Shown here in pieces: positions 1 through 64,000 of a stretch of 64,000 bases of DNA; positions within the stretch are counted from its first letter, which is position 1, and each line of letters opens with the position of its first letter. A model generated the notes under the pieces. The model did not search any database. It was not told where the DNA came from and worked only from the letters and a program-made list of their open reading frames with translations. The position numbers were made by a program, and so were the translations under genes. Source of the stretch: Gemmatimonas aurantiaca T-27 (lineage in GTDB: Bacteria; Gemmatimonadota; Gemmatimonadetes; Gemmatimonadales; Gemmatimonadaceae); contig NC_012489.1 of NCBI RefSeq assembly GCF_000010305.1, positions 744,001 through 808,000 of the forward strand, read 5' to 3'.

Positions 1-1152
1 TGAGACAGTCGAGCGGGAGTGATATCGGGCGAGCCAGTCACGACTCCAGCCCGCAAAGGTTCCGGCCAGGACGGCGTCCCGGGCCTCGCGCATCAGCGCC
101 ACGAGGAAATGTACATTGTGGAGGCTCAGGAGGCGCAGTCCGAGAATTTCTTCCGCCACGAACAGGTGGCGGATGTACCCCTTGGAAAACCGGGCACAGG
201 CCGCACAGGTGCAGGTGGGGTCGAGCGGGCTCTGGTCGAGCCGCCAGGCGGCGTTTTTGATGCTGCGTCGCCCCGTCGGTGTGAAGAACGCCCCCGTGCG
301 GCCCATGCGGGTGGGCGCCACACAATCGAACAGGTCGACGCCCCGGGCCACGCCTTCCACGAGATCCTCGGGAAACCCCACCCCCATCAGGTAGCGGGGG
401 CGGTCCTTGGGCAGGACCTCGTTCACCACATCGAGCATCGCATACATGTCGGGCTTGGTTTCTCCCACCGACAATCCGCCGATGCCCACACCCACCCAGT
501 CTGCGACACCCTGGATGGCCGACGCCGAGGCCCGACGCAGATCGGCATGAATGCCACCCTGCACAATCGGGAACAGGGCCTGTTCCGGCGTGGGGGCCAG
601 GGTGTCTTCGCGCTGTAGCTGGTCGAAGGCGACGCGGCACCGTTCGAGCCACCGGACGCTCCGCTCCATGGCTTCGCGGGCCAGATCATGCGGCGACTGG
701 CCCGGCACCACATGATCGAACTGCATGATCACGTCGGCACCCAGGTTGCGTTCGATGCGCATCACCGACTCCGGTGTGAACTGCTGCAGCGACCCGTCGA
801 GGTGACTGCGGAATTCCACCCCGTCTTCCTGAATGGTGCGCAACCCTTCGAGCGAGAACACCTGAAAACCGCCCGAGTCGGTCAGCATCGGGCCTTCCCA
901 CTGCATGAAGCGGTGCAGACCACCGAAGGCGCGCACGGTTTCATCGCCCGGGCGCAGGCGCAGGTGATAGGCGTTCGACAGCACCATCGTGGCCCCCAGA
1001 CGCTGCAGGTCTTCGGGGTCGAGTGCCTTCACTGAGGCCAGTGTGCCGACCGGCATGAACTGCGGTGTCTGCACAGGACCATGCGGTGTGTGGAACACGC
1101 CCGCACGGGCCTCACCATCGGTGCCTTCCACCGCAAACGAAAACGCGCTCAC
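1..1152 (-). CDS. tgt: tRNA-guanine transglycosylase (partial, runs off left edge)
   Basis: Exchanges the wobble guanine of GUN-anticodon tRNAs for preQ1 in queuosine synthesis. Read from a GTG at 1152 (an in-frame TAG lies two codons upstream), the frame is open to base 1, giving 384 codons; family proteins are about 375-390 residues, so only the last few are missing. Seen in the translation: MPVGTLASVKAL near the N-terminus, the active-site segment TDSGGFQVFSLEG (around residue 89), MQFDHVVPGQSPHD, QGGIHADLR, and the C-terminal zinc site DPTCTCAACARFSKGYIRHL. It lies 10 bp downstream of queA, which makes the preceding-step partner of the same pathway, and the two probably share a transcript with ruvB. 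The GTG start explains why a simple ATG scan misses it. Confidence 0.93.
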   Translation of the reverse strand, partial: MSAFSFAVEGTDGEARAGVFHTPHGPVQTPQFMPVGTLASVKALDPEDLQRLGATMVLSNAYHLRLRPGDETVRAFGGLHRFMQWEGPMLTDSGGFQVFSLEGLRTIQEDGVEFRSHLDGSLQQFTPESVMRIERNLGADVIMQFDHVVPGQSPHDLAREAMERSVRWLERCRVAFDQLQREDTLAPTPEQALFPIVQGGIHADLRRASASAIQGVADWVGVGIGGLSVGETKPDMYAMLDVVNEVLPKDRPRYLMGVGFPEDLVEGVARGVDLFDCVAPTRMGRTGAFFTPTGRRSIKNAAWRLDQSPLDPTCTCAACARFSKGYIRHLFVAEEILGLRLLSLHNVHFLVALMREARDAVLAGTFAGWSRDWLARYHSRSTVS

Positions 1153-1162
1153 GACCTAGTAC

Positions 1163-2272
1163 TCACAGCAGAACCATCGCGTCGCCATAACTGTAGAATC
1201 GGTACTGCTCGGCCACCGCCGTGCGATACGCCTGCATGGTCAGGTCATACCCCGCGAACGCCGCCACGAGCATGATCAGCGTGGAGCGCGGCAAGTGGAA
1301 GTTCGTGATCAAATGATCCACGCCACGAAACTGGTAGGGTGGACGCAGGAAGATGTTCGTTTCGCCGATGTAGGGGTGGATGACCCCATCCGGTGTGGCC
1401 GCCGTCTCGATGGTGCGCACGCTGGTCGTGCCCACCGCCCAGATCTTGCCCCCCCGTGCGCGCACCGCGTTCAGACGGGCGGCGGCATCGGGCGTGACCT
1501 CGCACCATTCCTCATGCATGACATGCTGCGACGGATCGTCGTCGCTCACCGGGCGGAACGTCCCCGCGCCAACATGCAGCAGCACATTCACCCGCTCCAC
1601 GCCACGTGCGTCGAGCGTGGCGAGCAGGTCGTCGGTGAAGTGCAGCCCGGCCGTGGGCGCCGCCACCGAACCCGCCTGCGCGGCATAGATGGTCTGGTAG
1701 CGCGCGGCGTCGGCGTCGGTGTCGGAGCGTTCGATGTATGGCGGCAGCGGGATGTGTCCGTGCTGCTCGATGGCGCTCTGCACCGAAGAGAATTCCGGCG
1801 CATGCAACTTCACGATGCGGGTGCGTCGTGGCGTCGTGTCCACGATTTCCACCGTGAAGCCGGGAGCGATGGTCACCGTGCGACCGGGACGCAGCTTCCC
1901 CCCGGGATGGATCATCGCTTCGTAGTGTGCATCGCGCAGATGACGCAGCAGCAGAATCTCGGCCGGTCCACCACTCTCGCGATGCCCCAGCAACCGGGCC
2001 CGAAACACCTTGGTCGTGTTGAGCACCACTGCATCACCAGCCGGGATCAGTGATACCACATCACGAAACTGGCGATGGGTCAGCGACCCGCTCTCCCGGT
2101 CCACGACGAGCAAACGACTCGCATCACGCGGCTCCACGGGGAGCTGCGCGATGCGCTCCTCGGGGAGCTCATAGTCGTAGTCGGCGGTGCGATCCCCATC
2201 GACGCGACGAAGCTCTGGGAGCACGTCGGCGGCGGGATCTGCACTACCGTGCGGATTGGACGGGGCAGTCAT
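1163..2272 (-). CDS. queA: S-adenosylmethionine:tRNA ribosyltransferase-isomerase
   Basis: Transfers and isomerises the ribose of AdoMet onto preQ1-tRNA to make epoxyqueuosine. 369 residues from the ATG at 2272; an in-frame TTG at 2290 would add six residues. Family signatures are seen: DYELPEERIAQLPVEPRDASRLL at the N-terminus (N-terminal barrel), FRARLLGHRESGGPAEILLL, AAPTAGLHFTDDLL, LHVGAGTFRPV, TTSVRTIET and FLRPPYQFRGVDHLITNFHLP. It sits 45 bp downstream of ruvB and 10 bp upstream of tgt on the minus strand. The ruvB-queA-tgt order is common in bacteria and supports a shared transcript. Confidence 0.96.
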   Translation of the reverse strand: MTAPSNPHGSADPAADVLPELRRVDGDRTADYDYELPEERIAQLPVEPRDASRLLVVDRESGSLTHRQFRDVVSLIPAGDAVVLNTTKVFRARLLGHRESGGPAEILLLRHLRDAHYEAMIHPGGKLRPGRTVTIAPGFTVEIVDTTPRRTRIVKLHAPEFSSVQSAIEQHGHIPLPPYIERSDTDADAARYQTIYAAQAGSVAAPTAGLHFTDDLLATLDARGVERVNVLLHVGAGTFRPVSDDDPSQHVMHEEWCEVTPDAAARLNAVRARGGKIWAVGTTSVRTIETAATPDGVIHPYIGETNIFLRPPYQFRGVDHLITNFHLPRSTLIMLVAAFAGYDLTMQAYRTAVAEQYRFYSYGDAMVLL

Positions 2273-2317
2273 GAGAGCCCGGAAAGACAATCGAAACGAG
2301 CGTCCGACGCAACGGTT

Positions 2318-3346
2318 TTAGAAAAGGCCAGGCTGCTCCGCACTGCCGACGGGTGGGACGAACCCCAGGTGTCGGTACGCACGTGCGGTGGCCACGCGGC
2401 CCCGGGGGGTGCGTTGGAGAAACCCGTGCTGTACGAGGAACGGTTCATATACCTCCTCGATCGTGCCGGGATCCTCGCCGATGGCTGCGGCCATGGTACT
2501 GAGCCCCACCGGGCCACCCTCGAACTTCTCGATGATGGCACGCAGCAGGCGGCCGTCCATGTCATCGAGTCCGAAGTGGTCCACGTCGAGCAAGGCGAGC
2601 GCGGCCTCCGCGACCTCGCGCGTGATACGGCCATTCGCGCGCACCTCGGCATAGTCGCGCACGCGGCGCAGCAGACGATTCGCCACACGCGGTGTGCCCC
2701 GGGAACGCCGGGCGATTTCATGCGCGCCGTCGGCATCCATTTCCACACGCAACACCTCACCCGTGCGACGGACGATCACTTCCAGATCCTCCACGGGATA
2801 GAACCCCAGTTGATGCACGATGCCGAACCGGGCCCGCAGTGGCGCGGTGAGCATGCCGAGTCGTGTGGTCGCACCAACGAGCGTGAACCGCTCGATGTTC
2901 ATCGGTACCGTGCGTGCGTTGGGCCCGTCGGCCAGCCGGATGTCGATCCGATAGTCCTCCATCGCCGAATAGAGGAATTCCTCAATCACCGGACGCAGGC
3001 GATGGATTTCATCGATGAAGAGCACATCCCCTTCCCGCAGACTCGTCAGGGGGGCCACGAGATCGCCGGGCTTCTCGAGGGCCGGCCCCGACGTCACGGT
3101 GAGATTGACCCCCAGTTCCCGCGCGATGAGGTCGGCCAAGGTGGTCTTGCCCAGTCCTGGCGGCCCGAAGAAAAGCAGATGGTCGACAGGCTCCTTTCGG
3201 GCCCGGGCCGCGTCGAGTGCGATAGTCAGGCTCTCCTTCACCCGGCTCTGGCCGATGAATTCGGCCAATCGCTGCGGGCGGAGGGACAGCTCGACCGCGG
3301 TATCTTCGGTCAGCACTTCCGGGGTGGTGATCTCGGCGCGGCTCAT
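2318..3346 (-). CDS. ruvB: Holliday junction branch migration ATPase RuvB
   Basis: AAA+ motor that drives Holliday-junction branch migration with RuvA and hands junctions to RuvC. 342 residues from the ATG at 3346 ([11 protein letters not shown]). The frame is open further upstream, but that extension reads as Pro-rich non-homologous sequence and would run into the divergent promoter region. Motifs: [12 protein letters not shown], Walker [12 protein letters not shown], Walker [10 protein letters not shown], sensor [18 protein letters not shown], and the C-terminal winged helix ([37 protein letters not shown]). Its partners ruvA and ruvC lie 3 kb away on the same strand, separated by a plus-strand ABC operon. 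Confidence 0.97.
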
Positions 3347-3474
3347 ACCCGGAAGATATCCCGGCACCCCCGGACTTGGCGGGGGTAATTGATAGTCGAC
3401 GGGTTCCATGCAGCATTCCGGCTGTGACTGCGTATCTTGATGAGATTCCCGTCCCGACAAGCGAGCCAGACCCC

Positions 3475-4026
3475 ATGCATCGTCGCCTCAGCTCCGCGCT
3501 TTCCCTGACCGGTGTCGCCGCCCTTGTGGTAGCTTCGTCGGCCTTCACGACCCCCGCCAAGCCCACCCGTCCTGCGCCCGCCAAGGCCGCGCCGACGACG
3601 GTGGCCAACCCGGTCGCGAAAACCGCCGGCAAGACCGCCCTGGTGGTGGCCGATGACGCGGTCAATATCGACTGGCGTGTGCTGGCCGGTCTCGACTACT
3701 CCAACGGCAAGTCCACCGACACGCTGAAGAAGCTGGACGGCAAGCTGGTGCGCCTGCCGGGCTTCGTGGTGCCGCTCGACGACTTCCAGGAGGAAGGCGC
3801 CGAATTCCTGCTGGTACCGTACTACGGCGCCTGCGTGCACACGCCACCGCCGCCGCCCAATCAGATCGTGATGGTGGAGATGTCGGGGAAGAAGTCGGTG
3901 AAGCTGAATCTCTTCGACGCCGTGTGGATGTCAGGGCGGCTCAAGATCTCGTCGATCGAAAGCCCGTACGGCACGGTCGGCTATCAGCTCGAAGGCCTCA
4001 AGGTCGAACCCTACTCGTCGAAATGA
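3475..4026 (+). CDS. Exported DUF3299 protein, first gene of a metal-type ABC operon
   Basis: 183 residues from the ATG at 3475 ([19 protein letters not shown]), which gives a clean signal peptide; the frame is open upstream but without a plausible leader. After an Ala/Pro/Lys-rich linker (about residues 25-60), the DUF3299 fold shows [49 protein letters not shown] and the closing [10 protein letters not shown]. The Cys-Val-His plus poly-Pro segment is the most conserved part of the family. The stop overlaps the next start (ATGA). DUF3299 genes elsewhere accompany ABC ATPase/permease pairs; I recall the Zur-regulated P. aeruginosa PA4063-PA4066 operon as one such case. A periplasmic metal-handling role is therefore an inference. 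Confidence 0.85.
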
Positions 4027-4739
4027 CGGGCGCAGCGGCCGCGTCGGCCGTTGAGCTTTCCCGGGTGCGCTTCGCCTACAAGGCGGGGCACGACGTGCTG
4101 TCGATCGATTCGCTGACCATCGCTCGTGGCGAGACAGTGTTTCTGCATGGGCCGAGCGGCAGTGGCAAGACCACGCTGCTCGGCCTTCTCGCAGGGGTGC
4201 TGCAAGCCACCAGCGGTGAAGTGCGTGTCCTGGGAGAGAACTTCGCCGCCATGTCGAGCGGTGCGCGTGATGCTTTCCGCGCCCGCCATCTGGGCTATGT
4301 GTTTCAGATGTTCAACCTCATCCCGTACCTCTCGGTGCGGGAGAACATCCTGTTGCCGATCCGCCTCGAACCGCTGCGTCGCCAGCGACTCGGTGCGCAG
4401 TCGTTCGATGCCGCGGTGCAGGATGTGGCATCACAGCTCGATATCGCACGCTATCTCGATTCACCCATCGCAGAACTGAGCGTGGGACAGCAGCAGCGTG
4501 TCGCGGCTGCGCGGGCGCTGATTGGGCATCCGGAAGTGGTGATCGCTGATGAACCCACCAGTGCACTCGATACCGACCGTCGGGAGCAGTTTCTCGAGTT
4601 GTTGTTCCGTTCGTGCGAGAAGGCAGGTGCCACGCTGATTTTCGTGAGTCATGATCACACGCTGATGCCCCTGTTCTCGCGCATCGTGGAGCTGGCGGAG
4701 ATCAACAAGGCCGCGCAGCGCGCAGGAGCTGGCGCATGA
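4023..4739 (+). CDS. ABC transporter ATP-binding protein (LolD/MacB class)
   Basis: 238 residues from the ATG at 4023, which overlaps the DUF3299 stop. Complete nucleotide-binding domain: Walker A GPSGSGKTTL (about residue 42), Q-loop VFQMFNLIPYLSVRENI, signature LSVGQQQRVAAARAL (a V replaces the usual G in LSGGQ), Walker B VVIADEPTSALD, and H-loop FVSHDHTL. The NLIPYLSVRENI segment is typical of the LolD/MacB/YbbA class that drives FtsX-like permeases. Its own start-stop overlap with the downstream permease (ATGA at 4736) shows tight operon coupling. Confidence 0.92.
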   Translation: MTGAAAASAVELSRVRFAYKAGHDVLSIDSLTIARGETVFLHGPSGSGKTTLLGLLAGVLQATSGEVRVLGENFAAMSSGARDAFRARHLGYVFQMFNLIPYLSVRENILLPIRLEPLRRQRLGAQSFDAAVQDVASQLDIARYLDSPIAELSVGQQQRVAAARALIGHPEVVIADEPTSALDTDRREQFLELLFRSCEKAGATLIFVSHDHTLMPLFSRIVELAEINKAAQRAGAGA

Positions 4740-6352
4740 TGCTCATTTTGCGACTCGCCCTGGCGTCTTTGCGCAGTCGACTGCTCACCACGGCCTTGAC
4801 GGTTGCGTCGATCGCGCTGTCGGTGACGCTGCTGGTGGGGATCGAGACGGTGCGCGCCGGTGTGCGCGAGAGTTTTGCCGGCACCATTCGTGGCGTCGAT
4901 CTCATTGTCGGTGCGCGGGGTGGCACACTGCAGATTCTGTTGAGCAGTGTGTTCGGCATCGGTTCTCCGGCCGGTTCGGTGAAGGTCTCCACCATGGAAC
5001 ACTGGGCGGAGCATCCGGCGGTGAAGTGGGTGGTGCCGTATTCACTCGGCGACAGCCACCGCGGGTTCCGCGTGGTGGGCACCAGCACCGAGTTCTACGA
5101 GCGATATCGCTTCCGGCAGAACAATCAGATCACGTTTGCGGCCGGCCGTGCGGCACAGTCCGACAACGAAGTGGTGGTTGGCAGCGAGGTCGCGGAGCGT
5201 CTCAAGTACACGGTGGGCACGCCGGTGGTGGTCACGCATGGCATGCGCGACATCGGCACTTCCAGCCACGATGCCCATCCGTTCCATGTCGTTGGTGTGC
5301 TCGAGCGCACGTTCACGCCGATCGACCGGTCGGTGTACGTCACGCTGGAGGGCATCGAAGCGATGCACGAGGGCACGGAAACGGCGGAGCCCAAAGTGCT
5401 GTCGCCGCGCCCCGATTCAGCGCCCAAGCGTGCCACCGCTGCTCGTCCGGCGCCTGGCTCGAAGGAATCGATCATCGAGGCCAACAAGCGTCGAGCGGCT
5501 GCCGTGCCGGTGGCTCCACCGCCAGGTACACCGATGGCGATGCCCGGTGCGGAGCCGCCTCCGGGTACGCCCATGGTGATGCCGGGTGCTTCTCCGCCGC
5601 CGGCCGCTGCCGCCTCTCCAGCGCAGGGGGCACCACTGGTCATGCCCGGTGCAGAGCCGCCGCCTGCGGTGATGGAGCAGGTGAACAGGGCGGCCGATGC
5701 GGCGCGTGCCGCTGCGGCCGAGCGTCGCCAGCAGACGGCCGCACCGACGCCGGCGCCCGCGGAAGCGGATAGTGCCGAAGAACATCATGATCACGGCGAC
5801 CATCAGATCACGGCGTTTTTTGTGGGCACGAAGAACCGTTTCGAAGCCCTGATGTTGCAGCGTGAGATGAACACGGATCTCGTGGAGCCACTGACCGCGA
5901 TCATCCCTGGTGTCGCACTCGGCGAGCTGTGGCAGAACATCGGCAGCGCCGAGGTGGGGCTGCGGGTCATCGCGATCTTCGCGGTGGCGATCAGCATCAC
6001 CGGCATGCTGGTGGCGCTGTATTCGTCGCTGGAAGCGCGTCGACGTGAGATGGCCATTCTGCGTGCCATCGGTGCCGGCCCACGCACCATCATTGCGTTG
6101 CTGGTCATCGAAAGCACGGTGCTGGCGATCATTGGCTGCGTGATCGGTGTGGCTGCCGTGTATGCGGGTCTGGCGCTTGCGCAGGGGCCCATCGAACAGC
6201 GCTTCGGCCTGCACCTCGCGCTGCGTGCACTGGGTCAGACGGAGTACATCTACCTCGGCATCATCGTCGTGTCGGGCATGCTGATCGGCTTCGTGCCGGC
6301 ATGGAAGGCGTATCGCACGACACTTGTCGACGGGTTGAGTCCGCGCGCGTAG
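4736..6352 (+). CDS. FtsX-like ABC permease with Pro-rich repeats and a His-rich loop
   Basis: 538 residues. An N-terminal helix (LRSRLLTTALTVASIALSVTLLVGIE) is followed by a MacB-like periplasmic region and three C-terminal helices (around residues 410-535: VIAIFAVAISITGMLVAL, IIALLVIESTVLAIIGCV, YLGIIVVSGMLIGFVPA) with the FtsX motif LEARRREMAILRAIGA. Unusual is an insertion at about residues 225-345: three imperfect copies of a GTPMxMPGAxPPP unit (about 261-312), then an Ala-rich helix, then HHDHGDH at 350-356. His/Asp clusters of this kind bind Zn or other divalent metals. The final gene of the DUF3299-ATPase-permease operon; metal-linked export or envelope remodelling is inferred. Confidence 0.9.
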   Translation: MMLILRLALASLRSRLLTTALTVASIALSVTLLVGIETVRAGVRESFAGTIRGVDLIVGARGGTLQILLSSVFGIGSPAGSVKVSTMEHWAEHPAVKWVVPYSLGDSHRGFRVVGTSTEFYERYRFRQNNQITFAAGRAAQSDNEVVVGSEVAERLKYTVGTPVVVTHGMRDIGTSSHDAHPFHVVGVLERTFTPIDRSVYVTLEGIEAMHEGTETAEPKVLSPRPDSAPKRATAARPAPGSKESIIEANKRRAAAVPVAPPPGTPMAMPGAEPPPGTPMVMPGASPPPAAAASPAQGAPLVMPGAEPPPAVMEQVNRAADAARAAAAERRQQTAAPTPAPAEADSAEEHHDHGDHQITAFFVGTKNRFEALMLQREMNTDLVEPLTAIIPGVALGELWQNIGSAEVGLRVIAIFAVAISITGMLVALYSSLEARRREMAILRAIGAGPRTIIALLVIESTVLAIIGCVIGVAAVYAGLALAQGPIEQRFGLHLALRALGQTEYIYLGIIVVSGMLIGFVPAWKAYRTTLVDGLSPRA

Positions 6353-6388
6353 CCACGTTGTCACCGCGCGGCGGGTGCGCTCCGGGTG

Positions 6389-6982
6389 TTATTTCGCGGT
6401 CAACCGCGAGAGCGCACCACGCACCAGACTGCTGACATCCTTTGGCGCGCCACTTTCCACCACGGCACGCACGGCCCGGTCGGCTTCGGTCTGATTGTAA
6501 CCCAACGCAATGAGTGCCCGAACGGCGTCGTCACCAAGCGGTGATGGCGCCGTTCCCGTTGCCGGGGCCGGGCCGACCGCATCGATCTTGTCGGCAAGAT
6601 CGAGAATGATCTGTTCGGCCTTCTTGCGCCCCACGCGTGGCACGCGCATGAGCGTGAGCACGTCTTTTTCGTGCAACGCCCGCACCACGCGATCGGGTGT
6701 GAGGGCCGACAGGATGCCCAAGGCGAGGGCCGGCCCCACACCCTTGGCATGCAGCAGTTTCTGGAAGACCGCGCGCTCATAGGCGTGCGCGAACCCGTAG
6801 AGATGCCACGCGTCTTCGCGCACCACGAGATGTGTGTGCAGCGTGACCGTCTGGCCTTCCGAGGGCAGTGACTCGAAAACCGACAGGGGGATCAGGCACT
6901 CGTATGCCACACCACTGGCCGTCATGATCTCCACGCGATCGAGCTCGCGATGCATGATGGTACCGCGGACCTGCGAGATCAT
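6389..6982 (-). CDS. ruvA: Holliday junction binding protein RuvA
   Basis: Tetrameric junction-binding subunit that loads RuvB. 197 residues. N-terminal OB fold (MISQVRGTIMHRELDRVEIMTASGVAYEC), tandem helix-hairpin-helix motifs FQKLLHAKGVGPALALGILSAL and LMRVPRVGRKKAEQIILDL, then a Pro/Ala linker and domain III (DDAVRALIALGYNQTEADRAV) that contacts RuvB. The start overlaps the ruvC stop by 4 bp, so it is the last gene of yebC-ruvC-ruvA. Confidence 0.96.
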   Translation of the reverse strand: MISQVRGTIMHRELDRVEIMTASGVAYECLIPLSVFESLPSEGQTVTLHTHLVVREDAWHLYGFAHAYERAVFQKLLHAKGVGPALALGILSALTPDRVVRALHEKDVLTLMRVPRVGRKKAEQIILDLADKIDAVGPAPATGTAPSPLGDDAVRALIALGYNQTEADRAVRAVVESGAPKDVSSLVRGALSRLTAK

Positions 6983-7524
6983 CGACGGAAGGCCTTCGAA
7001 GAAATGATGGACGGAGAGGTGGGCGCGAGCGCAGCGCCCGATGCGACAAACTTCATGCAGGCACAGAGTGCTGCCGCGACACCGTCGGCGGCGTCCGCCG
7101 GTTCCGGTGCGTGCTTGAGATGCAGCAGACGGGCCACCATGTACTGTACCTGCTCCTTGGTGGCGCCGCCGCGGCCGGTGATGGCCTTTTTGATCTCCGT
7201 CGGCGCGTACTCATGGATGGTCAGTTCCGCCTGCTGACCGGCCAACAGGATCACGCCACGGGCATGACCCAGCACCAGCGTGGTGCGCACATTGCGCGCG
7301 AAGAACACGTCTTCGATGCTGAGCGTATCGGGCCGATGGCGTGCGATGAGCTCGCGTACGCCTTCGTGGATGTCGAGCAGCCGACTGGGGAGAGGATCCT
7401 TCGCATTCGTGCGGATCACGCCGCACTCGACGAGGGTGGTGGCACGACCATCACTGGCCACCACCCCATATCCGGTCACCGCCGTGCCGGGATCGATCCC
7501 GAGCACGAGCGACGGTTGTTTCAC
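6979..7524 (-). CDS. ruvC: Holliday junction resolvase RuvC
   Basis: Endonuclease that cuts junctions symmetrically. 181 residues. RNase H-like catalytic acids are visible: LGIDPGTAVTGYGV (Asp), LSIEDVFFARN (Glu), and the C-terminal DAADGVAAALC pair of Asp residues. GRGGATKEQVQYMVARLL is the usual DNA-binding helix region. It overlaps yebC upstream and ruvA downstream by 4 bp each, so all three are translationally coupled. The tail after the catalytic core is Ala/Ser-rich and slightly longer than in E. coli. Confidence 0.95.
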   Translation of the reverse strand: MKQPSLVLGIDPGTAVTGYGVVASDGRATTLVECGVIRTNAKDPLPSRLLDIHEGVRELIARHRPDTLSIEDVFFARNVRTTLVLGHARGVILLAGQQAELTIHEYAPTEIKKAITGRGGATKEQVQYMVARLLHLKHAPEPADAADGVAAALCACMKFVASGAALAPTSPSIISSKAFRR

Positions 7525-8264
7525 GCGTCGGCCATCGTGTCGTCGTCCATCTCGAAATTGGCATCGACCTTCTGCACATCGTCGAGCTCTTCGAGGGCTT
7601 CGAGCAACTTGAGCAACTGCGTGGCGTTTTCGCCTTCCACCTTCACCGTGTTCTTGGGCACCCAGGCGAGTTCGGCGTTCTCCACCTTGTACTTGCGGCC
7701 TTCGAGGCCTTCCTTGGTGGCATGCAGCGCGCCCGGATCGGTGGAGATGACGAACGACTCGCCGTCATTCACCACATCGTCGGCGCCGGCCTCGAGCGCG
7801 GCTTCCATGAGCGCCTCTTCGGCGACACCTTCTGCCGCGACCGACATTTGCCCCTTTCGGTCGAACATGAAGGCCACCGAATTGATCGTGCCCATGTTGC
7901 CATGGTTGCGCGACAGCTTGTGGCGTACGTCCGCGACGGTACGTGTGGGATTGTCCGTCACTGCCGCGATCATGATGGCCACTCCACCCGGGCCATACGC
8001 CTCGTACAGCACTTCGACGTAATCCACGCCTTCGAGCTCGCCGGTGCCCTTCTTGATGGCGCGGTCGATGTTGTCCTTCGGCATCGACACCGCCTTGGCA
8101 TTGTCGATGGCCGTACGCAGGCGCGGATTACCGCCTGCATCGCCGCCACCGAGCTTCGCGGCCATCGTGATTTCGCGAATCAGCCGTGTAAACAGTGCGC
8201 CGCGCTTGTTGTCCGTCGCGGCCTTCGCACGCTTGATCGTTTTCCATTTGCTGTGACCAGCCAT
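7521..8264 (-). CDS. yebC: YebC/PmpR family protein (DUF28)
   Basis: 247 residues, full length for the family. The hallmark start MAGHSKWKTIKRAKAATDNKRG and the GGDAGGNPRLRTAIDNAKA, MPKDNIDRAIKKG and VEVLYEAYGPGGVAIMI blocks are all present. Members act as transcription regulators, and recent work on homologues links the family to relief of ribosome stalling. It is the first gene of yebC-ruvC-ruvA, a neighbourhood conserved across many phyla. The promoter must lie in the 121 bp between it and the convergent end of the preceding minus gene at 8386. Confidence 0.95.
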   Translation of the reverse strand: MAGHSKWKTIKRAKAATDNKRGALFTRLIREITMAAKLGGGDAGGNPRLRTAIDNAKAVSMPKDNIDRAIKKGTGELEGVDYVEVLYEAYGPGGVAIMIAAVTDNPTRTVADVRHKLSRNHGNMGTINSVAFMFDRKGQMSVAAEGVAEEALMEAALEAGADDVVNDGESFVISTDPGALHATKEGLEGRKYKVENAELAWVPKNTVKVEGENATQLLKLLEALEELDDVQKVDANFEMDDDTMADA

Positions 8265-8385
8265 CGTCCTGTCTCGCTACCGGGAAAGTCGTTGCACGTA
8301 TCGATCCCGGAAATATGCCGATCGCCCCGCATTCGGTGAACCCGCGTGATGGGTTCTCGCCCACCGGACACGCGCGCGCCGGGGC

Positions 8386-9261
8386 CTAGGCTTCGAGGAC
8401 GTCCTCGAAGCGGCCATATCGGCTGTCGAAGTACAGATCGACATAGCCGCGTGGTCCGTCCCGATGCTTGAGCACCAGCAGTTCGGTGGCTCCCGCCACA
8501 CCCAGATCCGCTTCGTACAGTTCTTCCCGGTACAGGCCAAACACCAGGTCGGCGTGTGTGCCCACGGCACCGCCGAGTCCGAAATCGGTCAGGCGCGGAC
8601 GACGATCGTGTCGCTGGCGATCGAGCGCCGGCAGGTGCGTGGCGAGCAGTACCACCACCTGCTGTCGCAACGCCAACCGCTTGAGCGACAGCACCGCATG
8701 GGCCAGCGCGTCGTCGGGAGCGGCGGGATGATCCAGCAACCCTTCCAGCGAATCCACGACGACCAGTGGTGCCTCTGGGGAGGCTTCCAGCGCACGCGCC
8801 ACCGCCGGCACGCCGCCCTCCAGCAGTGTCTCCACCACGGGGGCACGATCCCGCAGGGTGAGGGCCGCGGTGGCGAGACGGGTGCGCTCGTCCGACGACA
8901 CCACCCCGAGACGCAGGGCCTCGAGGGACACGCGCGCCGACATGGCCAGGGCCCGTTCGTAAGCGCGCTCGGGTGTCATCTCGCTGGTCAGCAGCAGGGC
9001 CCGGTGATCCGAACGGAGGGCGATGGCCATGGCCAATGCGGAACATCCGACGCTGTCGTCACCGCCCAGCACCACCAGATCACCGCGACGAAAGCCGTCG
9101 CCGATGGCGCGATCGAGCGAGGGAAACCCCGTGGCCACGATTCCCGGATCGATCTCACCGACGGTCACCGCGATGTCGAGACTGTCGTCACTCGCCGCCG
9201 CCATCCGATCGAGGCGGGCGACGATCCGGGTGAGGGGCGAGATGTCGCTCTCGTGACTCAC
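8386..9261 (-). CDS. DnaB C-terminal-domain-like protein lacking the Walker A lysine
   Basis: 291 residues resembling the RecA-like C-terminal domain of replicative helicase DnaB, without its N-terminal domain. The match runs through FRRGDLVVLGGDDSVGCSAL (Walker A position), LLTSEMTPERAYERAL, Walker B APLVVVDSLEGLL, VVVLLATHLP, the DnaB-like PRLTDFGLGGAVGTHADLVF and ELLVLKHRDGPRGYVDLYF, ending in GRFEDVLEA. DnaB has GxxSxGKT; here it reads GGDDSVGCS, so the lysine that contacts phosphate is Cys. The protein probably does not hydrolyse ATP in the usual way. It follows a 131-residue unknown gene by 4 bp. It could be an accessory or regulatory relative, not a working helicase. Confidence 0.8.
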   Translation of the reverse strand: MSHESDISPLTRIVARLDRMAAASDDSLDIAVTVGEIDPGIVATGFPSLDRAIGDGFRRGDLVVLGGDDSVGCSALAMAIALRSDHRALLLTSEMTPERAYERALAMSARVSLEALRLGVVSSDERTRLATAALTLRDRAPVVETLLEGGVPAVARALEASPEAPLVVVDSLEGLLDHPAAPDDALAHAVLSLKRLALRQQVVVLLATHLPALDRQRHDRRPRLTDFGLGGAVGTHADLVFGLYREELYEADLGVAGATELLVLKHRDGPRGYVDLYFDSRYGRFEDVLEA

Positions 9262-9265
9262 CGGC

Positions 9266-9661
9266 TCAGGCCCCGGCCAGTTGGCGAGCCAGGCGCTCGA
9301 GCTCCTGAATGGACGGACCGTCGAGGTGATTCCCTGTGGCCGCTACCAGGCTGCGTAGGGCGCCCGCCATCTGCAGCGCCGTCCCGGTGGTGGTTTCCAC
9401 GCAGCGCACAAACGGCGAGCGCGTGGCCGGCGGGAGTGCCAGCGATGCCAGCCACACCTTGGCGGCCGCCGCACGCGACGCCCGTTCTGCCGTGGGCAGC
9501 AGTTCGTCCGAGGCCAACCCCTGCGCCAACCGGGCCGTGGTCAGGGCTGCCAGCGCTACCTCACGACCACCACCGAGCGGGAGACGGCCGGCCAGTCCGG
9601 CGAGGGCCGGGAACGGGAAACGCAGGGTTTCGAGAGCGTACGGAAGGGGCTCGATATGCAC
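9266..9661 (-). CDS. Hypothetical helical protein paired with the DnaB-like gene
   Basis: I do not recognise a family. The likely start is the GTG at 9661 (VHIEPLPYALETL), giving 131 residues. The frame is open further up to 9814, but that region overlaps the divergent porX start and reads as Ser/Arg-rich non-protein sequence. The product is Ala/Leu-rich and mostly helical, with no membrane segment and no obvious catalytic motif (LATTARLAQGL- and ELERLARQLAGA-like amphipathic helices). Its stop lies 4 bp before the DnaB-like start, so the two are probably one transcription unit and may form a complex. Confidence 0.55.
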   Translation of the reverse strand: MHIEPLPYALETLRFPFPALAGLAGRLPLGGGREVALAALTTARLAQGLASDELLPTAERASRAAAAKVWLASLALPPATRSPFVRCVETTTGTALQMAGALRSLVAATGNHLDGPSIQELERLARQLAGA

Positions 9662-9731
9662 GGGCGGAACATAACCTCTGCAAGTGCCTGCTCGCTGGAC
9701 CACCGTTCGGCGCATCGGGTATCTTGTCCGG

Positions 9732-11294
9732 ATGGCGCAGCCGGCAAAGACGATTCTGTGGGTGGACGACGAAGCGGAGCTCCTCGAGCCGCACCGGCTG
9801 CTCCTCGAGGACAAGGGCTATCGGGTGGAGACGGCAACCAATGCCGACGATGCCCTGGAGCTGTTGCGCCGCCATACGTACGACCTGGTGCTGCTCGACG
9901 AGCAGATGCCGGGCACGCGTGGCCTCGATGCGTACCGCGACATCCGGGAGATCTCGCCCACGCTGCCCGTGGTGATGGTCACCAAGAGCGAAGAGGATAC
10001 CACGCTCAAGGAGGCCATCGGCGCCAATATCCGCGACTACCTCGTCAAGCCGGTGACGCCGCGGCAGGTGCTCACGGTCATCACCCGCATCCTCGACGGC
10101 CCCCTGATTCGCTCGCAGGCATTGGCCCGGGCTTTTGTGGAGCGGTTCCGCGCCATCGAATCGGAACGCTACGCGGGCCTCGATTGGCGCGGCTGGATCG
10201 AGCGATTCTCGGAATTGATGCAGTGGGACGTGGACCTGGCCGACGCGGGCGAACTCGGATTGCATGAGTCGCTGCGTGGGCTCTATCCCGACATGCATCG
10301 TGAGTTCGCGAATTTCATTCGCACCGAATATCCGCGTTGGCTACGAGAGCTCGACGGGGATCGCCCGCCGCTTTCGGTGGACGTGGTCACCGAGTTCCTG
10401 CTGCCGCTGCTGGCGCGCGATCGCAAGGCGATCTTCATCGTCATCGATTGCCTGCGTCTCGATCAGTGGCGTGCGCTCGAACCCTCGCTGAACGGTCTGT
10501 TCGACGTCGAGACCACGCACTACTACTCGATCCTGCCCACCGCCACGCCGTACGCCCGCAATGCCCTGTTCAGTGGGCTGTTTCCCGGCGAGATCGCGGC
10601 GCGATTCCCGGACTGGTGGGGTGAGCGCGATGACGAGGCGTTGAACGCGCACGAGAAAGAACTGCTGGTGGCACATCTGGCCGAGCTGAACGTCACGGCG
10701 AACGTGCGCTACCAGAAGCTGACCACGGCGGCCGACTCGGACGATCTCGAACGGCACCTGCCCGCGGCCATCGCCGGTGACGGGGTGCATGCGTTTGTCT
10801 TCAACTTCGTCGACATGCTCACGCATGGTCGCTCGGAGTCGATGATCTTGTACGAAGTGGCGCGTGACGAGATTGCCCTGCGGGCCCTCACGCGGCAGTG
10901 GTTCGAGCGTTCGGCCCTGTTTTCGCTGCTCAAGGAAGCTTCGCGGCGCAATGTGTCGGTGGTGGTCACCAGCGATCATGGGGCGTTGCACTGCAACTCC
11001 CCGGCCACGGTGTTCGCCAAGCGCGATGCCACGGCGAACCTGCGGTACAAGTTCGGTGAGGACATCCGCGCCGAACGACCCGAGCAGGCCCTGTTGTTCA
11101 GCAACCCCGACGACCTGCGGCTGCCGCATCGTGGACCGGGCAACAACACGCTGATGGCGGCCGGGGACACATTCTTCGTGTATCCCACGAAACTGCGCGA
11201 ATACCAGAGTCGGTACCGGGGATCATTCCTCCACGGCGGTGTGTCGCCCGAGGAGTGCATCCTGCCCGTGTCGTTGTTGACACCGAAGCGGTAG
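9732..11294 (+). CDS. porX: PorX-type response regulator with PglZ domain
   Basis: 520 residues from the ATG at 9732 (an upstream in-frame ATG at 9684 adds non-receiver sequence). Receiver domain at 1-125: ILWVDDEAELLEPH, phosphoacceptor LVLLDEQMPG (Asp56), VMVTKSEEDTT, YLVKPVTP. A helical middle leads to a PglZ/alkaline-phosphatase-superfamily domain from about residue 230: IFIVIDCLRLDQW (metal Asp), LPTATPYARNALFSG (Thr272 as candidate nucleophile), FNFVDMLTHG, VVVTSDHGALH and FLHGGVSPEE. Architecture and motifs match PorX, which in Bacteroidota controls the type IX secretion system and has oligonucleotide phosphodiesterase activity. No porY-like kinase or T9SS gene is seen nearby, so the local role is open. 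Confidence 0.9.
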   Translation: MAQPAKTILWVDDEAELLEPHRLLLEDKGYRVETATNADDALELLRRHTYDLVLLDEQMPGTRGLDAYRDIREISPTLPVVMVTKSEEDTTLKEAIGANIRDYLVKPVTPRQVLTVITRILDGPLIRSQALARAFVERFRAIESERYAGLDWRGWIERFSELMQWDVDLADAGELGLHESLRGLYPDMHREFANFIRTEYPRWLRELDGDRPPLSVDVVTEFLLPLLARDRKAIFIVIDCLRLDQWRALEPSLNGLFDVETTHYYSILPTATPYARNALFSGLFPGEIAARFPDWWGERDDEALNAHEKELLVAHLAELNVTANVRYQKLTTAADSDDLERHLPAAIAGDGVHAFVFNFVDMLTHGRSESMILYEVARDEIALRALTRQWFERSALFSLLKEASRRNVSVVVTSDHGALHCNSPATVFAKRDATANLRYKFGEDIRAERPEQALLFSNPDDLRLPHRGPGNNTLMAAGDTFFVYPTKLREYQSRYRGSFLHGGVSPEECILPVSLLTPKR

Positions 11295-11322
11295 TGGCCG
11301 TGCTCTCTCACCGGTATTGGTC

Positions 11323-13242
11323 ATGAGCGCCGCAGTTGCCGCCACTGGCGCCTTCCGTACTCCTGCGTCCCGCCTCTGGCGCCGTCTCTGGCGGTTCGTC
11401 GGTCCGCACAAGGGCAAGTTGGTCGCTGTCGTGTTGCTGAACGCCGCCGCCGCCGTGGCCGACGTGTTTTCGTTCACGCTGCTCGTGCCGTTCTTCAACG
11501 CGTTCTTCAAGACCGACCAGTTGTTGCCCAGCACGGGCACCATCGGCCAGCTACTGGAGCGCACGATTGGTTTCCTGCTCGATGAGCAGGACCGGATGGG
11601 ATCGCTGCAGAACGTGATGCTGATCGTGATCGCCGCGGTCACGCTCAAGAACACACTCATCTGGCTCAGTGGGCAGGTGGGTGTGCAGTTGCAGGAGTAC
11701 GTGGTCCGTGACCTACGCAGCAGTTTGTATGCCCATCTGCTGCGGTTGCCGTTGCCGTGGTTCACGCGCAACAAGGTCGGACAGGTCATCTCGCGTGTCC
11801 TCAGTGACACGACCAACGCCAAGACGGTCGTCACCGAGCTGGTCACCCGATCCATGTGGAGTGGAGCCCAGGTCGTGGCCACGCTGGTGGCCATGTTCAC
11901 CACGTCGTGGCGTCTTTCGCTCGCGGCACTGGTCATTGCCCCACTGACCATCGGCGCCATTCAGCCGGTGCTACGCAAGCTGCGCCGTGGCTATCGCCGC
12001 CTGGGCAATGAGCAGGGCGAGATGACCAGTCTCGTGCAGGAAGTGGTGAGCGGTGTGCGGCTGGTGAAGTCGTATCGTGCCGAGGGGCGCGAAGAGCATC
12101 GCTTCGTGACGCAGAATCAGGCCTACGCGAAGGGCTTCGTGCGGGTTGGACGGTTGGCCCTGCTGTCGGGGCCCGTCACCGAAACGCTGGGTACCTTCAC
12201 AGCGGTGGCGATCCTGTGGTACGGCGCGCAACTGGTGCTGGTGCAGGAGACACTCACTGGTGCGGAGCTGCTGGTGTTTCTCGTGCAGGTGATGCGTCTC
12301 CTGCAGCCGCTCAAGCAACTCTCGCAGGTCCCGGCAGCGGCTCAACAGTCACTCGCCAGCGCCGAGCGCATCTTCGAGATACTCGATGCGCCCACGGAAA
12401 CCGCCAACGATCGTGGCACGCGCACCACGGCCACGTTTGCCAATCACCTCGTATTCGAGGACGTCGGCTTTCAGTATGACGCCCACGCCGTCGCTCTGCG
12501 CGGGGTGACATTCACGGCGCGGAAGGGCGAGGTGGTCGCACTGGTCGGCGCGAGCGGTGCCGGCAAGAGCACCCTGGTCGATCTCGTGCCGCGGTTCCTC
12601 GATCCGACGGCCGGTCGCATTCTGCTCGATGGCGTGGATCTGCGGGAAATCCGTCTCGAGGCGTTGCGTGGGCTCATCGGCATTGTCAGCCAGGACACCG
12701 TGCTGTTCAACGACACGGTGCGAGCGAACGTGGCCTTCGGTCGACCGGATGCCACGCAGGCACAACTGGATGCGGCGGCGCGTGCCGCCAATGCCCTCGG
12801 CTTCATCGAGGCCTTGCCGCAGGGCTGGGACACCAATCTCGGCGAACGCGGCACCCGACTGTCCGGCGGCCAGCGTCAGCGTCTGGCCATTGCGCGCGCG
12901 CTGGTGTCCGATCCACCGATTCTGATCCTCGACGAGGCCACGTCGGCACTCGACGTGGAAAGCGAACGTCTCGTGCAGGAGGCCATCGACAACCTGCTGG
13001 TGGGCCGCACGGTGTTTGTCATCGCCCATCGCTTGGCCACGATCCAGCACGCCGATCGCATTCTCGTCCTGGACGGCGGTGCCCTCATCGAAGAAGGCTC
13101 ACACGCCGAGTTGCTGACGCGCGATGGCGCGTATGCTCGGCTGCATGCGTTACAGTTCGATCGGCGTGCCGTGATCCTCGACGACGAATCCGATATGCCG
13201 GCAAACGAGACGGCGGCGGTACCCACGTCCGGGGACGAGTAA
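11323..13242 (+). CDS. ABC exporter, MsbA-like (fused membrane and ATPase domains)
   Basis: 639 residues from the ATG at 11323. Type I exporter: six predicted helices in residues 25-330 and a nucleotide-binding domain with Walker A GASGAGKSTLVDL (about residue 413), Q-loop GIVSQDTVLFNDTVRANVAFG, signature LSGGQRQRLAIARAL, Walker B ILILDEATSALD and H-loop FVIAHRLATI. The coupling segment YVVRDLRSSLYAHLLRLPLPWF is typical of lipid A/lipid-linked exporters. It is followed 6 bp later by a glycosyltransferase-like gene, which fits a role in envelope glycolipid export. Substrate cannot be told from sequence. Confidence 0.92.
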   Translation: MSAAVAATGAFRTPASRLWRRLWRFVGPHKGKLVAVVLLNAAAAVADVFSFTLLVPFFNAFFKTDQLLPSTGTIGQLLERTIGFLLDEQDRMGSLQNVMLIVIAAVTLKNTLIWLSGQVGVQLQEYVVRDLRSSLYAHLLRLPLPWFTRNKVGQVISRVLSDTTNAKTVVTELVTRSMWSGAQVVATLVAMFTTSWRLSLAALVIAPLTIGAIQPVLRKLRRGYRRLGNEQGEMTSLVQEVVSGVRLVKSYRAEGREEHRFVTQNQAYAKGFVRVGRLALLSGPVTETLGTFTAVAILWYGAQLVLVQETLTGAELLVFLVQVMRLLQPLKQLSQVPAAAQQSLASAERIFEILDAPTETANDRGTRTTATFANHLVFEDVGFQYDAHAVALRGVTFTARKGEVVALVGASGAGKSTLVDLVPRFLDPTAGRILLDGVDLREIRLEALRGLIGIVSQDTVLFNDTVRANVAFGRPDATQAQLDAAARAANALGFIEALPQGWDTNLGERGTRLSGGQRQRLAIARALVSDPPILILDEATSALDVESERLVQEAIDNLLVGRTVFVIAHRLATIQHADRILVLDGGALIEEGSHAELLTRDGAYARLHALQFDRRAVILDDESDMPANETAAVPTSGDE

Positions 13243-13248
13243 GCGGCC

Positions 13249-14364
13249 ATGCGCGTGCTCGTGCTGACGACGGCACCGCGCTACACACCCGATGTGCAGC
13301 TATTGCTGCATCTCGCGGCCGCATTGAGCGCACGTGGTGATGTAGTGGCACTGGCCTGCGTGCAGGGCAGTGCCGTGGGCCGTGAGGTTTCCGTCGAGTG
13401 GCCGCGTCTTACACTCCGGACGTTCGGCTCCATCGGATCGACTCGACACACATCGGCTGTGCGAGAGGTGGTTGGCGCTCTGCGACCCGATGTGATGCTG
13501 GTGCGATCGGAGGCCGATGCCCGGCTCGCGTCCGCCGCGATGGGATCACGCGGTGGTGTGGTGCGCCTGGTGGCCCTCGACGAGCGCGGTCAGGCCGACA
13601 CCGACGAGGCGAACGGAGGCTGGTCGTTTGGGCGAAGCCGCGCCCGCATTGTGGAGTGGGGGCGTCGCGCACCGGCACTGAGTTGGCCCGGGGCTGCTCC
13701 CGCCGACGAGATTCGCGAGTCGGGCGTGAGTTCCGAGTTGCTCGTACTCCCACCGTTTGCGACACCCGGTGAGGACTCCACGGAGCCCCCGCCCTATGAC
13801 GTGCATACGGCCACCGCGTTGCGGGCGGCGGCCCACCTGCGTACGCGTCATCCTGCGCTGAAAGTGACCTTGCTGGGCGATGTGGCGGTGATGCAGGGGG
13901 CTCGGGTACATGCCGCGTCGTTGAACCTCACATCCGCTTTGTCGATCCGCCCGCTGCAGTCGTTGCTGTCATTGGCCGAGCGGGGCGCGACCGCACTGTG
14001 GGTGGCCGACCAGGGGGATCTTGGTGCGATCTGCACTCTGGCCGCGATGCGACAGGGGTTGCCCGTGGTGATGACGCACGATGCCGCGGCGTCTGTGCTG
14101 GTGGCGCCGGCCATCACCGGTGTGCTCGATGAGGTGCCGTACAGCGCGACGGCACCCGCACTGGCCGTTTCGATCGTGATGGAGTTGGCCCGCCTGCTGG
14201 GGGACCGCACCAAGCGTCGTGCCATGGATGAAGCGGCGCGCAGCAAGGCCGATCGTGAACATGGATGGAACGCCTTCGTGGACGATGCCGCCACGCAGCT
14301 TGCCAGGGCGGCGGGGCCGTCAGCGCGCACGTCCGCGGGCGCATCAACGCGGACCTCATCATGA
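13249..14364 (+). CDS. GT-B fold glycosyltransferase-like protein
   Basis: 371 residues. The N-terminus MRVLVLTTAPRYTPDVQLLLHLAAALSARG has the donor-free GT-B start pattern, and the C-terminal half shows LKVTLLGDVAV, LSIRPLQSLLSLAERGATALWVADQGDLGAI and a typical GT4 acceptor of nucleotide-sugar motif degraded to AAMRQGLPVVMTHDAA. The usual E-x7-E pair is not clear, so activity is uncertain. It begins 6 bp after the MsbA-like gene and overlaps the downstream permease by 4 bp. The tail is Ser/Thr/Ala-rich. A divergent glycosyltransferase acting on an envelope glycolipid is the best guess. Confidence 0.65.
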   Translation: MRVLVLTTAPRYTPDVQLLLHLAAALSARGDVVALACVQGSAVGREVSVEWPRLTLRTFGSIGSTRHTSAVREVVGALRPDVMLVRSEADARLASAAMGSRGGVVRLVALDERGQADTDEANGGWSFGRSRARIVEWGRRAPALSWPGAAPADEIRESGVSSELLVLPPFATPGEDSTEPPPYDVHTATALRAAAHLRTRHPALKVTLLGDVAVMQGARVHAASLNLTSALSIRPLQSLLSLAERGATALWVADQGDLGAICTLAAMRQGLPVVMTHDAAASVLVAPAITGVLDEVPYSATAPALAVSIVMELARLLGDRTKRRAMDEAARSKADREHGWNAFVDDAATQLARAAGPSARTSAGASTRTSS

Positions 14365-15200
14365 GTGCCGCGGACCGATTGCGTCGTGATGGCCGAAGTT
14401 GGATCGGGGCCACCGTGGTGGTGTTGCTGGTGCTGCTGGCGGTGGCGGCTCCGCTCGTGACGCTGCACGATCCGTCACGCATCGACTTGCGGCACACGCT
14501 CGAGGCCCCATCGGGTACGCACTGGCTGGGTACCGACGCACAGGGACGCGATGTGTGGGCCCGCTTGATCTTCGGTGCCCGTGTCTCACTGCTGGTGGGC
14601 ATTGCCTCGCAGGGGATCGCGCTCGGAATTGGCGTACTGCTGGGCCTCGTCGCCGGGTATCGCGGGCGATGGACAGACGAAGTGATCATGCGGCTCGCCG
14701 ATGTCACATTGGCCTTCCCGAGTCTGTTGTTGCTCATCGCGATGGCGGCGGCGTTCGAGCCATCGCTCACGGTGGTGTGCGTCGTCATCGGTGTGGTGGG
14801 CTGGGCGGCGATGGCGCGCCTGGTGCGTGGTCAGGTGCTGGTGGTGCGAGAACTCGAGTATGTGCAGGCGATGCGAGCGCTGGGCGCGCGCGATGGTCGC
14901 ATTGTGGCGCGACATATTCTGCCGAATGTGGTGGCACCGGTGATCATCGCCGGCACATTGGGTATCGCCGGTGCGATCATGGCCGAGGCGGCATTGTCGT
15001 TTCTGGGTTTGGGCGTGCAACCCCCCACCCCGAGTTGGGGGGCGATGATTGCCGACGGACGGGATCTCTCGCAGTTGCGGAACGCACCCTGGACGTCACT
15101 CGCGCCCGGTCTGGCCATTGGTGTGGCCGTACTGGGCTTCAACCTGCTCGGCGATGCCTTGCGCGACGCACTCGATCCACGCGCCGAACGACGCAGTTGA
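14361..15200 (+). CDS. OppC/DppC-like peptide ABC transporter permease (orphan)
   Basis: 279 residues from the ATG at 14361, overlapping the previous stop (ATGA). It has the OppC N-terminal helix, the SGTHWLGTDAQGRDVWARLIFGARVSL block, and the BPD_transp_1 core: RLADVTLAFPSLLLLIAMA, YVQAMRALGARDGRIVARHILPN (EAA coupling loop) and EAALSFLGLGVQPPTPSWGAM. Family members work with an OppB permease, two ATPases and a binding protein; none of these is adjacent, so the partners must be elsewhere or the gene has another role. Confidence 0.9.
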   Translation: MSAADRLRRDGRSWIGATVVVLLVLLAVAAPLVTLHDPSRIDLRHTLEAPSGTHWLGTDAQGRDVWARLIFGARVSLLVGIASQGIALGIGVLLGLVAGYRGRWTDEVIMRLADVTLAFPSLLLLIAMAAAFEPSLTVVCVVIGVVGWAAMARLVRGQVLVVRELEYVQAMRALGARDGRIVARHILPNVVAPVIIAGTLGIAGAIMAEAALSFLGLGVQPPTPSWGAMIADGRDLSQLRNAPWTSLAPGLAIGVAVLGFNLLGDALRDALDPRAERRS

Positions 15201-15250
15201 CACCTTGGCGGGCCTCTCGGCCTGTTTGAACTCTCCACACTGGCGAACCT

Positions 15251-16411
15251 ATGTCGTCGATCCTTGATGTCGCTGCACTGCGCGCGCAGGAATACCCGTG
15301 GATGGCGACGGATCCGGCCATCTACCTCAATGCCGCATCGGTCGGGCCGCTACCGCAGCGCACGGTGGAAGTCACGGCGGAATGGGCCACGATGCGGTCG
15401 CGTCCTCATCAGTTGCCATTTCCGCTGATGCAGGAGGCTGCCGCTACGGCGCGCGCGCAGTTTGCGGCGCTGGTGGGTGCCGACGCGGATGAAATCGCGC
15501 TGATGCCGAACACCACATATGGGCTCAATCTCGCGGCCCGGGCGCTTCCTTTGCGTCCCGGTGTGATTCTCACGTTCGATGGAGAGTTTCCGAGCTGCGT
15601 GTACCCGTTCCAGGCGCTGGGCTCTCGGGGGATCACGCTCGACCTCATCCCGAAGCGCGACGGCATTCCGGATGAAGATGCGCTGCTCGAAGCCATCGGC
15701 AATCGCTCCGATGTGGTCGCCGTGGTGGTTTCATGGGTGCAGTTCGCGAACGGCTTCGTGGCCGACCTCGCACGGATCGGCAACGCCTGTCGCGCACGTG
15801 GCATCTTTTTCATTGTCGACGGCATCCAGGGCTGCGGGGTGCGCCCCATCGACCTGCATGCGTTACCGGTGGACATCTTTGCGAGCGGGGCGCAGAAGTG
15901 GCAGCTCAGCCCATGGGGCACCGGTTTTGTCTATGTGCGCCGCGAACTCGTGACGGCGCTCGAGCCGCATGATGTGGGCTGGGCGTGCATGAAGGCGTCC
16001 GTCGACTACACGCGCCTCACCGACTACGAATTCGACTTTTTCGACGACGCCCGTCGCTTCGAAGTGGTGACACTCGCCTATCAGGACTTTGCGGCGGCCA
16101 ACGCGTCGACGGCTCTGCTGCTGGAGCTGGGCGTGGATCGCATTGCCGCCCATCTGGAGCGTCTGGGCGATCGTGTCGTGCAATGGGCCACCAGTCGTCG
16201 CGATGTGCGTCTGGTCACGCCAGCCGCCCCGGCACGTCGGGCTGGCGTTCTGTCATTTGCACCGGAGCGGCTCGACGAGATGGCCACCGCGCTCAAGAAC
16301 GCGCAGGTGATTCATGTGGTGCGCGAGGGGGCTATCCGGTTGTCGCCGCATAGCTACAACACCATCGACGAGATCGATCGGGTGCTGGCGTTGCTCGACC
16401 AAACTCGCTGA
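15251..16411 (+). CDS. Class V aminotransferase / cysteine desulfurase-like PLP enzyme
   Basis: 386 residues. PLP fold type I: YLNAASVGPLPQRTVEV at the N-terminus, ALMPNTTYGLNLAARAL (phosphate-binding loop), VSWVQFANGFVADL, IFFIVDGIQGCGVRPID (PLP-contacting Asp) and FASGAQKWQLSPWGTGFVYV with the Schiff-base lysine in GAQKW. The C-terminal small domain ends in IRLSPHSYNTIDEIDRVLALL. No cysteine-rich active-site loop is visible, so an aminotransferase or isopenicillin-N-epimerase-like activity is as likely as desulfuration. It is the last plus gene before a strong hairpin shared with tyrS. Confidence 0.85.
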   Translation: MSSILDVAALRAQEYPWMATDPAIYLNAASVGPLPQRTVEVTAEWATMRSRPHQLPFPLMQEAAATARAQFAALVGADADEIALMPNTTYGLNLAARALPLRPGVILTFDGEFPSCVYPFQALGSRGITLDLIPKRDGIPDEDALLEAIGNRSDVVAVVVSWVQFANGFVADLARIGNACRARGIFFIVDGIQGCGVRPIDLHALPVDIFASGAQKWQLSPWGTGFVYVRRELVTALEPHDVGWACMKASVDYTRLTDYEFDFFDDARRFEVVTLAYQDFAAANASTALLLELGVDRIAAHLERLGDRVVQWATSRRDVRLVTPAAPARRAGVLSFAPERLDEMATALKNAQVIHVVREGAIRLSPHSYNTIDEIDRVLALLDQTR

Positions 16412-16418
16412 TCTGGAG

Positions 16419-16478
16419 AAAAAACAGCGGGGGGAACACTGATCACACAAATAAGAGATCAGTGTTCCCCCCGCTGTT
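16419..16478. terminator. Bidirectional terminator with a perfect 22-bp stem
   Basis: Arms 16423-16444 and 16457-16478 are exact inverted repeats of 22 bp (starting aacagcgggg) around a 12-nt loop. Six A residues at 16419-16424 give a U-tract for the minus-strand transcript of tyrS. It lies between the convergent aminotransferase stop (16411) and tyrS stop (16483). Confidence 0.9.
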
Positions 16479-16482
16479 GCAG

Positions 16483-17769
16483 TTACGGAACCTGAATCAG
16501 TCCGAACTCGCGCTGTCCCTTTCGCACCAGCAGATGGCGGTCGCGTAGCAGGCGGTCTTCGCCCACCACGCGATCGGCGGCGCCGAGCTTGACGCCATTC
16601 ACGCTCACACCACCCTGCTCGAGTAGCCGCTTGGCGGCACCACGCGACGCTGCAATGCCCAGCAGCGTGAGGCACTGATATACATCGATGCCTTCCGCCG
16701 GAGCGCCTTCGGCCGGCGGTTCGTACTCGGCGAACGGGATCTCGGCGCGCAGAGCCTTCAGCGCCTCACCGGACAGTGCTTGCGGATCGGCCTTTTCGAA
16801 CAGCAGGGCCGACACTTCCTGTGCCACTCGCGCGGCTTCGGCGCTGTGCACACGGCTGGTGACTTCCACGGCAAGCGCGCGCTGCGCGGCGCGCTTCTCG
16901 GGCGCGGTACGCACTTCGGCGTCGAGTGCCGTGACCTCGTCCAGCGAGAACAGCGTGTAGTAGCGCAGATAGCGTGAGGCGTCCCGGTCGTCCGCGCCCA
17001 TCCAGAACTGGTAGAACTGGTACGGCGAGGTGCGCTCCGGGTCGAGCCACACGGAACCGCCGCCGGTGCTCTTGCCGAACTTGGAGCCGTCGGCGTTGGT
17101 GATGAGCGGGAAGGTCAGACCGTTGGAGTCGGCGCCGCCCGAGCGCCGGATCAATTCCAGGCCCGCGGTGATGTTCCCCCACTGATCGCTGCCGCCGAAC
17201 TGCAGCGTCACACCCTCGGAGCGGTTCAGCTCCCAGAAATCGTGCGCCTGCAGGAGCATGTACGAGAACTCGGTGTACGAAATGCCGCCGTCGATGCGGG
17301 ACTTCACCGAGTCCTTGGCCAGCATGTAGTTGACCGAAAAATGCTTGCCGGTCTCACGCAGGAAGTCCAGCACGGACAGCTTGGACAGCCAGTCGACATT
17401 GTTCACGAGCTTCGCACCACGAGGCCCGTCGAAGTCGAGGAAGCGACTGAGCTGGCCACGAATGGCCTCGGCGTTGCTGTGGATGGCGTCGAGCCCCTGC
17501 AACACCCGCTCACTGGCCCGACCGCTCGGGTCACCGATCATGCCCGTGGCGCCGCCCACCAGCGCATACGGGCGATGCCCCGCGCGCTGGAGGTGCATCA
17601 GCCCCATGATGGGGATGAGATTCCCCACATGCAGGCTGGAGGCCGTGGGATCGAAGCCGCAGTATCCGGAGACGGTGCCAGCGGCGAGTGCCGCCGGCAG
17701 GCCTTCGGTGTGTTGGCTGATCAGCTCGCGCCACGCGAGCTCGTCGAGTAGTGATGGGCGTGCAGACAT
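16483..17769 (-). CDS. tyrS: Tyrosyl-tRNA synthetase
   Basis: Charges tRNA-Tyr. 428 residues from the ATG at 17769 (MSARPSLLDELAWRE); the open frame upstream overlaps the divergent pbp gene and has no synthetase homology. Class I motifs: YCGFDPTASSLHVGNLIPI (HIGH equivalent HVGN), YALVGGATGMIGDPSG, YMLLQAHDFW, QFGGSDQWGNITAGLELI and KFGKSTGG (KMSKS equivalent). A C-terminal S4 RNA-binding domain follows (AASRGAAKRLLEQGGVSVNG, LLVRKGQREFGLI). This is the TyrRS group with KFGKS, usual in many bacteria. Confidence 0.97.
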   Translation of the reverse strand: MSARPSLLDELAWRELISQHTEGLPAALAAGTVSGYCGFDPTASSLHVGNLIPIMGLMHLQRAGHRPYALVGGATGMIGDPSGRASERVLQGLDAIHSNAEAIRGQLSRFLDFDGPRGAKLVNNVDWLSKLSVLDFLRETGKHFSVNYMLAKDSVKSRIDGGISYTEFSYMLLQAHDFWELNRSEGVTLQFGGSDQWGNITAGLELIRRSGGADSNGLTFPLITNADGSKFGKSTGGGSVWLDPERTSPYQFYQFWMGADDRDASRYLRYYTLFSLDEVTALDAEVRTAPEKRAAQRALAVEVTSRVHSAEAARVAQEVSALLFEKADPQALSGEALKALRAEIPFAEYEPPAEGAPAEGIDVYQCLTLLGIAASRGAAKRLLEQGGVSVNGVKLGAADRVVGEDRLLRDRHLLVRKGQREFGLIQVP

Positions 17770-17833
17770 GAGCGCAAGATAACCGTCCCGACGTGGCGCG
17801 TCGCGGCCCCGGTCGGTAGCCTTCAGGACTGTT

Positions 17834-19987
17834 ATGTCACTTTCATCGATGTTGACGCGCCGCCCCTGGATCGGGTGGGTGCTGGTAATCGGGCTCTTTG
17901 GCGGAGCGATCGGGGTCGGCGTGCTGGCCGGCGCCTGGGCGGTTATTTGCCGCAGCGGTCGCTGCCCCTCCATTGCCGCGCTCGAGCAGTACGTCCCGCG
18001 CCAGACCTCCAAGGTCTACGCCGCCGACGGGCGTTTCATCACCGAACTTGGCCTCGAGCGCCGTACGTTGGTGCGCCTGCAGGACATCCCCAAGCACGTC
18101 CGGGATGCCGTGGTGATGACCGAGGACCGCCGGTTCTATCAGCACGCCGGCATCGACTACTTCCGTATCTTCGGCGCCGCGCTGCGCAACATTCGCGCCG
18201 GTGGCTACGCGCAGGGTTTTTCGACCATCACCATGCAGTTGGCCCGCAACGTGTTCTCCGACCGCATTTCGCGCGAGAAGACGCTGCTCCGGAAGGTGAA
18301 GGAAGCCCGCGTCGCCCGTGCCATCGAAATGCGCTACTCGAAGGACAAGATCCTCGAGCTGTACCTCAATCAGGTGTATCTGGGCAACGGCGCCTACGGC
18401 GTGGAGACTGCCTCGCAGCGTTACTTCGGTAAGTCGGTGCGCGATGTCACGGTTGCCGAAGCGGCGGTGTTGGCTGGTTTGCTGAAGGGGCCTGAACGCT
18501 ACAACCCACGCCGGTTTGCCGATCGTGCCATCCAGCGTCGGAACACGGTGCTGGAACTGATGCGCCGCGGTGGCGCCATCAACGACGCCGACGCCTCACT
18601 GGCCAAGGCGTACCCGTTGCAGCTCGCCGAGCGCAGCGAGTCGGGAGATATCGCGCCGTACTTCGTGGAGTGGGTGCGCCAGGAACTCGAAGCGCATTTC
18701 GGCAAGCGTCTCTACGATGAAGGGCTCAAGGTCTACACGTCACTCGACGTGGACATGCAGACGGCCTCGGAGCGTGCCCTCGAGAACCAACTGCAGGCCA
18801 TTGAGGCAGGTCGGCATGGCGCGTACAAGCACCTGACCTACGAAGCGTATCTCGCCCGTAGTGCCGATGGCGGCGAGCGGGGGGCAGCCAATGCGCCATA
18901 CCTCCAGGGCGCGTTCGTGGCCATCGATCCGCGCAGTGGCGCCGTGCGCGCCATGGTGGGCGGACGTGACTTCGGTGACTCCAAGTTCAATCGTGCCGTG
19001 CAGGCGCTGCGGCAGCCCGGCTCCACCTTCAAGCCGGTGGTGTATGCCACGGCCATACACGAAGGATTTGGACCGTCGCAGGTCGTGGACGATTCGCCCA
19101 TCTCGCTCGATCAGGTGAGCGGCGAGACGTGGACCCCGCAGAACTACGATCTCAAGTTCCAGGGCAATGTGCCGCTGCGTCGCGCCCTGTACATGTCGCG
19201 TAACGTGCCGGCCATTCGCACCGGCATGGCGGTGGGTACGGATGCGGTGATCTCGATGGCTCGGCGTTTCGGTATCAGCACACCCATCCCGCCGTATCCG
19301 TCCATCTTCATCGGCTCGGCGGACGTGTATCCGGTGCAGATGATCGGCGCCTACTCGGTGTTTGCCAATCTCGGATTGCACACCACGCCCCACGCCATCC
19401 TCAAGGTGGAGAATGCCGAAGGCAAGGTGATCTGGAAGCCCACGCCGAACCGCGAGGCGGTGCTGTCGCCGGAAGAAGCGTGGCTGATGGTGAGCATGAT
19501 GAAGGACGTGGTGGTGCGTGGCACGGCGGCACGCATCTGGAGCAATGGGTTCCGTGTGCCAGCGGGCGGCAAGACCGGCACCACCAACGATGGCGCCGAC
19601 GTCTGGTTCATCGGGTACACGGCCGATCTGGTGGCCGGTGTGTGGATGGGCTTCGATCGTCCGCAGAAGATCAAATCGAACGCGCAGGGTGGTGAACTGG
19701 CCGCTCCGGCATGGGCTGCATTCATGACCGAGGTGTATCGCCGCAAGCCGCAGCCGCCCGACTGGCCCCGCCCCGATGGTGTGGTCACGCGCGAGGTCGA
19801 TGCGGCCACGGGTCGCCTGGCCAATAGCAGTTGCCTTGGTGCCGTGGTCACGGAGTTTTTCGTGCAGGGCTATGAGCCCACGCAAAGCTGCAGCGATGCC
19901 TCCGGCCCCACGCCGATGAGTGCCGACAGCGCGCGCATCCGCTCCATGCGAGACACGACGAATCCGTTTCGCATTCCGCCGCAGTAG
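17834..19987 (+). CDS. Class A penicillin-binding protein (PBP1A family)
   Basis: Bifunctional peptidoglycan polymerase at the inner membrane. 717 residues: an N-terminal membrane anchor (WIGWVLVIGLFGGAIGVGVL), GT51 glycosyltransferase at about 65-240 with TEDRRFYQHAGID, GFSTITMQLARNVF, RKVKEARVARAIEMRYSKDKILELYLNQVYLG and VAEAAVLAGLLKGPERYNPRR, then a transpeptidase with RQPGSTFKPVVY (nucleophile Ser397), YMSRNVPAIR (SxN) and GGKTGTTND (KTGT). It is divergent from tyrS and 13 bp upstream of an amidohydrolase. All catalytic motifs are intact. Confidence 0.96.
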   Translation: MSLSSMLTRRPWIGWVLVIGLFGGAIGVGVLAGAWAVICRSGRCPSIAALEQYVPRQTSKVYAADGRFITELGLERRTLVRLQDIPKHVRDAVVMTEDRRFYQHAGIDYFRIFGAALRNIRAGGYAQGFSTITMQLARNVFSDRISREKTLLRKVKEARVARAIEMRYSKDKILELYLNQVYLGNGAYGVETASQRYFGKSVRDVTVAEAAVLAGLLKGPERYNPRRFADRAIQRRNTVLELMRRGGAINDADASLAKAYPLQLAERSESGDIAPYFVEWVRQELEAHFGKRLYDEGLKVYTSLDVDMQTASERALENQLQAIEAGRHGAYKHLTYEAYLARSADGGERGAANAPYLQGAFVAIDPRSGAVRAMVGGRDFGDSKFNRAVQALRQPGSTFKPVVYATAIHEGFGPSQVVDDSPISLDQVSGETWTPQNYDLKFQGNVPLRRALYMSRNVPAIRTGMAVGTDAVISMARRFGISTPIPPYPSIFIGSADVYPVQMIGAYSVFANLGLHTTPHAILKVENAEGKVIWKPTPNREAVLSPEEAWLMVSMMKDVVVRGTAARIWSNGFRVPAGGKTGTTNDGADVWFIGYTADLVAGVWMGFDRPQKIKSNAQGGELAAPAWAAFMTEVYRRKPQPPDWPRPDGVVTREVDAATGRLANSSCLGAVVTEFFVQGYEPTQSCSDASGPTPMSADSARIRSMRDTTNPFRIPPQ

Positions 19988-19999
19988 CGAACGTTCGGC

Positions 20000-21424
20000 A
20001 TGACCGTCGGCGCGCACAGGGGGCAACCCGCAGGGTCGCCCGCAGGACAGGCCACACTCTACACCGCAGATTGGGTGCTGCCGATCTCCGCGGCACCCAT
20101 CCGGAACGGTGGTGTGCTGGTGGAGCAGGGCATCATTCGCTGGGTTGGCGCCGTGCGGGAGATGCCTCCCCAAATCACGGATGCGGTGCCGGTCGAGGCC
20201 CTTGGGGCGGCCGTGCTCATGCCTGGCCTGGTCAATGCGCACACCCACCTCGAGCTCACCACACTCCGTGGGTTTCTCGAAGGGTTCGATTTTCGCGATT
20301 GGCTGCGCACGCTCACGGAGGTGCGCCGCGATCTGCTGACGATGGACGATCTCGTCGACGCCTCGCGGGTGGGCATCGCCGAAGCCCTTCGGCATGGCAT
20401 CACCACGATGGCCGACACCACGGACTCGGCGGCGCCGCTACAGGCCATGCACGAACTGGGCGTGCGTGGTATCGGCTACGTGGAGGTGTTTGGTCCCGAT
20501 CCCGCGCAGTGTGCGACATCGATTGCGCGCCTGCAGGAACGGGTACTGACGCTGCGCGCGCAGGATACATCGCTGGTGCAGGTCGGTGTGTCACCGCATG
20601 CGCCGTACACCGTGAGCGCCGCGCTCTTTGCGGCCACGGCGACGTTGGCCCGTGAGCAGGCCTTGCCGATGGCGGTGCACATCGCGGAGAGCGCAGCAGA
20701 AACCGCGTTCGTGCGTGACGGCGCGGGGGCCTTTGCCGAGCGATTGCAGGCGCGTGGCATTGCCGTGGCACCGCAGGCGCGCTCACCCATCGCGCTGCTC
20801 GATGCCTGCGGCGTATTGGCATGCCGGCCACTGCTCATTCACGCCATTCGCGTGGACGATGAAGATCTGGCGCGTGTGGCCGACCGTGGTGCGCGCATTG
20901 TGCATTGCCCGATCTCGAACGCCAAACTCGGTCACGGAATCGCGCCGCTCGATCGCATGCTCGCGCACGGCGTGGCGGTTGGTCTGGGTTCGGACTCGGT
21001 GGCCAGCAACGATCGCATGCATCTGCTCGACGAAGCGCGCCAGGCCACGCTGTGGCACGCGGTCCGTTCCGGCGTGCCCGATTCCCTCGATGCCCACACC
21101 GCGCTGCGTCTCGCCACCCAGGGTGGTGCGGATGCGTTGGGATTGGGAGACGTGATCGGAACGCTCGACACGGGAAAGGCCGCCGATCTCGTGGCGTTTC
21201 CGCTGGATGTGGCGCTGGTGGGGCCGGTCTTTGACCCGGCCGTCACGCTGGTCCACGTATTGGCAGGGCGTGCCGAGGCGTCGTTTGTCAGTGTGGCCGG
21301 CGCGGTGCTCGTCCGTAACGGATCGGTGACAGTGGGTGCCGCCTCACTGATCGACGGCAGTATGACACGACTGGTCGCAGCGGCATCGCGCCTCGAGCAG
21401 TGGCGGCATCGCGGTCCGGCGTGA
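20000..21424 (+). CDS. Amidohydrolase, MtaD/SAH deaminase-like
   Basis: 474 residues of the COG0402 amidohydrolase superfamily: LMPGLVNAHTHLELTTL (metal-binding HxH), GVSPHAPYTVS, MAVHIAESAAETAFV (metal His), LLIHAIRVDDEDL, IVHCPISNAKLGHGIAPL and GLGSDSVASNDRMHLLDEAR (catalytic Asp). The set fits deaminases of the methylthioadenosine/S-adenosylhomocysteine and aminofutalosine groups; sequence alone does not separate those substrates. If it acts on aminofutalosine it would feed menaquinone synthesis, but no mqn gene is present here. Confidence 0.86.
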   Translation: MTVGAHRGQPAGSPAGQATLYTADWVLPISAAPIRNGGVLVEQGIIRWVGAVREMPPQITDAVPVEALGAAVLMPGLVNAHTHLELTTLRGFLEGFDFRDWLRTLTEVRRDLLTMDDLVDASRVGIAEALRHGITTMADTTDSAAPLQAMHELGVRGIGYVEVFGPDPAQCATSIARLQERVLTLRAQDTSLVQVGVSPHAPYTVSAALFAATATLAREQALPMAVHIAESAAETAFVRDGAGAFAERLQARGIAVAPQARSPIALLDACGVLACRPLLIHAIRVDDEDLARVADRGARIVHCPISNAKLGHGIAPLDRMLAHGVAVGLGSDSVASNDRMHLLDEARQATLWHAVRSGVPDSLDAHTALRLATQGGADALGLGDVIGTLDTGKAADLVAFPLDVALVGPVFDPAVTLVHVLAGRAEASFVSVAGAVLVRNGSVTVGAASLIDGSMTRLVAAASRLEQWRHRGPA

Positions 21425-21435
21425 TATGCTTCGTG

Positions 21436-21543
21436 ATGCGCATCCACCGTGTCCAGCTCCTTCAGAGCCGTCGCAGGCCGCCCAGTAGTCCGCGTCGGAG
21501 TGCTTCCAGGGACACGGTCATTCTTCGGATGGCGCGTTTCTAG
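21436..21543 (+). CDS. Possible 35-residue Arg-rich leader ORF
   Basis: An ATG at 21436 opens a short frame ending in TAG at 21541: MRIHRVQLLQSRRRPPSSPR and so on, nine or more Arg in 35 residues. The same bases fold as an imperfect long hairpin (gcgcatcc...accgtgtcc against ggacacggt...ggatggcgc), so this may be a structured RNA and not a peptide. A terminator-like hairpin follows before the HNH gene, which would suit attenuation. No ribosome binding site is obvious. Confidence 0.3.
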   Translation: MRIHRVQLLQSRRRPPSSPRRSASRDTVILRMARF

Positions 21544-21554
21544 TCTCCACCAAT

Positions 21555-21610
21555 TCCCCGCTGTTTGCCGGCCGGCCTCCGAGTCGACGCACCAGCGGGG
21601 ATTTGTTTTT
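21555..21610 (+). terminator. Terminator-like hairpin upstream of the HNH gene
   Basis: Arms tccccgctg (21555-21563) and cagcgggga (21593-21601) pair over a 29-nt loop that itself contains the self-complementary gccggccggc; the following bases atttgttttt are T-rich. It could terminate the amidohydrolase transcript or serve as an attenuator for the HNH gene 43 bp downstream. Confidence 0.65.
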
Positions 21611-21653
21611 GGGGACATCAGGTCGACTGCAGCAATTCAGCGGAGGGTAGGGC

Positions 21654-22241
21654 GTGATCGCCGGATGTCTCGCACTGAATGCGTCGTACGAACCACTGAC
21701 GATGGTCCCGCTGCGGCGGGCCCTGCGTCTCGTCATCGACGGGAAAGCGGAAATCGTCGAAGCCGAGCGTGGAGTGCCGGTGCGGTCGGAGAAGCGGGCG
21801 TTCCCGCGCCCCGCCGTGATCCGACTCACCCGCTTCGTGCATGTGCCACGTCGCTTCCGCCGTCAGGTCACCAATACGTTTCTGTTCGCGCGTGATGACT
21901 ACCAGTGTCAGTACTGTGGTCGTCGCTCGAATGAACTGAAGACGCGCGAATCCCTGACGCGTGATCATCTCATTCCGATGTCGCGCGGTGGCACCAACGA
22001 ATGGTCGAACGTGGTCACCGCCTGCAGCTCCTGCAACACCCGCAAGGCGAATCGCCTGCCGGCGGAAATCGGCATGGTGCCCCTGCACGTGCCGACCGAG
22101 CCGCACTTTGTGCACCTGTCGTGGGCGGTGCGACGCCTGACCCCGATCCAGGCGCAGTACATCCGCACGTTTTATGGTGAGGACACGCTGCGGGAACTGC
22201 AGAAGATCGAACACGGAACCCCGGTGCGCGCGGCGCATTGA
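21654..22241 (+). CDS. HNH endonuclease family protein
   Basis: 195 residues from a GTG start (the frame has no upstream ATG). N-terminal NASYEPLTMVPLRRALRLVIDGKAEIV is characteristic of a widespread small HNH family. The HNH core shows CQYCGRRSNELKTRESLTRDHLIPMSRGGTNEWSNVVTACSSCNTRKANRLP: two CxxC zinc pairs, the DH catalytic pair and the Asn. These stand-alone HNH proteins are mostly of unknown role; they are not tied to a mobile element here. It is convergent with the DUF4390 gene 49 bp away. Confidence 0.88.
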   Translation: MIAGCLALNASYEPLTMVPLRRALRLVIDGKAEIVEAERGVPVRSEKRAFPRPAVIRLTRFVHVPRRFRRQVTNTFLFARDDYQCQYCGRRSNELKTRESLTRDHLIPMSRGGTNEWSNVVTACSSCNTRKANRLPAEIGMVPLHVPTEPHFVHLSWAVRRLTPIQAQYIRTFYGEDTLRELQKIEHGTPVRAAH

Positions 22242-22290
22242 GCGCCCGGGGCCTGGTGTGCACCTGCACCGGGCTCCCCGCATGGGTTGG

Positions 22291-22938
22291 TCAGAATAAG
22301 GTCGACGGACTGCGGGCTTCCAGTCTGCGCACCTCGCCGCCCAACAAACGGCTGGCGAGTGTGCGCACACCGCGTGTGAGCGCCGAGGCCGGGCTGCGCT
22401 TACCCTGCACGGCGGGGGCCGCCTCACCTCGTAGCCAGCGATCGAGTTCGTCCAGATCACTCACCTGCAGCGATTGCAACTCGGCCTGCACGAGCACGTA
22501 GCTCTTTTTGCCACGCGGCGGGGACGGCAGTGCGGGGGCAAACGCGAGTTCCATCGCTGCACGCGCGTCAGCAAAACGTGTGTAGCTCCCCAATGAGGTG
22601 ATGGCGCCGGCCACACGCCGCACCACCTCATAGCTGCGATCGATGACGTCATAACGCACGATGATGTCCCACTCGGCGCGGCCATTCACATCGTCGAACC
22701 AACGACCTTCCGACCAGAGTTCCGCGCGGACGTGCAGGCGCGCGGGAAATCCACTGCGGACCATTTCGTCGAACGGCTTTTCGGCCAGCACCCCGCGCAC
22801 GGCAATCACCGGCGGATAGTTCGTCGGGCTGATACGGATATCGATCTCCGGTTTCCCCTGCGCCCATGCGGCGGCACTGCTGCTCACCAGGAGCAGCAGT
22901 GCAACCACGAAGCGCAGGAGGGGGCGGATCGAGCGCAC
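22291..22938 (-). CDS. Exported DUF4390 protein
   Basis: 215 residues with a signal peptide (LLRFVVALLLLVSSSAAAWAQ). The body shows the DUF4390 pattern of a beta-rich envelope protein: FPARLHVRAELWSEGRWFDDV, WDIIVRYDVIDRSYEVVRR and SYVLVQAELQSLQVSDLDELDRWLRG. In betaproteobacteria DUF4390 genes sit directly beside ntrY-ntrX; here one sits two genes downstream of an NtrX-like regulator, behind a barrel protein. That conserved link supports reading the upstream pair as NtrYX-like. Function of the family is not known to me. Confidence 0.8.
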   Translation of the reverse strand: MRSIRPLLRFVVALLLLVSSSAAAWAQGKPEIDIRISPTNYPPVIAVRGVLAEKPFDEMVRSGFPARLHVRAELWSEGRWFDDVNGRAEWDIIVRYDVIDRSYEVVRRVAGAITSLGSYTRFADARAAMELAFAPALPSPPRGKKSYVLVQAELQSLQVSDLDELDRWLRGEAAPAVQGKRSPASALTRGVRTLASRLLGGEVRRLEARSPSTLF

Positions 22939-22950
22939 CAGAAATTCAGA

Positions 22951-24813
22951 TCAGAAGCGACGTGACAAGCGCACGTACACGTTGGGTGACTGACCGCTCT
23001 CGGACACCGCCTGCGCGATGTACACGCCGAAACTGCCGAAGTCGAAACCACCGCCAATGTCGGTGCGCCAGCCGCTGATCGGCGGCAACTTGCTGCGGCC
23101 GAAGGTGAGGTCCGCGATGGTCGGGCTGCCGGCATCACTCACCAGCCAGCCGCGTCCCGAGTTCGCGAAGATCACCCACGTGCCATCGCCGCGCACACCG
23201 TTGAATCCCCAGCGACGATCACCGTAGTTGTCATCGCCGAACAGGTTGATGCGGAAGTCGCCCTTCCACTCGAGCTGCGCCAGCACCATGCGGTCACACT
23301 GCGCGGGCCGTCCAAGCGCGATGTAGGCGCTCTCGTCGCCCGTGGCACAGGTGCCCACATCATTGCTGCCGATCATGCGCCGGAAGTCGAAGCCCGGCAG
23401 TGCATCGATGCCACTGACGGCGAGCCGTCGTTGAATGGGCAGGGCATCGCCGTTCACCCAACCACCAGCCACGACACGCATGTTGAGCTGCGCCTGCGGT
23501 CCAAGGCGGTTGTAGCGCCGCAGGTCCACGAACGCGCGTGAGTACTCTGTTTCGACACTGCCCTGTGGTTCGGTGGGGATGCCGCGCAATCCCGCCGTCA
23601 ACGGGCCGAATCGGTCGATGGTGCCGGAGCCGCGTTCCCACTCACCGCGCAGATACCATCCCGAGCGGGGATTCTCCGGGTTGGTACGTGTGTCGAGCAC
23701 CGCAGACACGGTGAGCAGGTCCATCACGCCTTCATCGGCCGCCGGGTTCACCCGCCATGGTGTGTCGCCCGAGAAGATGGACCACACGTCGCGCATGCGC
23801 CGGCTGCTCCAGCGTTCGCGGCCATACGACGCGCGCAGTTCCGAACCACGCCCGGAGAACAGCGACACATATCCCTGCCCACCATGGCGTTGCCAGTAGT
23901 CACGATAGTCACGCGTGAAGAGGAACGCGTTGAGACCCACTTCGGCGTCGGTGAGCTGCCAACGCTCCATGGCTTCCACTTCATCGAACAGACGACCGCC
24001 AACGGCCACCCCGTGGCGATTGCCCTGACGCACTTCGAACAGCGCGCGGTGGCCGAGGTTTTCGCGATCCCAACGCAGGCCGTCGCCGGTCCGGAAGATC
24101 CCGAACAGCTCGGCTCTGATGCGCGTGTCCTCTGCCCGTGCCCGGAAGCGCGGCCCAATGATGATGGGCAGACCTTCCACGCGATTGTACGTGTGGGCGG
24201 TGGTCACGAACAACTGGCTTTCGGAACTGTTGGAGCGTTCATCACGCACCCACTGCGACCAGCGGCCGAAGAAATCGGTATCGGCCACCAGCGTGTCGGC
24301 ACTTTCGTGGTATCGGTAGCGGGCGCTCCACACGCGGATCTCACCCGTGACGTTGGGGCGCTCCGGAGATTCGAAGGTGCCACCGAGCACGGTGAGCGAC
24401 CCATCGATGCGTGAGCCGTCCACCAACAAGGCATCACCATTGAGAACCACCACGTGGCCTGTGACCACGCCGGCGAGGCGCGTATTGCCATCCAGCACCG
24501 CCAGGTCGCCACGGACCGTGTCGGTGGAGGCGAGGTTGAACTCCCCGCGCACGCGTCGGGTGGATGCGGCGTTGAAGATGCGAGTCACCTCGAGCGCCAC
24601 ATCGCGCGGAACGCCACCGATGCGGCGGTCGCTGGCGCGATTGTCACGACTGCCATCACGACCGCTGTCCCGTTGCGCCTCGATCCCGGACATGGGGATC
24701 AGCGCCGCCATCATCGCGGTGAACAGCAATGCGGCGCGCAGCAAGGGGGGGAGAACAGACCGCGAACGGGACATGGACATGAGTTGACCGGAGGGACGGG
24801 CGGGGGGATTCAT
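22951..24813 (-). CDS. Outer-membrane beta-barrel with polymer-like N-terminal repeats
   Basis: 620 residues from the second of two adjacent ATGs (24813), the one with GGAG at a 6-nt spacing; the first is at 24816. A signal peptide follows a basic start (PPLLRAALLFTAMMAALIPM). Residues about 90-170 carry short V-x-G/VLNG/VLGG repeats (DTVRGDLAVLDGN, GVVTGHVVVLNGDALLVDGS, GSLTVLGG) that look like a bactofilin-type beta-helix. The remaining 450 residues are alternating barrel strands resembling the Omp85/surface-antigen barrel and end in the aromatic YVRLSRRF, as expected for BAM-inserted proteins. Located between NtrX-like and DUF4390 genes on the same strand; role unknown. Confidence 0.75.
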   Translation of the reverse strand: MNPPARPSGQLMSMSRSRSVLPPLLRAALLFTAMMAALIPMSGIEAQRDSGRDGSRDNRASDRRIGGVPRDVALEVTRIFNAASTRRVRGEFNLASTDTVRGDLAVLDGNTRLAGVVTGHVVVLNGDALLVDGSRIDGSLTVLGGTFESPERPNVTGEIRVWSARYRYHESADTLVADTDFFGRWSQWVRDERSNSSESQLFVTTAHTYNRVEGLPIIIGPRFRARAEDTRIRAELFGIFRTGDGLRWDRENLGHRALFEVRQGNRHGVAVGGRLFDEVEAMERWQLTDAEVGLNAFLFTRDYRDYWQRHGGQGYVSLFSGRGSELRASYGRERWSSRRMRDVWSIFSGDTPWRVNPAADEGVMDLLTVSAVLDTRTNPENPRSGWYLRGEWERGSGTIDRFGPLTAGLRGIPTEPQGSVETEYSRAFVDLRRYNRLGPQAQLNMRVVAGGWVNGDALPIQRRLAVSGIDALPGFDFRRMIGSNDVGTCATGDESAYIALGRPAQCDRMVLAQLEWKGDFRINLFGDDNYGDRRWGFNGVRGDGTWVIFANSGRGWLVSDAGSPTIADLTFGRSKLPPISGWRTDIGGGFDFGSFGVYIAQAVSESGQSPNVYVRLSRRF

Positions 24814-25004
24814 CATGAACTCCATCTGAAGGTCGCTGCCCGAGAGAGCAAGACACGTACCATTGGCCTTTCCCCTCCCAGCAGAGTGTGGCATGCGTCC
24901 TTCAGAGAGACACGCCTGTGTCGGAGTGCAACGCACCGCGGAGCCCCGACAGTTGCACACCAGCAAATGGTTTGAAAATGACGAATCCCGGAAACGACGA
25001 ACGA

Positions 25005-26423
25005 CTACTCGGGGGCTGATGCCAACCCGAGCCGTCGCATCCGACGATACAAGTTGGGGCGGTCCGTTTGCAGTCGTCGCGCGGCTTCGGCCACATTCCC
25101 ATCACTTTGCGCCAGTGCCGCCGAGATCAGCCGTCGTTCATAGGCATCGAGGGCATCACTGAGGGGCATGTGCGCTGCCGATGCTGGATCCGGCGTGTCC
25201 ACCTCCGTTCCCGCCTCGGTACCCGAGGGCACGGCCGACGTGGCGCCGGGCAGCGCCGCTGTTTCGGGCAGCACCTGACGCACTTCGGTGCGGGTGACCT
25301 CGGAGCCGGCGTGCAGAATGGCCAACCGTTCCACGACGTTGGCCAGTTCGCGGATATTGCCGGGCCACCGGTAAGCGCTGAGCGCCCCGAGCGCACTTTC
25401 GTGCCACTGCACCAGCGGCCGACCGGTGCGGGTGCGATGACGTGCCGAGAAGTGACGCACCAGTGCCGGCAGGTCGCCCGGCCGGTCACGCAGCGGCGGC
25501 AAGTGAATGGGGATCACGTTCAGACGGAAGAACAGATCCTCTCGGAAGCTGCCGTCGGCCACGGCACGTGTCAGATCCTTGTTGGTGGCTGCCAGGATGC
25601 GCACATCCACCTTGATCGGCTTTCCACCACCCACACGTTCGATCTCACGCGCCTCGATCGCTCGCAGCAGCTTGGCCTGGGCTTCGGCCCCGAGATCACC
25701 GACCTCGTCGAGAAACAGGGTGCCCGTATGGGCCAGCTCGAACCGACCAATGCGGCGCTCAGTGGCCCCGGTGAACGCGCCCCGCTCGTGCCCGAACATC
25801 TCGCTCTCCACGAGATCGCGCGGAATAGCCGCACAATTGACGCGCACAAACGGCCGATCCCGACGGGCGCTCGAGACATGCAAGGCTGCCGCCGCGAGTT
25901 CCTTGCCGGTGCCGGACTCGCCGGTGATCAGCACGCGGGCATCGGTGGGGCCAACACGCGCGAGCAGCGCCCGCACGTCGCGCATCGCGGGCGAGTCGCC
26001 GATCATCTCGCCGGAGATGCCCAGATCTTCGCGCAGGGCGGCTGCGGCCCGTCGCGCCTGACGCAACTCGAACGCCGAAGCCAGTGCGAGCAGCACGCCC
26101 TCAGGCGTGAGCGGCTTTTCGAGGAATGTGAATGCCCCCAGTCGGGTGGCACGCACCGCGTCGGTGAGCGCCGCCCGCCCGCTCATCATGACCACCGGCA
26201 TGTCCGGGCGTCGCTCGCGCAGCTTTTCCAGCAAGCCCAGCCCGTCCAGATCGCCCGGCATCATCAGGTCGATCAGCGCCACGTCCGGCTCCGAGGTCTC
26301 GGCAAGCGCGAGACCCGTGGAGCCGTCGGAGGCATCACGCACGTCGTAGCCTTCGGAGCTCAGCAACGCTCCGACCATACGCCGGATATTGGGTTCGTCG
26401 TCGACGATCAGGACGCTGGGCAC
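25005..26423 (-). CDS. NtrC/NtrX-type sigma-54 response regulator
   Basis: 472 residues. Receiver at 1-120 with VLIVDDEPNIRRMV, VALIDLMMPG (phosphoacceptor Asp) and FTFLEKPLTPE. The AAA+ domain has Walker A GESGTGKELAAAAL, the sigma-54 contact GAFTGA in GHERGAFTGATERRIGR, Walker B TLFLDEVGDLG and RFRLN-type FREDLFFRLNVIPIHLP, then RWPGNIRELANVVERL. The C-terminal Fis-type helix-turn-helix is SDGNVAEAARRLQTDRPNLYRRM. All features of a sigma-54 activator are intact. Its kinase is encoded at 27523-28914 with two membrane proteins in between. The DUF4390 link supports NtrX. Confidence 0.93.
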   Translation of the reverse strand: MPSVLIVDDEPNIRRMVGALLSSEGYDVRDASDGSTGLALAETSEPDVALIDLMMPGDLDGLGLLEKLRERRPDMPVVMMSGRAALTDAVRATRLGAFTFLEKPLTPEGVLLALASAFELRQARRAAAALREDLGISGEMIGDSPAMRDVRALLARVGPTDARVLITGESGTGKELAAAALHVSSARRDRPFVRVNCAAIPRDLVESEMFGHERGAFTGATERRIGRFELAHTGTLFLDEVGDLGAEAQAKLLRAIEAREIERVGGGKPIKVDVRILAATNKDLTRAVADGSFREDLFFRLNVIPIHLPPLRDRPGDLPALVRHFSARHRTRTGRPLVQWHESALGALSAYRWPGNIRELANVVERLAILHAGSEVTRTEVRQVLPETAALPGATSAVPSGTEAGTEVDTPDPASAAHMPLSDALDAYERRLISAALAQSDGNVAEAARRLQTDRPNLYRRMRRLGLASAPE

Positions 26424-26432
26424 GGCCGTGAA

Positions 26433-27017
26433 CTAGCGCGACGCCGTGTGTGACGACACGGGCACCGGCTCACCGCGCTCCGTCAGCACCCGCGTGGTGA
26501 AACGCTGAGCCTCGGAGACTTTTTCCATCTCCACCGCCACCGTGTCGAGATTGCGTTCCATGTTCTCGAAGCGTGATTCGAACTGCTGTCGCAGTGCCGA
26601 CTCCTGCGCGGCTGCACTGCCGCGACGATCGATGTACCGCGCGATGGCCCGCGCAATCGGCCAACCGATGCAGAGAAATCCCACGGCGGCGGCGAACGCC
26701 CACGAGATCTTCACCAAGCCATCGGGTACGACATCGCGAATGGGCACCGTCGTGCTGGTCTGGCCCTGCTGCACATGGATGCCGAGACCATCGACGCGCA
26801 CCGTGATATCGGGGTCCGGGCCATTGGTGGGAAAGACAATGGTGCCGGGCTGCCGCTGCGCCTGGGCCTCTGCCCGTGCGGCATCCTGGGCCGCCGTGCG
26901 TGCGGCCTGCGTCGCATCGCGCGCGCCTTCCATGGCAGCACGCACGGCCTCGTTGATCTCCTTTTCGAGCTGCGCGCCATCGAGTGACCGCGCTGGCTGA
27001 CCGGCCTGCTGCATCAT
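26433..27017 (-). CDS. One-helix membrane protein, paralogue of its upstream neighbour
   Basis: 194 residues, no family recognised. Residues 10-55 form an Ala/Arg/Gln-rich helix, 60-100 a beta-rich patch (DITVRVDGLGIHVQQGQ), one membrane helix at about 108-130 (ISWAFAAAVGFLCIGWPIA), and a basic then coiled C-terminal region. The end, RNLDTVAVEMEKVSEAQRF then TTRVLTERGE, parallels the neighbour's EQAVELVAVEVERISEGQRF then TAKLLAERS. It overlaps the upstream gene by 4 bp and lies 9 bp before the regulator. A sensor accessory or signal-modulating role is inferred from position only. Confidence 0.7.
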   Translation of the reverse strand: MMQQAGQPARSLDGAQLEKEINEAVRAAMEGARDATQAARTAAQDAARAEAQAQRQPGTIVFPTNGPDPDITVRVDGLGIHVQQGQTSTTVPIRDVVPDGLVKISWAFAAAVGFLCIGWPIARAIARYIDRRGSAAAQESALRQQFESRFENMERNLDTVAVEMEKVSEAQRFTTRVLTERGEPVPVSSHTASR

Positions 27018-27526
27018 CGTACCCGCTCCATGTCCTGGGCTGACCGCTCGGCCAGCAACTTGGCGGTGAATCGCTGTCCTTCACTGATGCGTTCGACTTC
27101 CACGGCTACGAGCTCCACCGCCTGTTCGATCGCCGCGAGGCGCTGGGCGACATCATTGGGCGTGCGCGACTGATCACCGCGGCGATCAAGCCAGCGGGCA
27201 AAAGAGCGCACCAGCGGACTGCCCAGCGTTATCGCCACGACCATGGAACAGCCGATGGCGATGACGGCAATGGCGCCATTGGGGACATCCTTGCGGGCCC
27301 GTGCTGGTGCGAACTCCGGTCGGCGGGAGGCTTCGGTGATGGCGCGGGCTGCGGCTCCACCGACTTCCTCACCATTGATGCTGATGCCCTGATCGTTGAT
27401 GACGATGCGGTTCACGTTGCCTTTGCCATCGGGCACGGTGATCACCCGCTCGCCGCCTGCGCCCGGTTGCTCCGAGATCTGCGGTGCGGCGGCGTCACCG
27501 CGCTGCTGCCCTGAACCCTGTGTCAT
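27014..27526 (-). CDS. One-helix membrane protein, paralogue of its downstream neighbour
   Basis: 170 residues, no family recognised. A polar N-terminus with a beta-rich patch (VITVPDGKGNVNRIVINDQ, GISINGEEVGG), a membrane helix at about 85-107 (GAIAVIAIGCSMVVAITLG), the juxtamembrane RSFARWLDRRGD, and a coiled tail ending EVERISEGQRFTAKLLAERS. The same order and tail occur in the 194-residue neighbour, including the juxtamembrane ARAIARYIDRRG. Start overlaps the kinase stop by 4 bp. The pair is likely an old duplication kept within the two-component operon. Confidence 0.7.
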   Translation of the reverse strand: MTQGSGQQRGDAAAPQISEQPGAGGERVITVPDGKGNVNRIVINDQGISINGEEVGGAAARAITEASRRPEFAPARARKDVPNGAIAVIAIGCSMVVAITLGSPLVRSFARWLDRRGDQSRTPNDVAQRLAAIEQAVELVAVEVERISEGQRFTAKLLAERSAQDMERVR

Positions 27527-28914
27527 GTGCCCACTCCTATGTTCGACATCGGCGAGCGTGGTCCGCCGGATGTGTCTGTCCCAATCGGGAGTCGTACGAG
27601 CATCACCGTGCCGTGGCCGACGATACTCGATGCCACCACCGTGCCGCGGTGGGCTTCGATCGTTTGCCGCGCGATCGCCAGGCCCAGACCTGTGCCACCC
27701 GGCTTGGTGGTGACGTACGGTTCGAAGATGCGTTGCAGCACTTCCGGCGTCATGCCGGTGCCCGAATCGCCAATGCGGATCGCGACCATGGACGGCTCTC
27801 GGTACACCGCGACCTGAATGGTACCGGCGCCGGGTGTGGCATCGACCGCGTTGATGAGAATGTTGGTCACCGCCCGCACGAGCGACTCGTGGAAACCGAC
27901 CACCAGCGGCAACTCCTCGCCACAGGACAGGTCGAGCGTGAGTCGCTCAGGCACCACGGCCCGTGCCACCCGGGTGACCAGCTCCGATACATCGATTTCA
28001 GCCGGTGGGCCATCGGGCAACCGACCGAACTGGGCAAAGCTGCGCGCCATGGTCTCGAGGCGTGCCGCTTCTTCGGCCAGGACATCCACGGTGTCACGCA
28101 GTTCTTCGGGAGCCTGGCGTCGCAGCCGATCCACGGCGAACCGAATGGGGGTCAGCGGGTTCTTGAGTTCGTGCGCAAAGCGGCGGGCGGACTCACGGAA
28201 TGCCTCGGCGCGCTCCGCTTCCAGCGCGCGGCGTCTCCCGGTTTCCAGTTCCATGGCCATGGTGCGCATCCCCGATCTGAGTACTTCGAACTCCGGAGCG
28301 CCGCGGCGATCCGTCTGTTCCGGAATAGGCCGCCCCATGCGGACCAGCCCTGTCCAGCCGACCAGCTCATCCAGCGGACGGCTGAGCTGTCGGCTGAGAT
28401 GTCCTGCCACCCGCGAGGCCCCGATGGCCACCAGCACCACCACAAACAATCCGCCCACCAGCACCAGGCGCATCGAACGCCCCGCCACAAAATCGAACCG
28501 TCGGGCCAACTGCGCCGACTCACGCAACTCGGCCTCATGCCGCTCGAGCGCCTGCCGTTGCGCCGGCGACAGCGGAGCCCGGTCGACGGCCCGGAGGGCC
28601 TCCTCGCCACTGTGCGCAATGCGTTCCCACGCTGATCGCGCCGAGAGCAGCGAGAGTGTCCGGGCGGCGAGCCCGGTCCACGCCAGCGTGACGACGACCG
28701 TGGGGATCAGCGCGAACAGCAACAACATCGCAAACAGGCGCGTACGAAAAGGAGCACGCGTACCGTCTCGGGGCGCCGCGTGACCTGGCCCCCGCACCCC
28801 CTCACGCGAGGCGAGGGGATCGAGGGCGGATTCCGCAGCAGATCCCGGACGGGATGCCGTACGCGAGGGCTCGGCGTCCGGTTTCGTGGCGGTCTGCTTC
28901 CGCATCTCGTTCAT
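27523..28914 (-). CDS. NtrY-like sensor histidine kinase
   Basis: 463 residues from the ATG at 28914 (MNEMRKQTATK); the open frame upstream covers the divergent acyl-CoA synthetase start. An N-terminal Pro/Ala/Arg-rich stretch leads to helix 1 (LFAMLLLFALIPTVVVTLAW), a short helical periplasmic loop, helix 2 (LVLVGGLFVVVLVAIGAS), HAMP-like VAGHLSRQLSRPLDELVG, H-box RRFAHELKNPLTPIRF, N-box NILINAVDATPG, G1 IGDSGTGMTPEVLQRIFEPYVTTKPGG and G2 GTGLGLAIARQ. It heads a four-gene overlapping set whose last gene is an NtrC-type regulator. The periplasmic loop is short for a ligand sensor. Confidence 0.9.
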   Translation of the reverse strand: MNEMRKQTATKPDAEPSRTASRPGSAAESALDPLASREGVRGPGHAAPRDGTRAPFRTRLFAMLLLFALIPTVVVTLAWTGLAARTLSLLSARSAWERIAHSGEEALRAVDRAPLSPAQRQALERHEAELRESAQLARRFDFVAGRSMRLVLVGGLFVVVLVAIGASRVAGHLSRQLSRPLDELVGWTGLVRMGRPIPEQTDRRGAPEFEVLRSGMRTMAMELETGRRRALEAERAEAFRESARRFAHELKNPLTPIRFAVDRLRRQAPEELRDTVDVLAEEAARLETMARSFAQFGRLPDGPPAEIDVSELVTRVARAVVPERLTLDLSCGEELPLVVGFHESLVRAVTNILINAVDATPGAGTIQVAVYREPSMVAIRIGDSGTGMTPEVLQRIFEPYVTTKPGGTGLGLAIARQTIEAHRGTVVASSIVGHGTVMLVRLPIGTDTSGGPRSPMSNIGVGT

Positions 28915-28954
28915 AGTCAGTAATTTACGTGGCTGTACCCGATCCCGGAGTGAG

Positions 28955-30544
28955 ATGGCAACCTCGTGGTCCCTCGCCCCTCTCGTCGAACAGCGCGCCC
29001 AGGACACTCCTGAGCGTGTGTTGGCAACGAATGGAGCACGGACATGGACGTACCGACAGGTGGACGCTGACGCGTCCGCCCTGGCCGTGTCGTTCACGGA
29101 GTTGGGGTTGGGAGCCGGTGATCGCATCGCCGTGCATCTGCCCAACGGCATCGAGTGGATCGTGGCCACACTGGCCGCGGCCAAGCTCGGCGCGGTGGTG
29201 GTGCCGGTCAGCCCGCAGCTCAGCATTCACGACCTGCGCTATCAGCTCCGGCATGCCGAAGCGAGTGCCGTGGTCACCATCGAACGATGGAACGGCGTCG
29301 ACTACCTGCAGCGCTTCGAGGAGCTGCTCGGCGACCTGCCCGACCTGCAGTACGTGGTCACGGTCGGGGAAGAGGATTTGTGGTACGACGATCGGATCTT
29401 TCAGTTCGAAGACCTGATCTCCCGTGGGGCCGGCCGACCGGTGCCGCCGCGTGCGTCCGATGAAGACACGCGGGATCTCGCGTTGATGTACACGTCGGGC
29501 ACGATGGGCAAGCCCAAGGCGATGCAGCTTTCGCATCGCGCCATCGTGGAGAACGCCGTCCGTACGGCGGCCGTGCTGGTGGTCCAGCCGGACGACCGGG
29601 TGCTCACGCTGGTGTCGTTCAGTGCCATCTTCGGGTTCAGTGCGATGGTTGGCACGATGGTGAGCGGTGCGACGATCGTCTTGCAACCGTCGTTCGATGC
29701 ACCGGAAGCCCTGACGCTCATGGCGACCACGCAGACCACGGTGCTGCTGGGTGTTCCGGCGCAGTACCACCTGCTCATGCGCGAAAGTGCGTTCGATCCA
29801 GCGCGGTTGCGCGCCATCCGCACCGGTCTGATGGCCGGCAGCGCAGTGGCGGAAGCGCTGGTGCGCAAAGTGCGTCGCTGGTGCGATGTGCTGGTGGCGT
29901 GGGGCCTCACGGAAACGGGTGGCGCGGTCACCGTGACCCGGCTCGATGACAGTGAGGAACGGCGGCTGCATACCGTTGGCGTCCCGATGCCTGGCATCGA
30001 GGTGATGGCGATGGACTTGTTGTCCGGACAGTTGCACGGACCCGAAGCGGTGGGCGAGCTCGCGGTGCGCGGCTCGAATATCATGGGCGGCTATCTCCGG
30101 ATGCCGACCGAAACCGCCAAGGTGCTCACGCCCGACGGGTTCTTCCTCACCGGAGATCTCGGCATCATCGACGAAGACGGATGCGTGCGCATCCTGGGCC
30201 GTCGGCAGGAAACCATCTCGCGGGGCGGGTTGCAGCTCTACCCGCGCGAGATCGAGGATCGCCTTCGGGCGCATCCGGCAGTGGACGATGTCTGCGTGAT
30301 CGGCGTGCCCCATGACGTCATGGGAGAGCTGGTCTGCGCGTGCATCGTTGCGGTGGAAGGGGCAGTCATCACGGGCGACGAGATCAAGCGTTTTGCCCGC
30401 GATACGATGGCTGCCGACAAAGTTCCCGATCTCGTCCGCTTCTTCGACGCGTTCCCGATGACCGGGAGCGGCAAGGTGCGTCGGCGAGAGCTCTCGCGCG
30501 CGATCGCGCTGAGTGCGAATGCCCTGAGCGCCACGGCGCTGTAG
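28955..30544 (+). CDS. AMP-forming acyl-CoA synthetase family ligase
   Basis: 529 residues from the ATG at 28955, with GGAG 4-5 nt ahead. Adenylate-forming domains are complete: A3 YTSGTMGKPKAMQLSHRA (about residue 180), A5 WGLTETGGAV, A7 FFLTGDLGIIDEDG, A8 GRRQETISRGGLQLYPREIE and the A10 lysine in MTGSGKVRRRELS. Such enzymes activate fatty, aromatic or other acids as acyl-AMP and then thioesters. Substrate is not evident. It is divergent from the kinase across a 40-bp gap, and 41 bp upstream of the NYN gene start. Confidence 0.88.
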   Translation: MATSWSLAPLVEQRAQDTPERVLATNGARTWTYRQVDADASALAVSFTELGLGAGDRIAVHLPNGIEWIVATLAAAKLGAVVVPVSPQLSIHDLRYQLRHAEASAVVTIERWNGVDYLQRFEELLGDLPDLQYVVTVGEEDLWYDDRIFQFEDLISRGAGRPVPPRASDEDTRDLALMYTSGTMGKPKAMQLSHRAIVENAVRTAAVLVVQPDDRVLTLVSFSAIFGFSAMVGTMVSGATIVLQPSFDAPEALTLMATTQTTVLLGVPAQYHLLMRESAFDPARLRAIRTGLMAGSAVAEALVRKVRRWCDVLVAWGLTETGGAVTVTRLDDSEERRLHTVGVPMPGIEVMAMDLLSGQLHGPEAVGELAVRGSNIMGGYLRMPTETAKVLTPDGFFLTGDLGIIDEDGCVRILGRRQETISRGGLQLYPREIEDRLRAHPAVDDVCVIGVPHDVMGELVCACIVAVEGAVITGDEIKRFARDTMAADKVPDLVRFFDAFPMTGSGKVRRRELSRAIALSANALSATAL

Positions 30545-30585
30545 GCGATGCGCTCGATCACACCGTTTCAAATCCAGGCTGGTTC

Positions 30586-32859
30586 ATGAGTCGCCATCTT
30601 CCCCGGTCGGGCGCGCCGTCGCCGTCCCGTTCCGTTGCGCCGTTCCATCGGGGGCCGCAGGCCGTCGCCCCCATGACGTCGCCCAATGCCGCCCCGCCGG
30701 CGCACGCGCCCAATGCCGCGTTGCTCATCGACTTCGACAACGTCACGATGGGCATCCGCTCCGATCTGCAGGAGGAGCTCAAGAATCTCCTCTCGTCGGA
30801 TATCGTGAAGGGCAAGGTGGCGGTGCGCCGCGCCTACGCCGACTGGCGCCGCTACCCGCAGTACATCGTGCCGCTCACCGAGGCGTCGATCGACCTCATC
30901 TTCGCGCCGGCCTACGGCTCGTCGAAGAAGAACGCGACCGACATCCGCCTCGCGATCGATGCGCTCGAACTGGTGTTCACGCGCCCGGAGATCGGCACGT
31001 TCGTGTTGCTCTCCGGTGACTCCGACTTCTCGAGCATGGTCATCAAGCTCAAGGAGTACGGCAAGTACGTGATCGGCGTCGGCATCCGCGAATCGTCGAG
31101 CGACCTGCTCGTCATGAATTGCGACGAGTATTACTCGTACAACGCGCTCGCCGGCCTCGTGAAGACGGGCGAAGACGAGACCACACGCTGGGATCCGTGG
31201 CAGCTCGTGACGGAAGCCATCGGTCGCATGAAGCGCAACGGTGACGTGATGCGTTCCGATCGCCTCAAGCAGGTCATGCAGGAGATCGATTCGTCGTTCG
31301 ACGAAAAGAATCTCGGGCATCCCAAGTTCTCGCGTTTTGTGCAGGAAGCGCAGCAGCGCGGCCTGTTGCACGTGACGAAGCTCGACAGCGGTCAGCTCGA
31401 AGTCGATGCACCGGAAGGCACGCCGTCGGCGCTCGTGCCGTCGACACCCGCGGCCTCCGCTGATGCCGAGCCGCGGCGTGATGGTGAGCGCGATCGTGAT
31501 GATCGGCGTGGCCGTCGCGGCCGTCGCGGCCGTGGTCGTGATCGGTTTGATCGTGACCGGGAACCGCAGGAGGGCACATCGAATGGTGAGGTGTCGTCGG
31601 CGGCGGATGGAACGGAGGTGCCGCTCGATGTGACTGCCGAAGTGGCGATCCCGCAGACGGGTTTGATCGTGCCCGAAGGGATCCGGCCGTTGCCGGGTGA
31701 AGAAACCGCCGGTGTGTCCGAGGGTGATGTGGCGACGGAAGCGGCCGATGATGCGGCCGGCGCTACGGCGGAAGAGCGTGCGGAACGCCGCGATCGTGGT
31801 CGTCGTCGTGGCCGTGGTCGAGATCGTTTCCGTGATCGTGGGCCGCGCGCCGAGTCGGGCGCAGAACCGGGAGCGCCGGGTGCCGATACGGGAGCTGCGG
31901 TTGCTGCGCCGACGGCGGTTGCGCCGGTTGCCTCAACACCGGCGCCGGGTGGTCATGCGTTGGGCGCACCATTTGGCACGCCAGTGGCTGATACGGTCGG
32001 CCGCAGTGGTGAGCGGCTGACGCGCAGCGATGCCTTCGATCTGGTGCGTCGTTCGGTGGAGTCGCTGGTGAGCGGTGACGCCGTGACGAGCGCGAGCGCC
32101 GCGCGGCAGCGTGCCGTTGAATTGCTGGGTCGCGACAGCGAGTCGCTGAGTGCGCGCATGTTCGAGCGCATCCTGCAAGACGCCCATGATGCCAATCTCA
32201 TCGACCTGCGTCGCCGCGGCGACGACTGGGAATTGGCGCGCGCGGCCGATGCGGCCAGCATCGTCGAGCAGCTCAAGACGGTGGATGATGCCCAGAAGGC
32301 GGCGGCTGCTGCACTGGCGGCTTCGCAGCCGGCGGCGCCTCGTGGCATGGGAGCGCGCGGTGTCAGTGGGCGTGGTATGGGCGCCCGTGGCAAGAGCGCT
32401 GGGTTGCCCCCCGAGCTGCTGATGGTGGGCGTGGTGGGTGCCGCGCCGGTGGTGACACCGGCCGCGGTCGTTCCGACGCCAGCCCCGGCGGTGATCCCCG
32501 CCGCGGTGGCGACGCCGGTGGTGGTGGAGACCCCGGTGGCGGCAGCTACCGAGCCCGCAGCGGCGGTTTCTGACGCACCGAAGGGTGCAGCCGTGGCTCC
32601 GGCTCCGGCGGCTCGGAAAACGGCTGCCAAGAAGGCTGCCAAGGCCCCGGCCAAGGCTCCCGCGAAGTCGGCGGCCCCGAAGGCAGCGGCCAAGGCGCCT
32701 GCCGCGAAGTCGGCGGTGAAGACGCCGGCCAAGGCGCCCGCGAAAGCTCCGGCCGCCAAGACCGCGGCTAAGGCTCCTGCGGCAAAGAGCCCGGCCAAGA
32801 AGGCTGCTGCCAAGGCTCCGGCCAAGGCTCCCGCAAAGAAGGCGGCCGCACGGAAGTGA
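30586..32859 (+). CDS. NYN-domain protein with OST-HTH repeats and H1-like tail
   Basis: 757 residues from the ATG at 30586 (an ATG at 30673 is possible). NYN/LabA RNase-like domain at about 38-165: AALLIDFDNVTMGIRSDL, IDLIFAPAYGSSKKNATDIRLAID, FVLLSGDSDFSSMVIKL and GVGIRESSSDLLV, with the acidic residues of this PIN-like fold in place. One clear OST-HTH/LOTUS domain follows (WDPWQLVTEAIGRMKRNGDV ... KFSRFVQEAQQRGLLHV) and a weaker second at about 480-560 (FERILQDAHDANLIDL). Between them lie RGRRGRRGRGRDR runs. The last 90 residues are Ala/Lys/Pro repeats as in histone H1. Probably an RNA-processing or RNA-binding nuclease; a hairpin terminator follows. Confidence 0.85.
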   Translation: MSRHLPRSGAPSPSRSVAPFHRGPQAVAPMTSPNAAPPAHAPNAALLIDFDNVTMGIRSDLQEELKNLLSSDIVKGKVAVRRAYADWRRYPQYIVPLTEASIDLIFAPAYGSSKKNATDIRLAIDALELVFTRPEIGTFVLLSGDSDFSSMVIKLKEYGKYVIGVGIRESSSDLLVMNCDEYYSYNALAGLVKTGEDETTRWDPWQLVTEAIGRMKRNGDVMRSDRLKQVMQEIDSSFDEKNLGHPKFSRFVQEAQQRGLLHVTKLDSGQLEVDAPEGTPSALVPSTPAASADAEPRRDGERDRDDRRGRRGRRGRGRDRFDRDREPQEGTSNGEVSSAADGTEVPLDVTAEVAIPQTGLIVPEGIRPLPGEETAGVSEGDVATEAADDAAGATAEERAERRDRGRRRGRGRDRFRDRGPRAESGAEPGAPGADTGAAVAAPTAVAPVASTPAPGGHALGAPFGTPVADTVGRSGERLTRSDAFDLVRRSVESLVSGDAVTSASAARQRAVELLGRDSESLSARMFERILQDAHDANLIDLRRRGDDWELARAADAASIVEQLKTVDDAQKAAAAALAASQPAAPRGMGARGVSGRGMGARGKSAGLPPELLMVGVVGAAPVVTPAAVVPTPAPAVIPAAVATPVVVETPVAAATEPAAAVSDAPKGAAVAPAPAARKTAAKKAAKAPAKAPAKSAAPKAAAKAPAAKSAVKTPAKAPAKAPAAKTAAKAPAAKSPAKKAAAKAPAKAPAKKAAARK

Positions 32860-32892
32860 GGTGAAGCCCGCGGGACGAGGGCGAACATGTGA

Positions 32893-32930
32893 GGGCGTCG
32901 ACGGGTCACCGTCGACGCCCTTCATGTTTT
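32893..32930 (+). terminator. Rho-independent terminator after the NYN gene
   Basis: A perfect 10-bp stem, gggcgtcgac at 32893-32902 and gtcgacgccc at 32911-32920, with an 8-nt loop and a T-rich tail (ttcatgtttt). Confidence 0.85.
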
Positions 32931-32931
32931 C

Positions 32932-33573
32932 ATGGCATTCCGGGCACTCCCGGGCCAGCTTGCCATGGTGACTGCTCATGACGTCGAGATGCGCACCCCG
33001 TTGCCGCCATCCTTCTACCTGCGCGATGCGGCGATCGTCGCGCGTGAGCTGCTGGGGGCTGTGCTGATGCACGATGACGGAGCGCAGGTGGTGTCCGGTC
33101 GCATCATCGAGACCGAGGCCTATCTCGGCCCCCACGATCCGGCATCACATTCGGCCGCCGGACGTACGGCGCGCACCTGGCACATGTTCGGGCCGCCCGG
33201 TACGGCGTATGTGTACTTCATCTACGGCATGCACTGGTGCGTGAACGCCGTGACCGGCGATGAGGGATACGGCAGTGCTGTGCTCATTCGGGCTCTCGCG
33301 CCATTGGCCGGGCTCGAGGTGATGCGTGCCCGACGCCCCAAGGCGCGCACGGATGCCTCACTCTGCGATGGTCCGGGCAAGTTGTGCGCGGCGCTGGGCA
33401 TCACGCGCGCGCACGACGGTCTCATGCTGACGGGGGCCTCGCCGCTCACCATCTACGAAGGCCCGCCGGTGCCGGACGATGGTGTCGTGATCGGGCCACG
33501 TATCGGCATCAGCAAGGCAGTGGACTGGCCACTGCGATTCTGTATCGCGCCACAACGACAGACCTCCGCGTGA
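32932..33573 (+). CDS. 3-methyladenine DNA glycosylase (AAG/MPG family)
   Basis: Base-excision enzyme removing alkylated purines. 213 residues if started at the ATG right after the terminator; later in-frame ATGs at 32965 and 32989 are possible and leave the domain intact. Family motifs: PSFYLRDAAIVARELLGAVL, GRIIETEAYLGPHDPASHSA, FGPPGTAYVYFIYGMHWCVN, AVLIRALAPLAGLEVM and LCDGPGKLCAALGI, then GPRIGISKAVDWPLRFCI. The catalytic Glu sits in ETEAY. Slightly shorter than mammalian forms, as usual in bacteria. Confidence 0.93.
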   Translation: MAFRALPGQLAMVTAHDVEMRTPLPPSFYLRDAAIVARELLGAVLMHDDGAQVVSGRIIETEAYLGPHDPASHSAAGRTARTWHMFGPPGTAYVYFIYGMHWCVNAVTGDEGYGSAVLIRALAPLAGLEVMRARRPKARTDASLCDGPGKLCAALGITRAHDGLMLTGASPLTIYEGPPVPDDGVVIGPRIGISKAVDWPLRFCIAPQRQTSA

Positions 33574-33682
33574 GGATGTCGCCGGTGATGCGATCCGGCG
33601 ATCCTCGGTGCCGCGATGGGAGACGGAATCGTTCGTGCCGGTGCGTCCTGGCCGACGTGACGCAACCGTCCGGCACCTGAGA

Positions 33683-34879
33683 CTACAGAATGCCCGCCAC
33701 CCGTCCCGCATCCTTGAATGCCGCTACCACCGCATCGAGGTCGTCCTTCGTGTGTGCGGCACTCACCTGGCAGCGCACGCGTGCCTGGCCCTGTGGCACC
33801 ACCGGGAACCCGAAGCCCGTGACGAACACTCCGCGTTCGAGCATCAGTTCACTCATGCGGATGGCCAGTGCCGTTTCGCCCACGATGATCGGCACGATGG
33901 GCGTTTCGCCGGGCAGCGGATGGAAGCCGGCCTCCTGGATGGCGCCGCGGAAGTACCGCGCATTCTCGGCCAGTCGCGTCACCAGTTCCGGATGCGCTTC
34001 CGCGTGTTGCACGGCCGCCAAGGCACTGGCGGCCACCGTGGGCGGCAGCGCATTGGAGAACAGTTGCGGGCGTGAGCGCTGCGTCATGATATCGCACAAC
34101 GACGCCGGGCCGGCGATGAACCCACCGGCGGCACCGCCCAGAGCTTTGCCGAGTGTGGAGGTGATGATGTCGACTTCACCGACCACGCCGAAATGTTCGG
34201 CGGTGCCACGGCCGGTCTTGCCCAGCACACCGGTGGCGTGGGAATCGTCCATCACCACGATCGCTCCTTCGTCCCGCGCGATCTGCAGGATCTCGGGCAG
34301 TTTGGCGATGGCGCCTTCCATGGAGAACACACCATCGGTCCAGATGATCTTGCGCTTGGCGTCCTTGTTGGCGCGCAGCTTTTCGCGCAGGTCGTCCATA
34401 TCGGCGTGTTTGTAGACCGCCGTGGTGCACTTGGTGATGGCCTTGGCGAGGCGCACCGAGTCGATGATGGACGCGTGATTGAGCGCGTCCGAGATGACAA
34501 AATCGCCTTCGCGCGCAATGGAGGGCGTGAGGGCTTCGTTGGCGTTCCAGGCCGACACGTAGCTGAGGCTCGCCTCGGTGCCGACAAAACGCGCGAGGGC
34601 CGCCTCGAGTTCACGATGCACCGTGAATGTGCCGCAGATGAAACGCACGCTGGCCGTCCCAGCACCAAAACGGTGCAGCGCATCAATGCCGGCGTTGACC
34701 ACCGCCGGTTCGTTGGCCAGTCCCAGGTAGTTGTTGGACGACAGCACGATCACCTCGCCGCGTCCCTCCATGCGCACACGTGCGCCCTGGGGGCCTTCGA
34801 GGTGGTTCAGGTGTTTGTACGTGCCGGCCGCCTGGAGGGCGTCGAGTTCGGCCTGGAGTTCGGAAAACAGTGCGGACAT
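33683..34879 (-). CDS. kbl: 2-amino-3-ketobutyrate CoA ligase (glycine C-acetyltransferase)
   Basis: PLP enzyme cleaving 2-amino-3-ketobutyrate with CoA to glycine and acetyl-CoA. 398 residues: VIVLSSNNYLGLANEP, RFGAGTASVRFICGTFTVHRELE, SDALNHASIIDSVRLAKA, VVMDDSHATGVLGKTGRG and DIITSTLGKALGGAAGGFIAG with the PLP lysine in GKALGG. Spaced 52 bp downstream of tdh, which makes its substrate; together they are the threonine-to-glycine pathway. 7-keto-8-aminopelargonate synthase is the nearest relative, but pairing with tdh decides the call. Confidence 0.96.
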   Translation of the reverse strand: MSALFSELQAELDALQAAGTYKHLNHLEGPQGARVRMEGRGEVIVLSSNNYLGLANEPAVVNAGIDALHRFGAGTASVRFICGTFTVHRELEAALARFVGTEASLSYVSAWNANEALTPSIAREGDFVISDALNHASIIDSVRLAKAITKCTTAVYKHADMDDLREKLRANKDAKRKIIWTDGVFSMEGAIAKLPEILQIARDEGAIVVMDDSHATGVLGKTGRGTAEHFGVVGEVDIITSTLGKALGGAAGGFIAGPASLCDIMTQRSRPQLFSNALPPTVAASALAAVQHAEAHPELVTRLAENARYFRGAIQEAGFHPLPGETPIVPIIVGETALAIRMSELMLERGVFVTGFGFPVVPQGQARVRCQVSAAHTKDDLDAVVAAFKDAGRVAGIL

Positions 34880-34931
34880 CAGCGGGGGCGGAGTCGGGAA
34901 ACGATCGGAGCGGCTCAGGTCGTACTACGGC

Positions 34932-35957
34932 TCAGTCGATCGTGAAAATGATCTTGCCGGCCTCACCGCTGCGGATGAGGCGCATGGCCTCATCGACAGC
35001 TTCGAGTGGCAGGCGGTGCGTGATGACGGGTGTTGGATCGAATGCGCCCGACCGGATGAAGCGCGACATCTGGTGCCAGGTGTCGTACATGCGGCGGCCG
35101 ACCACCCCGTAGATCGTCAGTCCCTTGAAGATGATCTCGGTGGCGAAGTCGATGTCGATGGTCTTGGACGGAATGCCGAGCATGTTCACGCGGCCCGCCG
35201 GGCGAGCCAGCGCAAACGCCTGATGCACGGCGCTGGGCACACCGGACATTTCGAGCACCACATCGGCGCCGTGACCATCGGACGCGGCCATGACGGCGTC
35301 ACGCGCCTGGTCGGGGTGCACGGCATCGTGGGCGCCCATGGTGCGGGCGAGTTCGAGGCGGCGCGGATTCACGTCGGTGGCGATGATGCGGGCCGCGCCA
35401 GCGGCCTTGCAGATCCCCACGGCAAACGCGCCGATGGGACCGCAGCCGGTGATGAGCACGACCGCACCGGGGATGTCGGCGGTGAGGGCGGTGTGGAAGG
35501 CGTTCCCCATCGGATCGTGGATACCGCCGATGTCGTAGCTGATCGCATCATCGAGGTGCCAGACGTTCGTGGCGGGCATCGCGATGAACTCCGCGAAGCA
35601 GCCGTCCCGGTCGACGCCGATGATACGGGTGGACGGATCGGCGTGGGCGTTGCCCGTGCGACTGAACAGGGAGCGTTCGTCGACGATGTGGCCTTCGGCG
35701 GTGACGCGGTCTCCGACCTTCACGGTCTCCACGAAACTGCCGACGGCGACGACGTCGCCGGCAAATTCATGGCCGACCACGAACGGCGGCTTGCAGCGCC
35801 CTGCGGCCCAGGCGTCCCACTCGTAGATGTGCACGTCGGTGCCACACACGCCGGCGCGACGGACGCGGATGAGCACCTCGTCGTCGCGGATGGTGGGCAC
35901 GGGAACGTCCGTGAGAGTGAGACCGCGACCGGCCGTCTGCTTCACGAGCGCTTTCAT
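34932..35957 (-). CDS. tdh: L-threonine 3-dehydrogenase
   Basis: Zinc-dependent NAD+ dehydrogenase oxidising L-threonine to 2-amino-3-ketobutyrate. 341 residues, standard length: VRRAGVCGTDVHIYEWD (catalytic zinc Cys), VVGHEFAGDVVAVG, VTAEGHIVD, the NAD loop AVVLITGCGPIGAFAVGICKA and KTIDIDFATEIIFKGLTIYGVVGR. The structural-zinc Cys cluster is mostly replaced here (FSRTGNAHADPSTRIIG), which also happens in other short-chain-length variants of this family; catalytic residues remain. First gene of tdh-kbl, with a 730-bp upstream gap to the H1-like gene. Confidence 0.95.
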   Translation of the reverse strand: MKALVKQTAGRGLTLTDVPVPTIRDDEVLIRVRRAGVCGTDVHIYEWDAWAAGRCKPPFVVGHEFAGDVVAVGSFVETVKVGDRVTAEGHIVDERSLFSRTGNAHADPSTRIIGVDRDGCFAEFIAMPATNVWHLDDAISYDIGGIHDPMGNAFHTALTADIPGAVVLITGCGPIGAFAVGICKAAGAARIIATDVNPRRLELARTMGAHDAVHPDQARDAVMAASDGHGADVVLEMSGVPSAVHQAFALARPAGRVNMLGIPSKTIDIDFATEIIFKGLTIYGVVGRRMYDTWHQMSRFIRSGAFDPTPVITHRLPLEAVDEAMRLIRSGEAGKIIFTID

Positions 35958-36241
35958 GGAGCTCCAAGAGAAAGGCCGACGCGGGAGTCGGCGCAGAGTG
36001 TGGCGTGCATTGAGAAGGCGAAAAGTCGCATGTGCGACAGGCCGGTGGAAGGCGCGGAAATCGTGTCCGGATGGTGCGCGGCGAGGATGTTGCCTTTAGT
36101 AATCGCGCGCGTTCTTTATACGCGCTATTGCGCGTTGGAATTATCCACGCGTATATTCGCGTCAATTCAACGACTTGCGCGCGCTGTCCACATCGAACTC
36201 CCCGAGCGTTTTGCAGTTCACCGTCTCGGGGCGCGCAGTCC
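35958..36241. other. Sparsely coding gap upstream of tdh, AT-rich with CGCG steps
   Basis: No convincing gene. Bases 36100-36185 are clearly AT-richer than the rest of the window and alternate ATTT/TATA-like runs with CGCG at 36104, 36121, 36131, 36148, 36158 and 36177. It contains ttatccacg (36141-36149), one base from a DnaA box. On the minus strand there are promoter-like hexamers (TTGACG, TATACG, ATAATT) that could serve tdh, but spacing is not convincing. Confidence 0.4.
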
Positions 36242-36505
36242 TCATCGGAAACGCGTGGCCATAGTTCGGCACGAGTTCCACCCGCAGTCCCTCGTCGCAC
36301 TCGCGACCCACTCATCCGAGACCTGCCGCTCCACCGAGCGGGTCTCCGGTTCACCGTCGTTGATCGCGCCTGCGCGCGGAACGATGGTGTGCTCCGCTGT
36401 CCGCCCTTCGCAGCGTTCGAGCCGGATCGTCGCCTTCGCGACGATCGTCCCATCTCCTGCCGTAATGCACGCCGACCAGCTCGCCGACATGGCGCGCCAG
36501 TCCAT
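36242..36505 (-). CDS. Possible hypothetical ORF in the tdh/H1 gap
   Basis: An 87-residue frame from the ATG at 36505 (MDWRAMSASWSACITAGDG) to a TGA at 36242. The codons are strongly G/C at third position, and the composition (ITAGDGTIVAKATIRLERCE, SVERQVSDEWVASATRD) looks protein-like, unlike the opposite strand. The frame stays open to 36688, but that part is antisense to the H1-like gene leader. No family recognised and no clear ribosome site (GAGG is only 2 nt away). It may be a remnant or chance. Confidence 0.3.
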   Translation of the reverse strand: MDWRAMSASWSACITAGDGTIVAKATIRLERCEGRTAEHTIVPRAGAINDGEPETRSVERQVSDEWVASATRDCGWNSCRTMATRFR

Positions 36506-36687
36506 CACCTCGTTCGTGTTGTCTCGCGCCGTCGTGCGGCGCTCAACGCGAACACCTGCCTGCGCGCGCCTCCTGGAGGCCGCGTAGCGCAAATCGTGGC
36601 AGCGCATGCGCTGCGCGGTTTGTGCGCTCACCTTTCCACCGGGGGAAAGGGAGCACGATCCACCTCCTCGAGAGGAGAGTTGTTCCA

Positions 36688-37005
36688 ATGGCTCCTGCCA
36701 AGAAGGCCGCTAAAAAGGCGGCGAAGAAGGGTGGCCGCAAGGTCGCGAAGAAAGCCGCTCGCAAGACGGTGAAGAAGGCTGCCAAGAAGGCTGCCAAGAA
36801 GGGCGCGAAGAAGGTTGCCAAGAAGGCGGCCAAGAAGGGCGCCAAGAAGGCTGCCAAGAAGGGCGCGAAGAAAGTAGCGAAGAAGGGCGCCAAGAAGGCG
36901 GCCAAGAAGGGTGCCAAGAAGGGCGCGAAGAAGGCGGCCAAGAAGACCCGCAAGACGGCCAAGCGCGCCAAGAAGGTTGCTGCGCCGGCGCCTGTCGCTG
37001 CGTAA
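36688..37005 (+). CDS. Histone H1-like Lys/Ala repeat protein
   Basis: 105 residues from the ATG at 36688, with GAGGAGAG 8-10 nt upstream. Nearly the whole protein is repeats of KKAAKKGAKKV/KKGAKKAAKKG, with a few Arg near each end and a final APAPVAA. It has no tryptophan, tyrosine or acidic residue, so it is extremely basic. This is the H1/Hc1-like DNA-compacting type found in several bacterial phyla. The DNA shows matching tandem aagaagg-rich repeats (36700-36960). The gene is monocistronic, ending at a strong hairpin, and the KA repeat resembles the tail of the NYN protein at 30586-32859. Confidence 0.88.
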   Translation: MAPAKKAAKKAAKKGGRKVAKKAARKTVKKAAKKAAKKGAKKVAKKAAKKGAKKAAKKGAKKVAKKGAKKAAKKGAKKGAKKAAKKTRKTAKRAKKVAAPAPVAA

Positions 37006-37042
37006 TTCGGTCGTTCGCGACGTCGCAGTACCCATACACGCG

Positions 37043-37072
37043 AAAGGCGCCGGCATGTCTGCCGGCGCCTTT
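37043..37072. terminator. Hairpin terminator between H1-like gene and small ORF
   Basis: A perfect 13-bp stem, aaaggcgccggca at 37043-37055 and tgccggcgccttt at 37060-37072, with a 4-nt loop. The A/T ends give U-tracts in both directions, suiting the convergent genes on each side. Confidence 0.88.
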
Positions 37073-37097
37073 CACGTCTTCGTCATCCCGTCAGCGC

Positions 37098-37274
37098 TCA
37101 GTACGCTGCAGCGGCAAGCGGTTCGGGTTCGACGATCACGTCGAGATCTTCGGGAACGGGGCCCCAGACAAACGCCGAGAAACGCGGCAGCGCGTCACCA
37201 CGACCGCCGTCTGCGATCACGATGCCGAGGGGTTCCTGCTCTTCAGTCTGCTGAAAAAGATGCTGGATACGCAT
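37098..37274 (-). CDS. Small acidic hypothetical protein (58 aa)
   Basis: From the ATG at 37274, with GGAGG about 10 nt ahead: MRIQHLFQQTEEQEPLGIVI, then a Gly/Asp turn, FSAFVWGPVPEDLDVIVEPE and an AAAAY end. No family recognised. It is acidic and convergent with the very basic H1-like protein; nothing else suggests they interact. A longer frame (to 37469) lacks protein-like sequence. Confidence 0.5.
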   Translation of the reverse strand: MRIQHLFQQTEEQEPLGIVIADGGRGDALPRFSAFVWGPVPEDLDVIVEPEPLAAAAY

Positions 37275-37459
37275 TAGGGGTGAACCTCCACCCTGGATGT
37301 TGAGTGTTACGGCCTTCCGGCCTGCAACGCATTCCAATGCACGCTCAATGCCATGTTTGACATGGGACGGTAAGTTGTTGTCTTGTTGTGCTTTGTGATG
37401 ACTTTTGCGGTCTGTCCCGGGACGTCGGGTGTCCTGTTGACACATCACAAACCCGCTTG

Positions 37460-37480
37460 TTCGTGTCATCGTGACACGAA
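37460..37480. promoter_or_regulatory. Inverted repeat ttcgtgtca / tgacacgaa
   Basis: A perfect 9-bp inverted repeat (37460-37468 and 37472-37480) with a 3-bp centre, 10 bp beyond the methyltransferase-like stop. No U-tract follows on either strand. It could be an operator for the small ORF or a processing hairpin. Confidence 0.45.
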
Positions 37481-37490
37481 CGCGTACCTA

Positions 37491-38201
37491 TCAGGCGACA
37501 GCCGCTTCCTTGCGAGCCATGAACGTCTGATGCAGACCGGTGCTGCGCTCCACCGAGATCGTCCATCCGTGATAACGTGATGCCAGCTCTTCGATGCGCG
37601 GGGTGGCCTGCATGCTGTCGTTGCCAGCCGCAATCGTCTCCACGAGGTGCACACCACCATCGGCCGTGGCGCTCTGCAGCACTTCGATCACGCGCGCCCG
37701 GTCCTGGGCATCGAGACCGGCAAAGGCTGATGGCGAACAGACCACCGCATGCAGCTCCACATCGGGTGCCCATGCGCCCAGATCGGCGCAGTAGCCACGA
37801 ATCCGCTCGGTGAGCCCTGCGGCCTCGGCCGCCCGCACGACGCGCTCCACAGCCTCTTCCGCGGGCTCCAGCGCCGTCACGGCAGCGCCTCGCGCGGCCA
37901 GATAGAGAGCGGCCCCTTCACGCTCCGCGCCCGCCACCAGCACATGGCGATCACCAGAATCCGCCAAGGCCCGGACAAACGCCGCGTTCGGATCGATACC
38001 CCAATGTTCGGGACGCTGGTATTCGGCCAGTATCTTGAGCCGGCGTCGCTTCCACGTCGCGTACGTCGGGAGCCGCAGGCGTCGCGCAATGATGCGATCG
38101 ACTTCCTGCCAGACGAGAATCTCCGTCAAAGCGATCTGGTCAGCCCGGCGCAATGCCTCGACTGCCTCGTCGCCGATCTTCAGGAGCGAGCCACGCGACA
38201 C
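37491..38201 (-). CDS. SAM-methyltransferase-like protein, start uncertain
   Basis: 236 residues from the GTG at 38201 (AAGG 4-5 nt ahead). Helical N-terminus (LLKIGDEAVEALRRADQIAL, TEILVWQEVDRIIARRLRLP), then a Rossmann-like part: HVLVAGAEREGAALYLAARG, VTALEPAEEAVERVVRAAE, ELHAVVCSPSAFAGLDAQDR and a C-terminal GGVHLVETIAAGND. The glycine-rich loop is GAEREGAA, weak for SAM binding. The frame continues upstream with protein-like KYEYELYVEREIEDYKDS to an ATC at 38276 that has AGGGG 7 nt ahead, so the true start may be non-standard. Divergent from mutM. Confidence 0.65.
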   Translation of the reverse strand: MSRGSLLKIGDEAVEALRRADQIALTEILVWQEVDRIIARRLRLPTYATWKRRRLKILAEYQRPEHWGIDPNAAFVRALADSGDRHVLVAGAEREGAALYLAARGAAVTALEPAEEAVERVVRAAEAAGLTERIRGYCADLGAWAPDVELHAVVCSPSAFAGLDAQDRARVIEVLQSATADGGVHLVETIAAGNDSMQATPRIEELASRYHGWTISVERSTGLHQTFMARKEAAVA

Positions 38202-38406
38202 CGAGTCCTTGTAGTCCTCGATTTCCCGCTCGACGTACAGCTCGTACTCGTACTTGAGGGACCGGGGCGAACTGATGGGGGTACCCCTGTGGGCTGTGGA
38301 AGAATGTGGATAACTTACCGCTTATCCCCGTTTGCGCAACCCCCATTTTTGTGATCCTGCGCCATTTAAGTGGCTATCAGGAAACTGCTTGGACCAAGGC
38401 CCAGCC

Positions 38407-39201
38407 ATGCCGGAACTGCCCGAGGTGGAATATGCGGCATCTCAACTTCGTGATCGGGTTCTGGGGCAAACCGTGCAGGCTGTACGGGTCACCCATGCCG
38501 CACAGGCGCGCCACCTTCCGTCCACCGACCAGCAGGCCATCGTCGGCCTGACGCTCGACCGGGTGGAGCGTCGGGCCAAGGTCCAGCTCCTGCACTTCGG
38601 CAGCGGTGTTCTGGAGGTGCACTTCCGGATGACTGGCGACTGGGTGTTCTCCCGGGTCACCGATCCGGTGCCACCGTTCGAACGGTTGGCCCTCGAAACC
38701 GATGCGGGGCTGCGCGTCAGTCTCGTCGACCCGCGCGCGCTCAGTGTGGTGCGCTGGCACGCTGCCGGTTCCTACCGCGGTCTCGAGGTGGGACCCGAGC
38801 CGTTGTCCGACGCGTTTTCCGTCGACGTCTTTCGGCACGCGCTCACACGACGGCGTGGTCCCATCAAGCCGGTGTTGCTCGATCAGCGGGTGGTTGCCGG
38901 CATCGGCAACATCTATGCGTCGGAAGCACTCTGGGAAGCGGGGATCGCTCCCACGGCCATCGCGAACACCATCACGAAGCCCCGACTGACGCGTCTGCGT
39001 GACGCCATCCGTGTCGTCCTCGAGACGGCGCCCGATGCACGCTATTTCGAACGCGATACACCCGACGAGCAGGAACGCGATCGACGTTGGCGCGTGTACG
39101 GACGTGATGGTCGACCGTGCCGACGCTGCGGGTCAGCGATCCGGCGCCTCGTGCAAGCGGGTCGCAGTACGTACTACTGTGCGGTGTGCCAGCGGCGATA
39201 G
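38407..39201 (+). CDS. mutM: Formamidopyrimidine-DNA glycosylase
   Basis: Removes oxidised purines such as 8-oxoguanine. 264 residues from the ATG at 38407, which exposes the catalytic Pro2-Glu3 (MPELPEVE). Also seen: LTLDRVERRAKVQLL with the conserved Lys, HFRMTGDW, DQRVVAGIGNIYASEALW (helix-two-turn-helix) and the zinc finger CRRCGSAIRRLVQAGRSTYYC. The last 69 bp overlap antisense with the glycosyltransferase gene, yet both ends encode conserved-looking sequence. An upstream ATG in frame is not used because Pro2 must be the N-terminus. Confidence 0.95.
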   Translation: MPELPEVEYAASQLRDRVLGQTVQAVRVTHAAQARHLPSTDQQAIVGLTLDRVERRAKVQLLHFGSGVLEVHFRMTGDWVFSRVTDPVPPFERLALETDAGLRVSLVDPRALSVVRWHAAGSYRGLEVGPEPLSDAFSVDVFRHALTRRRGPIKPVLLDQRVVAGIGNIYASEALWEAGIAPTAIANTITKPRLTRLRDAIRVVLETAPDARYFERDTPDEQERDRRWRVYGRDGRPCRRCGSAIRRLVQAGRSTYYCAVCQRR

Positions 39202-40443
39202 CCGTGGTGTCTGCGTCATCTGCGCCAGCGCGTGCACGATCGGGCGTGTCATTGGCTGCACGGTCGAACGCCATGTGCGTGGTGAGCTCCTCGCCCGATG
39301 CCGTTCGACGGCGCGTTGCATGGCGTCGAAGGTTTCACTCGCCGTGCGGGCCCATGAAAATCCCGACGCCTGTACCAGTCCGCGCGCACGCAAGTCGTCG
39401 CGCAGTGCCGCATCGTCGACGATTCGGTGCATCGCCCTGGTGAGTGCCTCGACGTCGTTCCATGCCACACTCAACGCCGCTGCGCCGCTCACTTCGGGCA
39501 ATGAACTCGCCGTCGAGCACACCACCGGTGCCCCGCTGCGCATGGCTTCGAGGACTGGCAGGCCGAACCCTTCGTATCGAGACGGAAAGACCAGCGCGGT
39601 GGTGCGGCGATACAGTGTCACCAGTTGTGCGTCGGTGACATAGCCGATGTGACGCAGCCATGGCGCACGACCCTGTATGGCGCGCGTCTCCTTCGAGAGA
39701 CCTGGCCCACATTGCACCAGGGGTACGCGAACCCCGCGCGCCCACAGGCGATCCATGGCGGCATACAGCGTCGACAGATTCTTGCGTGCTTCCTGACCAC
39801 CGACCGACAGAAAAAATCCGTCGTCGCAATCGCTGCGCTGCAGCGCGCTCGCATCATCCGGCGCCGACAGGGCGAGATCATCTGCTGCCAGCAATGTCAC
39901 CGACAGCTTTTCGGCGGAAGCGGGAAAGCGTTCGAGGACTTCGTCGCGTGTGAACTGCGAGATGGTGAGGATACCGTCCGCGCGCGCGATGCTGCGCGCA
40001 TACCGTCGACGATATTTGGCGCGCTTGATGATCTTCCACCACCGATGATCGTGCTGCAGCATCGGCGCAATGTCATGAATGGTGACGACATTGGCAGCCC
40101 GGGTATTCGCGTGGAGCACCTGATTCCACGGATGCCATATCACGTCGGCCTCCGTGTGCGCCAATGCACTGATCGGCTCCACAGCGGCCCAGTCACCGAG
40201 ACCGGTGTGCAGTCCGTCCAACAGGTCTCGCATCGCGGCGATGTCCCGGGTTCGTTGCACGAACAGGGTGAAGCGCAGATGGGGTTGCTGTTGCGTCAAC
40301 TCCCGCAAAACGTTTCGCACATATCGGCTGATCCCGCGTCGTTCACGCAGCAGGCGAGTGGCTTCGATCGCGAGATGACGGACAGTGTGCGACACGGGAG
40401 CAGGGCCGAGGTCATGGAAGGTTTCCTCTCCACGACACCGCAC
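39133..40443 (-). CDS. GT4 family glycosyltransferase
   Basis: 436 residues from a GTG at 40443; another GTG at 40395 (VSHTVRHLAIEATRLLRERR) is also possible. GT-B signs: GISRYVRNVLREL, VVTIHDIAPML, SRYARSIARADGILTISQFTRDEVLERF-like acceptor domain, FFLSVGGQEARKNLSTLYAAM (donor domain), HIGYVTDAQLVTLYRRTTAL and VFPSRYEGFGLPVLEAMRSGAPVVCST with the E-x7-E pair. Substrate unknown. It overlaps the 3' end of mutM by 69 bp on the opposite strand, and lies 71 bp downstream of rlmI, the likely start of the transcript. Confidence 0.88.
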   Translation of the reverse strand: MRCRGEETFHDLGPAPVSHTVRHLAIEATRLLRERRGISRYVRNVLRELTQQQPHLRFTLFVQRTRDIAAMRDLLDGLHTGLGDWAAVEPISALAHTEADVIWHPWNQVLHANTRAANVVTIHDIAPMLQHDHRWWKIIKRAKYRRRYARSIARADGILTISQFTRDEVLERFPASAEKLSVTLLAADDLALSAPDDASALQRSDCDDGFFLSVGGQEARKNLSTLYAAMDRLWARGVRVPLVQCGPGLSKETRAIQGRAPWLRHIGYVTDAQLVTLYRRTTALVFPSRYEGFGLPVLEAMRSGAPVVCSTASSLPEVSGAAALSVAWNDVEALTRAMHRIVDDAALRDDLRARGLVQASGFSWARTASETFDAMQRAVERHRARSSPRTWRSTVQPMTRPIVHALAQMTQTPRLSPLAHRTVVRTATRLHEAPDR

Positions 40444-40513
40444 CGGAATGGCACCCTACCGCCGGTCTTGCGGTTGCCCGCAGGACCAGTGGGCGGGTCG
40501 TCCTCCGTTCGAA

Positions 40514-41797
40514 TCAGCCCATGGCTTCCAGCAGGGCGCCTTTGAGATATCCGGTCTCCGGCACCGTGATCAATTCGGGATGATCGAGCGGTTGTCCGGT
40601 GATGGCGCGCAACGCGAAGCGTCGGCCACTGTCGGCCGATGCTTCCTGCAGCATCTCGAAAAACAGTCCGCGGGACAGGTGAAAACTGCACGAGGCGGTG
40701 AACAGCAGTCCGCCCGGCGCGAGCAGCCGCATAGCCTGCAGGTTGATGTCCTTGTACCCGCGCAGGGCCCCCTCGATGGCGTTGCGATTCTTCGCAAACG
40801 CGGGTGGGTCGACCACGATGGTGTCGAAGCGGCGGCCTTCGCGATACCACGCACGCAGGACATCGAAGGCATCGCCTTCCACGGGCTCGATGTTGGTGAG
40901 TCCGTTGCGTTGCGCATGTTCATGCACACGTGCCAAGGCGGGTGCCGAGATGTCGACGGCCGTGACATGTTCGGCGCGATCTGCGAGATGCAACGCGAAA
41001 GATCCATGGTACGCGAAACAATCCAGTGCGCGACCTCGTGCCAGACTGCCAATCAGGACACGATTTTCGCGTTGATCGAGGAATGCACCGGTCTTTTGCC
41101 CGTCCCAGGGCGCGGCGAGATAGCGCACGCCGTGCTCAACCACTTCGATCACGCGGGGCACGTCGCCGTGCAACAACCGGACTTCGCGTGGCAGCCCCTC
41201 ACGATCCCGCGCAGCCGGATCGTTGCGCGCGAGAATTCCGGTGCATCCCGTGAGCTCCTGCAGTGATGCCACGATGGTTTCCGTCCAGGCATTAACGCCC
41301 GCCGACAGCAACTGCACGACCAGCGCATCGCCGTACCGATCGACGACCAGCGACGGCAGTCCGTCGCCTTCGCCATGCACCAGGCGATAGGCGTTCGATT
41401 CCGTCGCCAGCGGGGCCCGTCGGGCAATGGCCGTTCGCAACTGCTCGTGCCACCACGCCGCATCCGGTGCGCGCGAGGCATCCGCACTCACGTGGCGCAG
41501 CGAGATCTCGGACTGGGGGCTCCAGAGCGCAAAGCCCAGCGGCGCACCTGTGTACTCCTCAACACGCACGAAACCGGCGGCGACGGCAGGCGCTCGCTCG
41601 AGATCGGAGCGGAACACCCACGGATGTCCGTTGCGGATGCGCTGAGCCCCACGGCGATTGACCACGGCCACTTCGCCTTCGATCACGGGATCGGCCGAGC
41701 GCGCCGCACCGCCGCGACCGGATGCTCCGCGATGGCCTGAGGGACGCGCACCGCGCGGACGGGACGATGAATCGTGGCGCGGTGGGCGGGGAGTCAC
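40514..41797 (-). CDS. rlmI: RlmI-type 23S rRNA (cytosine-C5) methyltransferase
   Basis: 427 residues. A Ser/Arg/Gly-rich start (about 1-35) not usual in E. coli RlmI, then a PUA domain (RRGAQRIRNGHPWVFRSDL), an EEHEE-like region, and the methyltransferase: ALDCFAYHGSFALHLADRA (SAM), VTAVDISAPALARVHEHAQ, FDTIVVDPPAFAKNRNAIE (motif IV) and LLFTASCSFHLSRGLF with a catalytic-site Cys. It probably methylates C5 of C1962 of 23S rRNA. Its stop overlaps the upstream glycosyltransferase start by 4 bp, so it follows that gene in the transcript. Confidence 0.88.
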   Translation of the reverse strand: MTPRPPRHDSSSRPRGARPSGHRGASGRGGAARSADPVIEGEVAVVNRRGAQRIRNGHPWVFRSDLERAPAVAAGFVRVEEYTGAPLGFALWSPQSEISLRHVSADASRAPDAAWWHEQLRTAIARRAPLATESNAYRLVHGEGDGLPSLVVDRYGDALVVQLLSAGVNAWTETIVASLQELTGCTGILARNDPAARDREGLPREVRLLHGDVPRVIEVVEHGVRYLAAPWDGQKTGAFLDQRENRVLIGSLARGRALDCFAYHGSFALHLADRAEHVTAVDISAPALARVHEHAQRNGLTNIEPVEGDAFDVLRAWYREGRRFDTIVVDPPAFAKNRNAIEGALRGYKDINLQAMRLLAPGGLLFTASCSFHLSRGLFFEMLQEASADSGRRFALRAITGQPLDHPELITVPETGYLKGALLEAMG

Positions 41798-42621
41798 AGT
41801 GCGGAGGTGGTGGAAGACGGGAGATAGTGGTCGAGGCCGCGCGCCGCGCGCGTGAGTTGTTGCTCACGCGTGCGGACCAGTCGCTCGTGATTGCGCTCGA
41901 CATTGTCGAAGTTCGCTGGCTGGTGCCACAGATGGTAGGCAACCGCACTGAACTTGATGTTCCGCCGGCGCACCCCGGCGTTGATCAGGCGCGTCGCCAG
42001 CTCACTGTCTTCGCGCCCCCAGCCCTCGATCTCTTCGTCGTAGCCATTCACGCGCACGAGATCATCACGCCAGAACGCCATGTGCGCACCGCGGATACGT
42101 TTCATGCCGTCACGCGGCCCACGAACGAATGGTGTGATCCAGGGCGCGTAGAAGGCATTGGGGCGACCGTTCAAGTCATTCGTGAACACACCGAGCGGAC
42201 ACTCATCGCCGGCCATGAGTCTAGCCGTGCAGTCACGCCCAAGCAGCGCACGAGAACCCTGTGCCCATGCTCCGCGTTGTGCGAACTGTGCATGCCCTTC
42301 GAAGAAGTGCGGGTGCAGCAGGATGTCGCCATCGATTTGCACGATGTACTCGCCACGTGCTGCCGCGATGGCCTTGTTGCGGATGGCTGCCAGTCGGAAT
42401 CCCGTGTCTTCATGCCACACGTGCTGGATCGGCACGGGAAATGACCGGGTTTCCCGCTCAATGACGGCGCGGGTTTCTTCTCCTGACCCGTCGTCGGCAA
42501 TGACGACTTCATGCGGCAGTGTGCGCTGGCGGCGTACTGATCCCAGCACCAACTCCAGCGCACGTGGCCAATTGTAGGTCGAAACGAGAAGCGAGATTGC
42601 GGTCGGCGGGAAACGCATCAT
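41794..42621 (-). CDS. GT2 family glycosyltransferase
   Basis: 275 residues. The GT-A fold begins AISLLVSTYNWPRALELVLGS with the acid in VVIADDGSGEETR and the DxD-like VQIDGDILLHPHFF. Downstream, RIRGAHMAFWRDDLVRVNG and YDEEIEGWGREDSELATRLINAG are the motifs of the N-terminal-galactosyltransferase-like group (as in WaaE-type enzymes). It lies 21 bp downstream of mltG and overlaps rlmI by 4 bp. Probably acts on an envelope polysaccharide or lipid; acceptor unknown. Confidence 0.88.
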   Translation of the reverse strand: MMRFPPTAISLLVSTYNWPRALELVLGSVRRQRTLPHEVVIADDGSGEETRAVIERETRSFPVPIQHVWHEDTGFRLAAIRNKAIAAARGEYIVQIDGDILLHPHFFEGHAQFAQRGAWAQGSRALLGRDCTARLMAGDECPLGVFTNDLNGRPNAFYAPWITPFVRGPRDGMKRIRGAHMAFWRDDLVRVNGYDEEIEGWGREDSELATRLINAGVRRRNIKFSAVAYHLWHQPANFDNVERNHERLVRTREQQLTRAARGLDHYLPSSTTSAL

Positions 42622-42642
42622 TGGCCCGGCACGGGCTGCAGG

Positions 42643-43695
42643 TCAGGGAGAGGGACTGCGCTTGGATTGTTCCGCGGCGCGGCGCGCGGCTCGGATCTGG
42701 GCAATCGCCCGGGTGTGCTCATCGAAGGTCGTACGGAATTCGTGGCTGCCGTCGGCGCGCGCCACAAAATACAGGTACGGCACGTCGGCTGGCGCGAGCG
42801 CGGCCGCAATCGACGCCGCGCCTGGCGAGGCAATCGGACCGGGTGGCAAGCCGGCGTATCGGTACGTGTTGTATTTCGAATCGACTTCGAGATCCCGAAA
42901 CAGCACCCGCTCCACGTGCTGCGGCAGCGCATACTGCACCGTGGGGTCGGCCTGCAGACGCATCCCTTTTTTCACGCGGTTCCAGTACACCGCGCTGATG
43001 AGCGGCCGTTCTTCGGCCTTGCGCGCTTCTTTCTCGACAATGCTGGCCATCGCCATGACGTCATGGCGCGAGAGATTCATCGCGCGTGCACGCTCGGTCC
43101 ACTCCGGCTTCCACTGGGCTTCGAACTGTTCGAGCATGGCCGTGACAGCTTCCCGCGCGGTCGTGCCGTCGGGAAACGTGTACGTGGCGGGGAACAGATA
43201 TCCCTCGAGCGTGGGCGTGGGAATGTCGAGCTTGTGCAACCATGCCGTGTCGGTGGCGGCGGCCCGCACCGAGTCTTCGCTCACACCCAACGTCTTCACC
43301 AGCAGCGGCGTGATGTCGCGCAGGTCGAACCCCTCAGGAATCACCACGGTGCGCATGAGGCCGCGGCCGGTCACGAGGGCGTCCAGGACCTGTCCGTACG
43401 CCGAACGTTCGGCGAATTGGTACGTGCCAGGCTTGATCGCACGTTCACTGCCGGTGAGGGCGGCAAACCAGCGGAAGAAGCGTGACGACCCCACCACATT
43501 GTGCGCGGCAAGGGAATCGGCGGCGGCCCGCATGCTGGCACCGCGTGGCACAACCACCCGCGCCGGTGTGTCCGTCGCTGACGCCGACCCACGTACTTCC
43601 CGCCACAGGGCGAAGGCACTGGCGCACACCACCACCGCGCCAACCATGCTGATGGTGCGCCATCGCGATCGACTACCCGAACGACGAGCCATCAT
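42643..43695 (-). CDS. mltG: Endolytic murein transglycosylase MltG
   Basis: Inner-membrane lytic transglycosylase thought to terminate nascent glycan strands. 350 residues: one N-terminal helix (TISMVGAVVVCASAFALW), a LysM-like middle (VPRGASMRAAADSLAAHNVV, GTYQFAERSAYGQVLDAL, VVIPEGFDLRDITPLL) and the YceG catalytic part PTLEGYLFPATYTFPDGTTA, MASIVEKEARKAEERPLISAVYWNRVKKGMRLQADPTVQYAL (catalytic Glu in EKEA), YNTYRYAGLPPGPIASPG. Overlaps ruvX by 4 bp. Confidence 0.95.
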   Translation of the reverse strand: MMARRSGSRSRWRTISMVGAVVVCASAFALWREVRGSASATDTPARVVVPRGASMRAAADSLAAHNVVGSSRFFRWFAALTGSERAIKPGTYQFAERSAYGQVLDALVTGRGLMRTVVIPEGFDLRDITPLLVKTLGVSEDSVRAAATDTAWLHKLDIPTPTLEGYLFPATYTFPDGTTAREAVTAMLEQFEAQWKPEWTERARAMNLSRHDVMAMASIVEKEARKAEERPLISAVYWNRVKKGMRLQADPTVQYALPQHVERVLFRDLEVDSKYNTYRYAGLPPGPIASPGAASIAAALAPADVPYLYFVARADGSHEFRTTFDEHTRAIAQIRAARRAAEQSKRSPSP

Positions 43696-44198
43696 GACAC
43701 TTCCTCCTCACCACGGCCTGCTGCTGGATCAGATGCCGTCGCAGTGACAGCCTCGCCCACCGTGACGCCTTGGCTGGACGCCCGCAGGACCCCCTCCAGC
43801 AGCACACAGGCTGCGAGGGCGTCGACATCTCCCTTACGACCACGCGTGCTGCCACCCTGTTCCCGGATGCTGCGCAGCGCGGCGGAGGTCGTGAAGCGTT
43901 CGTCGACGAGGCGCACCGGCAGGGGCTGCCGTGTGGCCAGTTTGCCAGCCACCTCACGCACTTCGCGGGATCGATCCGTTTCGTCGCCGCCTGGATCGAG
44001 GGGCAGGCCGAAGATGTATCCGCTGACGCCCAGTGCTTCCGCCTGACGCATGATTTCGGCGATCGGCGGCCGCTTGCCGGCGCGTCGTGCAATCACGCCG
44101 GCCGGTGAGGCGAGCATTCCTAGTTCATCGCTGACCGCGAGACCAATACGCTTGTCTCCCCAGTCCACTGCCAGCAGGCGCCCGACGGGCGTCGACAT
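43692..44198 (-). CDS. ruvX: RuvX/YqgF-type putative pre-16S rRNA nuclease
   Basis: 168 residues with RNase H fold: RLLAVDWGDKRIGLAVSDEL (Asp), YIFGLPLDPGGDET and VRLVDERFTTSAALRSI (the DER motif), then DVDALAACVLLEG. Family proteins mature the 16S rRNA 5' end. Start is 6 bp downstream of rho. The gene overlaps mltG by 4 bp, the common pair mltG-ruvX. The C-terminal tail is Ala/Gly/Glu-rich and not conserved. Confidence 0.92.
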   Translation of the reverse strand: MSTPVGRLLAVDWGDKRIGLAVSDELGMLASPAGVIARRAGKRPPIAEIMRQAEALGVSGYIFGLPLDPGGDETDRSREVREVAGKLATRQPLPVRLVDERFTTSAALRSIREQGGSTRGRKGDVDALAACVLLEGVLRASSQGVTVGEAVTATASDPAAGRGEEEVS

Positions 44199-44203
44199 GC
44201 CGA

Positions 44204-45502
44204 CTATGCCTCCGCCATCTGTTCGAAGAAATCCTGGTTGTTCTCGGCCCGCTCGAGGCGCTTGAGCAGGAACAGCAGGGCTTCATCGCTGGGCATATCA
44301 GCGAGGAACGTGCGCAGCAGGAAGACACGCTGCTGCTCGAACGGTGTGAGCAACAACTCTTCGCGTCGGGTGCCCGACTTGTTGATATCGATCGCAGGGA
44401 AGATGCGCTTTTCGGCGAGTTTGCGATCGAGCACGAGCTCCATGTTGCCGGTGCCCTTGAACTCCTCGAAAATCAGCTCGTCCATGCGCGAGTTGGTCTC
44501 GACGAGGGCGGTGGCGACAATGGTGAGTGAGCCACCCTCGACCAGATTGCGTGCCGCACCAAAGAACGCCTTCGGCTTCTGCATCGCGGTGGCTTCCATG
44601 CCGCCCGACATCAGCTTGCCGCCCTGCGGCGCCACGGCGTTGTGCGCGCGGGCGAGGCGTGTGATGGAATCGAGCAGGATGACTACGTCCTTGCCGGACT
44701 CCACGAGTCGCTTCGACTTCTCGATGACCATCTCCGCCACCTGGACGTGGCGATCGGCCGATTCGTCGAAGGTGGAGCAGATCACCTCGGCCTGTGGGCA
44801 GGACGCCTGCATGTCGGTCACTTCTTCAGGGCGCTCATCGATCAACAGGATGATGAGCGTGACCTCCGGATGATTCTCGACGATCGCGTTGGCAAACTGC
44901 TGGAGGAGGATCGTCTTGCCACCCTTGGGAGGGGCGACGATCAGGGCACGTTGTCCCTTGCCGAGTGGGGCGATGATGTCGCAGACACGGGTCGAGAGGT
45001 CCCCGTTCTTCCGTTCGAGGCGAATGCGCTCGTCCGGATACTTGGCGGTCAGGTTGTCGAAGGCGCTGCGCAATTTGGACTGCTCGGGGTCACCACCGTT
45101 GATGCGCTCCACCTTGAGGAGCGCGAGATAGCGTTCCCACTCCTTGGGTGGGCGGACTTCGCCCATCACCGTATCGCCGGTGCGGAGATCGAAGCGCTTC
45201 ACCTGAGAGGGAGAGACGTAGATGTCGTCGGGGCCGTGCAGGTAGTTGAAGTCCTGGGCCCGAAGGAAGCCGTAGCCTTCGGGGAGCACCTCGAGGACGC
45301 CCTCGCCATAGAGCGTCGTTTCCGCATCGAGCAGAGCCTGTTCGATGCGGAAGATGAGTTCCTGCTTGCGAAGGCCATTGACGCTGCTGATCTGCAGGGA
45401 CTCGGCGAGCGCCAGCAGTTCAGGAACGGACTTTCGCTTCAGCTCGGCGACGTGCACGTGGCTAGGGAACGAGAGGGATCGAAGGCCAGTGCCAGAGAGC
45501 AT
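44204..45502 (-). CDS. rho: Transcription termination factor Rho
   Basis: 432 residues from the ATG at 45502, with AGAGG 4-5 nt ahead; the open frame further upstream runs into the tRNA gene and is not coding. RNA-binding start [32 protein letters not shown] and CSD domain ([39 protein letters not shown]). ATPase: Walker [77 protein letters not shown]-loop [26 protein letters not shown], and RRMDEL-type [20 protein letters not shown]. Intact; it controls the many GC-rich transcripts without hairpins. Confidence 0.97.
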
Positions 45503-45551
45503 TTTGCCTCTGGTGGCGCATCCCACAACCAACCCCATGGGGGCCGGGCCA

Positions 45552-45625
45552 TGCGCACGGCAGGACTCGAACCTGCGACCTTCTGCTCCGGAGGCAGACG
45601 CTCTATCCAACTGAGCTACGCGCGC
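45552..45625 (-). tRNA. tRNA-Arg (anticodon CCG)
   Basis: Cloverleaf read on the minus strand from 45625: acceptor GCGCGCG paired with CGTGCGC (one G-U), D-loop AGTTGGATAG, anticodon stem TCTGC/GCAGA with loop CTCCGGA (anticodon CCG), T-arm GGTTCGAGTCC, discriminator A. No CCA is encoded. It lies 49 bp upstream of rho and may share its transcript. Confidence 0.95.
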
Positions 45626-45711
45626 GTTGCGGCACCGTGAGCACCTGCAATTCTCACTGTACTCCGCCTGACGAACTCAGGTGAAACCTGATCGTCGTCA
45701 GAGCGATCAAG

Positions 45712-46674
45712 CTAACCGCGGACGCCGGGCAGGGGCAAGGAATGTGTGGTGTTGGGCGTCGGCTTTGGGGCGGGGTTGGCCGTCGTGTCCGATGCCACGC
45801 TGTCCGTCGGGGCATCCGAGGCCGCGCCGAGCTCGGTGGCGGCGGCGGTCCGTGCCGCCTCGGCGAGTTCCGCGAGCTGGCTCCGCAGCGCGCCGATCGT
45901 GGTGTGCAGGATGCCGCGGTCACGGAGCTGCGTGACATTGCTCCCCGTGTAGCGGCGCAGGTATTGGCCCAGCGACCCCCCATCGGGAAAGTCGAGTACG
46001 CCGGCGACCGAGTCGAGCGTGTGTCCGGGCTGTTCGAGCAGGGCGCTGGCCACCAACAGGCGACACCACGTCAGGAACGGACGGGGAGAGGGCAGGCCGG
46101 CGCGGAGGAACCGATTGTGCAGGGTGCGGCGGGTCATGCCGAAGACGGCCGCAAACTCATCGCGATCGATGTGCTCGCCCGCGTGCTCCAGGCCGTGTTC
46201 GAGCATGGGCCGCAGGCGGCGCGGTACAAGATCTTCGAGCAGGACGACGATCTGCGAGGCCACACTGCGTTGACGCGCGGTGGCCAGAATGCGGGAAAAG
46301 ATGTGGGGCAGTTCGTCTTGTTCTTCACGGACGATATCCTGAATGCCGGCCCGTGCCAGTTCGAGCAACTGACCGGTGTCGATGCGGCGCAGGTCGCACC
46401 AGGCAACGAGGGCATGGGCAGGAAACGCTTCCCGCAACTGCAAGACGGCGCGAACGCTGGAAGTGTGATGTGGGCCACCGGCTTCTGCGACGGTAAGTGA
46501 TACACTGCCTGAAGCGACGGCGGCCAGGAGCGAAGCCACGTCGTCAAACGGTACCACCCGATACCCCGGCGGGGCGATCCGTTGGGCGCGTGCCTGCGCG
46601 GCAGAGCGACCAGGGAGCCAGGCGATTTGCAGGGCCGGGCGGGACGCCGGCCCTCCTGTTTCAGTGGTGGTCAA
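45712..46674 (-). CDS. AraC-like regulator with a receiver-like N-terminal domain
   Basis: 320 residues. Residues 15-140 have a receiver-like beta-alpha order (VVPFDDVASLLAAV, VSLTVAEAGG, ALVAWCDLRRIDTGQLLELARAGIQDIV) but no phosphoacceptor Asp in the expected place, so it may be a pseudo-receiver. Residues 160-250 carry an AraC-type tandem helix-turn-helix: RDEFAAVFGMTRRTLHNRFL, PRPFLTWCRLLVASALLEQ and VAGVLDFPDGGSLGQYLRRY. The tail is Ala/Thr/Pro-rich. Direct repeats with 20-bp period lie in its own promoter (46681-46710), pointing to autoregulation. Divergent from the small lipoprotein. Confidence 0.78.
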   Translation of the reverse strand: MTTTETGGPASRPALQIAWLPGRSAAQARAQRIAPPGYRVVPFDDVASLLAAVASGSVSLTVAEAGGPHHTSSVRAVLQLREAFPAHALVAWCDLRRIDTGQLLELARAGIQDIVREEQDELPHIFSRILATARQRSVASQIVVLLEDLVPRRLRPMLEHGLEHAGEHIDRDEFAAVFGMTRRTLHNRFLRAGLPSPRPFLTWCRLLVASALLEQPGHTLDSVAGVLDFPDGGSLGQYLRRYTGSNVTQLRDRGILHTTIGALRSQLAELAEAARTAAATELGAASDAPTDSVASDTTANPAPKPTPNTTHSLPLPGVRG

Positions 46675-46680
46675 AATCGG

Positions 46681-46710
46681 TTTCCCACGGGAACCGATGA
46701 TTTCCCACGG
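46681..46710. promoter_or_regulatory. 20-bp-period direct repeats in the regulator/lipoprotein promoter
   Basis: tttcccacgg at 46681-46690 recurs exactly at 46701-46710. The first copy is flanked by the palindrome-like atcggtt and aaccgat. A reverse-complement-related pair occurs at 48291-48325 (see that entry), with the same 20-bp spacing. Such spacing puts two recognition half-sites on one face of DNA, as expected for AraC-family proteins. Confidence 0.6.
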
Positions 46711-46773
46711 TAGCGAGGCATTGGCGGCCGTGTGATGACATCTAAGGGCACACCTTTACTGGAGTGTTTTTCG

Positions 46774-46923
46774 ATGTCCATCACACGTCGCCTGCTGCTG
46801 CTCGCCGCCATCACGATCACTCCCCTGGTTGCTGCCTGCAGCCTGCCAACGGCCGCCGATGATCCGAACGGTGGTGGCAGCGGTTCAGACTCGAGCGCCT
46901 TTGATGTGAAGCCCTGGGGATGA
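46774..46923 (+). CDS. Small lipoprotein (49 aa)
   Basis: From the ATG at 46774 (GGAG 9 nt ahead): SITRRLLLLAAITITPLVAAC with the lipobox ending LVAAC. The mature part is only about 28 residues, Gly/Ser/Asp-rich, ending FDVKPWG. No family recognised. The frame opens upstream at 46732 but without leader-like sequence. Divergent from the AraC-like regulator and overlapping the repeats' control zone. Confidence 0.62.
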   Translation: MSITRRLLLLAAITITPLVAACSLPTAADDPNGGGSGSDSSAFDVKPWG

Positions 46924-46942
46924 CGGCGAGCGCGGGTCATGC

Positions 46943-48154
46943 CTAACGGAGCGCGGTCAGTCTAGCGATAGAAGTTCGCATCGATGCACTCGGCCGTGAG
47001 AACGGCACGGGCGCTTCGTCAAACGACGGCTGCAGGGTGGGCGACGCTGCCCAATCCCGCTCCATCGCATCCACCCGAAACTCGTACTCGTGATAGCGAT
47101 ACGTGGTGGCGAGTACGCGGGCACGCTCGAGCGCGCCGCGCGCTGCCACGCGCTCTCCGATGTGCCAATGCGCTTCCGCAAGGTACATCAGGACCTGTGC
47201 GGCGTCATGCGGCTGGTTGGCACGGGCGATTTCCGTGTCGATGGCCTGCCCCAATTGCCGTATATCATCTGTATTGTCGAGTCTTGCTGCCGCGCGCACC
47301 GCTCCGCCCAAAGCCAGGAGCAGCGCACGGGGGGCCGGGCGCATGTTGATGACCTGTGCAAAGCCGAGCTTGGCGGGCTCGAAAAAGCCTGCCCGCAGCG
47401 CAACCACGGACAGATCCGTGAGCGCACTGGCACGCGTTTCCGTGTCCTGTTCGCTGGCATCATACAACTTCCAGCCGAAGAGCAACGCGTCGGCCAGCCG
47501 GTTGTCGCTGATGGACAGCGTCATGAGCCCCTGACACGCATGTACGTAGGCCCCGCCGCCGAACACCGCGGCACGGAGTGCCTTTCGGTATAATCGTTCG
47601 GCGGCGGGTCGATTGCCTCGCATGTCGTGAATCAGTGCCTGACCGATGTACCCGCGTGCCGCGAGCGGTCCATCGCGCTCATGGATGGTTCGTTCGACTG
47701 CCGATTCGTAACACTGCTCGGCGCTGTCATAGTCGTTCATTTGCCGAGCGACACGACCAAGATGCACCGTGGCCAGCGCCAGCGCCGCGTACCCCGAGTC
47801 GATCGCCAGCCGACAGACCGCCGACACGGTTGTGAAGGCGAGTTCGAAGCAGCCTGCGAGTTCCATGTCCTCAGCGGCCGACCGGAACCGTTCATACAAC
47901 TGGTCCAGCGACTCGGTGGGCGCAGGTTGTGCGTCGTGCGTCAATGTCGGTCGACGTCCCCGATACTCCGGGAGCAACGACTCGATATGCGGCAGGTCCT
48001 GGCGCAGACGCCAACGCGGAGCGCTCGACAACGCATCGGCCGCCTGTGCGATCGACAGCCAAGGCAGCAGCTGGTGATCGAGTGGCACGCCGCGCGTGGT
48101 CGCGCCCTGCGCATCGGCCGCGAAGGCCTGCAATGGAGACAGTGGCTTACGCAT
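46943..48154 (-). CDS. TPR-like helical repeat protein
   Basis: 403 residues from the ATG at 48154 (MRKPLSPLQAFAAD); the upstream extension to 48253 looks non-coding. About seven helix-turn-helix repeats resemble TPR: YERFRSAAEDMELAGCFELA, SGYAALALATVHLGRVARQM, NDYDSAEQCYESAVERTI, GNRPAAERLYRKALRAAVFG, AEAHWHIGERVAARGALERA. No enzyme motif, membrane helix or signal peptide. Likely a cytoplasmic binding scaffold. The promoter region holds the 20-bp-period repeats shared with the AraC-like gene. Confidence 0.75.
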   Translation of the reverse strand: MRKPLSPLQAFAADAQGATTRGVPLDHQLLPWLSIAQAADALSSAPRWRLRQDLPHIESLLPEYRGRRPTLTHDAQPAPTESLDQLYERFRSAAEDMELAGCFELAFTTVSAVCRLAIDSGYAALALATVHLGRVARQMNDYDSAEQCYESAVERTIHERDGPLAARGYIGQALIHDMRGNRPAAERLYRKALRAAVFGGGAYVHACQGLMTLSISDNRLADALLFGWKLYDASEQDTETRASALTDLSVVALRAGFFEPAKLGFAQVINMRPAPRALLLALGGAVRAAARLDNTDDIRQLGQAIDTEIARANQPHDAAQVLMYLAEAHWHIGERVAARGALERARVLATTYRYHEYEFRVDAMERDWAASPTLQPSFDEAPVPFSRPSASMRTSIARLTALR

Positions 48155-48290
48155 GTGGTTGTCGAAAGAGTGGCAATACTGCCAATGCAATGAACGCCAT
48201 GAAGGCCTCCGACGAGGGAATGCGAGAATGCGAGCGCATGGATGGGCAAACACCCATCATCTGCAACATGGTGTGCAGGGAAGAGCAGCA

Positions 48291-48325
48291 ACCGGTAATG
48301 GTGGGAAAATACCGGTAACGGTGGG
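48291..48325. promoter_or_regulatory. 20-bp-period direct repeats upstream of the TPR and secreted genes
   Basis: accggtaatggtggg (48291-48305) recurs as accggtaacggtggg (48311-48325), one base different. The core ggtgggaaa matches the reverse complement of tttcccacgg repeated at 46681 and 46701 with the same spacing. It lies between the divergent TPR gene (48154) and the secreted-protein gene (48392). Confidence 0.6.
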
Positions 48326-48391
48326 CAACGGCTTTGGTCCCTCCAGTGAGCACTACTTGACTCACTTCTGAGCGCTCCGGAAACTGCGCCT

Positions 48392-48868
48392 ATGGACTTA
48401 CGCCGTGTCGCAATCGCACTGGTGGTACTGGCTGCTGCGTTGGTGCTGACGCTTCATGGCGGCGGCAGCGGTGATGCTGCGCCATGGGCCGATCTGCGTA
48501 CCTCGGCACCCTCCGGTGTGGCGTTGATCATCCGACCCGAAGACCCGCTCACACGATTGGCCGACCTACGCCTCGTGCAACGCGTGTTGCCCATCTCCGC
48601 AGTGGTCGTGGTCAGCAACACCGAAATGACGCGGTCCGATTCGGTGCGCATCCGCGAGATCTTTGGTACCCAGCCGGTGCGATTTCTGCGCACCATCAAT
48701 GACGCGTCGCTGCAGCGTCTTGGATTGGATGTCACACCAGGCGTCTTTGTCTGGAACACGGTCAATCACATGTCGACCGTCATGAGTGTCCAGAAAGACC
48801 GACACAAGCTGCAGGATCAACTGCGGCGCATACAGTATCTCACGGCGCTCGATGGCTTGACCTGGTAA
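48392..48868 (+). CDS. Exported hypothetical protein (158 aa)
   Basis: N-terminal leader RRVAIALVVLAAALVLTLHG, then an alpha/beta pattern (GVALIIRPEDPLTRLADLRL, ISAVVVVSNTEMTRSDSVRI, FLRTINDASLQRLGLDVTPG, VFVWNTVNH). The order resembles a thioredoxin-like fold but there is no CxxC. No family recognised. Short gap (36 bp from the tgactcacttct motif), divergent from the TPR gene, and near the repeats at 48291. Confidence 0.6.
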   Translation: MDLRRVAIALVVLAAALVLTLHGGGSGDAAPWADLRTSAPSGVALIIRPEDPLTRLADLRLVQRVLPISAVVVVSNTEMTRSDSVRIREIFGTQPVRFLRTINDASLQRLGLDVTPGVFVWNTVNHMSTVMSVQKDRHKLQDQLRRIQYLTALDGLTW

Positions 48869-48895
48869 CGCCGGTCGATCCACTAGGTTTCCGGC

Positions 48896-49747
48896 ATGGC
48901 CACCATCGCGTATCTCGGCACGGGGCTGCTCGGCTCCGGCTTTATCGAAGCGGCACTCGGTCGCGGCGATTCCGTCACCGTCTGGAATCGCACGCCTGCC
49001 AAGGCTGCTGCCCTCGTCGCCTTCGGGGCGACCGTCGCATCGACGCCGGCCGACGCCGTACGCGGTGCGGAACGTGTCCACCTCGTGCTCAAGGACGACG
49101 CCGTCGTCGAAGAGGTGATCGCGGCCCTGCGCCCCGGGCTCTCGGCCGACGCCATCATCGTGGACCACACCACGACCCAGCCGGTGCTGACCGCCGAACG
49201 GGCCGCGCGGCTCTCGGCGGACGGGGTGAACTACCTGCATTGTCCCGTCTTCATTGGTCCGGCCGCGGCACGGCAGGGGCAGGGCATCATCATGGCATCG
49301 GGCGCCCAGGCGCTGTTCGACGCCGTCCGACCCGCCCTCGAGCAGCAGGCGCAGCGGGTGGTCTATTGGGGCGAGCGCACCGATCTGGCAGCGGCATACA
49401 AGCTGATGGGCAACGCCTTCATCATTGGATTGGGCGCTTTGGTGGCCGATGTGTTCACGATCGCGGCTGGCAGCGACGTGGAGGCCCCGGACGCGCTCAA
49501 GCTGCTGGAGTTCTTCAATCCCGGCAGCATGCTGCAGAACCGGGGCCGGAAGATGTCGGAGGGGGATTTCGAAGCCAGCTTCGAGCTGGTGATGGCCCGC
49601 AAGGACGTTCGTCTCATGCAGGAGACGGCCGGACCACGTCCGCTGGCGGCTCTGCCCTCGATCGCGGCCCGGATGGACGAGGTGATCGCGCAGGGGCACG
49701 GCGCCGAAGACTTCGGGGTGATTGCCCGGGACGCGCTGCGCCGCTAG
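48896..49747 (+). CDS. NAD(P)-binding 3-hydroxyisobutyrate dehydrogenase-like protein
   Basis: 283 residues. Rossmann start IAYLGTGLLGSGFIEAALGRG, VTVWNRTPAKAAALVAFGA, VHLVLKDDAVVEEVI and IIVDHTTTQPVLTAERAARL; the substrate motif reads HCPVFIGPAAARQGQGIIMASG; the catalytic lysine lies in YKLMGNAFIIG. The C-terminal helical domain is complete. Family enzymes oxidise beta-hydroxy acids or reduce small semialdehydes; the exact substrate is not predictable. Confidence 0.86.
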   Translation: MATIAYLGTGLLGSGFIEAALGRGDSVTVWNRTPAKAAALVAFGATVASTPADAVRGAERVHLVLKDDAVVEEVIAALRPGLSADAIIVDHTTTQPVLTAERAARLSADGVNYLHCPVFIGPAAARQGQGIIMASGAQALFDAVRPALEQQAQRVVYWGERTDLAAAYKLMGNAFIIGLGALVADVFTIAAGSDVEAPDALKLLEFFNPGSMLQNRGRKMSEGDFEASFELVMARKDVRLMQETAGPRPLAALPSIAARMDEVIAQGHGAEDFGVIARDALRR

Positions 49748-49780
49748 TGTATTTCTCCTGACCCCAATCGAGGCCGCCCG

Positions 49781-49963
49781 ATGCCGTTTTTCAGTCACCC
49801 CATCAACGCCGATTGGCTCCTGCCGATCGTCAAGCTCCCCCTGATGCTCATGTCGGGGATCTTCAGCGTGATTCTCGCCGTCGGTCCGATCGGCCAGATT
49901 GCCTTCATCGCGATCTTCATGGCGCTGTTCGCGCGCAATATCATGGGGCCGCACCGTCCCTGA
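49781..49963 (+). CDS. Small membrane protein (60 aa)
   Basis: MPFFSHPINADWLLPIVKL then two hydrophobic segments (LPLMLMSGIFSVILAVGPI and QIAFIAIFMALFARNIMG). No family recognised. It starts 33 bp after the dehydrogenase and is followed by a clear terminator, so it ends that unit. Confidence 0.55.
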   Translation: MPFFSHPINADWLLPIVKLPLMLMSGIFSVILAVGPIGQIAFIAIFMALFARNIMGPHRP

Positions 49964-49983
49964 CCGGGTGGTTGAGAAGTGTT

Positions 49984-50025
49984 GAGCCCGCTGCGAGAGG
50001 TTGTCGCGGCGGGCTCTGTTGTTTT
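49984..50025 (+). terminator. Terminator after the small membrane protein
   Basis: Arms gagcccgctgcga (49984-49996) and tcgcggcgggctc (50004-50016) pair with one mismatch around a 7-nt loop, followed by tgttgtttt. Confidence 0.85.
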
Positions 50026-50190
50026 GCGGAGCCCGCGTGCGGTGGTCGACCGAGATCCGGTGGGTCACGAAACGAAATAGGGCTTTGGGGGTGTCCAATT
50101 GTTCGACAGAGTGAGGTCTGTCACCCTTGCCGAATCAGGCGACGGGCCCGTCGTGTCACCTGACCACCGAACCACCCGATTCCGCCCATC

Positions 50191-51723
50191 GTGGCCCAGT
50201 TGATCGAATCCCTGCAACGTCACCTCGGTGACGATTTTGTCGTCGAGCGTGAGCTCGGTGGCGGCGGGATGTCGCGCGTCTTCGTGGCCTTCGATACGCG
50301 GCTCGATCGTCGGGTGGTGGTGAAGTTGCTCCGGCCAGAGCTTGGAGCTGGTGTGAATGCCCAGCGCTTCCGGCGCGAGATCCTGACGGCGGCGGCGTTG
50401 CAGCATCCGCTGATTGTGCCGGTGCTCGACACCGGGGAATTGGACGGCGTGCCGTACTTCCTGATGCCGTTCGTGGAAGGCGAGTCGCTGCGTTCCCGAT
50501 TGCAGCGTGGCGCGCTCACGGTGGTGGAGACAGTGCGCATTCTGCGTGACGTGGCCCGTGCACTGGCGGTGGCGCATGCGCGTCAGGTGGTGCACCGCGA
50601 CATCAAGCCGGACAATGTGTTGCTCGCCAACGAGGCAGCGGTGGTGGCCGATTTTGGCGTGAGCAAAGCGTTCGCCGTGGCCCGGCACGAGCATGATGCC
50701 CGCATGATCGGTAGCAACCACTCGGGTTCGACCACCACGGCTGGCGTGTCCCTGGGCACGCCGGCGTACATGGCACCAGAACAGGTGGCCGCCGACCCGC
50801 AGGCGTCGTTTCCCATGGACATCTACGCCGTGGGTGTGCTGGCGTACGAAATGTTGGTGGGTGCACCGCCGTTCACGGGCCGTTCGCCGCAGCAAGTGAT
50901 GGCTGCCCATATCACCGAGCTGCCGGCGCCGATCGACGAACGACGCGCCGAACTGCCGCCGGCGCTCTCGGCACTCGTCATGCAGTGCCTTGAAAAAGAC
51001 CCGGCTGATCGGCCGGTCAGTGCGGCGGCGCTGGTCACGGCACTCGATGACCCGCAGGTGATGAGCGGCAGCTTCACCCCGGTGGCGGAGGGCAGTGGGG
51101 CGGTGGAGGTCCTGCGCGCGCTCACCGGCGGACAGCGGTCGGCCGCCAAGAAGCGCCGCACCGTGTGGCGCTGGCTGATCGGCAGCGCCGTCGTGATCGC
51201 CGTGCTGACGATGGTGTGGTGGTCGGGATTCCGGGATGGCACCCGAGAAGCGACCGACGGTGCTGCGCTTCCGGGAGCCGTGGAATCGGGCACTGCGGCA
51301 CTGTCGTTGGCGTCGGCGCCCAGCGTGGCAGTACTGCCTTTTGTGTATCTGAGTGGCGACAGCACACAGGCATACATCGCCTCAGCAATCGCCGATGCCA
51401 TCACCGGGGCGTTGGCCGCCGAGCGCGACCTGCGGGTGAGCTCACGCTCCGCCGCGGAAGCCCTGCAGCGTCGCATCGCATCCGGCGACACCACCCAACT
51501 GCCGGTGCAAACGCTGGTGGAAGGTGTGGTGGAAGTGGAAGGCAATCGTGTGCGCTTGTCGGTGCGGTTGGTGAACGCGGCCGACGGGTTCACGCTGTAC
51601 GCCGATCGTGTGGAAGGTGAGCGCGGCAATCTGTTCGCGCTGGAAGACGATGTGGCCCATGGCATGCGGGAGTTGCTGCGCGCGCATTTCCGCCTCCCCG
51701 CGCCAGACAGCGTGCGCCGGTAG
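50191..51723 (+). CDS. Membrane-anchored Ser/Thr protein kinase
   Basis: 510 residues from a GTG. Kinase domain at about 15-275: ELGGGGMSRVFVAF (P-loop), VVVKLLRP with the ATP-binding Lys (about 44), HRDIKPDNVLL with catalytic Asp137, VVADFGVSKAF (DFG), GTPAYMAPEQV and DIYAVGVLAYEMLVGAPPF. A membrane helix at about 326-344 (WRWLIGSAVVIAVLTMVWW) leads to a periplasmic domain (SVAVLPFVYLSGDSTQAYI, SRSAAEALQRR, VEVEGNRVRLSVRLVNAADG) resembling the FlgO/TolB-N-like tails of adenylate-cyclase-type and kinase proteins. The periplasmic part could be sensory. All kinase motifs are intact. Confidence 0.92.
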   Translation: MAQLIESLQRHLGDDFVVERELGGGGMSRVFVAFDTRLDRRVVVKLLRPELGAGVNAQRFRREILTAAALQHPLIVPVLDTGELDGVPYFLMPFVEGESLRSRLQRGALTVVETVRILRDVARALAVAHARQVVHRDIKPDNVLLANEAAVVADFGVSKAFAVARHEHDARMIGSNHSGSTTTAGVSLGTPAYMAPEQVAADPQASFPMDIYAVGVLAYEMLVGAPPFTGRSPQQVMAAHITELPAPIDERRAELPPALSALVMQCLEKDPADRPVSAAALVTALDDPQVMSGSFTPVAEGSGAVEVLRALTGGQRSAAKKRRTVWRWLIGSAVVIAVLTMVWWSGFRDGTREATDGAALPGAVESGTAALSLASAPSVAVLPFVYLSGDSTQAYIASAIADAITGALAAERDLRVSSRSAAEALQRRIASGDTTQLPVQTLVEGVVEVEGNRVRLSVRLVNAADGFTLYADRVEGERGNLFALEDDVAHGMRELLRAHFRLPAPDSVRR

Positions 51724-51821
51724 CCGGTTACCGCTAACCGGTTGGTGTCGGGGGATTCCGCACAGCGCAGGCGGAATTCACCTGCTGTCTTACGGGTCGC
51801 TCTGTGGCGACCCTCAGGGCA

Positions 51822-52640
51822 ATGGTCACTGCCCGTCACTCCACCCATGCATCGCGTACTCATGCGCGCTGCCTGCTCCTGACACTCGCGCTGCTGGCGT
51901 CGTCCCCCGGCGGGATGGACGCGCAGTCCGGCGCGACAACGGATTCCCTGCCCGGACGACTGCCGTTCGGCCTTGGTGAAGTGCTCGACTATCAGGTGCA
52001 TGTCTCGCTCGGCGGTAACATCGGCCGTGGCCAGATGCGCGTGGAAGGTCCGGTGATGGAGCAGGGCGTGCCGCTGTGGCGCCTGGTGTCGGAAATGCAG
52101 GCCCGGCGCGCCTTTGTCCGGGCCAGTGATCGCAGCAGTTCGTGGGTGGATGCCGAACGTCTCGCCACGCGCCGCTTTGAAAAGGTGGAGCGCAGCCCGT
52201 TGGGCAGTGGCACCGAGCGCGTGGAGATCGATGCCGTGGCGGGGGTGTGGCGTGGAGCCGACGGACGGGAGAGTCCACTCGCCTCACCGCAGCCGCTCGA
52301 TGAACTGTCGTTTCTGTACTTCCTGCGCACACTGCCGCTGGACGCCGAAGGCACCTTCAATCTCACGCGTCACTATGACGAAGCGCGCAATCCCACGCTG
52401 GTGAGTGTGGGCGCAGAAGAGACGGTGCAAACACCATCGGGAACATTCACCACACGCATGGTGGTGATGCATGTGCGCGATCCCAAGCACTACAAAGGCA
52501 TTGGTCTGATCAAGGTGAACGTGGACCTGTCGCCATGCCGTCTTCCGGTGCGCATCGTGAGTCGCATGCCCATCGTGGGCACCACGACACTGACACTGAT
52601 CTCCCGTGTCGGGACCTGTGCGGGGTCAGCAAACCCCTGA
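51822..52640 (+). CDS. Exported DUF3108 protein
   Basis: 272 residues from the ATG at 51822; an earlier in-frame GTG at 51804 would add six residues. The leader ARCLLLTLALLASSPGGMDA precedes a beta-rich body (GLGEVLDYQVHVSLGGNIG, DELSFLYFLRTLPLDAEG, VETVQTPSGTFTTRMVV-like, INVDLSPCRLPVRIVSRM). DUF3108 proteins are periplasmic, of unclear function. Two short CxxxxxC-like Cys near the end could form a disulfide. Upstream of yceI in the same direction. Confidence 0.72.
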   Translation: MVTARHSTHASRTHARCLLLTLALLASSPGGMDAQSGATTDSLPGRLPFGLGEVLDYQVHVSLGGNIGRGQMRVEGPVMEQGVPLWRLVSEMQARRAFVRASDRSSSWVDAERLATRRFEKVERSPLGSGTERVEIDAVAGVWRGADGRESPLASPQPLDELSFLYFLRTLPLDAEGTFNLTRHYDEARNPTLVSVGAEETVQTPSGTFTTRMVVMHVRDPKHYKGIGLIKVNVDLSPCRLPVRIVSRMPIVGTTTLTLISRVGTCAGSANP

Positions 52641-52713
52641 CGCAGCGGGGGATAGAGCCTCACGAAAGTTCCAGATCCGCCTGACCGGATTTTCGTGTGA
52701 GAAATGCGAATCT

Positions 52714-52763
52714 CATCTCCAGAGGTGACTGACTCACTTCTTTCTCGATAGACACTGGAGATG
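52714..52763 (+). promoter_or_regulatory. Inverted repeat able to hide the YceI gene ribosome site
   Basis: catctccag at 52714-52722 pairs perfectly with ctggagatg at 52755-52763; the second arm contains the GGAG 8 nt before the ATG at 52769. Pairing would sequester it. The 32-nt loop carries the tgactcacttct motif also seen upstream of 48392. Confidence 0.5.
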
Positions 52764-52768
52764 GCACC

Positions 52769-53362
52769 ATGCGGTCCTTCAATCCTTTTCTGCTCATTGG
52801 CGCTGGCGCGCTGATCCTTGTTGGGGCAACCCCGAACGCGGTCAATCCCCTGACGCTGCGCGAAGGCAGCCGCCTGTGGTTCGAGGGCACATCGACGGTG
52901 CGCTCGTGGAACTGCACCGCCGAGCGCATCGAGGCCACGATCAACGCCAGCGAGAGTGCTGTTCCGGTGGCGGTGCTCGATGGCCGGAAAGTCGAGGGGT
53001 CGGTGGAGCTCGATTTCCCCGTGGCGAAGCTGGAGTGCAAAAACGGCACGATGAACGAGCATATGCGCAAAGCGCTCAAGGCGACGGACAATCCGAACAT
53101 CCGCTTCGTGCTCGAGGGATATGACCTGACCAAGACCACCGGCGTGAGCGGTGCGCTGCGTGGGTCCTTGCAGATGGCAGGCCAGAGCAAGCCCATCACC
53201 ATCCCTGTGCAGTTCGCGTCGGCCGAAGGGGGCCTGCGCGTCACCGGCAAGGTGCCGATCAAGATGACGGAGTGGGGCATGAAGCCGCCCACTCTCATGC
53301 TTGGCACACTCAAGGTCGGTGAGACCGTCACCGTGAACTTCGATCTCTCCCTGCAGCACTGA
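52769..53362 (+). CDS. YceI family protein
   Basis: 197 residues with a leader (NPFLLIGAGALILVGATPN). The YceI lipocalin-like barrel: GSRLWFEGTSTVRSWNCTAE, VEGSVELDFPVAKLECKNGT, MNEHMRKALKATDNPNIRF, LRGSLQMAGQSKPITIPVQF and VGETVTVNFDLSLQ. Members bind isoprenoid or lipid-like ligands in the periplasm. Followed 46 bp later by a porin-like gene. The leader hairpin upstream suggests translational control. Confidence 0.88.
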   Translation: MRSFNPFLLIGAGALILVGATPNAVNPLTLREGSRLWFEGTSTVRSWNCTAERIEATINASESAVPVAVLDGRKVEGSVELDFPVAKLECKNGTMNEHMRKALKATDNPNIRFVLEGYDLTKTTGVSGALRGSLQMAGQSKPITIPVQFASAEGGLRVTGKVPIKMTEWGMKPPTLMLGTLKVGETVTVNFDLSLQH

Positions 53363-53408
53363 GTTCCGGTCGTTTCCCCTCTCCATCAGTCGATTCCGGT
53401 ATCTGACC

Positions 53409-54779
53409 ATGACCCGTTCACGTTTCTTTCTCGCCGCGGTGATGAGCGTTGCGCTCTCGCCCCTTGGCGCACAGACCGCCACACAACCGGCGGATACATC
53501 GAAGTCTTCGCAGCGCAAGCTGACCATCCAGTACCTACGTCCGCAGGATCAGCGCGGCATCAACATGTTCGAGACGCCGAAGGTGGCGGGCGCCGAGTAC
53601 AATGGGTTCGCGATGCAGTTTGGTGCAGCGTTTGCCCAGCAGTTTCAGGGACTGACACACCAGAACACCGCGGACTCGGTGTTTCAGGCGGCCGTTCCTG
53701 CGGTGCCGGGCAATGCGGGCACGGCGTCATCGGCGAACAAGAATCGGTTGATGGCGATCAGCAACGGATTCAACAACGCCACCGCCAATCTGTACATGCA
53801 CGCCCAGTTGGCGCGTGGTGTACGCATCCAGCTCACCAGCTATCTGTCGGCACGGCACCACAACGAAACATGGGTGAAGGACGGTTTCATCCAGATCGAC
53901 GAATCGCCCATCGACATTGGGCTGCTCAACTCGATCATGAAGTACACGACCGTGAAGATCGGGCACTTCGAGGTGAACTACGGGGACTTCCATTTCAAGC
54001 GGTCGGACAATGGTCAGGCGCTGTACAATCCGTTGGTCGGCAACGCGATTCTCGATGCCTTCACCACGGAAGTGGGCGCGGAAGCCATCGTGCAGCACAA
54101 GGGTTTGCTGGGTGTGTTTGCGCTGACCAACGGCGAGATCCGTGGCAACATCACCCGGCCGGCCGATCGTTCCCCCGCGGTGATGGCCAAGCTGGGTTTT
54201 GACCGTCAATTGAACGACGATGTGCGTGTGCGTCTGACGGGTTCGTGGCGCAATCAGGGGAGCGCGATCAGCAACACGCTGTATGCCGGTGACCGTGCGG
54301 GATCGCGGTACTACTTCGTCATGGAGAACTACCAGGCCACGGAGTCCGCGCAGCAGTACTCGGGCAACATCAATCCGGGCTTCAGCGACAAGTCGAGTTC
54401 GTACATGATCAACCCGTTCGTGAAGGTGCGCGGTCTCGAGTTGTTCGGCATGGTGGAGAAGGCGAAGGGGCGTGCCGCCCCGAACACCAACCCGGTGCGT
54501 GAAGTGAACCAGTACATGGCCGAGGCGACGTACCGGTTCCTGCAGAACGACAAGCTCTATCTGTCGGCGCGCTGGAACCGCGTGGATGGGGATATTGGTG
54601 GTCTCAACAACGACATCAAAGTGACACGCGGCAATGCGGGTGCGGGTTGGTTCATCGCTCCGACACTGCTGCTCAAGGGTGAATTTGTGAACCAGACGTA
54701 CGATGGGTTCGCACGAACCGACATTCGCAATGGTGGCAAGTTCAAGGGCTTCATGCTGGAAGCGGTGACGGCGTTCTGA
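53409..54779 (+). CDS. Porin-like outer-membrane beta-barrel
   Basis: 456 residues with a leader ending LSPLGAQ. The rest alternates short amphipathic strands and polar turns (RVKIGHFEVNYGDFHFKRSD, YFVMENYQATESAQQYSGNI, VTRGNAGAGWFIAPTLLLKG) and ends in the aromatic FMLEAVTAF, typical of outer-membrane barrels. No family recognised; the pattern DAFTTEVGAEAIVQHKGLLG suggests a substrate-lined pore. Last gene before a strong terminator. Confidence 0.7.
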   Translation: MTRSRFFLAAVMSVALSPLGAQTATQPADTSKSSQRKLTIQYLRPQDQRGINMFETPKVAGAEYNGFAMQFGAAFAQQFQGLTHQNTADSVFQAAVPAVPGNAGTASSANKNRLMAISNGFNNATANLYMHAQLARGVRIQLTSYLSARHHNETWVKDGFIQIDESPIDIGLLNSIMKYTTVKIGHFEVNYGDFHFKRSDNGQALYNPLVGNAILDAFTTEVGAEAIVQHKGLLGVFALTNGEIRGNITRPADRSPAVMAKLGFDRQLNDDVRVRLTGSWRNQGSAISNTLYAGDRAGSRYYFVMENYQATESAQQYSGNINPGFSDKSSSYMINPFVKVRGLELFGMVEKAKGRAAPNTNPVREVNQYMAEATYRFLQNDKLYLSARWNRVDGDIGGLNNDIKVTRGNAGAGWFIAPTLLLKGEFVNQTYDGFARTDIRNGGKFKGFMLEAVTAF

Positions 54780-54813
54780 GGCCGCTGCGGCTTTCTCGAG
54801 AATCCAACGACAG

Positions 54814-54854
54814 CGCCCCGTCTCGGCATCACCGAGACGGGGCGTTTTCCTTTT
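54814..54854 (+). terminator. Terminator after the porin-like gene
   Basis: A perfect 13-bp stem, cgccccgtctcgg (54814-54826) and ccgagacggggcg (54832-54844), with a 5-nt loop and ttttcctttt following. Confidence 0.92.
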
Positions 54855-54879
54855 GGCTCAGAGCATCACGCCAGGCGGT

Positions 54880-55980
54880 TCAGTAGATGGCGCCATCCGA
54901 AGAACTGACCACGCCGCCCCGCACCTGCAGCGTGTAGCGGCGCGCGGAGGGAGCCGACCAACGTCCCAGATCGAAGGTGCTGCCCGTGCCCACCAACTGC
55001 ACCTCCACGGGAGACAGTTCGAGCGCGGTCTGCGCCTTGCATACACGTGTGGCGGTGGCGGCCACCGACACCAGGTATGCGCCATTGCCCGGGCCAAACA
55101 CTGTGGCGGTACCATCACTGTTCACGCCCACGGCCGATCGTTCGTCGACGGCGAGCGCGCGAGGCGCCGAGGCCGCGCCGTCCTGCTGCAGGCGGGCCAG
55201 GAATACCATCAGTCGGCCCATACGATCGCGCACGGCGAAGTGTGAGTCGGTGATCACATTGCGCAGCACGGGCAGCGTGAACAACGATCGCGACAGCGTC
55301 ACCGACGCATCATAAGGGTTCGGGAGTACCATGACCGACGTCGAAGACACGTTGAGCGCCGAGTACACGTGTTCGCCGAGTACCGCGAGTCCGGCGCTGG
55401 TGCCACCCACCGGATAGCCTGCCGCGATACGCGCATTGAGCTCACGCTGCAGCGAGGTGCCCCGCCAGCGGGTTTCGTAGGTGGACTGGTCACCGCCTGC
55501 GATGAACACCACTTCCGCGCGGCGAATGGCTTCGGCGATCTCCGGCCGTTCCGCCCCGTCGCGGGAAAAGATCACGAAGCTCCGCACCGAATGTGCGCCC
55601 ATGCCGGTCAACATGGTGTGGTAGCCGTTCGATCCACTCGAACGCAGCACAACCACATCGCCAAACGCCCCATTCGATTGTGTGCCGCCCTGGGCCAGCA
55701 ACCACCGCATCCCGGGCTCGATGTCGGTACCGCCGCCCGCGAGATAGGCACCGCCCTTGGGTGTGGTCTGCGCATCCGTCAGGCTGCCCGAATGGTACAA
55801 CGTGTAGCCCCGCGTGCTGTCGGCTCGGGCGCTGTCGGCCGGTGAGCGGGGTGCTCCCGCAGTGGGGGCTGTGGCCTCGGACGAGTTCCTCGACGTGGCG
55901 CAGGCTCCGGCGGTTGCCAGCGCGGTTGCGAGCGCGGTGAGCAGGGTGGTCGTGCGCAGAACGCGTGATGGGAGAATCAT
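54880..55980 (-). CDS. Cyanophycinase-like S51 peptidase, probable lipoprotein
   Basis: 366 residues from the ATG at 55980 (MILPSRVLR), whose leader ends in a lipobox (TAGAC). Peptidase S51 motifs: GGGTDIEPGMRWLL, FVIFSRDGAERPEI, VFIAGGDQSTYETRW, GYPVGGTSAGLAVLGE (nucleophile Ser in GTSAG) and ITDSHFAVRDRMGRLMVFLA. Cyanophycinases release beta-Asp-Arg from cyanophycin; the lipoprotein leader would place this one outside the cytoplasm. No cyanophycin synthetase gene is nearby, so a general beta-aspartyl peptidase is an alternative. Confidence 0.82.
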   Translation of the reverse strand: MILPSRVLRTTTLLTALATALATAGACATSRNSSEATAPTAGAPRSPADSARADSTRGYTLYHSGSLTDAQTTPKGGAYLAGGGTDIEPGMRWLLAQGGTQSNGAFGDVVVLRSSGSNGYHTMLTGMGAHSVRSFVIFSRDGAERPEIAEAIRRAEVVFIAGGDQSTYETRWRGTSLQRELNARIAAGYPVGGTSAGLAVLGEHVYSALNVSSTSVMVLPNPYDASVTLSRSLFTLPVLRNVITDSHFAVRDRMGRLMVFLARLQQDGAASAPRALAVDERSAVGVNSDGTATVFGPGNGAYLVSVAATATRVCKAQTALELSPVEVQLVGTGSTFDLGRWSAPSARRYTLQVRGGVVSSSDGAIY

Positions 55981-56149
55981 GATCGCAGCCGGGTGATGGA
56001 AACCGCTGGACGGGGAGCGGTCGCGGGTGCACCTATTGGGTCCAGCCGTTGGAACTGCCTGGGGCCATCCTCGGGTCGGTTCTTCCGGATGCGCCGTGTG
56101 ACAACATAGCGCCGGCGTTCTATTGTCGTTGCCCTCCTCCCCCTCCCGC

Positions 56150-56995
56150 ATGCGCCTGCTGCGAATCGTACTCGCCTGTTGTGCCTTGATGCTGGGTCTG
56201 CCCAGCACGGCACACGCCACCTGGTCCGTGATTGCCGTTGATATGGCGACCGGCCGCGTGGTGATCGCGTCCGCCACCTGTGTGGACCGCGACGACATGT
56301 TCCTCATGGGTGTGCAGGCCGTGGTGGTGCCCGGTTTTGGTGTCGCCGCCTGCCAGGCTGGTGTCGACGGTACCCACGCCAACCAGATGCTGGTTTACCG
56401 GGAATTGAAGGCCGGCACCGATCCCAAACGCATCATCGAGATGCTGTCGGCAGATCCGGCCTTCCAGAGCCGGCAGTTCGGCATTCTGGATCTGAAGGGA
56501 CGCTCGGCTGGTCACTCAGGCCTTTCGAATGGTTATGTCACTCAGGACATCCAGGGTCAGGTGCCAGGCACCCAGATCTACTATTCCATTCAGGGCAACA
56601 TCCTGCGCACGGGCGATGTGGTGCCCAACGCGGTGAAGGCCTTTCTGCACACCACCGGGTCACTCACCGACCGGGTGATGGCCGCCTTGGAAACGGCCGA
56701 TCGATTTGGTGGCGACAGCCGTTGTGTGTGTCCGCCGCTGCCGGCCGACAATGCGCGTCCCATCAATCCGTGTGAAGGGCGCACGGCGTATGTGGCGTAC
56801 ATCCTGATGGCCAATGCCAACGACACCAACGGCGACTCGCACAACGACGGCAAGTACTCCATGTACCTCACCGTGGCGCAGCCGGAACAGGGAGGCCCGA
56901 ATGCCATCAAGCCGGGCGAGAATCTCAATCCGGTGAAAACCCTGCGCGCGCGTTACGACGTGTGGCGCAAGACGCAGCCGAGGGATTTCAAGTGA
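56150..56995 (+). CDS. Exported DUF1028 protein (Ntn-hydrolase-like)
   Basis: 281 residues from the ATG at 56150 (a TTG at 56123 would add nine). The leader LLRIVLACCALMLGLPSTAHA cleaves before Thr in TWSVIAVDMATGRVV, the N-terminal residue conserved in this family. Next come ASATCVDRDDMFLMGVQAV, DGTHANQMLVYRELKAGTD, QFGILDLKGRSAGHSG and NILRTGDVVPNAVKAF. Cys pairs CVCPPLP and INPCEG suggest disulfides. Role of DUF1028 proteins is unclear. It overlaps the PEBP gene by 4 bp. Confidence 0.8.
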   Translation: MRLLRIVLACCALMLGLPSTAHATWSVIAVDMATGRVVIASATCVDRDDMFLMGVQAVVVPGFGVAACQAGVDGTHANQMLVYRELKAGTDPKRIIEMLSADPAFQSRQFGILDLKGRSAGHSGLSNGYVTQDIQGQVPGTQIYYSIQGNILRTGDVVPNAVKAFLHTTGSLTDRVMAALETADRFGGDSRCVCPPLPADNARPINPCEGRTAYVAYILMANANDTNGDSHNDGKYSMYLTVAQPEQGGPNAIKPGENLNPVKTLRARYDVWRKTQPRDFK

Positions 56996-57654
56996 AGACG
57001 TCACGCCCAGCAGTTTCACGTGCACGTGTGATCGTCTTGGGGGCGATGTGGTTTGGCCTCTCCGCTGAGGCGCACGCGCAGGCCGCGGGTGGGGCTCGCC
57101 CCGCTGGTCAACCCGCACCGGCCGCGGCGCAGCCACCGCGGGCACCAGCGCGCGCGCCGATGCGCACGATGACGCTCACGTCGCCTGATTTTGTGGATGG
57201 TGGCGCCATGCCTGCCGCGTTGGCGCAGACCGGTCGCGATGTGTCGCCCGCGTTGAGCTGGAGTGGTGTGCCCGACTCTACGCGCAGCTTTGTGCTCATC
57301 GTGCACGACGCGGATGCGCCGATGGGTGATGGCCTCGATGATCTGCTGCACTGGATGGTGTGGAATATCCCAGCGACCGCCACCTCACTGCCGCGTGGCG
57401 TGGCGCAGGGGACGATGGCTGATGGCATGCGCCAGATCAGCGTGAGTGGACCGTACTACCGTGGCCCGGCAGCGCCGAGCACCGGGCCGGTGCATCACTA
57501 TGTCTTCGAGCTGTATGCGCTGGACATTCCGCTCAATGTGGCGGCCACCGGCATGTCGCCCGCCGCCACCCGGGAAGCCGTGATGCGCGCCATGGCGCAA
57601 CATGTGCGCGGCAAGGGTGTCCTGGTTGGTACGTATCGACGTCCGGCCCCCTGA
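56992..57654 (+). CDS. YbhB/YbcL PEBP family protein
   Basis: 220 residues from the GTG overlapping the previous stop (GTGA). A leader (VIVLGAMWFGLSAEAHAQA) and an Ala/Pro linker precede the PEBP domain: DGGAMPAALAQTGRDVSPAL, LSWSGVPDSTRSFVLIVHDA, LLHWMVWNIPATATSLPRGV, YYRGPAAPSTGPVHHYVFEL and VLVGTYRRP. Bacterial PEBP proteins bind small phosphorylated or amine ligands; role here unknown. Confidence 0.85.
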   Translation: MKTSRPAVSRARVIVLGAMWFGLSAEAHAQAAGGARPAGQPAPAAAQPPRAPARAPMRTMTLTSPDFVDGGAMPAALAQTGRDVSPALSWSGVPDSTRSFVLIVHDADAPMGDGLDDLLHWMVWNIPATATSLPRGVAQGTMADGMRQISVSGPYYRGPAAPSTGPVHHYVFELYALDIPLNVAATGMSPAATREAVMRAMAQHVRGKGVLVGTYRRPAP

Positions 57655-57793
57655 ACGAGGGCTGGTCGCGCATCTCCAACGCGTCATTTCACGTCCGCAA
57701 CAAGATGTAGCCGGCACGTGACACGGGTGTGACGTGTCAGTGTCGGCTTTGTTGTCAGGACCGGTGAACGTCACGGACCCATGCGAACCCCGC

Positions 57794-59284
57794 ATGGGCA
57801 CCCTTCACCGGATGACCGTCGCCATGCGCGTGCCCGCCCTCCAATCGTCCATTGCCGCAGCCCTGTCGTGTGGGTTGTTGTTTGCTGCGTGCAGTGATTC
57901 CACCACGGATTCACCCTCGGTCGCCCCCGTCGCGTTGACCAATCAGTCGGTCACGCCGTCGTTGGTGCGGTCGCTGGTATCCGGCGTCGAGATCTACAGC
58001 CTGATCGGCAGCGATGACAAACTGCCCGGTTCACCGAATTTCGTGTTTGGTGGGTCCGCCGATGGTTCCGGCTTCATGCGGCACGCCGACGGGTCGTTCA
58101 CGGCATTGGTGAATCACGAAGACAACTTCGCGGTGTCACGCGTGAAGTTCGACAAGTCGCTCAAGCCGATCTCGGGTGAGTACATCGTCAACTCCACCGC
58201 GGGCCGCTATCGCCTGTGCTCGGCAACGCTGGTCACCCCGGAGATTCACGGCTTCGGTCCACTGTACATCACGAACGGCGAAAGCAGCGAAGAGTCGGAA
58301 ATTCTCGCTGTTGATCCGTCAGGTGCCGCCAATACGCCGCGCTATCTCGCGGGGCTCGGCCGCTGGAACACTGAAAACTCGGTGCCGCTGCCGAAGACCG
58401 CGTTTCCCAACCGGACCGTGGTCGTGATTGGTGACGACGATTCCGGCGCGGAAGGCGGTCAGTTGGCGTTGTACGTGTCCAACACGGTTGGTGATCTGGA
58501 GAACGGCAACCTGTATGCCCTGGCGCGTTCGGACAACAACACGCGTGAGCGCGACATGGTGATCGGTCAGACGTATCCGGTACAGTTCCGCCAGATCCAG
58601 AATCAGCGCACGCTCACCGGCCGGCAGATCAATCAGGCCACGGTGACCATCAATGCCGTGCGTTTTGGTCGTGTGGAAGACATCGACTATCGCAAGGGCA
58701 GCGCTGCGGCGAATGCACGTGAGATCTATTTCACGGTCACGGGGCAGAACAACTCGGGCGTGAATGCCGACTACAGCCGCACCAAGTACGGCCGTGTCTA
58801 TCGCGTGAAGTTCGACGAGTCGAACCCACTGCAGGGCACCATCGAGGTCATCCTCGACGGTGATGATCGCACCGGACCCGCGCGGCAGTTCCAGAACCCC
58901 GACAACATCTACGTGGGTGAGAACTACGTGTACGTGCAGGAAGACGACAACGGCTACGGCGATGAAACGCACGATGCCTACGTCTACCAGTACAACATCG
59001 CCACCAAGGATGTGCGTCCGGTGCTCGAACTCGACCACCGCCGGACCCAGGCCGATGCCGCGATCTACAACGCGGAAGGCGCGCGGCCGGCCGGCAAGGC
59101 CGGCTGGGAATACGGCGCGATGATCGATGTTTCGGCGGAAGTGGGTCACGCCAACACGTTCATCCTGTCGATTCAGCCGCACTCGTGGCGCGCCCCCAAA
59201 TACGCTGGGGTGGACGGCGGCACGATCCGTCTTTCCGAGAATCAGGCGAGCCAGTTGGTCGTTGTGAAGGGATTGCCGCGCTGA
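57794..59284 (+). CDS. DUF839/PhoX-like exported lipoprotein
   Basis: 496 residues from the ATG at 57794; ATGs at 57812 and 57824 keep the leader intact. The leader AAALSCGLLFAAC ends in a lipobox. The body is a beta-propeller-like set of blades with NHEDNF, GRYRLCSATLVTPEIHGFGP, GDDDSGAEGGQLALYVSNTV, KYGRVYRVKFDESNPLQGTI and NPDNIYVGENYVYVQEDDNG, typical of the DUF839/PhoX-like alkaline-phosphatase-related group. The catalytic metal ligands of true PhoX are not all clear. It is 16 bp upstream of the imelysin/peroxidase gene. Confidence 0.75.
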   Translation: MGTLHRMTVAMRVPALQSSIAAALSCGLLFAACSDSTTDSPSVAPVALTNQSVTPSLVRSLVSGVEIYSLIGSDDKLPGSPNFVFGGSADGSGFMRHADGSFTALVNHEDNFAVSRVKFDKSLKPISGEYIVNSTAGRYRLCSATLVTPEIHGFGPLYITNGESSEESEILAVDPSGAANTPRYLAGLGRWNTENSVPLPKTAFPNRTVVVIGDDDSGAEGGQLALYVSNTVGDLENGNLYALARSDNNTRERDMVIGQTYPVQFRQIQNQRTLTGRQINQATVTINAVRFGRVEDIDYRKGSAAANAREIYFTVTGQNNSGVNADYSRTKYGRVYRVKFDESNPLQGTIEVILDGDDRTGPARQFQNPDNIYVGENYVYVQEDDNGYGDETHDAYVYQYNIATKDVRPVLELDHRRTQADAAIYNAEGARPAGKAGWEYGAMIDVSAEVGHANTFILSIQPHSWRAPKYAGVDGGTIRLSENQASQLVVVKGLPR

Positions 59285-59300
59285 GCGCGGTCGTACGGGA

Positions 59301-61214
59301 ATGCACACTTCGCGATGGACCATTGGTGCCATCGTCGCGTTCGTGGGGCTCGCGTCATGCGGCCCCACGAATGGCGATGGGCACAGCGACACGGCGGCGG
59401 CCGCACGAGCCGCCCACGCAGCGGGGGATTCCCGCGCCATGCAAGCTCGGGCGGTCTGGGAAGCTCAGCTAGACACGCTCGATATGCGCCTCGGAGCACT
59501 CGATTCGGCCGTGCGCACCCTGTCAGCGTCATCTGCCGAGAGTACGGGGCGCCACGAGACACGTGCAGAGGCACAGACACGCTTTGCCGAAGCCCGCGAC
59601 AGCTTCAAGCGTGTCGAGCTGGCCATCGAGTACTACACGCCTTCCGCTGGGCGAGAGCTGAACGGCCCCGCGTTGCCTGAAGTAGAAGACGGTGAGGGGC
59701 CAGAGGTGGTGCTCGAACCCACCGGCTTTCAGGTCGTCGAAGAGATGCTGTTCGATGACGAGGCCCAAGAGATCGCCCCCGCGCTGGTCGAAGAGACGGC
59801 GACCCTGCGTGTGATCGCGTCCCGGGCGCACACCATGCTCGCGGCACAGGCTGTGACCGACGATCGGGTGTGGGATGCCGTGTCACTCGAGATCGCCCGC
59901 ATCATGGCATTGGGTGTTCCCGGCTTCGATTCGCCGGTGGCAGGACATTCACTCCGGGAAGCCGCTTCGGCGTTGGAAGGCGTCGCGGCGACGCTGAACG
60001 TGTATCGCACCGATGATGGTTCCTGGCGCACCCTCGATACGCTGGTGCGTGGCGCGCGCGCCGCATTGGAAACGACGACGTCACGCGAGGCGTTCGACCA
60101 CTTCGACTTTCTCGTGCGTCATGCCAATCCCGTCGCCCACGAGATTCGTGCACGCCGGGTGGCGCTGGGTATTGGACTGCCCACCGAACGACGGGCTTTT
60201 CGCCTCGAAGCCGCCAGTCTCCTGGATTCCGCCGCGTTCGATGTACTGGCCTTTGCGCCGGTCGACGCGACACCCGGCACACCAGCGCAGGTACAGATTG
60301 GCGAGCGTCTCTTCGCCGATACCCGGCTGTCTGGTGATGGACGACGGGCCTGCACGTCCTGTCATCTGGTCGAACGTGGATTCACCGATGGGCTGCGCGT
60401 GAATCGTACCCGTGCCGGCGCTCCATTGCTGCGGAACACACCCACGGTACTAAATAGCGCCCTACAGGTGGGCTCTTTCACCGACCTGCGGGTCACCTAT
60501 CTGGAAGACCAGATCACCGCGGTCATCGAGAACGTGGACGAGATGCACGGGCACCTCGAAGAATCGGCCCGCGTACTGAGTGCCGATACCGCCATGCGCC
60601 GGCAGTTGCACGAGGCCTTCCGCGGGACGGCGATGGCCAACGACACGGTGGTCACGGGCGCTCAGGTCCGTCATGCGCTGGCTACGTACATCCGCAGCCT
60701 CACGACCATGAACAGCCCCATGGACCGTGCCCTGCGTGGCGATACCACCGCCCTCTCGGCGGAGCAGCGGGCAGGGTTCAACGTGTTCGTGGGCAAGGGC
60801 AAGTGCGCCACCTGTCACTTCCTGCCGCTCACCAACGGCACGGTGCCACCGATGTATCAGAAGACCGAAGTGGAGGTCATCGGTGTTCCCACCGCGCCGG
60901 TTGTGGCGAAGGGACGCATCGATCCGGACGAAGGCCGGTTCCGCATCACCCGATCAGCGCCACATCGGTTTGCTTTCCGCACACCGTCCCTGCGCAACGT
61001 GGCAATCACGGCGCCGTACATGCACAACGGGGTGTACCGCACGCTGGAGTCTGTCGTGGACTTCTACAATCGTGGTGGTGGAGCGGGGATCGGCATCGCG
61101 CTCGAGTATCAGACATTGCCCCCGGATACGTTGGGACTGACCCCCAAGGAGCAGCGCGAACTGGTCGCCTTTCTCGGTGCGCTGACAGATACAAGTCGAG
61201 TTGGTCGACGTTGA
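59301..61214 (+). CDS. Imelysin-like domain fused to di-haem cytochrome c peroxidase
   Basis: 637 residues with a lipobox leader (VAFVGLASC). Residues about 50-280 are helical and carry an imelysin-like GFQVVEEMLFDDE (in place of GxHxxE), ARDSFKRVELAIEYY and a second helical bundle. Residues 320-630 are a MauG/CcpA-type peroxidase: haem site CTSCH (about 351), AGAPLLRNTPTVLNSALQVG, YLEDQITAVIENVDEMHGHL, haem site CATCH (about 503), RTPSLRNVAITAPYMHNGVY and FYNRGGGAG with distal ligands. Both haem motifs are intact; the imelysin part lacks the usual metal His. Periplasmic electron-transfer role inferred. Confidence 0.85.
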   Translation: MHTSRWTIGAIVAFVGLASCGPTNGDGHSDTAAAARAAHAAGDSRAMQARAVWEAQLDTLDMRLGALDSAVRTLSASSAESTGRHETRAEAQTRFAEARDSFKRVELAIEYYTPSAGRELNGPALPEVEDGEGPEVVLEPTGFQVVEEMLFDDEAQEIAPALVEETATLRVIASRAHTMLAAQAVTDDRVWDAVSLEIARIMALGVPGFDSPVAGHSLREAASALEGVAATLNVYRTDDGSWRTLDTLVRGARAALETTTSREAFDHFDFLVRHANPVAHEIRARRVALGIGLPTERRAFRLEAASLLDSAAFDVLAFAPVDATPGTPAQVQIGERLFADTRLSGDGRRACTSCHLVERGFTDGLRVNRTRAGAPLLRNTPTVLNSALQVGSFTDLRVTYLEDQITAVIENVDEMHGHLEESARVLSADTAMRRQLHEAFRGTAMANDTVVTGAQVRHALATYIRSLTTMNSPMDRALRGDTTALSAEQRAGFNVFVGKGKCATCHFLPLTNGTVPPMYQKTEVEVIGVPTAPVVAKGRIDPDEGRFRITRSAPHRFAFRTPSLRNVAITAPYMHNGVYRTLESVVDFYNRGGGAGIGIALEYQTLPPDTLGLTPKEQRELVAFLGALTDTSRVGRR

Positions 61215-61252
61215 CCGACGTCGGCCGCCGTTCTTTCCGCTGATCACGCCGT

Positions 61253-62416
61253 ATGCGTCTGCTGGTGTGCACCGACACGTACCCACCGTTGATCAACGGC
61301 GTCAGTGTGGTCACCGCGCTGACCGTGGAGGGGCTGCGCCGGCGTGGTTGGGAGTGCCTGGTGGTGATGCCAGGTATGGACGCGCGTGGCATACCGCATC
61401 CGCCCAGCGACCGTGAGGTGGAACGACTACCCGCGGTCTCGTGGCATGCGTACCCCGATGTGCGCGCCGCCCTCTGGCAGCGCCATCGGGTACGGGCCTT
61501 GATCAACGAATTCCACCCGGACGTGGTGCACTGTGCCACGGAGTTCGTGGTGGGTTGGTATGGCCGGCAGGAAGCGCGTCGTGCCGGCGTGCCATACACC
61601 ACGTCCTATCACACCGACTTTTCCCGGTACACGGCCTCGTGGGGGGTGCCGTGGTTGCGCCGTCCGGTGCAGTCGTGGATCAGGTACTTTCATCGCCACG
61701 CGGCGAGGGTCTTCACACCATCGGTTTCCGCACGGAATGACCTGCGGGCGCTGGGGCTCCGGGAGCTCGAAGTGTGGGGGCGCGGTGTGGATGTGAATCT
61801 CTTCCGGCCGCGTGCGGGACTGGACACTACCTGTGCCGATGAGCGCCCGTTTCGGTTTCTCTATGTGGGGCGGCTGGCCCCCGAGAAGAACATCGAGTTG
61901 CTCATCGATGCCATGGCGTTGACACAAGCGCGTCACCCCGATCGGGCTATGGTGCTGGACATCGTCGGCGATGGTCCGAGTCGCGAGGCACTCACCGAAC
62001 GTGCGGCGCGGCAATCGACGGTGACCATACGATTCCTGGGGGCGCAGGATCGGCAATGCGCACTGCCGCGCATCTATGCCGAGGCCGATGCGTTTGTCTA
62101 TGCGTCCGCGACGGAGACGTTGGGGTTGGTGGTGCTGGAGGCGATGGCGGCCGGACTGCCAGTGATCGCCACCCCAGCGGGGGGCATCGCCGAACATCTG
62201 CGCGACGACATCAACGGTCTCGCCTATCCCACCGGCGATTGTGGACGCTGTGCCGACGCCATGTCCCGTATGCTGACCGATGCCCTTGCCCGTGTGCGCC
62301 TCGCCAAAGGTGCGCGCGCAACGGCCGAACAACGCTCGTGGGACAGCGAGCTGCAGCGACTGGATGTGAGCTATCGCGAAGTGCTGGCCCGCTCCCGCGA
62401 GTCCCACGGCATCTGA
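61253..62416 (+). CDS. GT4 family glycosyltransferase
   Basis: 387 residues. GT-B: MRLLVCTDTYPPLINGVSVV, PDVVHCATEFVVGWYGRQEA, YTTSYHTDFSRYTASWGVPW, RVFTPSVSARNDLRALGLRE, VWGRGVDVNLFRPRAGL, FRFLYVGRLAPEKNIELLID, VLDIVGDGPSREAL and FVYASATETLGLVVLEAMAA with E-x7-E. Looks like the mannosyltransferase group (as in MgtA/PimB-like). Its last 46 bp overlap antisense with a related gene. Confidence 0.9.
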   Translation: MRLLVCTDTYPPLINGVSVVTALTVEGLRRRGWECLVVMPGMDARGIPHPPSDREVERLPAVSWHAYPDVRAALWQRHRVRALINEFHPDVVHCATEFVVGWYGRQEARRAGVPYTTSYHTDFSRYTASWGVPWLRRPVQSWIRYFHRHAARVFTPSVSARNDLRALGLRELEVWGRGVDVNLFRPRAGLDTTCADERPFRFLYVGRLAPEKNIELLIDAMALTQARHPDRAMVLDIVGDGPSREALTERAARQSTVTIRFLGAQDRQCALPRIYAEADAFVYASATETLGLVVLEAMAAGLPVIATPAGGIAEHLRDDINGLAYPTGDCGRCADAMSRMLTDALARVRLAKGARATAEQRSWDSELQRLDVSYREVLARSRESHGI

Positions 62417-63579
62417 AGCGCGCGGTAGTCGTCGATCAAGGTGTCCCAAATGACATCCCAGCGTTTCGACGAAGCAAAGGCCAGCGCTTTGGCTTGTGCC
62501 GTGAGTCGGGTGTCGGGATCGGCCAGCAGGCGCAACACCGCATCAGTGAACGCCTGTGTGTCGCCAGGCCGCACCAGCCAGCCACGATCCGGCGCCAGTT
62601 GTTCGCGCGTAGGGCCAACATCGGCACCGATCACCGGCGTGCCCGAGGCCATGGCTTCCAGCAACACATTGCCAAAGGTGTCGGTGGTGCTGGGAAACAG
62701 CAGCACATCGCTCGACGCAAACGCTTCACTCAAGGCATGGCCATCCAAACGACCCGTGATCAGCGTGCCGGTTGGTGCGGATGCCCGCACGGTCTCTTCG
62801 TATGGCCCGTCACCAACAATCAGGAAGCGCACACGCTCCGGGCAGGTGGCATGCAGTTGTTGCATGCACCCGAGTACCACATCCAGTCCTTTCTCCAGTC
62901 CGAGTCGTCCGATGTACGACACCACCAGGGTATTGTCATCGGCGTCGAGCTGAGCCCGTAGTGCCGAGGATCGATGCGTCGGGGAGAAGCGTGCCGAGTC
63001 TACTCCGCGTGACCACTCTCGGCATTGCTGGAATCCATGGGCCTCGATTTCCCGGATGATGGATTGGGTCGGGCAGTAGGTACGCAGCCCTCCATTGTGA
63101 AACCATCGCAGGTAGTGCCATCCCGGTTCGGCCAGCATTCCCAGTCCATAGTGCTCGGCGTAGGCCGTGAAGCTGGTGTGGTACGACGACACGAAGGGTA
63201 CATCGAGTTCACGGGCAACAGCGCGTCCGGCCAACCCAATGCCAAACTCGGTGGCCGCATGCACAATGGTGGGCCGGAAGTCTTCGAGCTGGCGGCGGAT
63301 ATCACGGCGCGCTGGCCACGCCAGGCGGAGCTGCGGGTACGCCCAGAAACGACGACCGGGAAATCGCTCCACGGTCGCGGCGTCTGCCGCAGCGTCAGGA
63401 AGCGCCGCCATGGCGTCGGCGTCGTCCGCCACGGTGAAGACACGCACCGTGCCGTCTCGTTCCTGTACGGCATCCACCAGACGGGCCAGTGTGCGCGCCA
63501 CACCATTCACTTGCGGTGTGAAGGTGTCGGTGAAGAGCGCGAGACGCAGGGGCACAGAGGCGTGACCAGGAGAACTCAT
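62371..63579 (-). CDS. GT4 family glycosyltransferase, convergent paralogue
   Basis: 402 residues from the ATG at 63579, which overlaps the deacetylase stop (ATGA). LRLALFTDTFTPQVNGVART, IVHAATEFGIGLAGRAVARE, FVSSYHTSFTAYAEHYGLGM, EWSRGVDSARFSPTHRSSAL, VVSYIGRLGLEKGLDVVLG, RFLIVGDGPYEETVRASA and LLFPSTTDTFGNVLLEAMAS (E-x7-E). Same motif set as the neighbour at 61253-62416, so likely duplicated. Operon with the DUF2334 gene. Confidence 0.9.
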   Translation of the reverse strand: MSSPGHASVPLRLALFTDTFTPQVNGVARTLARLVDAVQERDGTVRVFTVADDADAMAALPDAAADAATVERFPGRRFWAYPQLRLAWPARRDIRRQLEDFRPTIVHAATEFGIGLAGRAVARELDVPFVSSYHTSFTAYAEHYGLGMLAEPGWHYLRWFHNGGLRTYCPTQSIIREIEAHGFQQCREWSRGVDSARFSPTHRSSALRAQLDADDNTLVVSYIGRLGLEKGLDVVLGCMQQLHATCPERVRFLIVGDGPYEETVRASAPTGTLITGRLDGHALSEAFASSDVLLFPSTTDTFGNVLLEAMASGTPVIGADVGPTREQLAPDRGWLVRPGDTQAFTDAVLRLLADPDTRLTAQAKALAFASSKRWDVIWDTLIDDYRALQMPWDSRERASTSR

Positions 63580-64000
63580 GAACAGATCGAGCGATACGTG
63601 ACGGTCGTGCGTTCGCGCGACCAATGGATCAATGCGTGTTGCACGGACTGCGCGGTGATGGGGTGCGCGAGATCCTGGGGGTGCAGCGCAATGCGTACGA
63701 GTGGTGTGGATCGCAACCGGAGGCGATGCCACCGGGCGACCACGTCTGAGAGGCGCGCCCGGATCTCGGTGCGAGCGCTCCAGCGCACTACGGGCGCCGG
63801 TGCGTGTGGCTGGTGGTGACGATGGACGTGTTCGACATCTTCACTGCACCGAAGCTGCGGATACTGTTGTGCCAGTGTTTGCACGACCTGGTGTGTGCTC
63901 GAAGGCGCCAACCACGCCGGCGGCACGAAGCCCACCGGGTTCAGACCCAGCGCCAGCAGACGGTCCATGCCTCGTGTGATGCGTGCGGACGCCGCATGGG
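63576..64000 (-). CDS. DUF2334-type polysaccharide deacetylase (partial, runs off right edge)
   Basis: C-terminal part only; the frame is open to base 64000 with no stop, so the start lies beyond the window. Read: HAASARITRGMDRLLALGLNPVGFVPPAWLAPSS, then EDVEHVHRHHQPH and PLVRIALHPQDLAHP near the end, the segments usual in DUF2334 deacetylases. Such enzymes trim acyl groups from envelope polysaccharides. It overlaps the GT4 gene by 4 bp, so they are one unit. Confidence 0.78.
   Translation of the reverse strand, partial: HAASARITRGMDRLLALGLNPVGFVPPAWLAPSSTHQVVQTLAQQYPQLRCSEDVEHVHRHHQPHAPAPVVRWSARTEIRARLSDVVARWHRLRLRSTPLVRIALHPQDLAHPITAQSVQHALIHWSRERTTVTYRSICS

Follow-up and report, generated by a model that had tools for sequence, protein, structure and literature searches.

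Gemmatimonas aurantiaca T-27 encodes two small membrane proteins, P170 and P194, between a sensor histidine kinase and a sigma-54-dependent response regulator. They are true paralogues, and we see an about even chance that both derive from a so far undescribed membrane adaptor of Gemmatimonadota, have diverged and tune the kinase output. What is new is a membrane family that has expanded, has a sharply delimited tail motif and is sited between kinase and regulator. The modules open a way into envelope signalling in a phylum that has been little studied.

Operon structure and promoter-like site

All the operon genes lie on the (-) strand of the window, the 64-kb stretch of T-27 DNA that was analysed. 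The kinase gene (27523–28914) matches Pfam HisKA at 2e-10 and HATPase_c at 7e-23. Its product has two predicted transmembrane helices with a region of about 80 residues between them, then a HAMP-like stretch, HisKA (HELKNP) and HATPase; the helices and the start were read from the sequence. The frame is open up to 29226, and the ATG at 28914 (MNEMRKQ) is the likely start.

P170 (module A, 27014–27526) and P194 (module B, 26433–27017) come next, and re-reading the frames confirmed both ORFs and their lengths of 170 and 194 residues. The kinase, the two modules and the regulator had been described as one overlapping set. This is correct for the 4-bp ATGA overlaps at 27526–27523 (kinase/P170) and 27017–27014 (P170/P194) and incorrect for the regulator (25005–26423), whose GTG start at 26423 is separated from P194 by 9 bp. 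P170 and P194 may be translated together with the kinase.

Farther downstream are genes for a predicted outer-membrane beta-barrel-like protein with N-terminal repeats (22951–24813) and a DUF4390-related, PlrP-like exported protein (22291–22938). The former found no match in family searches and is assigned by sequence reading and its conserved operon position. The latter is assigned by its conserved operon position and by Pfam PF14334, at 21.3 bits (E 2e-4) and below the curated cut-off of 27.

A sigma-54 promoter-like site, TGGTACGTGTCTTGC, occupies 24848–24862 (-), about 35 bp upstream of the probable barrel-gene start. At the same position, related loci carry TGGTAC or CGGCAC and then a spaced TGC. 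Such sites precede the barrel gene in 8 of the 11 loci from the genus (0.2 expected from mononucleotide shuffles), in 6 of the 38 from the family (0.3 expected) and in 3 of the 16 from other families (0.1 expected). These counts are suggestive rather than a blind test, because the pattern was relaxed after the first matches were seen. The motif is not enriched across the window (46 found, 53 expected). Position and conservation are what make the site suggestive of a promoter, from which the regulator would be expected to switch on the genes for the outer-membrane protein and the DUF4390 protein farther down.

Paralogy, anatomy and constraint

The original prediction that P170 and P194 are paralogues is upheld. 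A pairwise BLASTP gives 35% identity over 88 residues (E 9e-16). The tails align beyond composition, with z=16.4 against shuffles (13.2 for the coil alone) and none of 3000 shuffles reaching the score. Genus-level profiles of the two align over 123 columns at a probability of 99.8%. As single sequences the N-terminal parts give no pairwise alignment (z=0.2), and their profiles alone reach a probability of 73% and a score of 24.9 versus at most 13.3 for 60 column shuffles.

Both proteins are rich in helix and alanine, and this and the pairwise unalignable N-terminal parts would fit a chance or low-complexity resemblance. We give that reading practically no credence, as it is ruled out by the shuffle tests, the profile comparison, the conservation and the dN/dS values. 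The modules are under purifying selection, with dN/dS in close pairs of 0.08–0.23 for the membrane helix and tail and 0.19–0.45 for the N-terminal parts.

The expected common order holds as a prediction. Each protein is predicted to have a patch of four beta strands, in P194 after an alanine-rich N-terminal helix, then a single membrane helix, a basic juxtamembrane segment and a helical tail in the cytoplasm. AlphaFold2 gives four strands and then a long helix in both proteins at moderate to low confidence (pLDDT 72 and pTM 0.27 for P194; 64 and 0.23 for P170). The beta patch is supported, its fold being a prediction. No significant match came from a fold search with the P194 model (pTM 0.27) or from a sequence search of solved structures.

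The charge asymmetry around the helix is the same in 202 of 209 informative copies and opposite in 7, with a mean net charge of +2.9 after the helix and -0.5 before it. Because the positive charge follows the helix, the positive-inside rule puts the tail in the cytoplasm. The N-terminal patch is predicted to lie outside the inner membrane, with the single helix as anchor.

The tail motif ExER..E.QR(F/Y) is invariant or nearly so. When counted on 38 copies retrieved without the motif, alignment columns E86, E88, E92 and R95 are conserved in all 38, and R89 and Q94 in 37. Invariant tail residues are E163, E165, E169 and R172 in P194 and E143, E145, E149 and R152 in P170. Such polar invariance exceeds what coiled-coil packing alone needs.

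Family and distribution

The proteins had been thought to belong to no named family, and indeed no Pfam or NCBIfam model covers P170 or P194. An NCBIfam search with 20 modules likewise found no model covering the set, and a literature search on Gemmatimonadota two-component, sigma-54 and small membrane proteins returned nothing relevant. The conserved module of membrane helix, basic stretch and tail occurs in 200 of 298 Gemmatimonadota genomes. Nearly all sampled Gemmatimonadaceae, a family of soil and water bacteria, have it, with up to 11 copies per genome, and the other families mostly have one weak copy per genome.

When 84,980 species genomes were scanned for the motif, 400 stretches were confirmed; the best 80, which were inspected, are labelled Gemmatimonadota or unclassified bacteria except for one labelled Kuenenia. 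This contig, labelled Candidatus Kuenenia stuttgartiensis, carries a Gemmatimonas-type operon and is probably a mislabelled MAG.

The module is a conserved accessory in the operon and is not specific to it, since it is also found stand-alone; therefore it appears to be a general membrane adaptor that also entered the operon. T-27 has four copies, the P170/P194 pair and two stand-alone ones. In the latter (L031 4971–5819; L032 5414–6193), a predicted coiled-coil N-terminal part replaces the beta patch. Fusion of the module to other domains was considered and rejected, as the long frames looked like spurious GC-rich frames entering the module and its own N-terminal part.

Copy number and history in the operon

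Forty loci spread over Gemmatimonadaceae were fetched by way of the DUF4390 gene rather than the module, which makes the sample unbiased, and 38 had the kinase in view. Between kinase and regulator, 33 of these 38 complete loci have one to four modules; the other five have none, and their kinase and regulator genes are adjacent. The pair is thus not a feature missing from all related loci. It is duplicated in the operon as originally described, and is only one state of a series of 0–4 copies. Several single-copy Gemmatimonas-like genomes retain only the P194 type (B), and most of 80 named loci also have a module between kinase and regulator.

One locus counted among the 33 has a degenerate 56-residue module remnant between kinase and regulator (L289 3118–3285), consistent with recent loss.

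The operon of kinase, sigma-54 regulator, predicted outer-membrane protein and DUF4390 protein is phylum-wide. In the families examined outside Gemmatimonadaceae, it lacks the modules, and most loci retain the order kinase-regulator-barrel-DUF4390. Because the family loci vary and the operons of the other families examined have no modules, the modules look like an insertion in an old operon with later losses.

In one other family, a lipoprotein-like gene of about 240 codons, without an NCBIfam match, fills the gap between kinase and regulator (L231 4055–4765; L232 3707–4447). This place in the operon thus seems open to accessory genes of different kinds.

In a tree of 186 modules, copies from the same place in the operon fall together, and within the genus A and B each form a clade; the deep branching of the tree is unreliable because the domain is short. 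Closely related loci with zero or one to four copies represent natural variation at one locus. This variation and the closely related loci without modules make the module role directly testable.

Relation to NtrYX and DUF4390 systems

The operon had been called NtrYX-like. This is right at the level of kinship, given the linked DUF4390 gene and the NtrC/NtrX-like regulator, and wrong at the level of an NtrYX equivalog. The regulator has the receiver, AAA+ and Fis-type HTH domains expected of NtrX, and scores 407 bits with the NCBIfam NtrX model NF051870 and 450 bits with TIGR01818, below their cut-offs of 600 and 558. NtrY and PlrS have periplasmic PDC, HAMP and PAS before the kinase core, whereas Pfam-type domain searches with the kinase here matched HisKA and HATPase only, and no PAS or PDC.

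To our knowledge, NtrYX-type systems have only a few described third components, namely PlrP and NtrZ. The linked DUF4390 protein is a stronger tie to NtrYX than the regulator and kinase scores. Its gene is linked throughout Gemmatimonadaceae and in most other families sampled. The NtrYX link holds as kin because proteins of the DUF4390 type have been reported as a third component in proteobacterial systems of the NtrYX family (PMC13001219).

The Bordetella DUF4390 protein PlrP modulates PlrS and is reported, from genetic evidence, to inhibit its phosphatase activity (PMC13001219). The PlrP-PlrS-PlrR system shares with the present one a HisKA kinase with the HE(L/I)KN motif, an NtrC/NtrX-like regulator and a linked DUF4390 gene (PMC13001219). 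However, the DUF4390 gene here is downstream, not upstream, and there are an extra barrel gene and modules between kinase and regulator. NtrZ of Caulobacter is also an accessory of an NtrYX system (PMC13001219), but it is a putative periplasmic protein not adjoining ntrYX, whereas P170 and P194 are membrane-anchored with a predicted cytoplasmic tail. The Rhodobacter NtrYX controls envelope genes (PMC7240162).

Proposed role

In the operon, the modules appear to add a layer of signalling that serves the cell envelope. P170 and P194, as one or more membrane complexes, would modulate the kinase output to the sigma-54 regulator; we infer the contact with the kinase, the sign of the effect and the stimulus. 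One tail is combined with several kinds of outer part. The differing N-terminal parts could be the input side and the common invariant tail the output side. The tail would most likely dock on a helical surface exposed to the cytoplasm, for instance the linker of the kinase, similarly to the PspB leucine zipper and ArcB.

This adaptor reading is backed by the placement, the ATGA overlap, the charge asymmetry, the invariant tail, the positional clades, dN/dS and the sigma-54-like sites, and by the published precedents of PlrP acting on PlrS and PspB binding ArcB. The partner need not be this kinase, because the same tail is found in copies without such a kinase or regulator nearby. The modules are dispensable for the basic system, because none lie between the two genes in five loci of the family or in those examined from other families. 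One genome has no module there, yet has seven copies elsewhere.

Sensor kinases are also tuned by other small or accessory proteins of the membrane, such as SafA, UgtL and MgrB (on PhoQ) and WalH/WalI (PMC8534201). P170 and P194 have no family match to any of these in the libraries searched, and differ from them in that their genes form a tandem duplicate between kinase and regulator.

The variation of 0–4 copies at the locus, the up to 11 copies per genome and the envelope proteins encoded in the same operon would also suit structural envelope proteins, that is, scaffolds oligomerising via the tail and belonging to the regulon without any signalling role. We regard this as improbable, for in the operon the modules are found nowhere but between kinase and regulator, ahead of the sigma-54-like site and apart from the downstream envelope genes.

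A further reading, which we offer as a doubtful one, is a mix-and-match sensor array. In it, 0–4 tandem modules with varied outer parts and one invariant inner plug would feed several envelope signals into one kinase-regulator pair, and stand-alone copies elsewhere in the genome would reuse the plug.

PspB and distant relatives

PspB resembles the modules in having a single transmembrane helix, a basic juxtamembrane stretch and a cytoplasmic helical tail, and in belonging to the system of a sigma-54 activator; moreover, some module relatives adjoin PspA. PspB binds the sensor kinase ArcB and needs its leucine zipper to do so (PMC2764110). The PspB-type N-terminal membrane helix and helical tail are present in minimal copies of about 95 residues, whereas P170 and P194 have a long extracytoplasmic part first. 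PspB differs from the modules also in giving no significant profile match and having no ExER..E.QRF tail.

P170 and P194 have no PspB match in Pfam or NCBIfam. TIGR02976 matched 1 of 20 modules, at E 0.003, and a PF06667 search of 150 genomes gave one match above the cut-off, which is not a module. PspB membership is ruled out by the Pfam/NCBIfam searches and the profile comparison, for which the PspB sequence was confirmed by its Pfam match. In build and context PspB can be called an analogue of the modules, but homology is not detectable.

The relatives of about 95 residues in other families are distant ones, with profile probabilities of 97.7 and 98.1% and scores of 67 and 75 versus at most 28 and 22 for shuffles preserving the hydrophobic pattern. 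In six loci, the relative lies close to, or immediately upstream of, YbjN/CesT_Tir and PspA/IM30, in some with an AI-2E transporter next. In nine loci of other Gemmatimonadota families, it is between bshC and murJ-uvrC. Modules beside PspA or MurJ were looked for in the T-27 genome and not found. An ancestral envelope-related role is suggested because the relatives adjoin YbjN/PspA or BshC/MurJ.

The strongest alternative to the adaptor reading is that the tail serves to bind one cytoplasmic partner shared by all copies, such as PspA/IM30 or some other protein of envelope stress, the modules being PspB-like recruiters and the operon giving co-expression rather than contact with the kinase. The tail is common to all copies in any neighbourhood, and in several families a relative immediately precedes YbjN/CesT_Tir and PspA. 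However, YbjN-PspA in T-27 has no adjoining module, other families place the relative between BshC and MurJ, and no PspB homology is detected. We consider this alternative rather unlikely.

Some stand-alone copies have recurrent neighbours of their own. Six share a conserved neighbourhood with an OmpR-type regulator, several of them also with a CHASE3 histidine kinase or a sortilin-like repeat protein. Three others are divergent from an ECF sigma factor gene.
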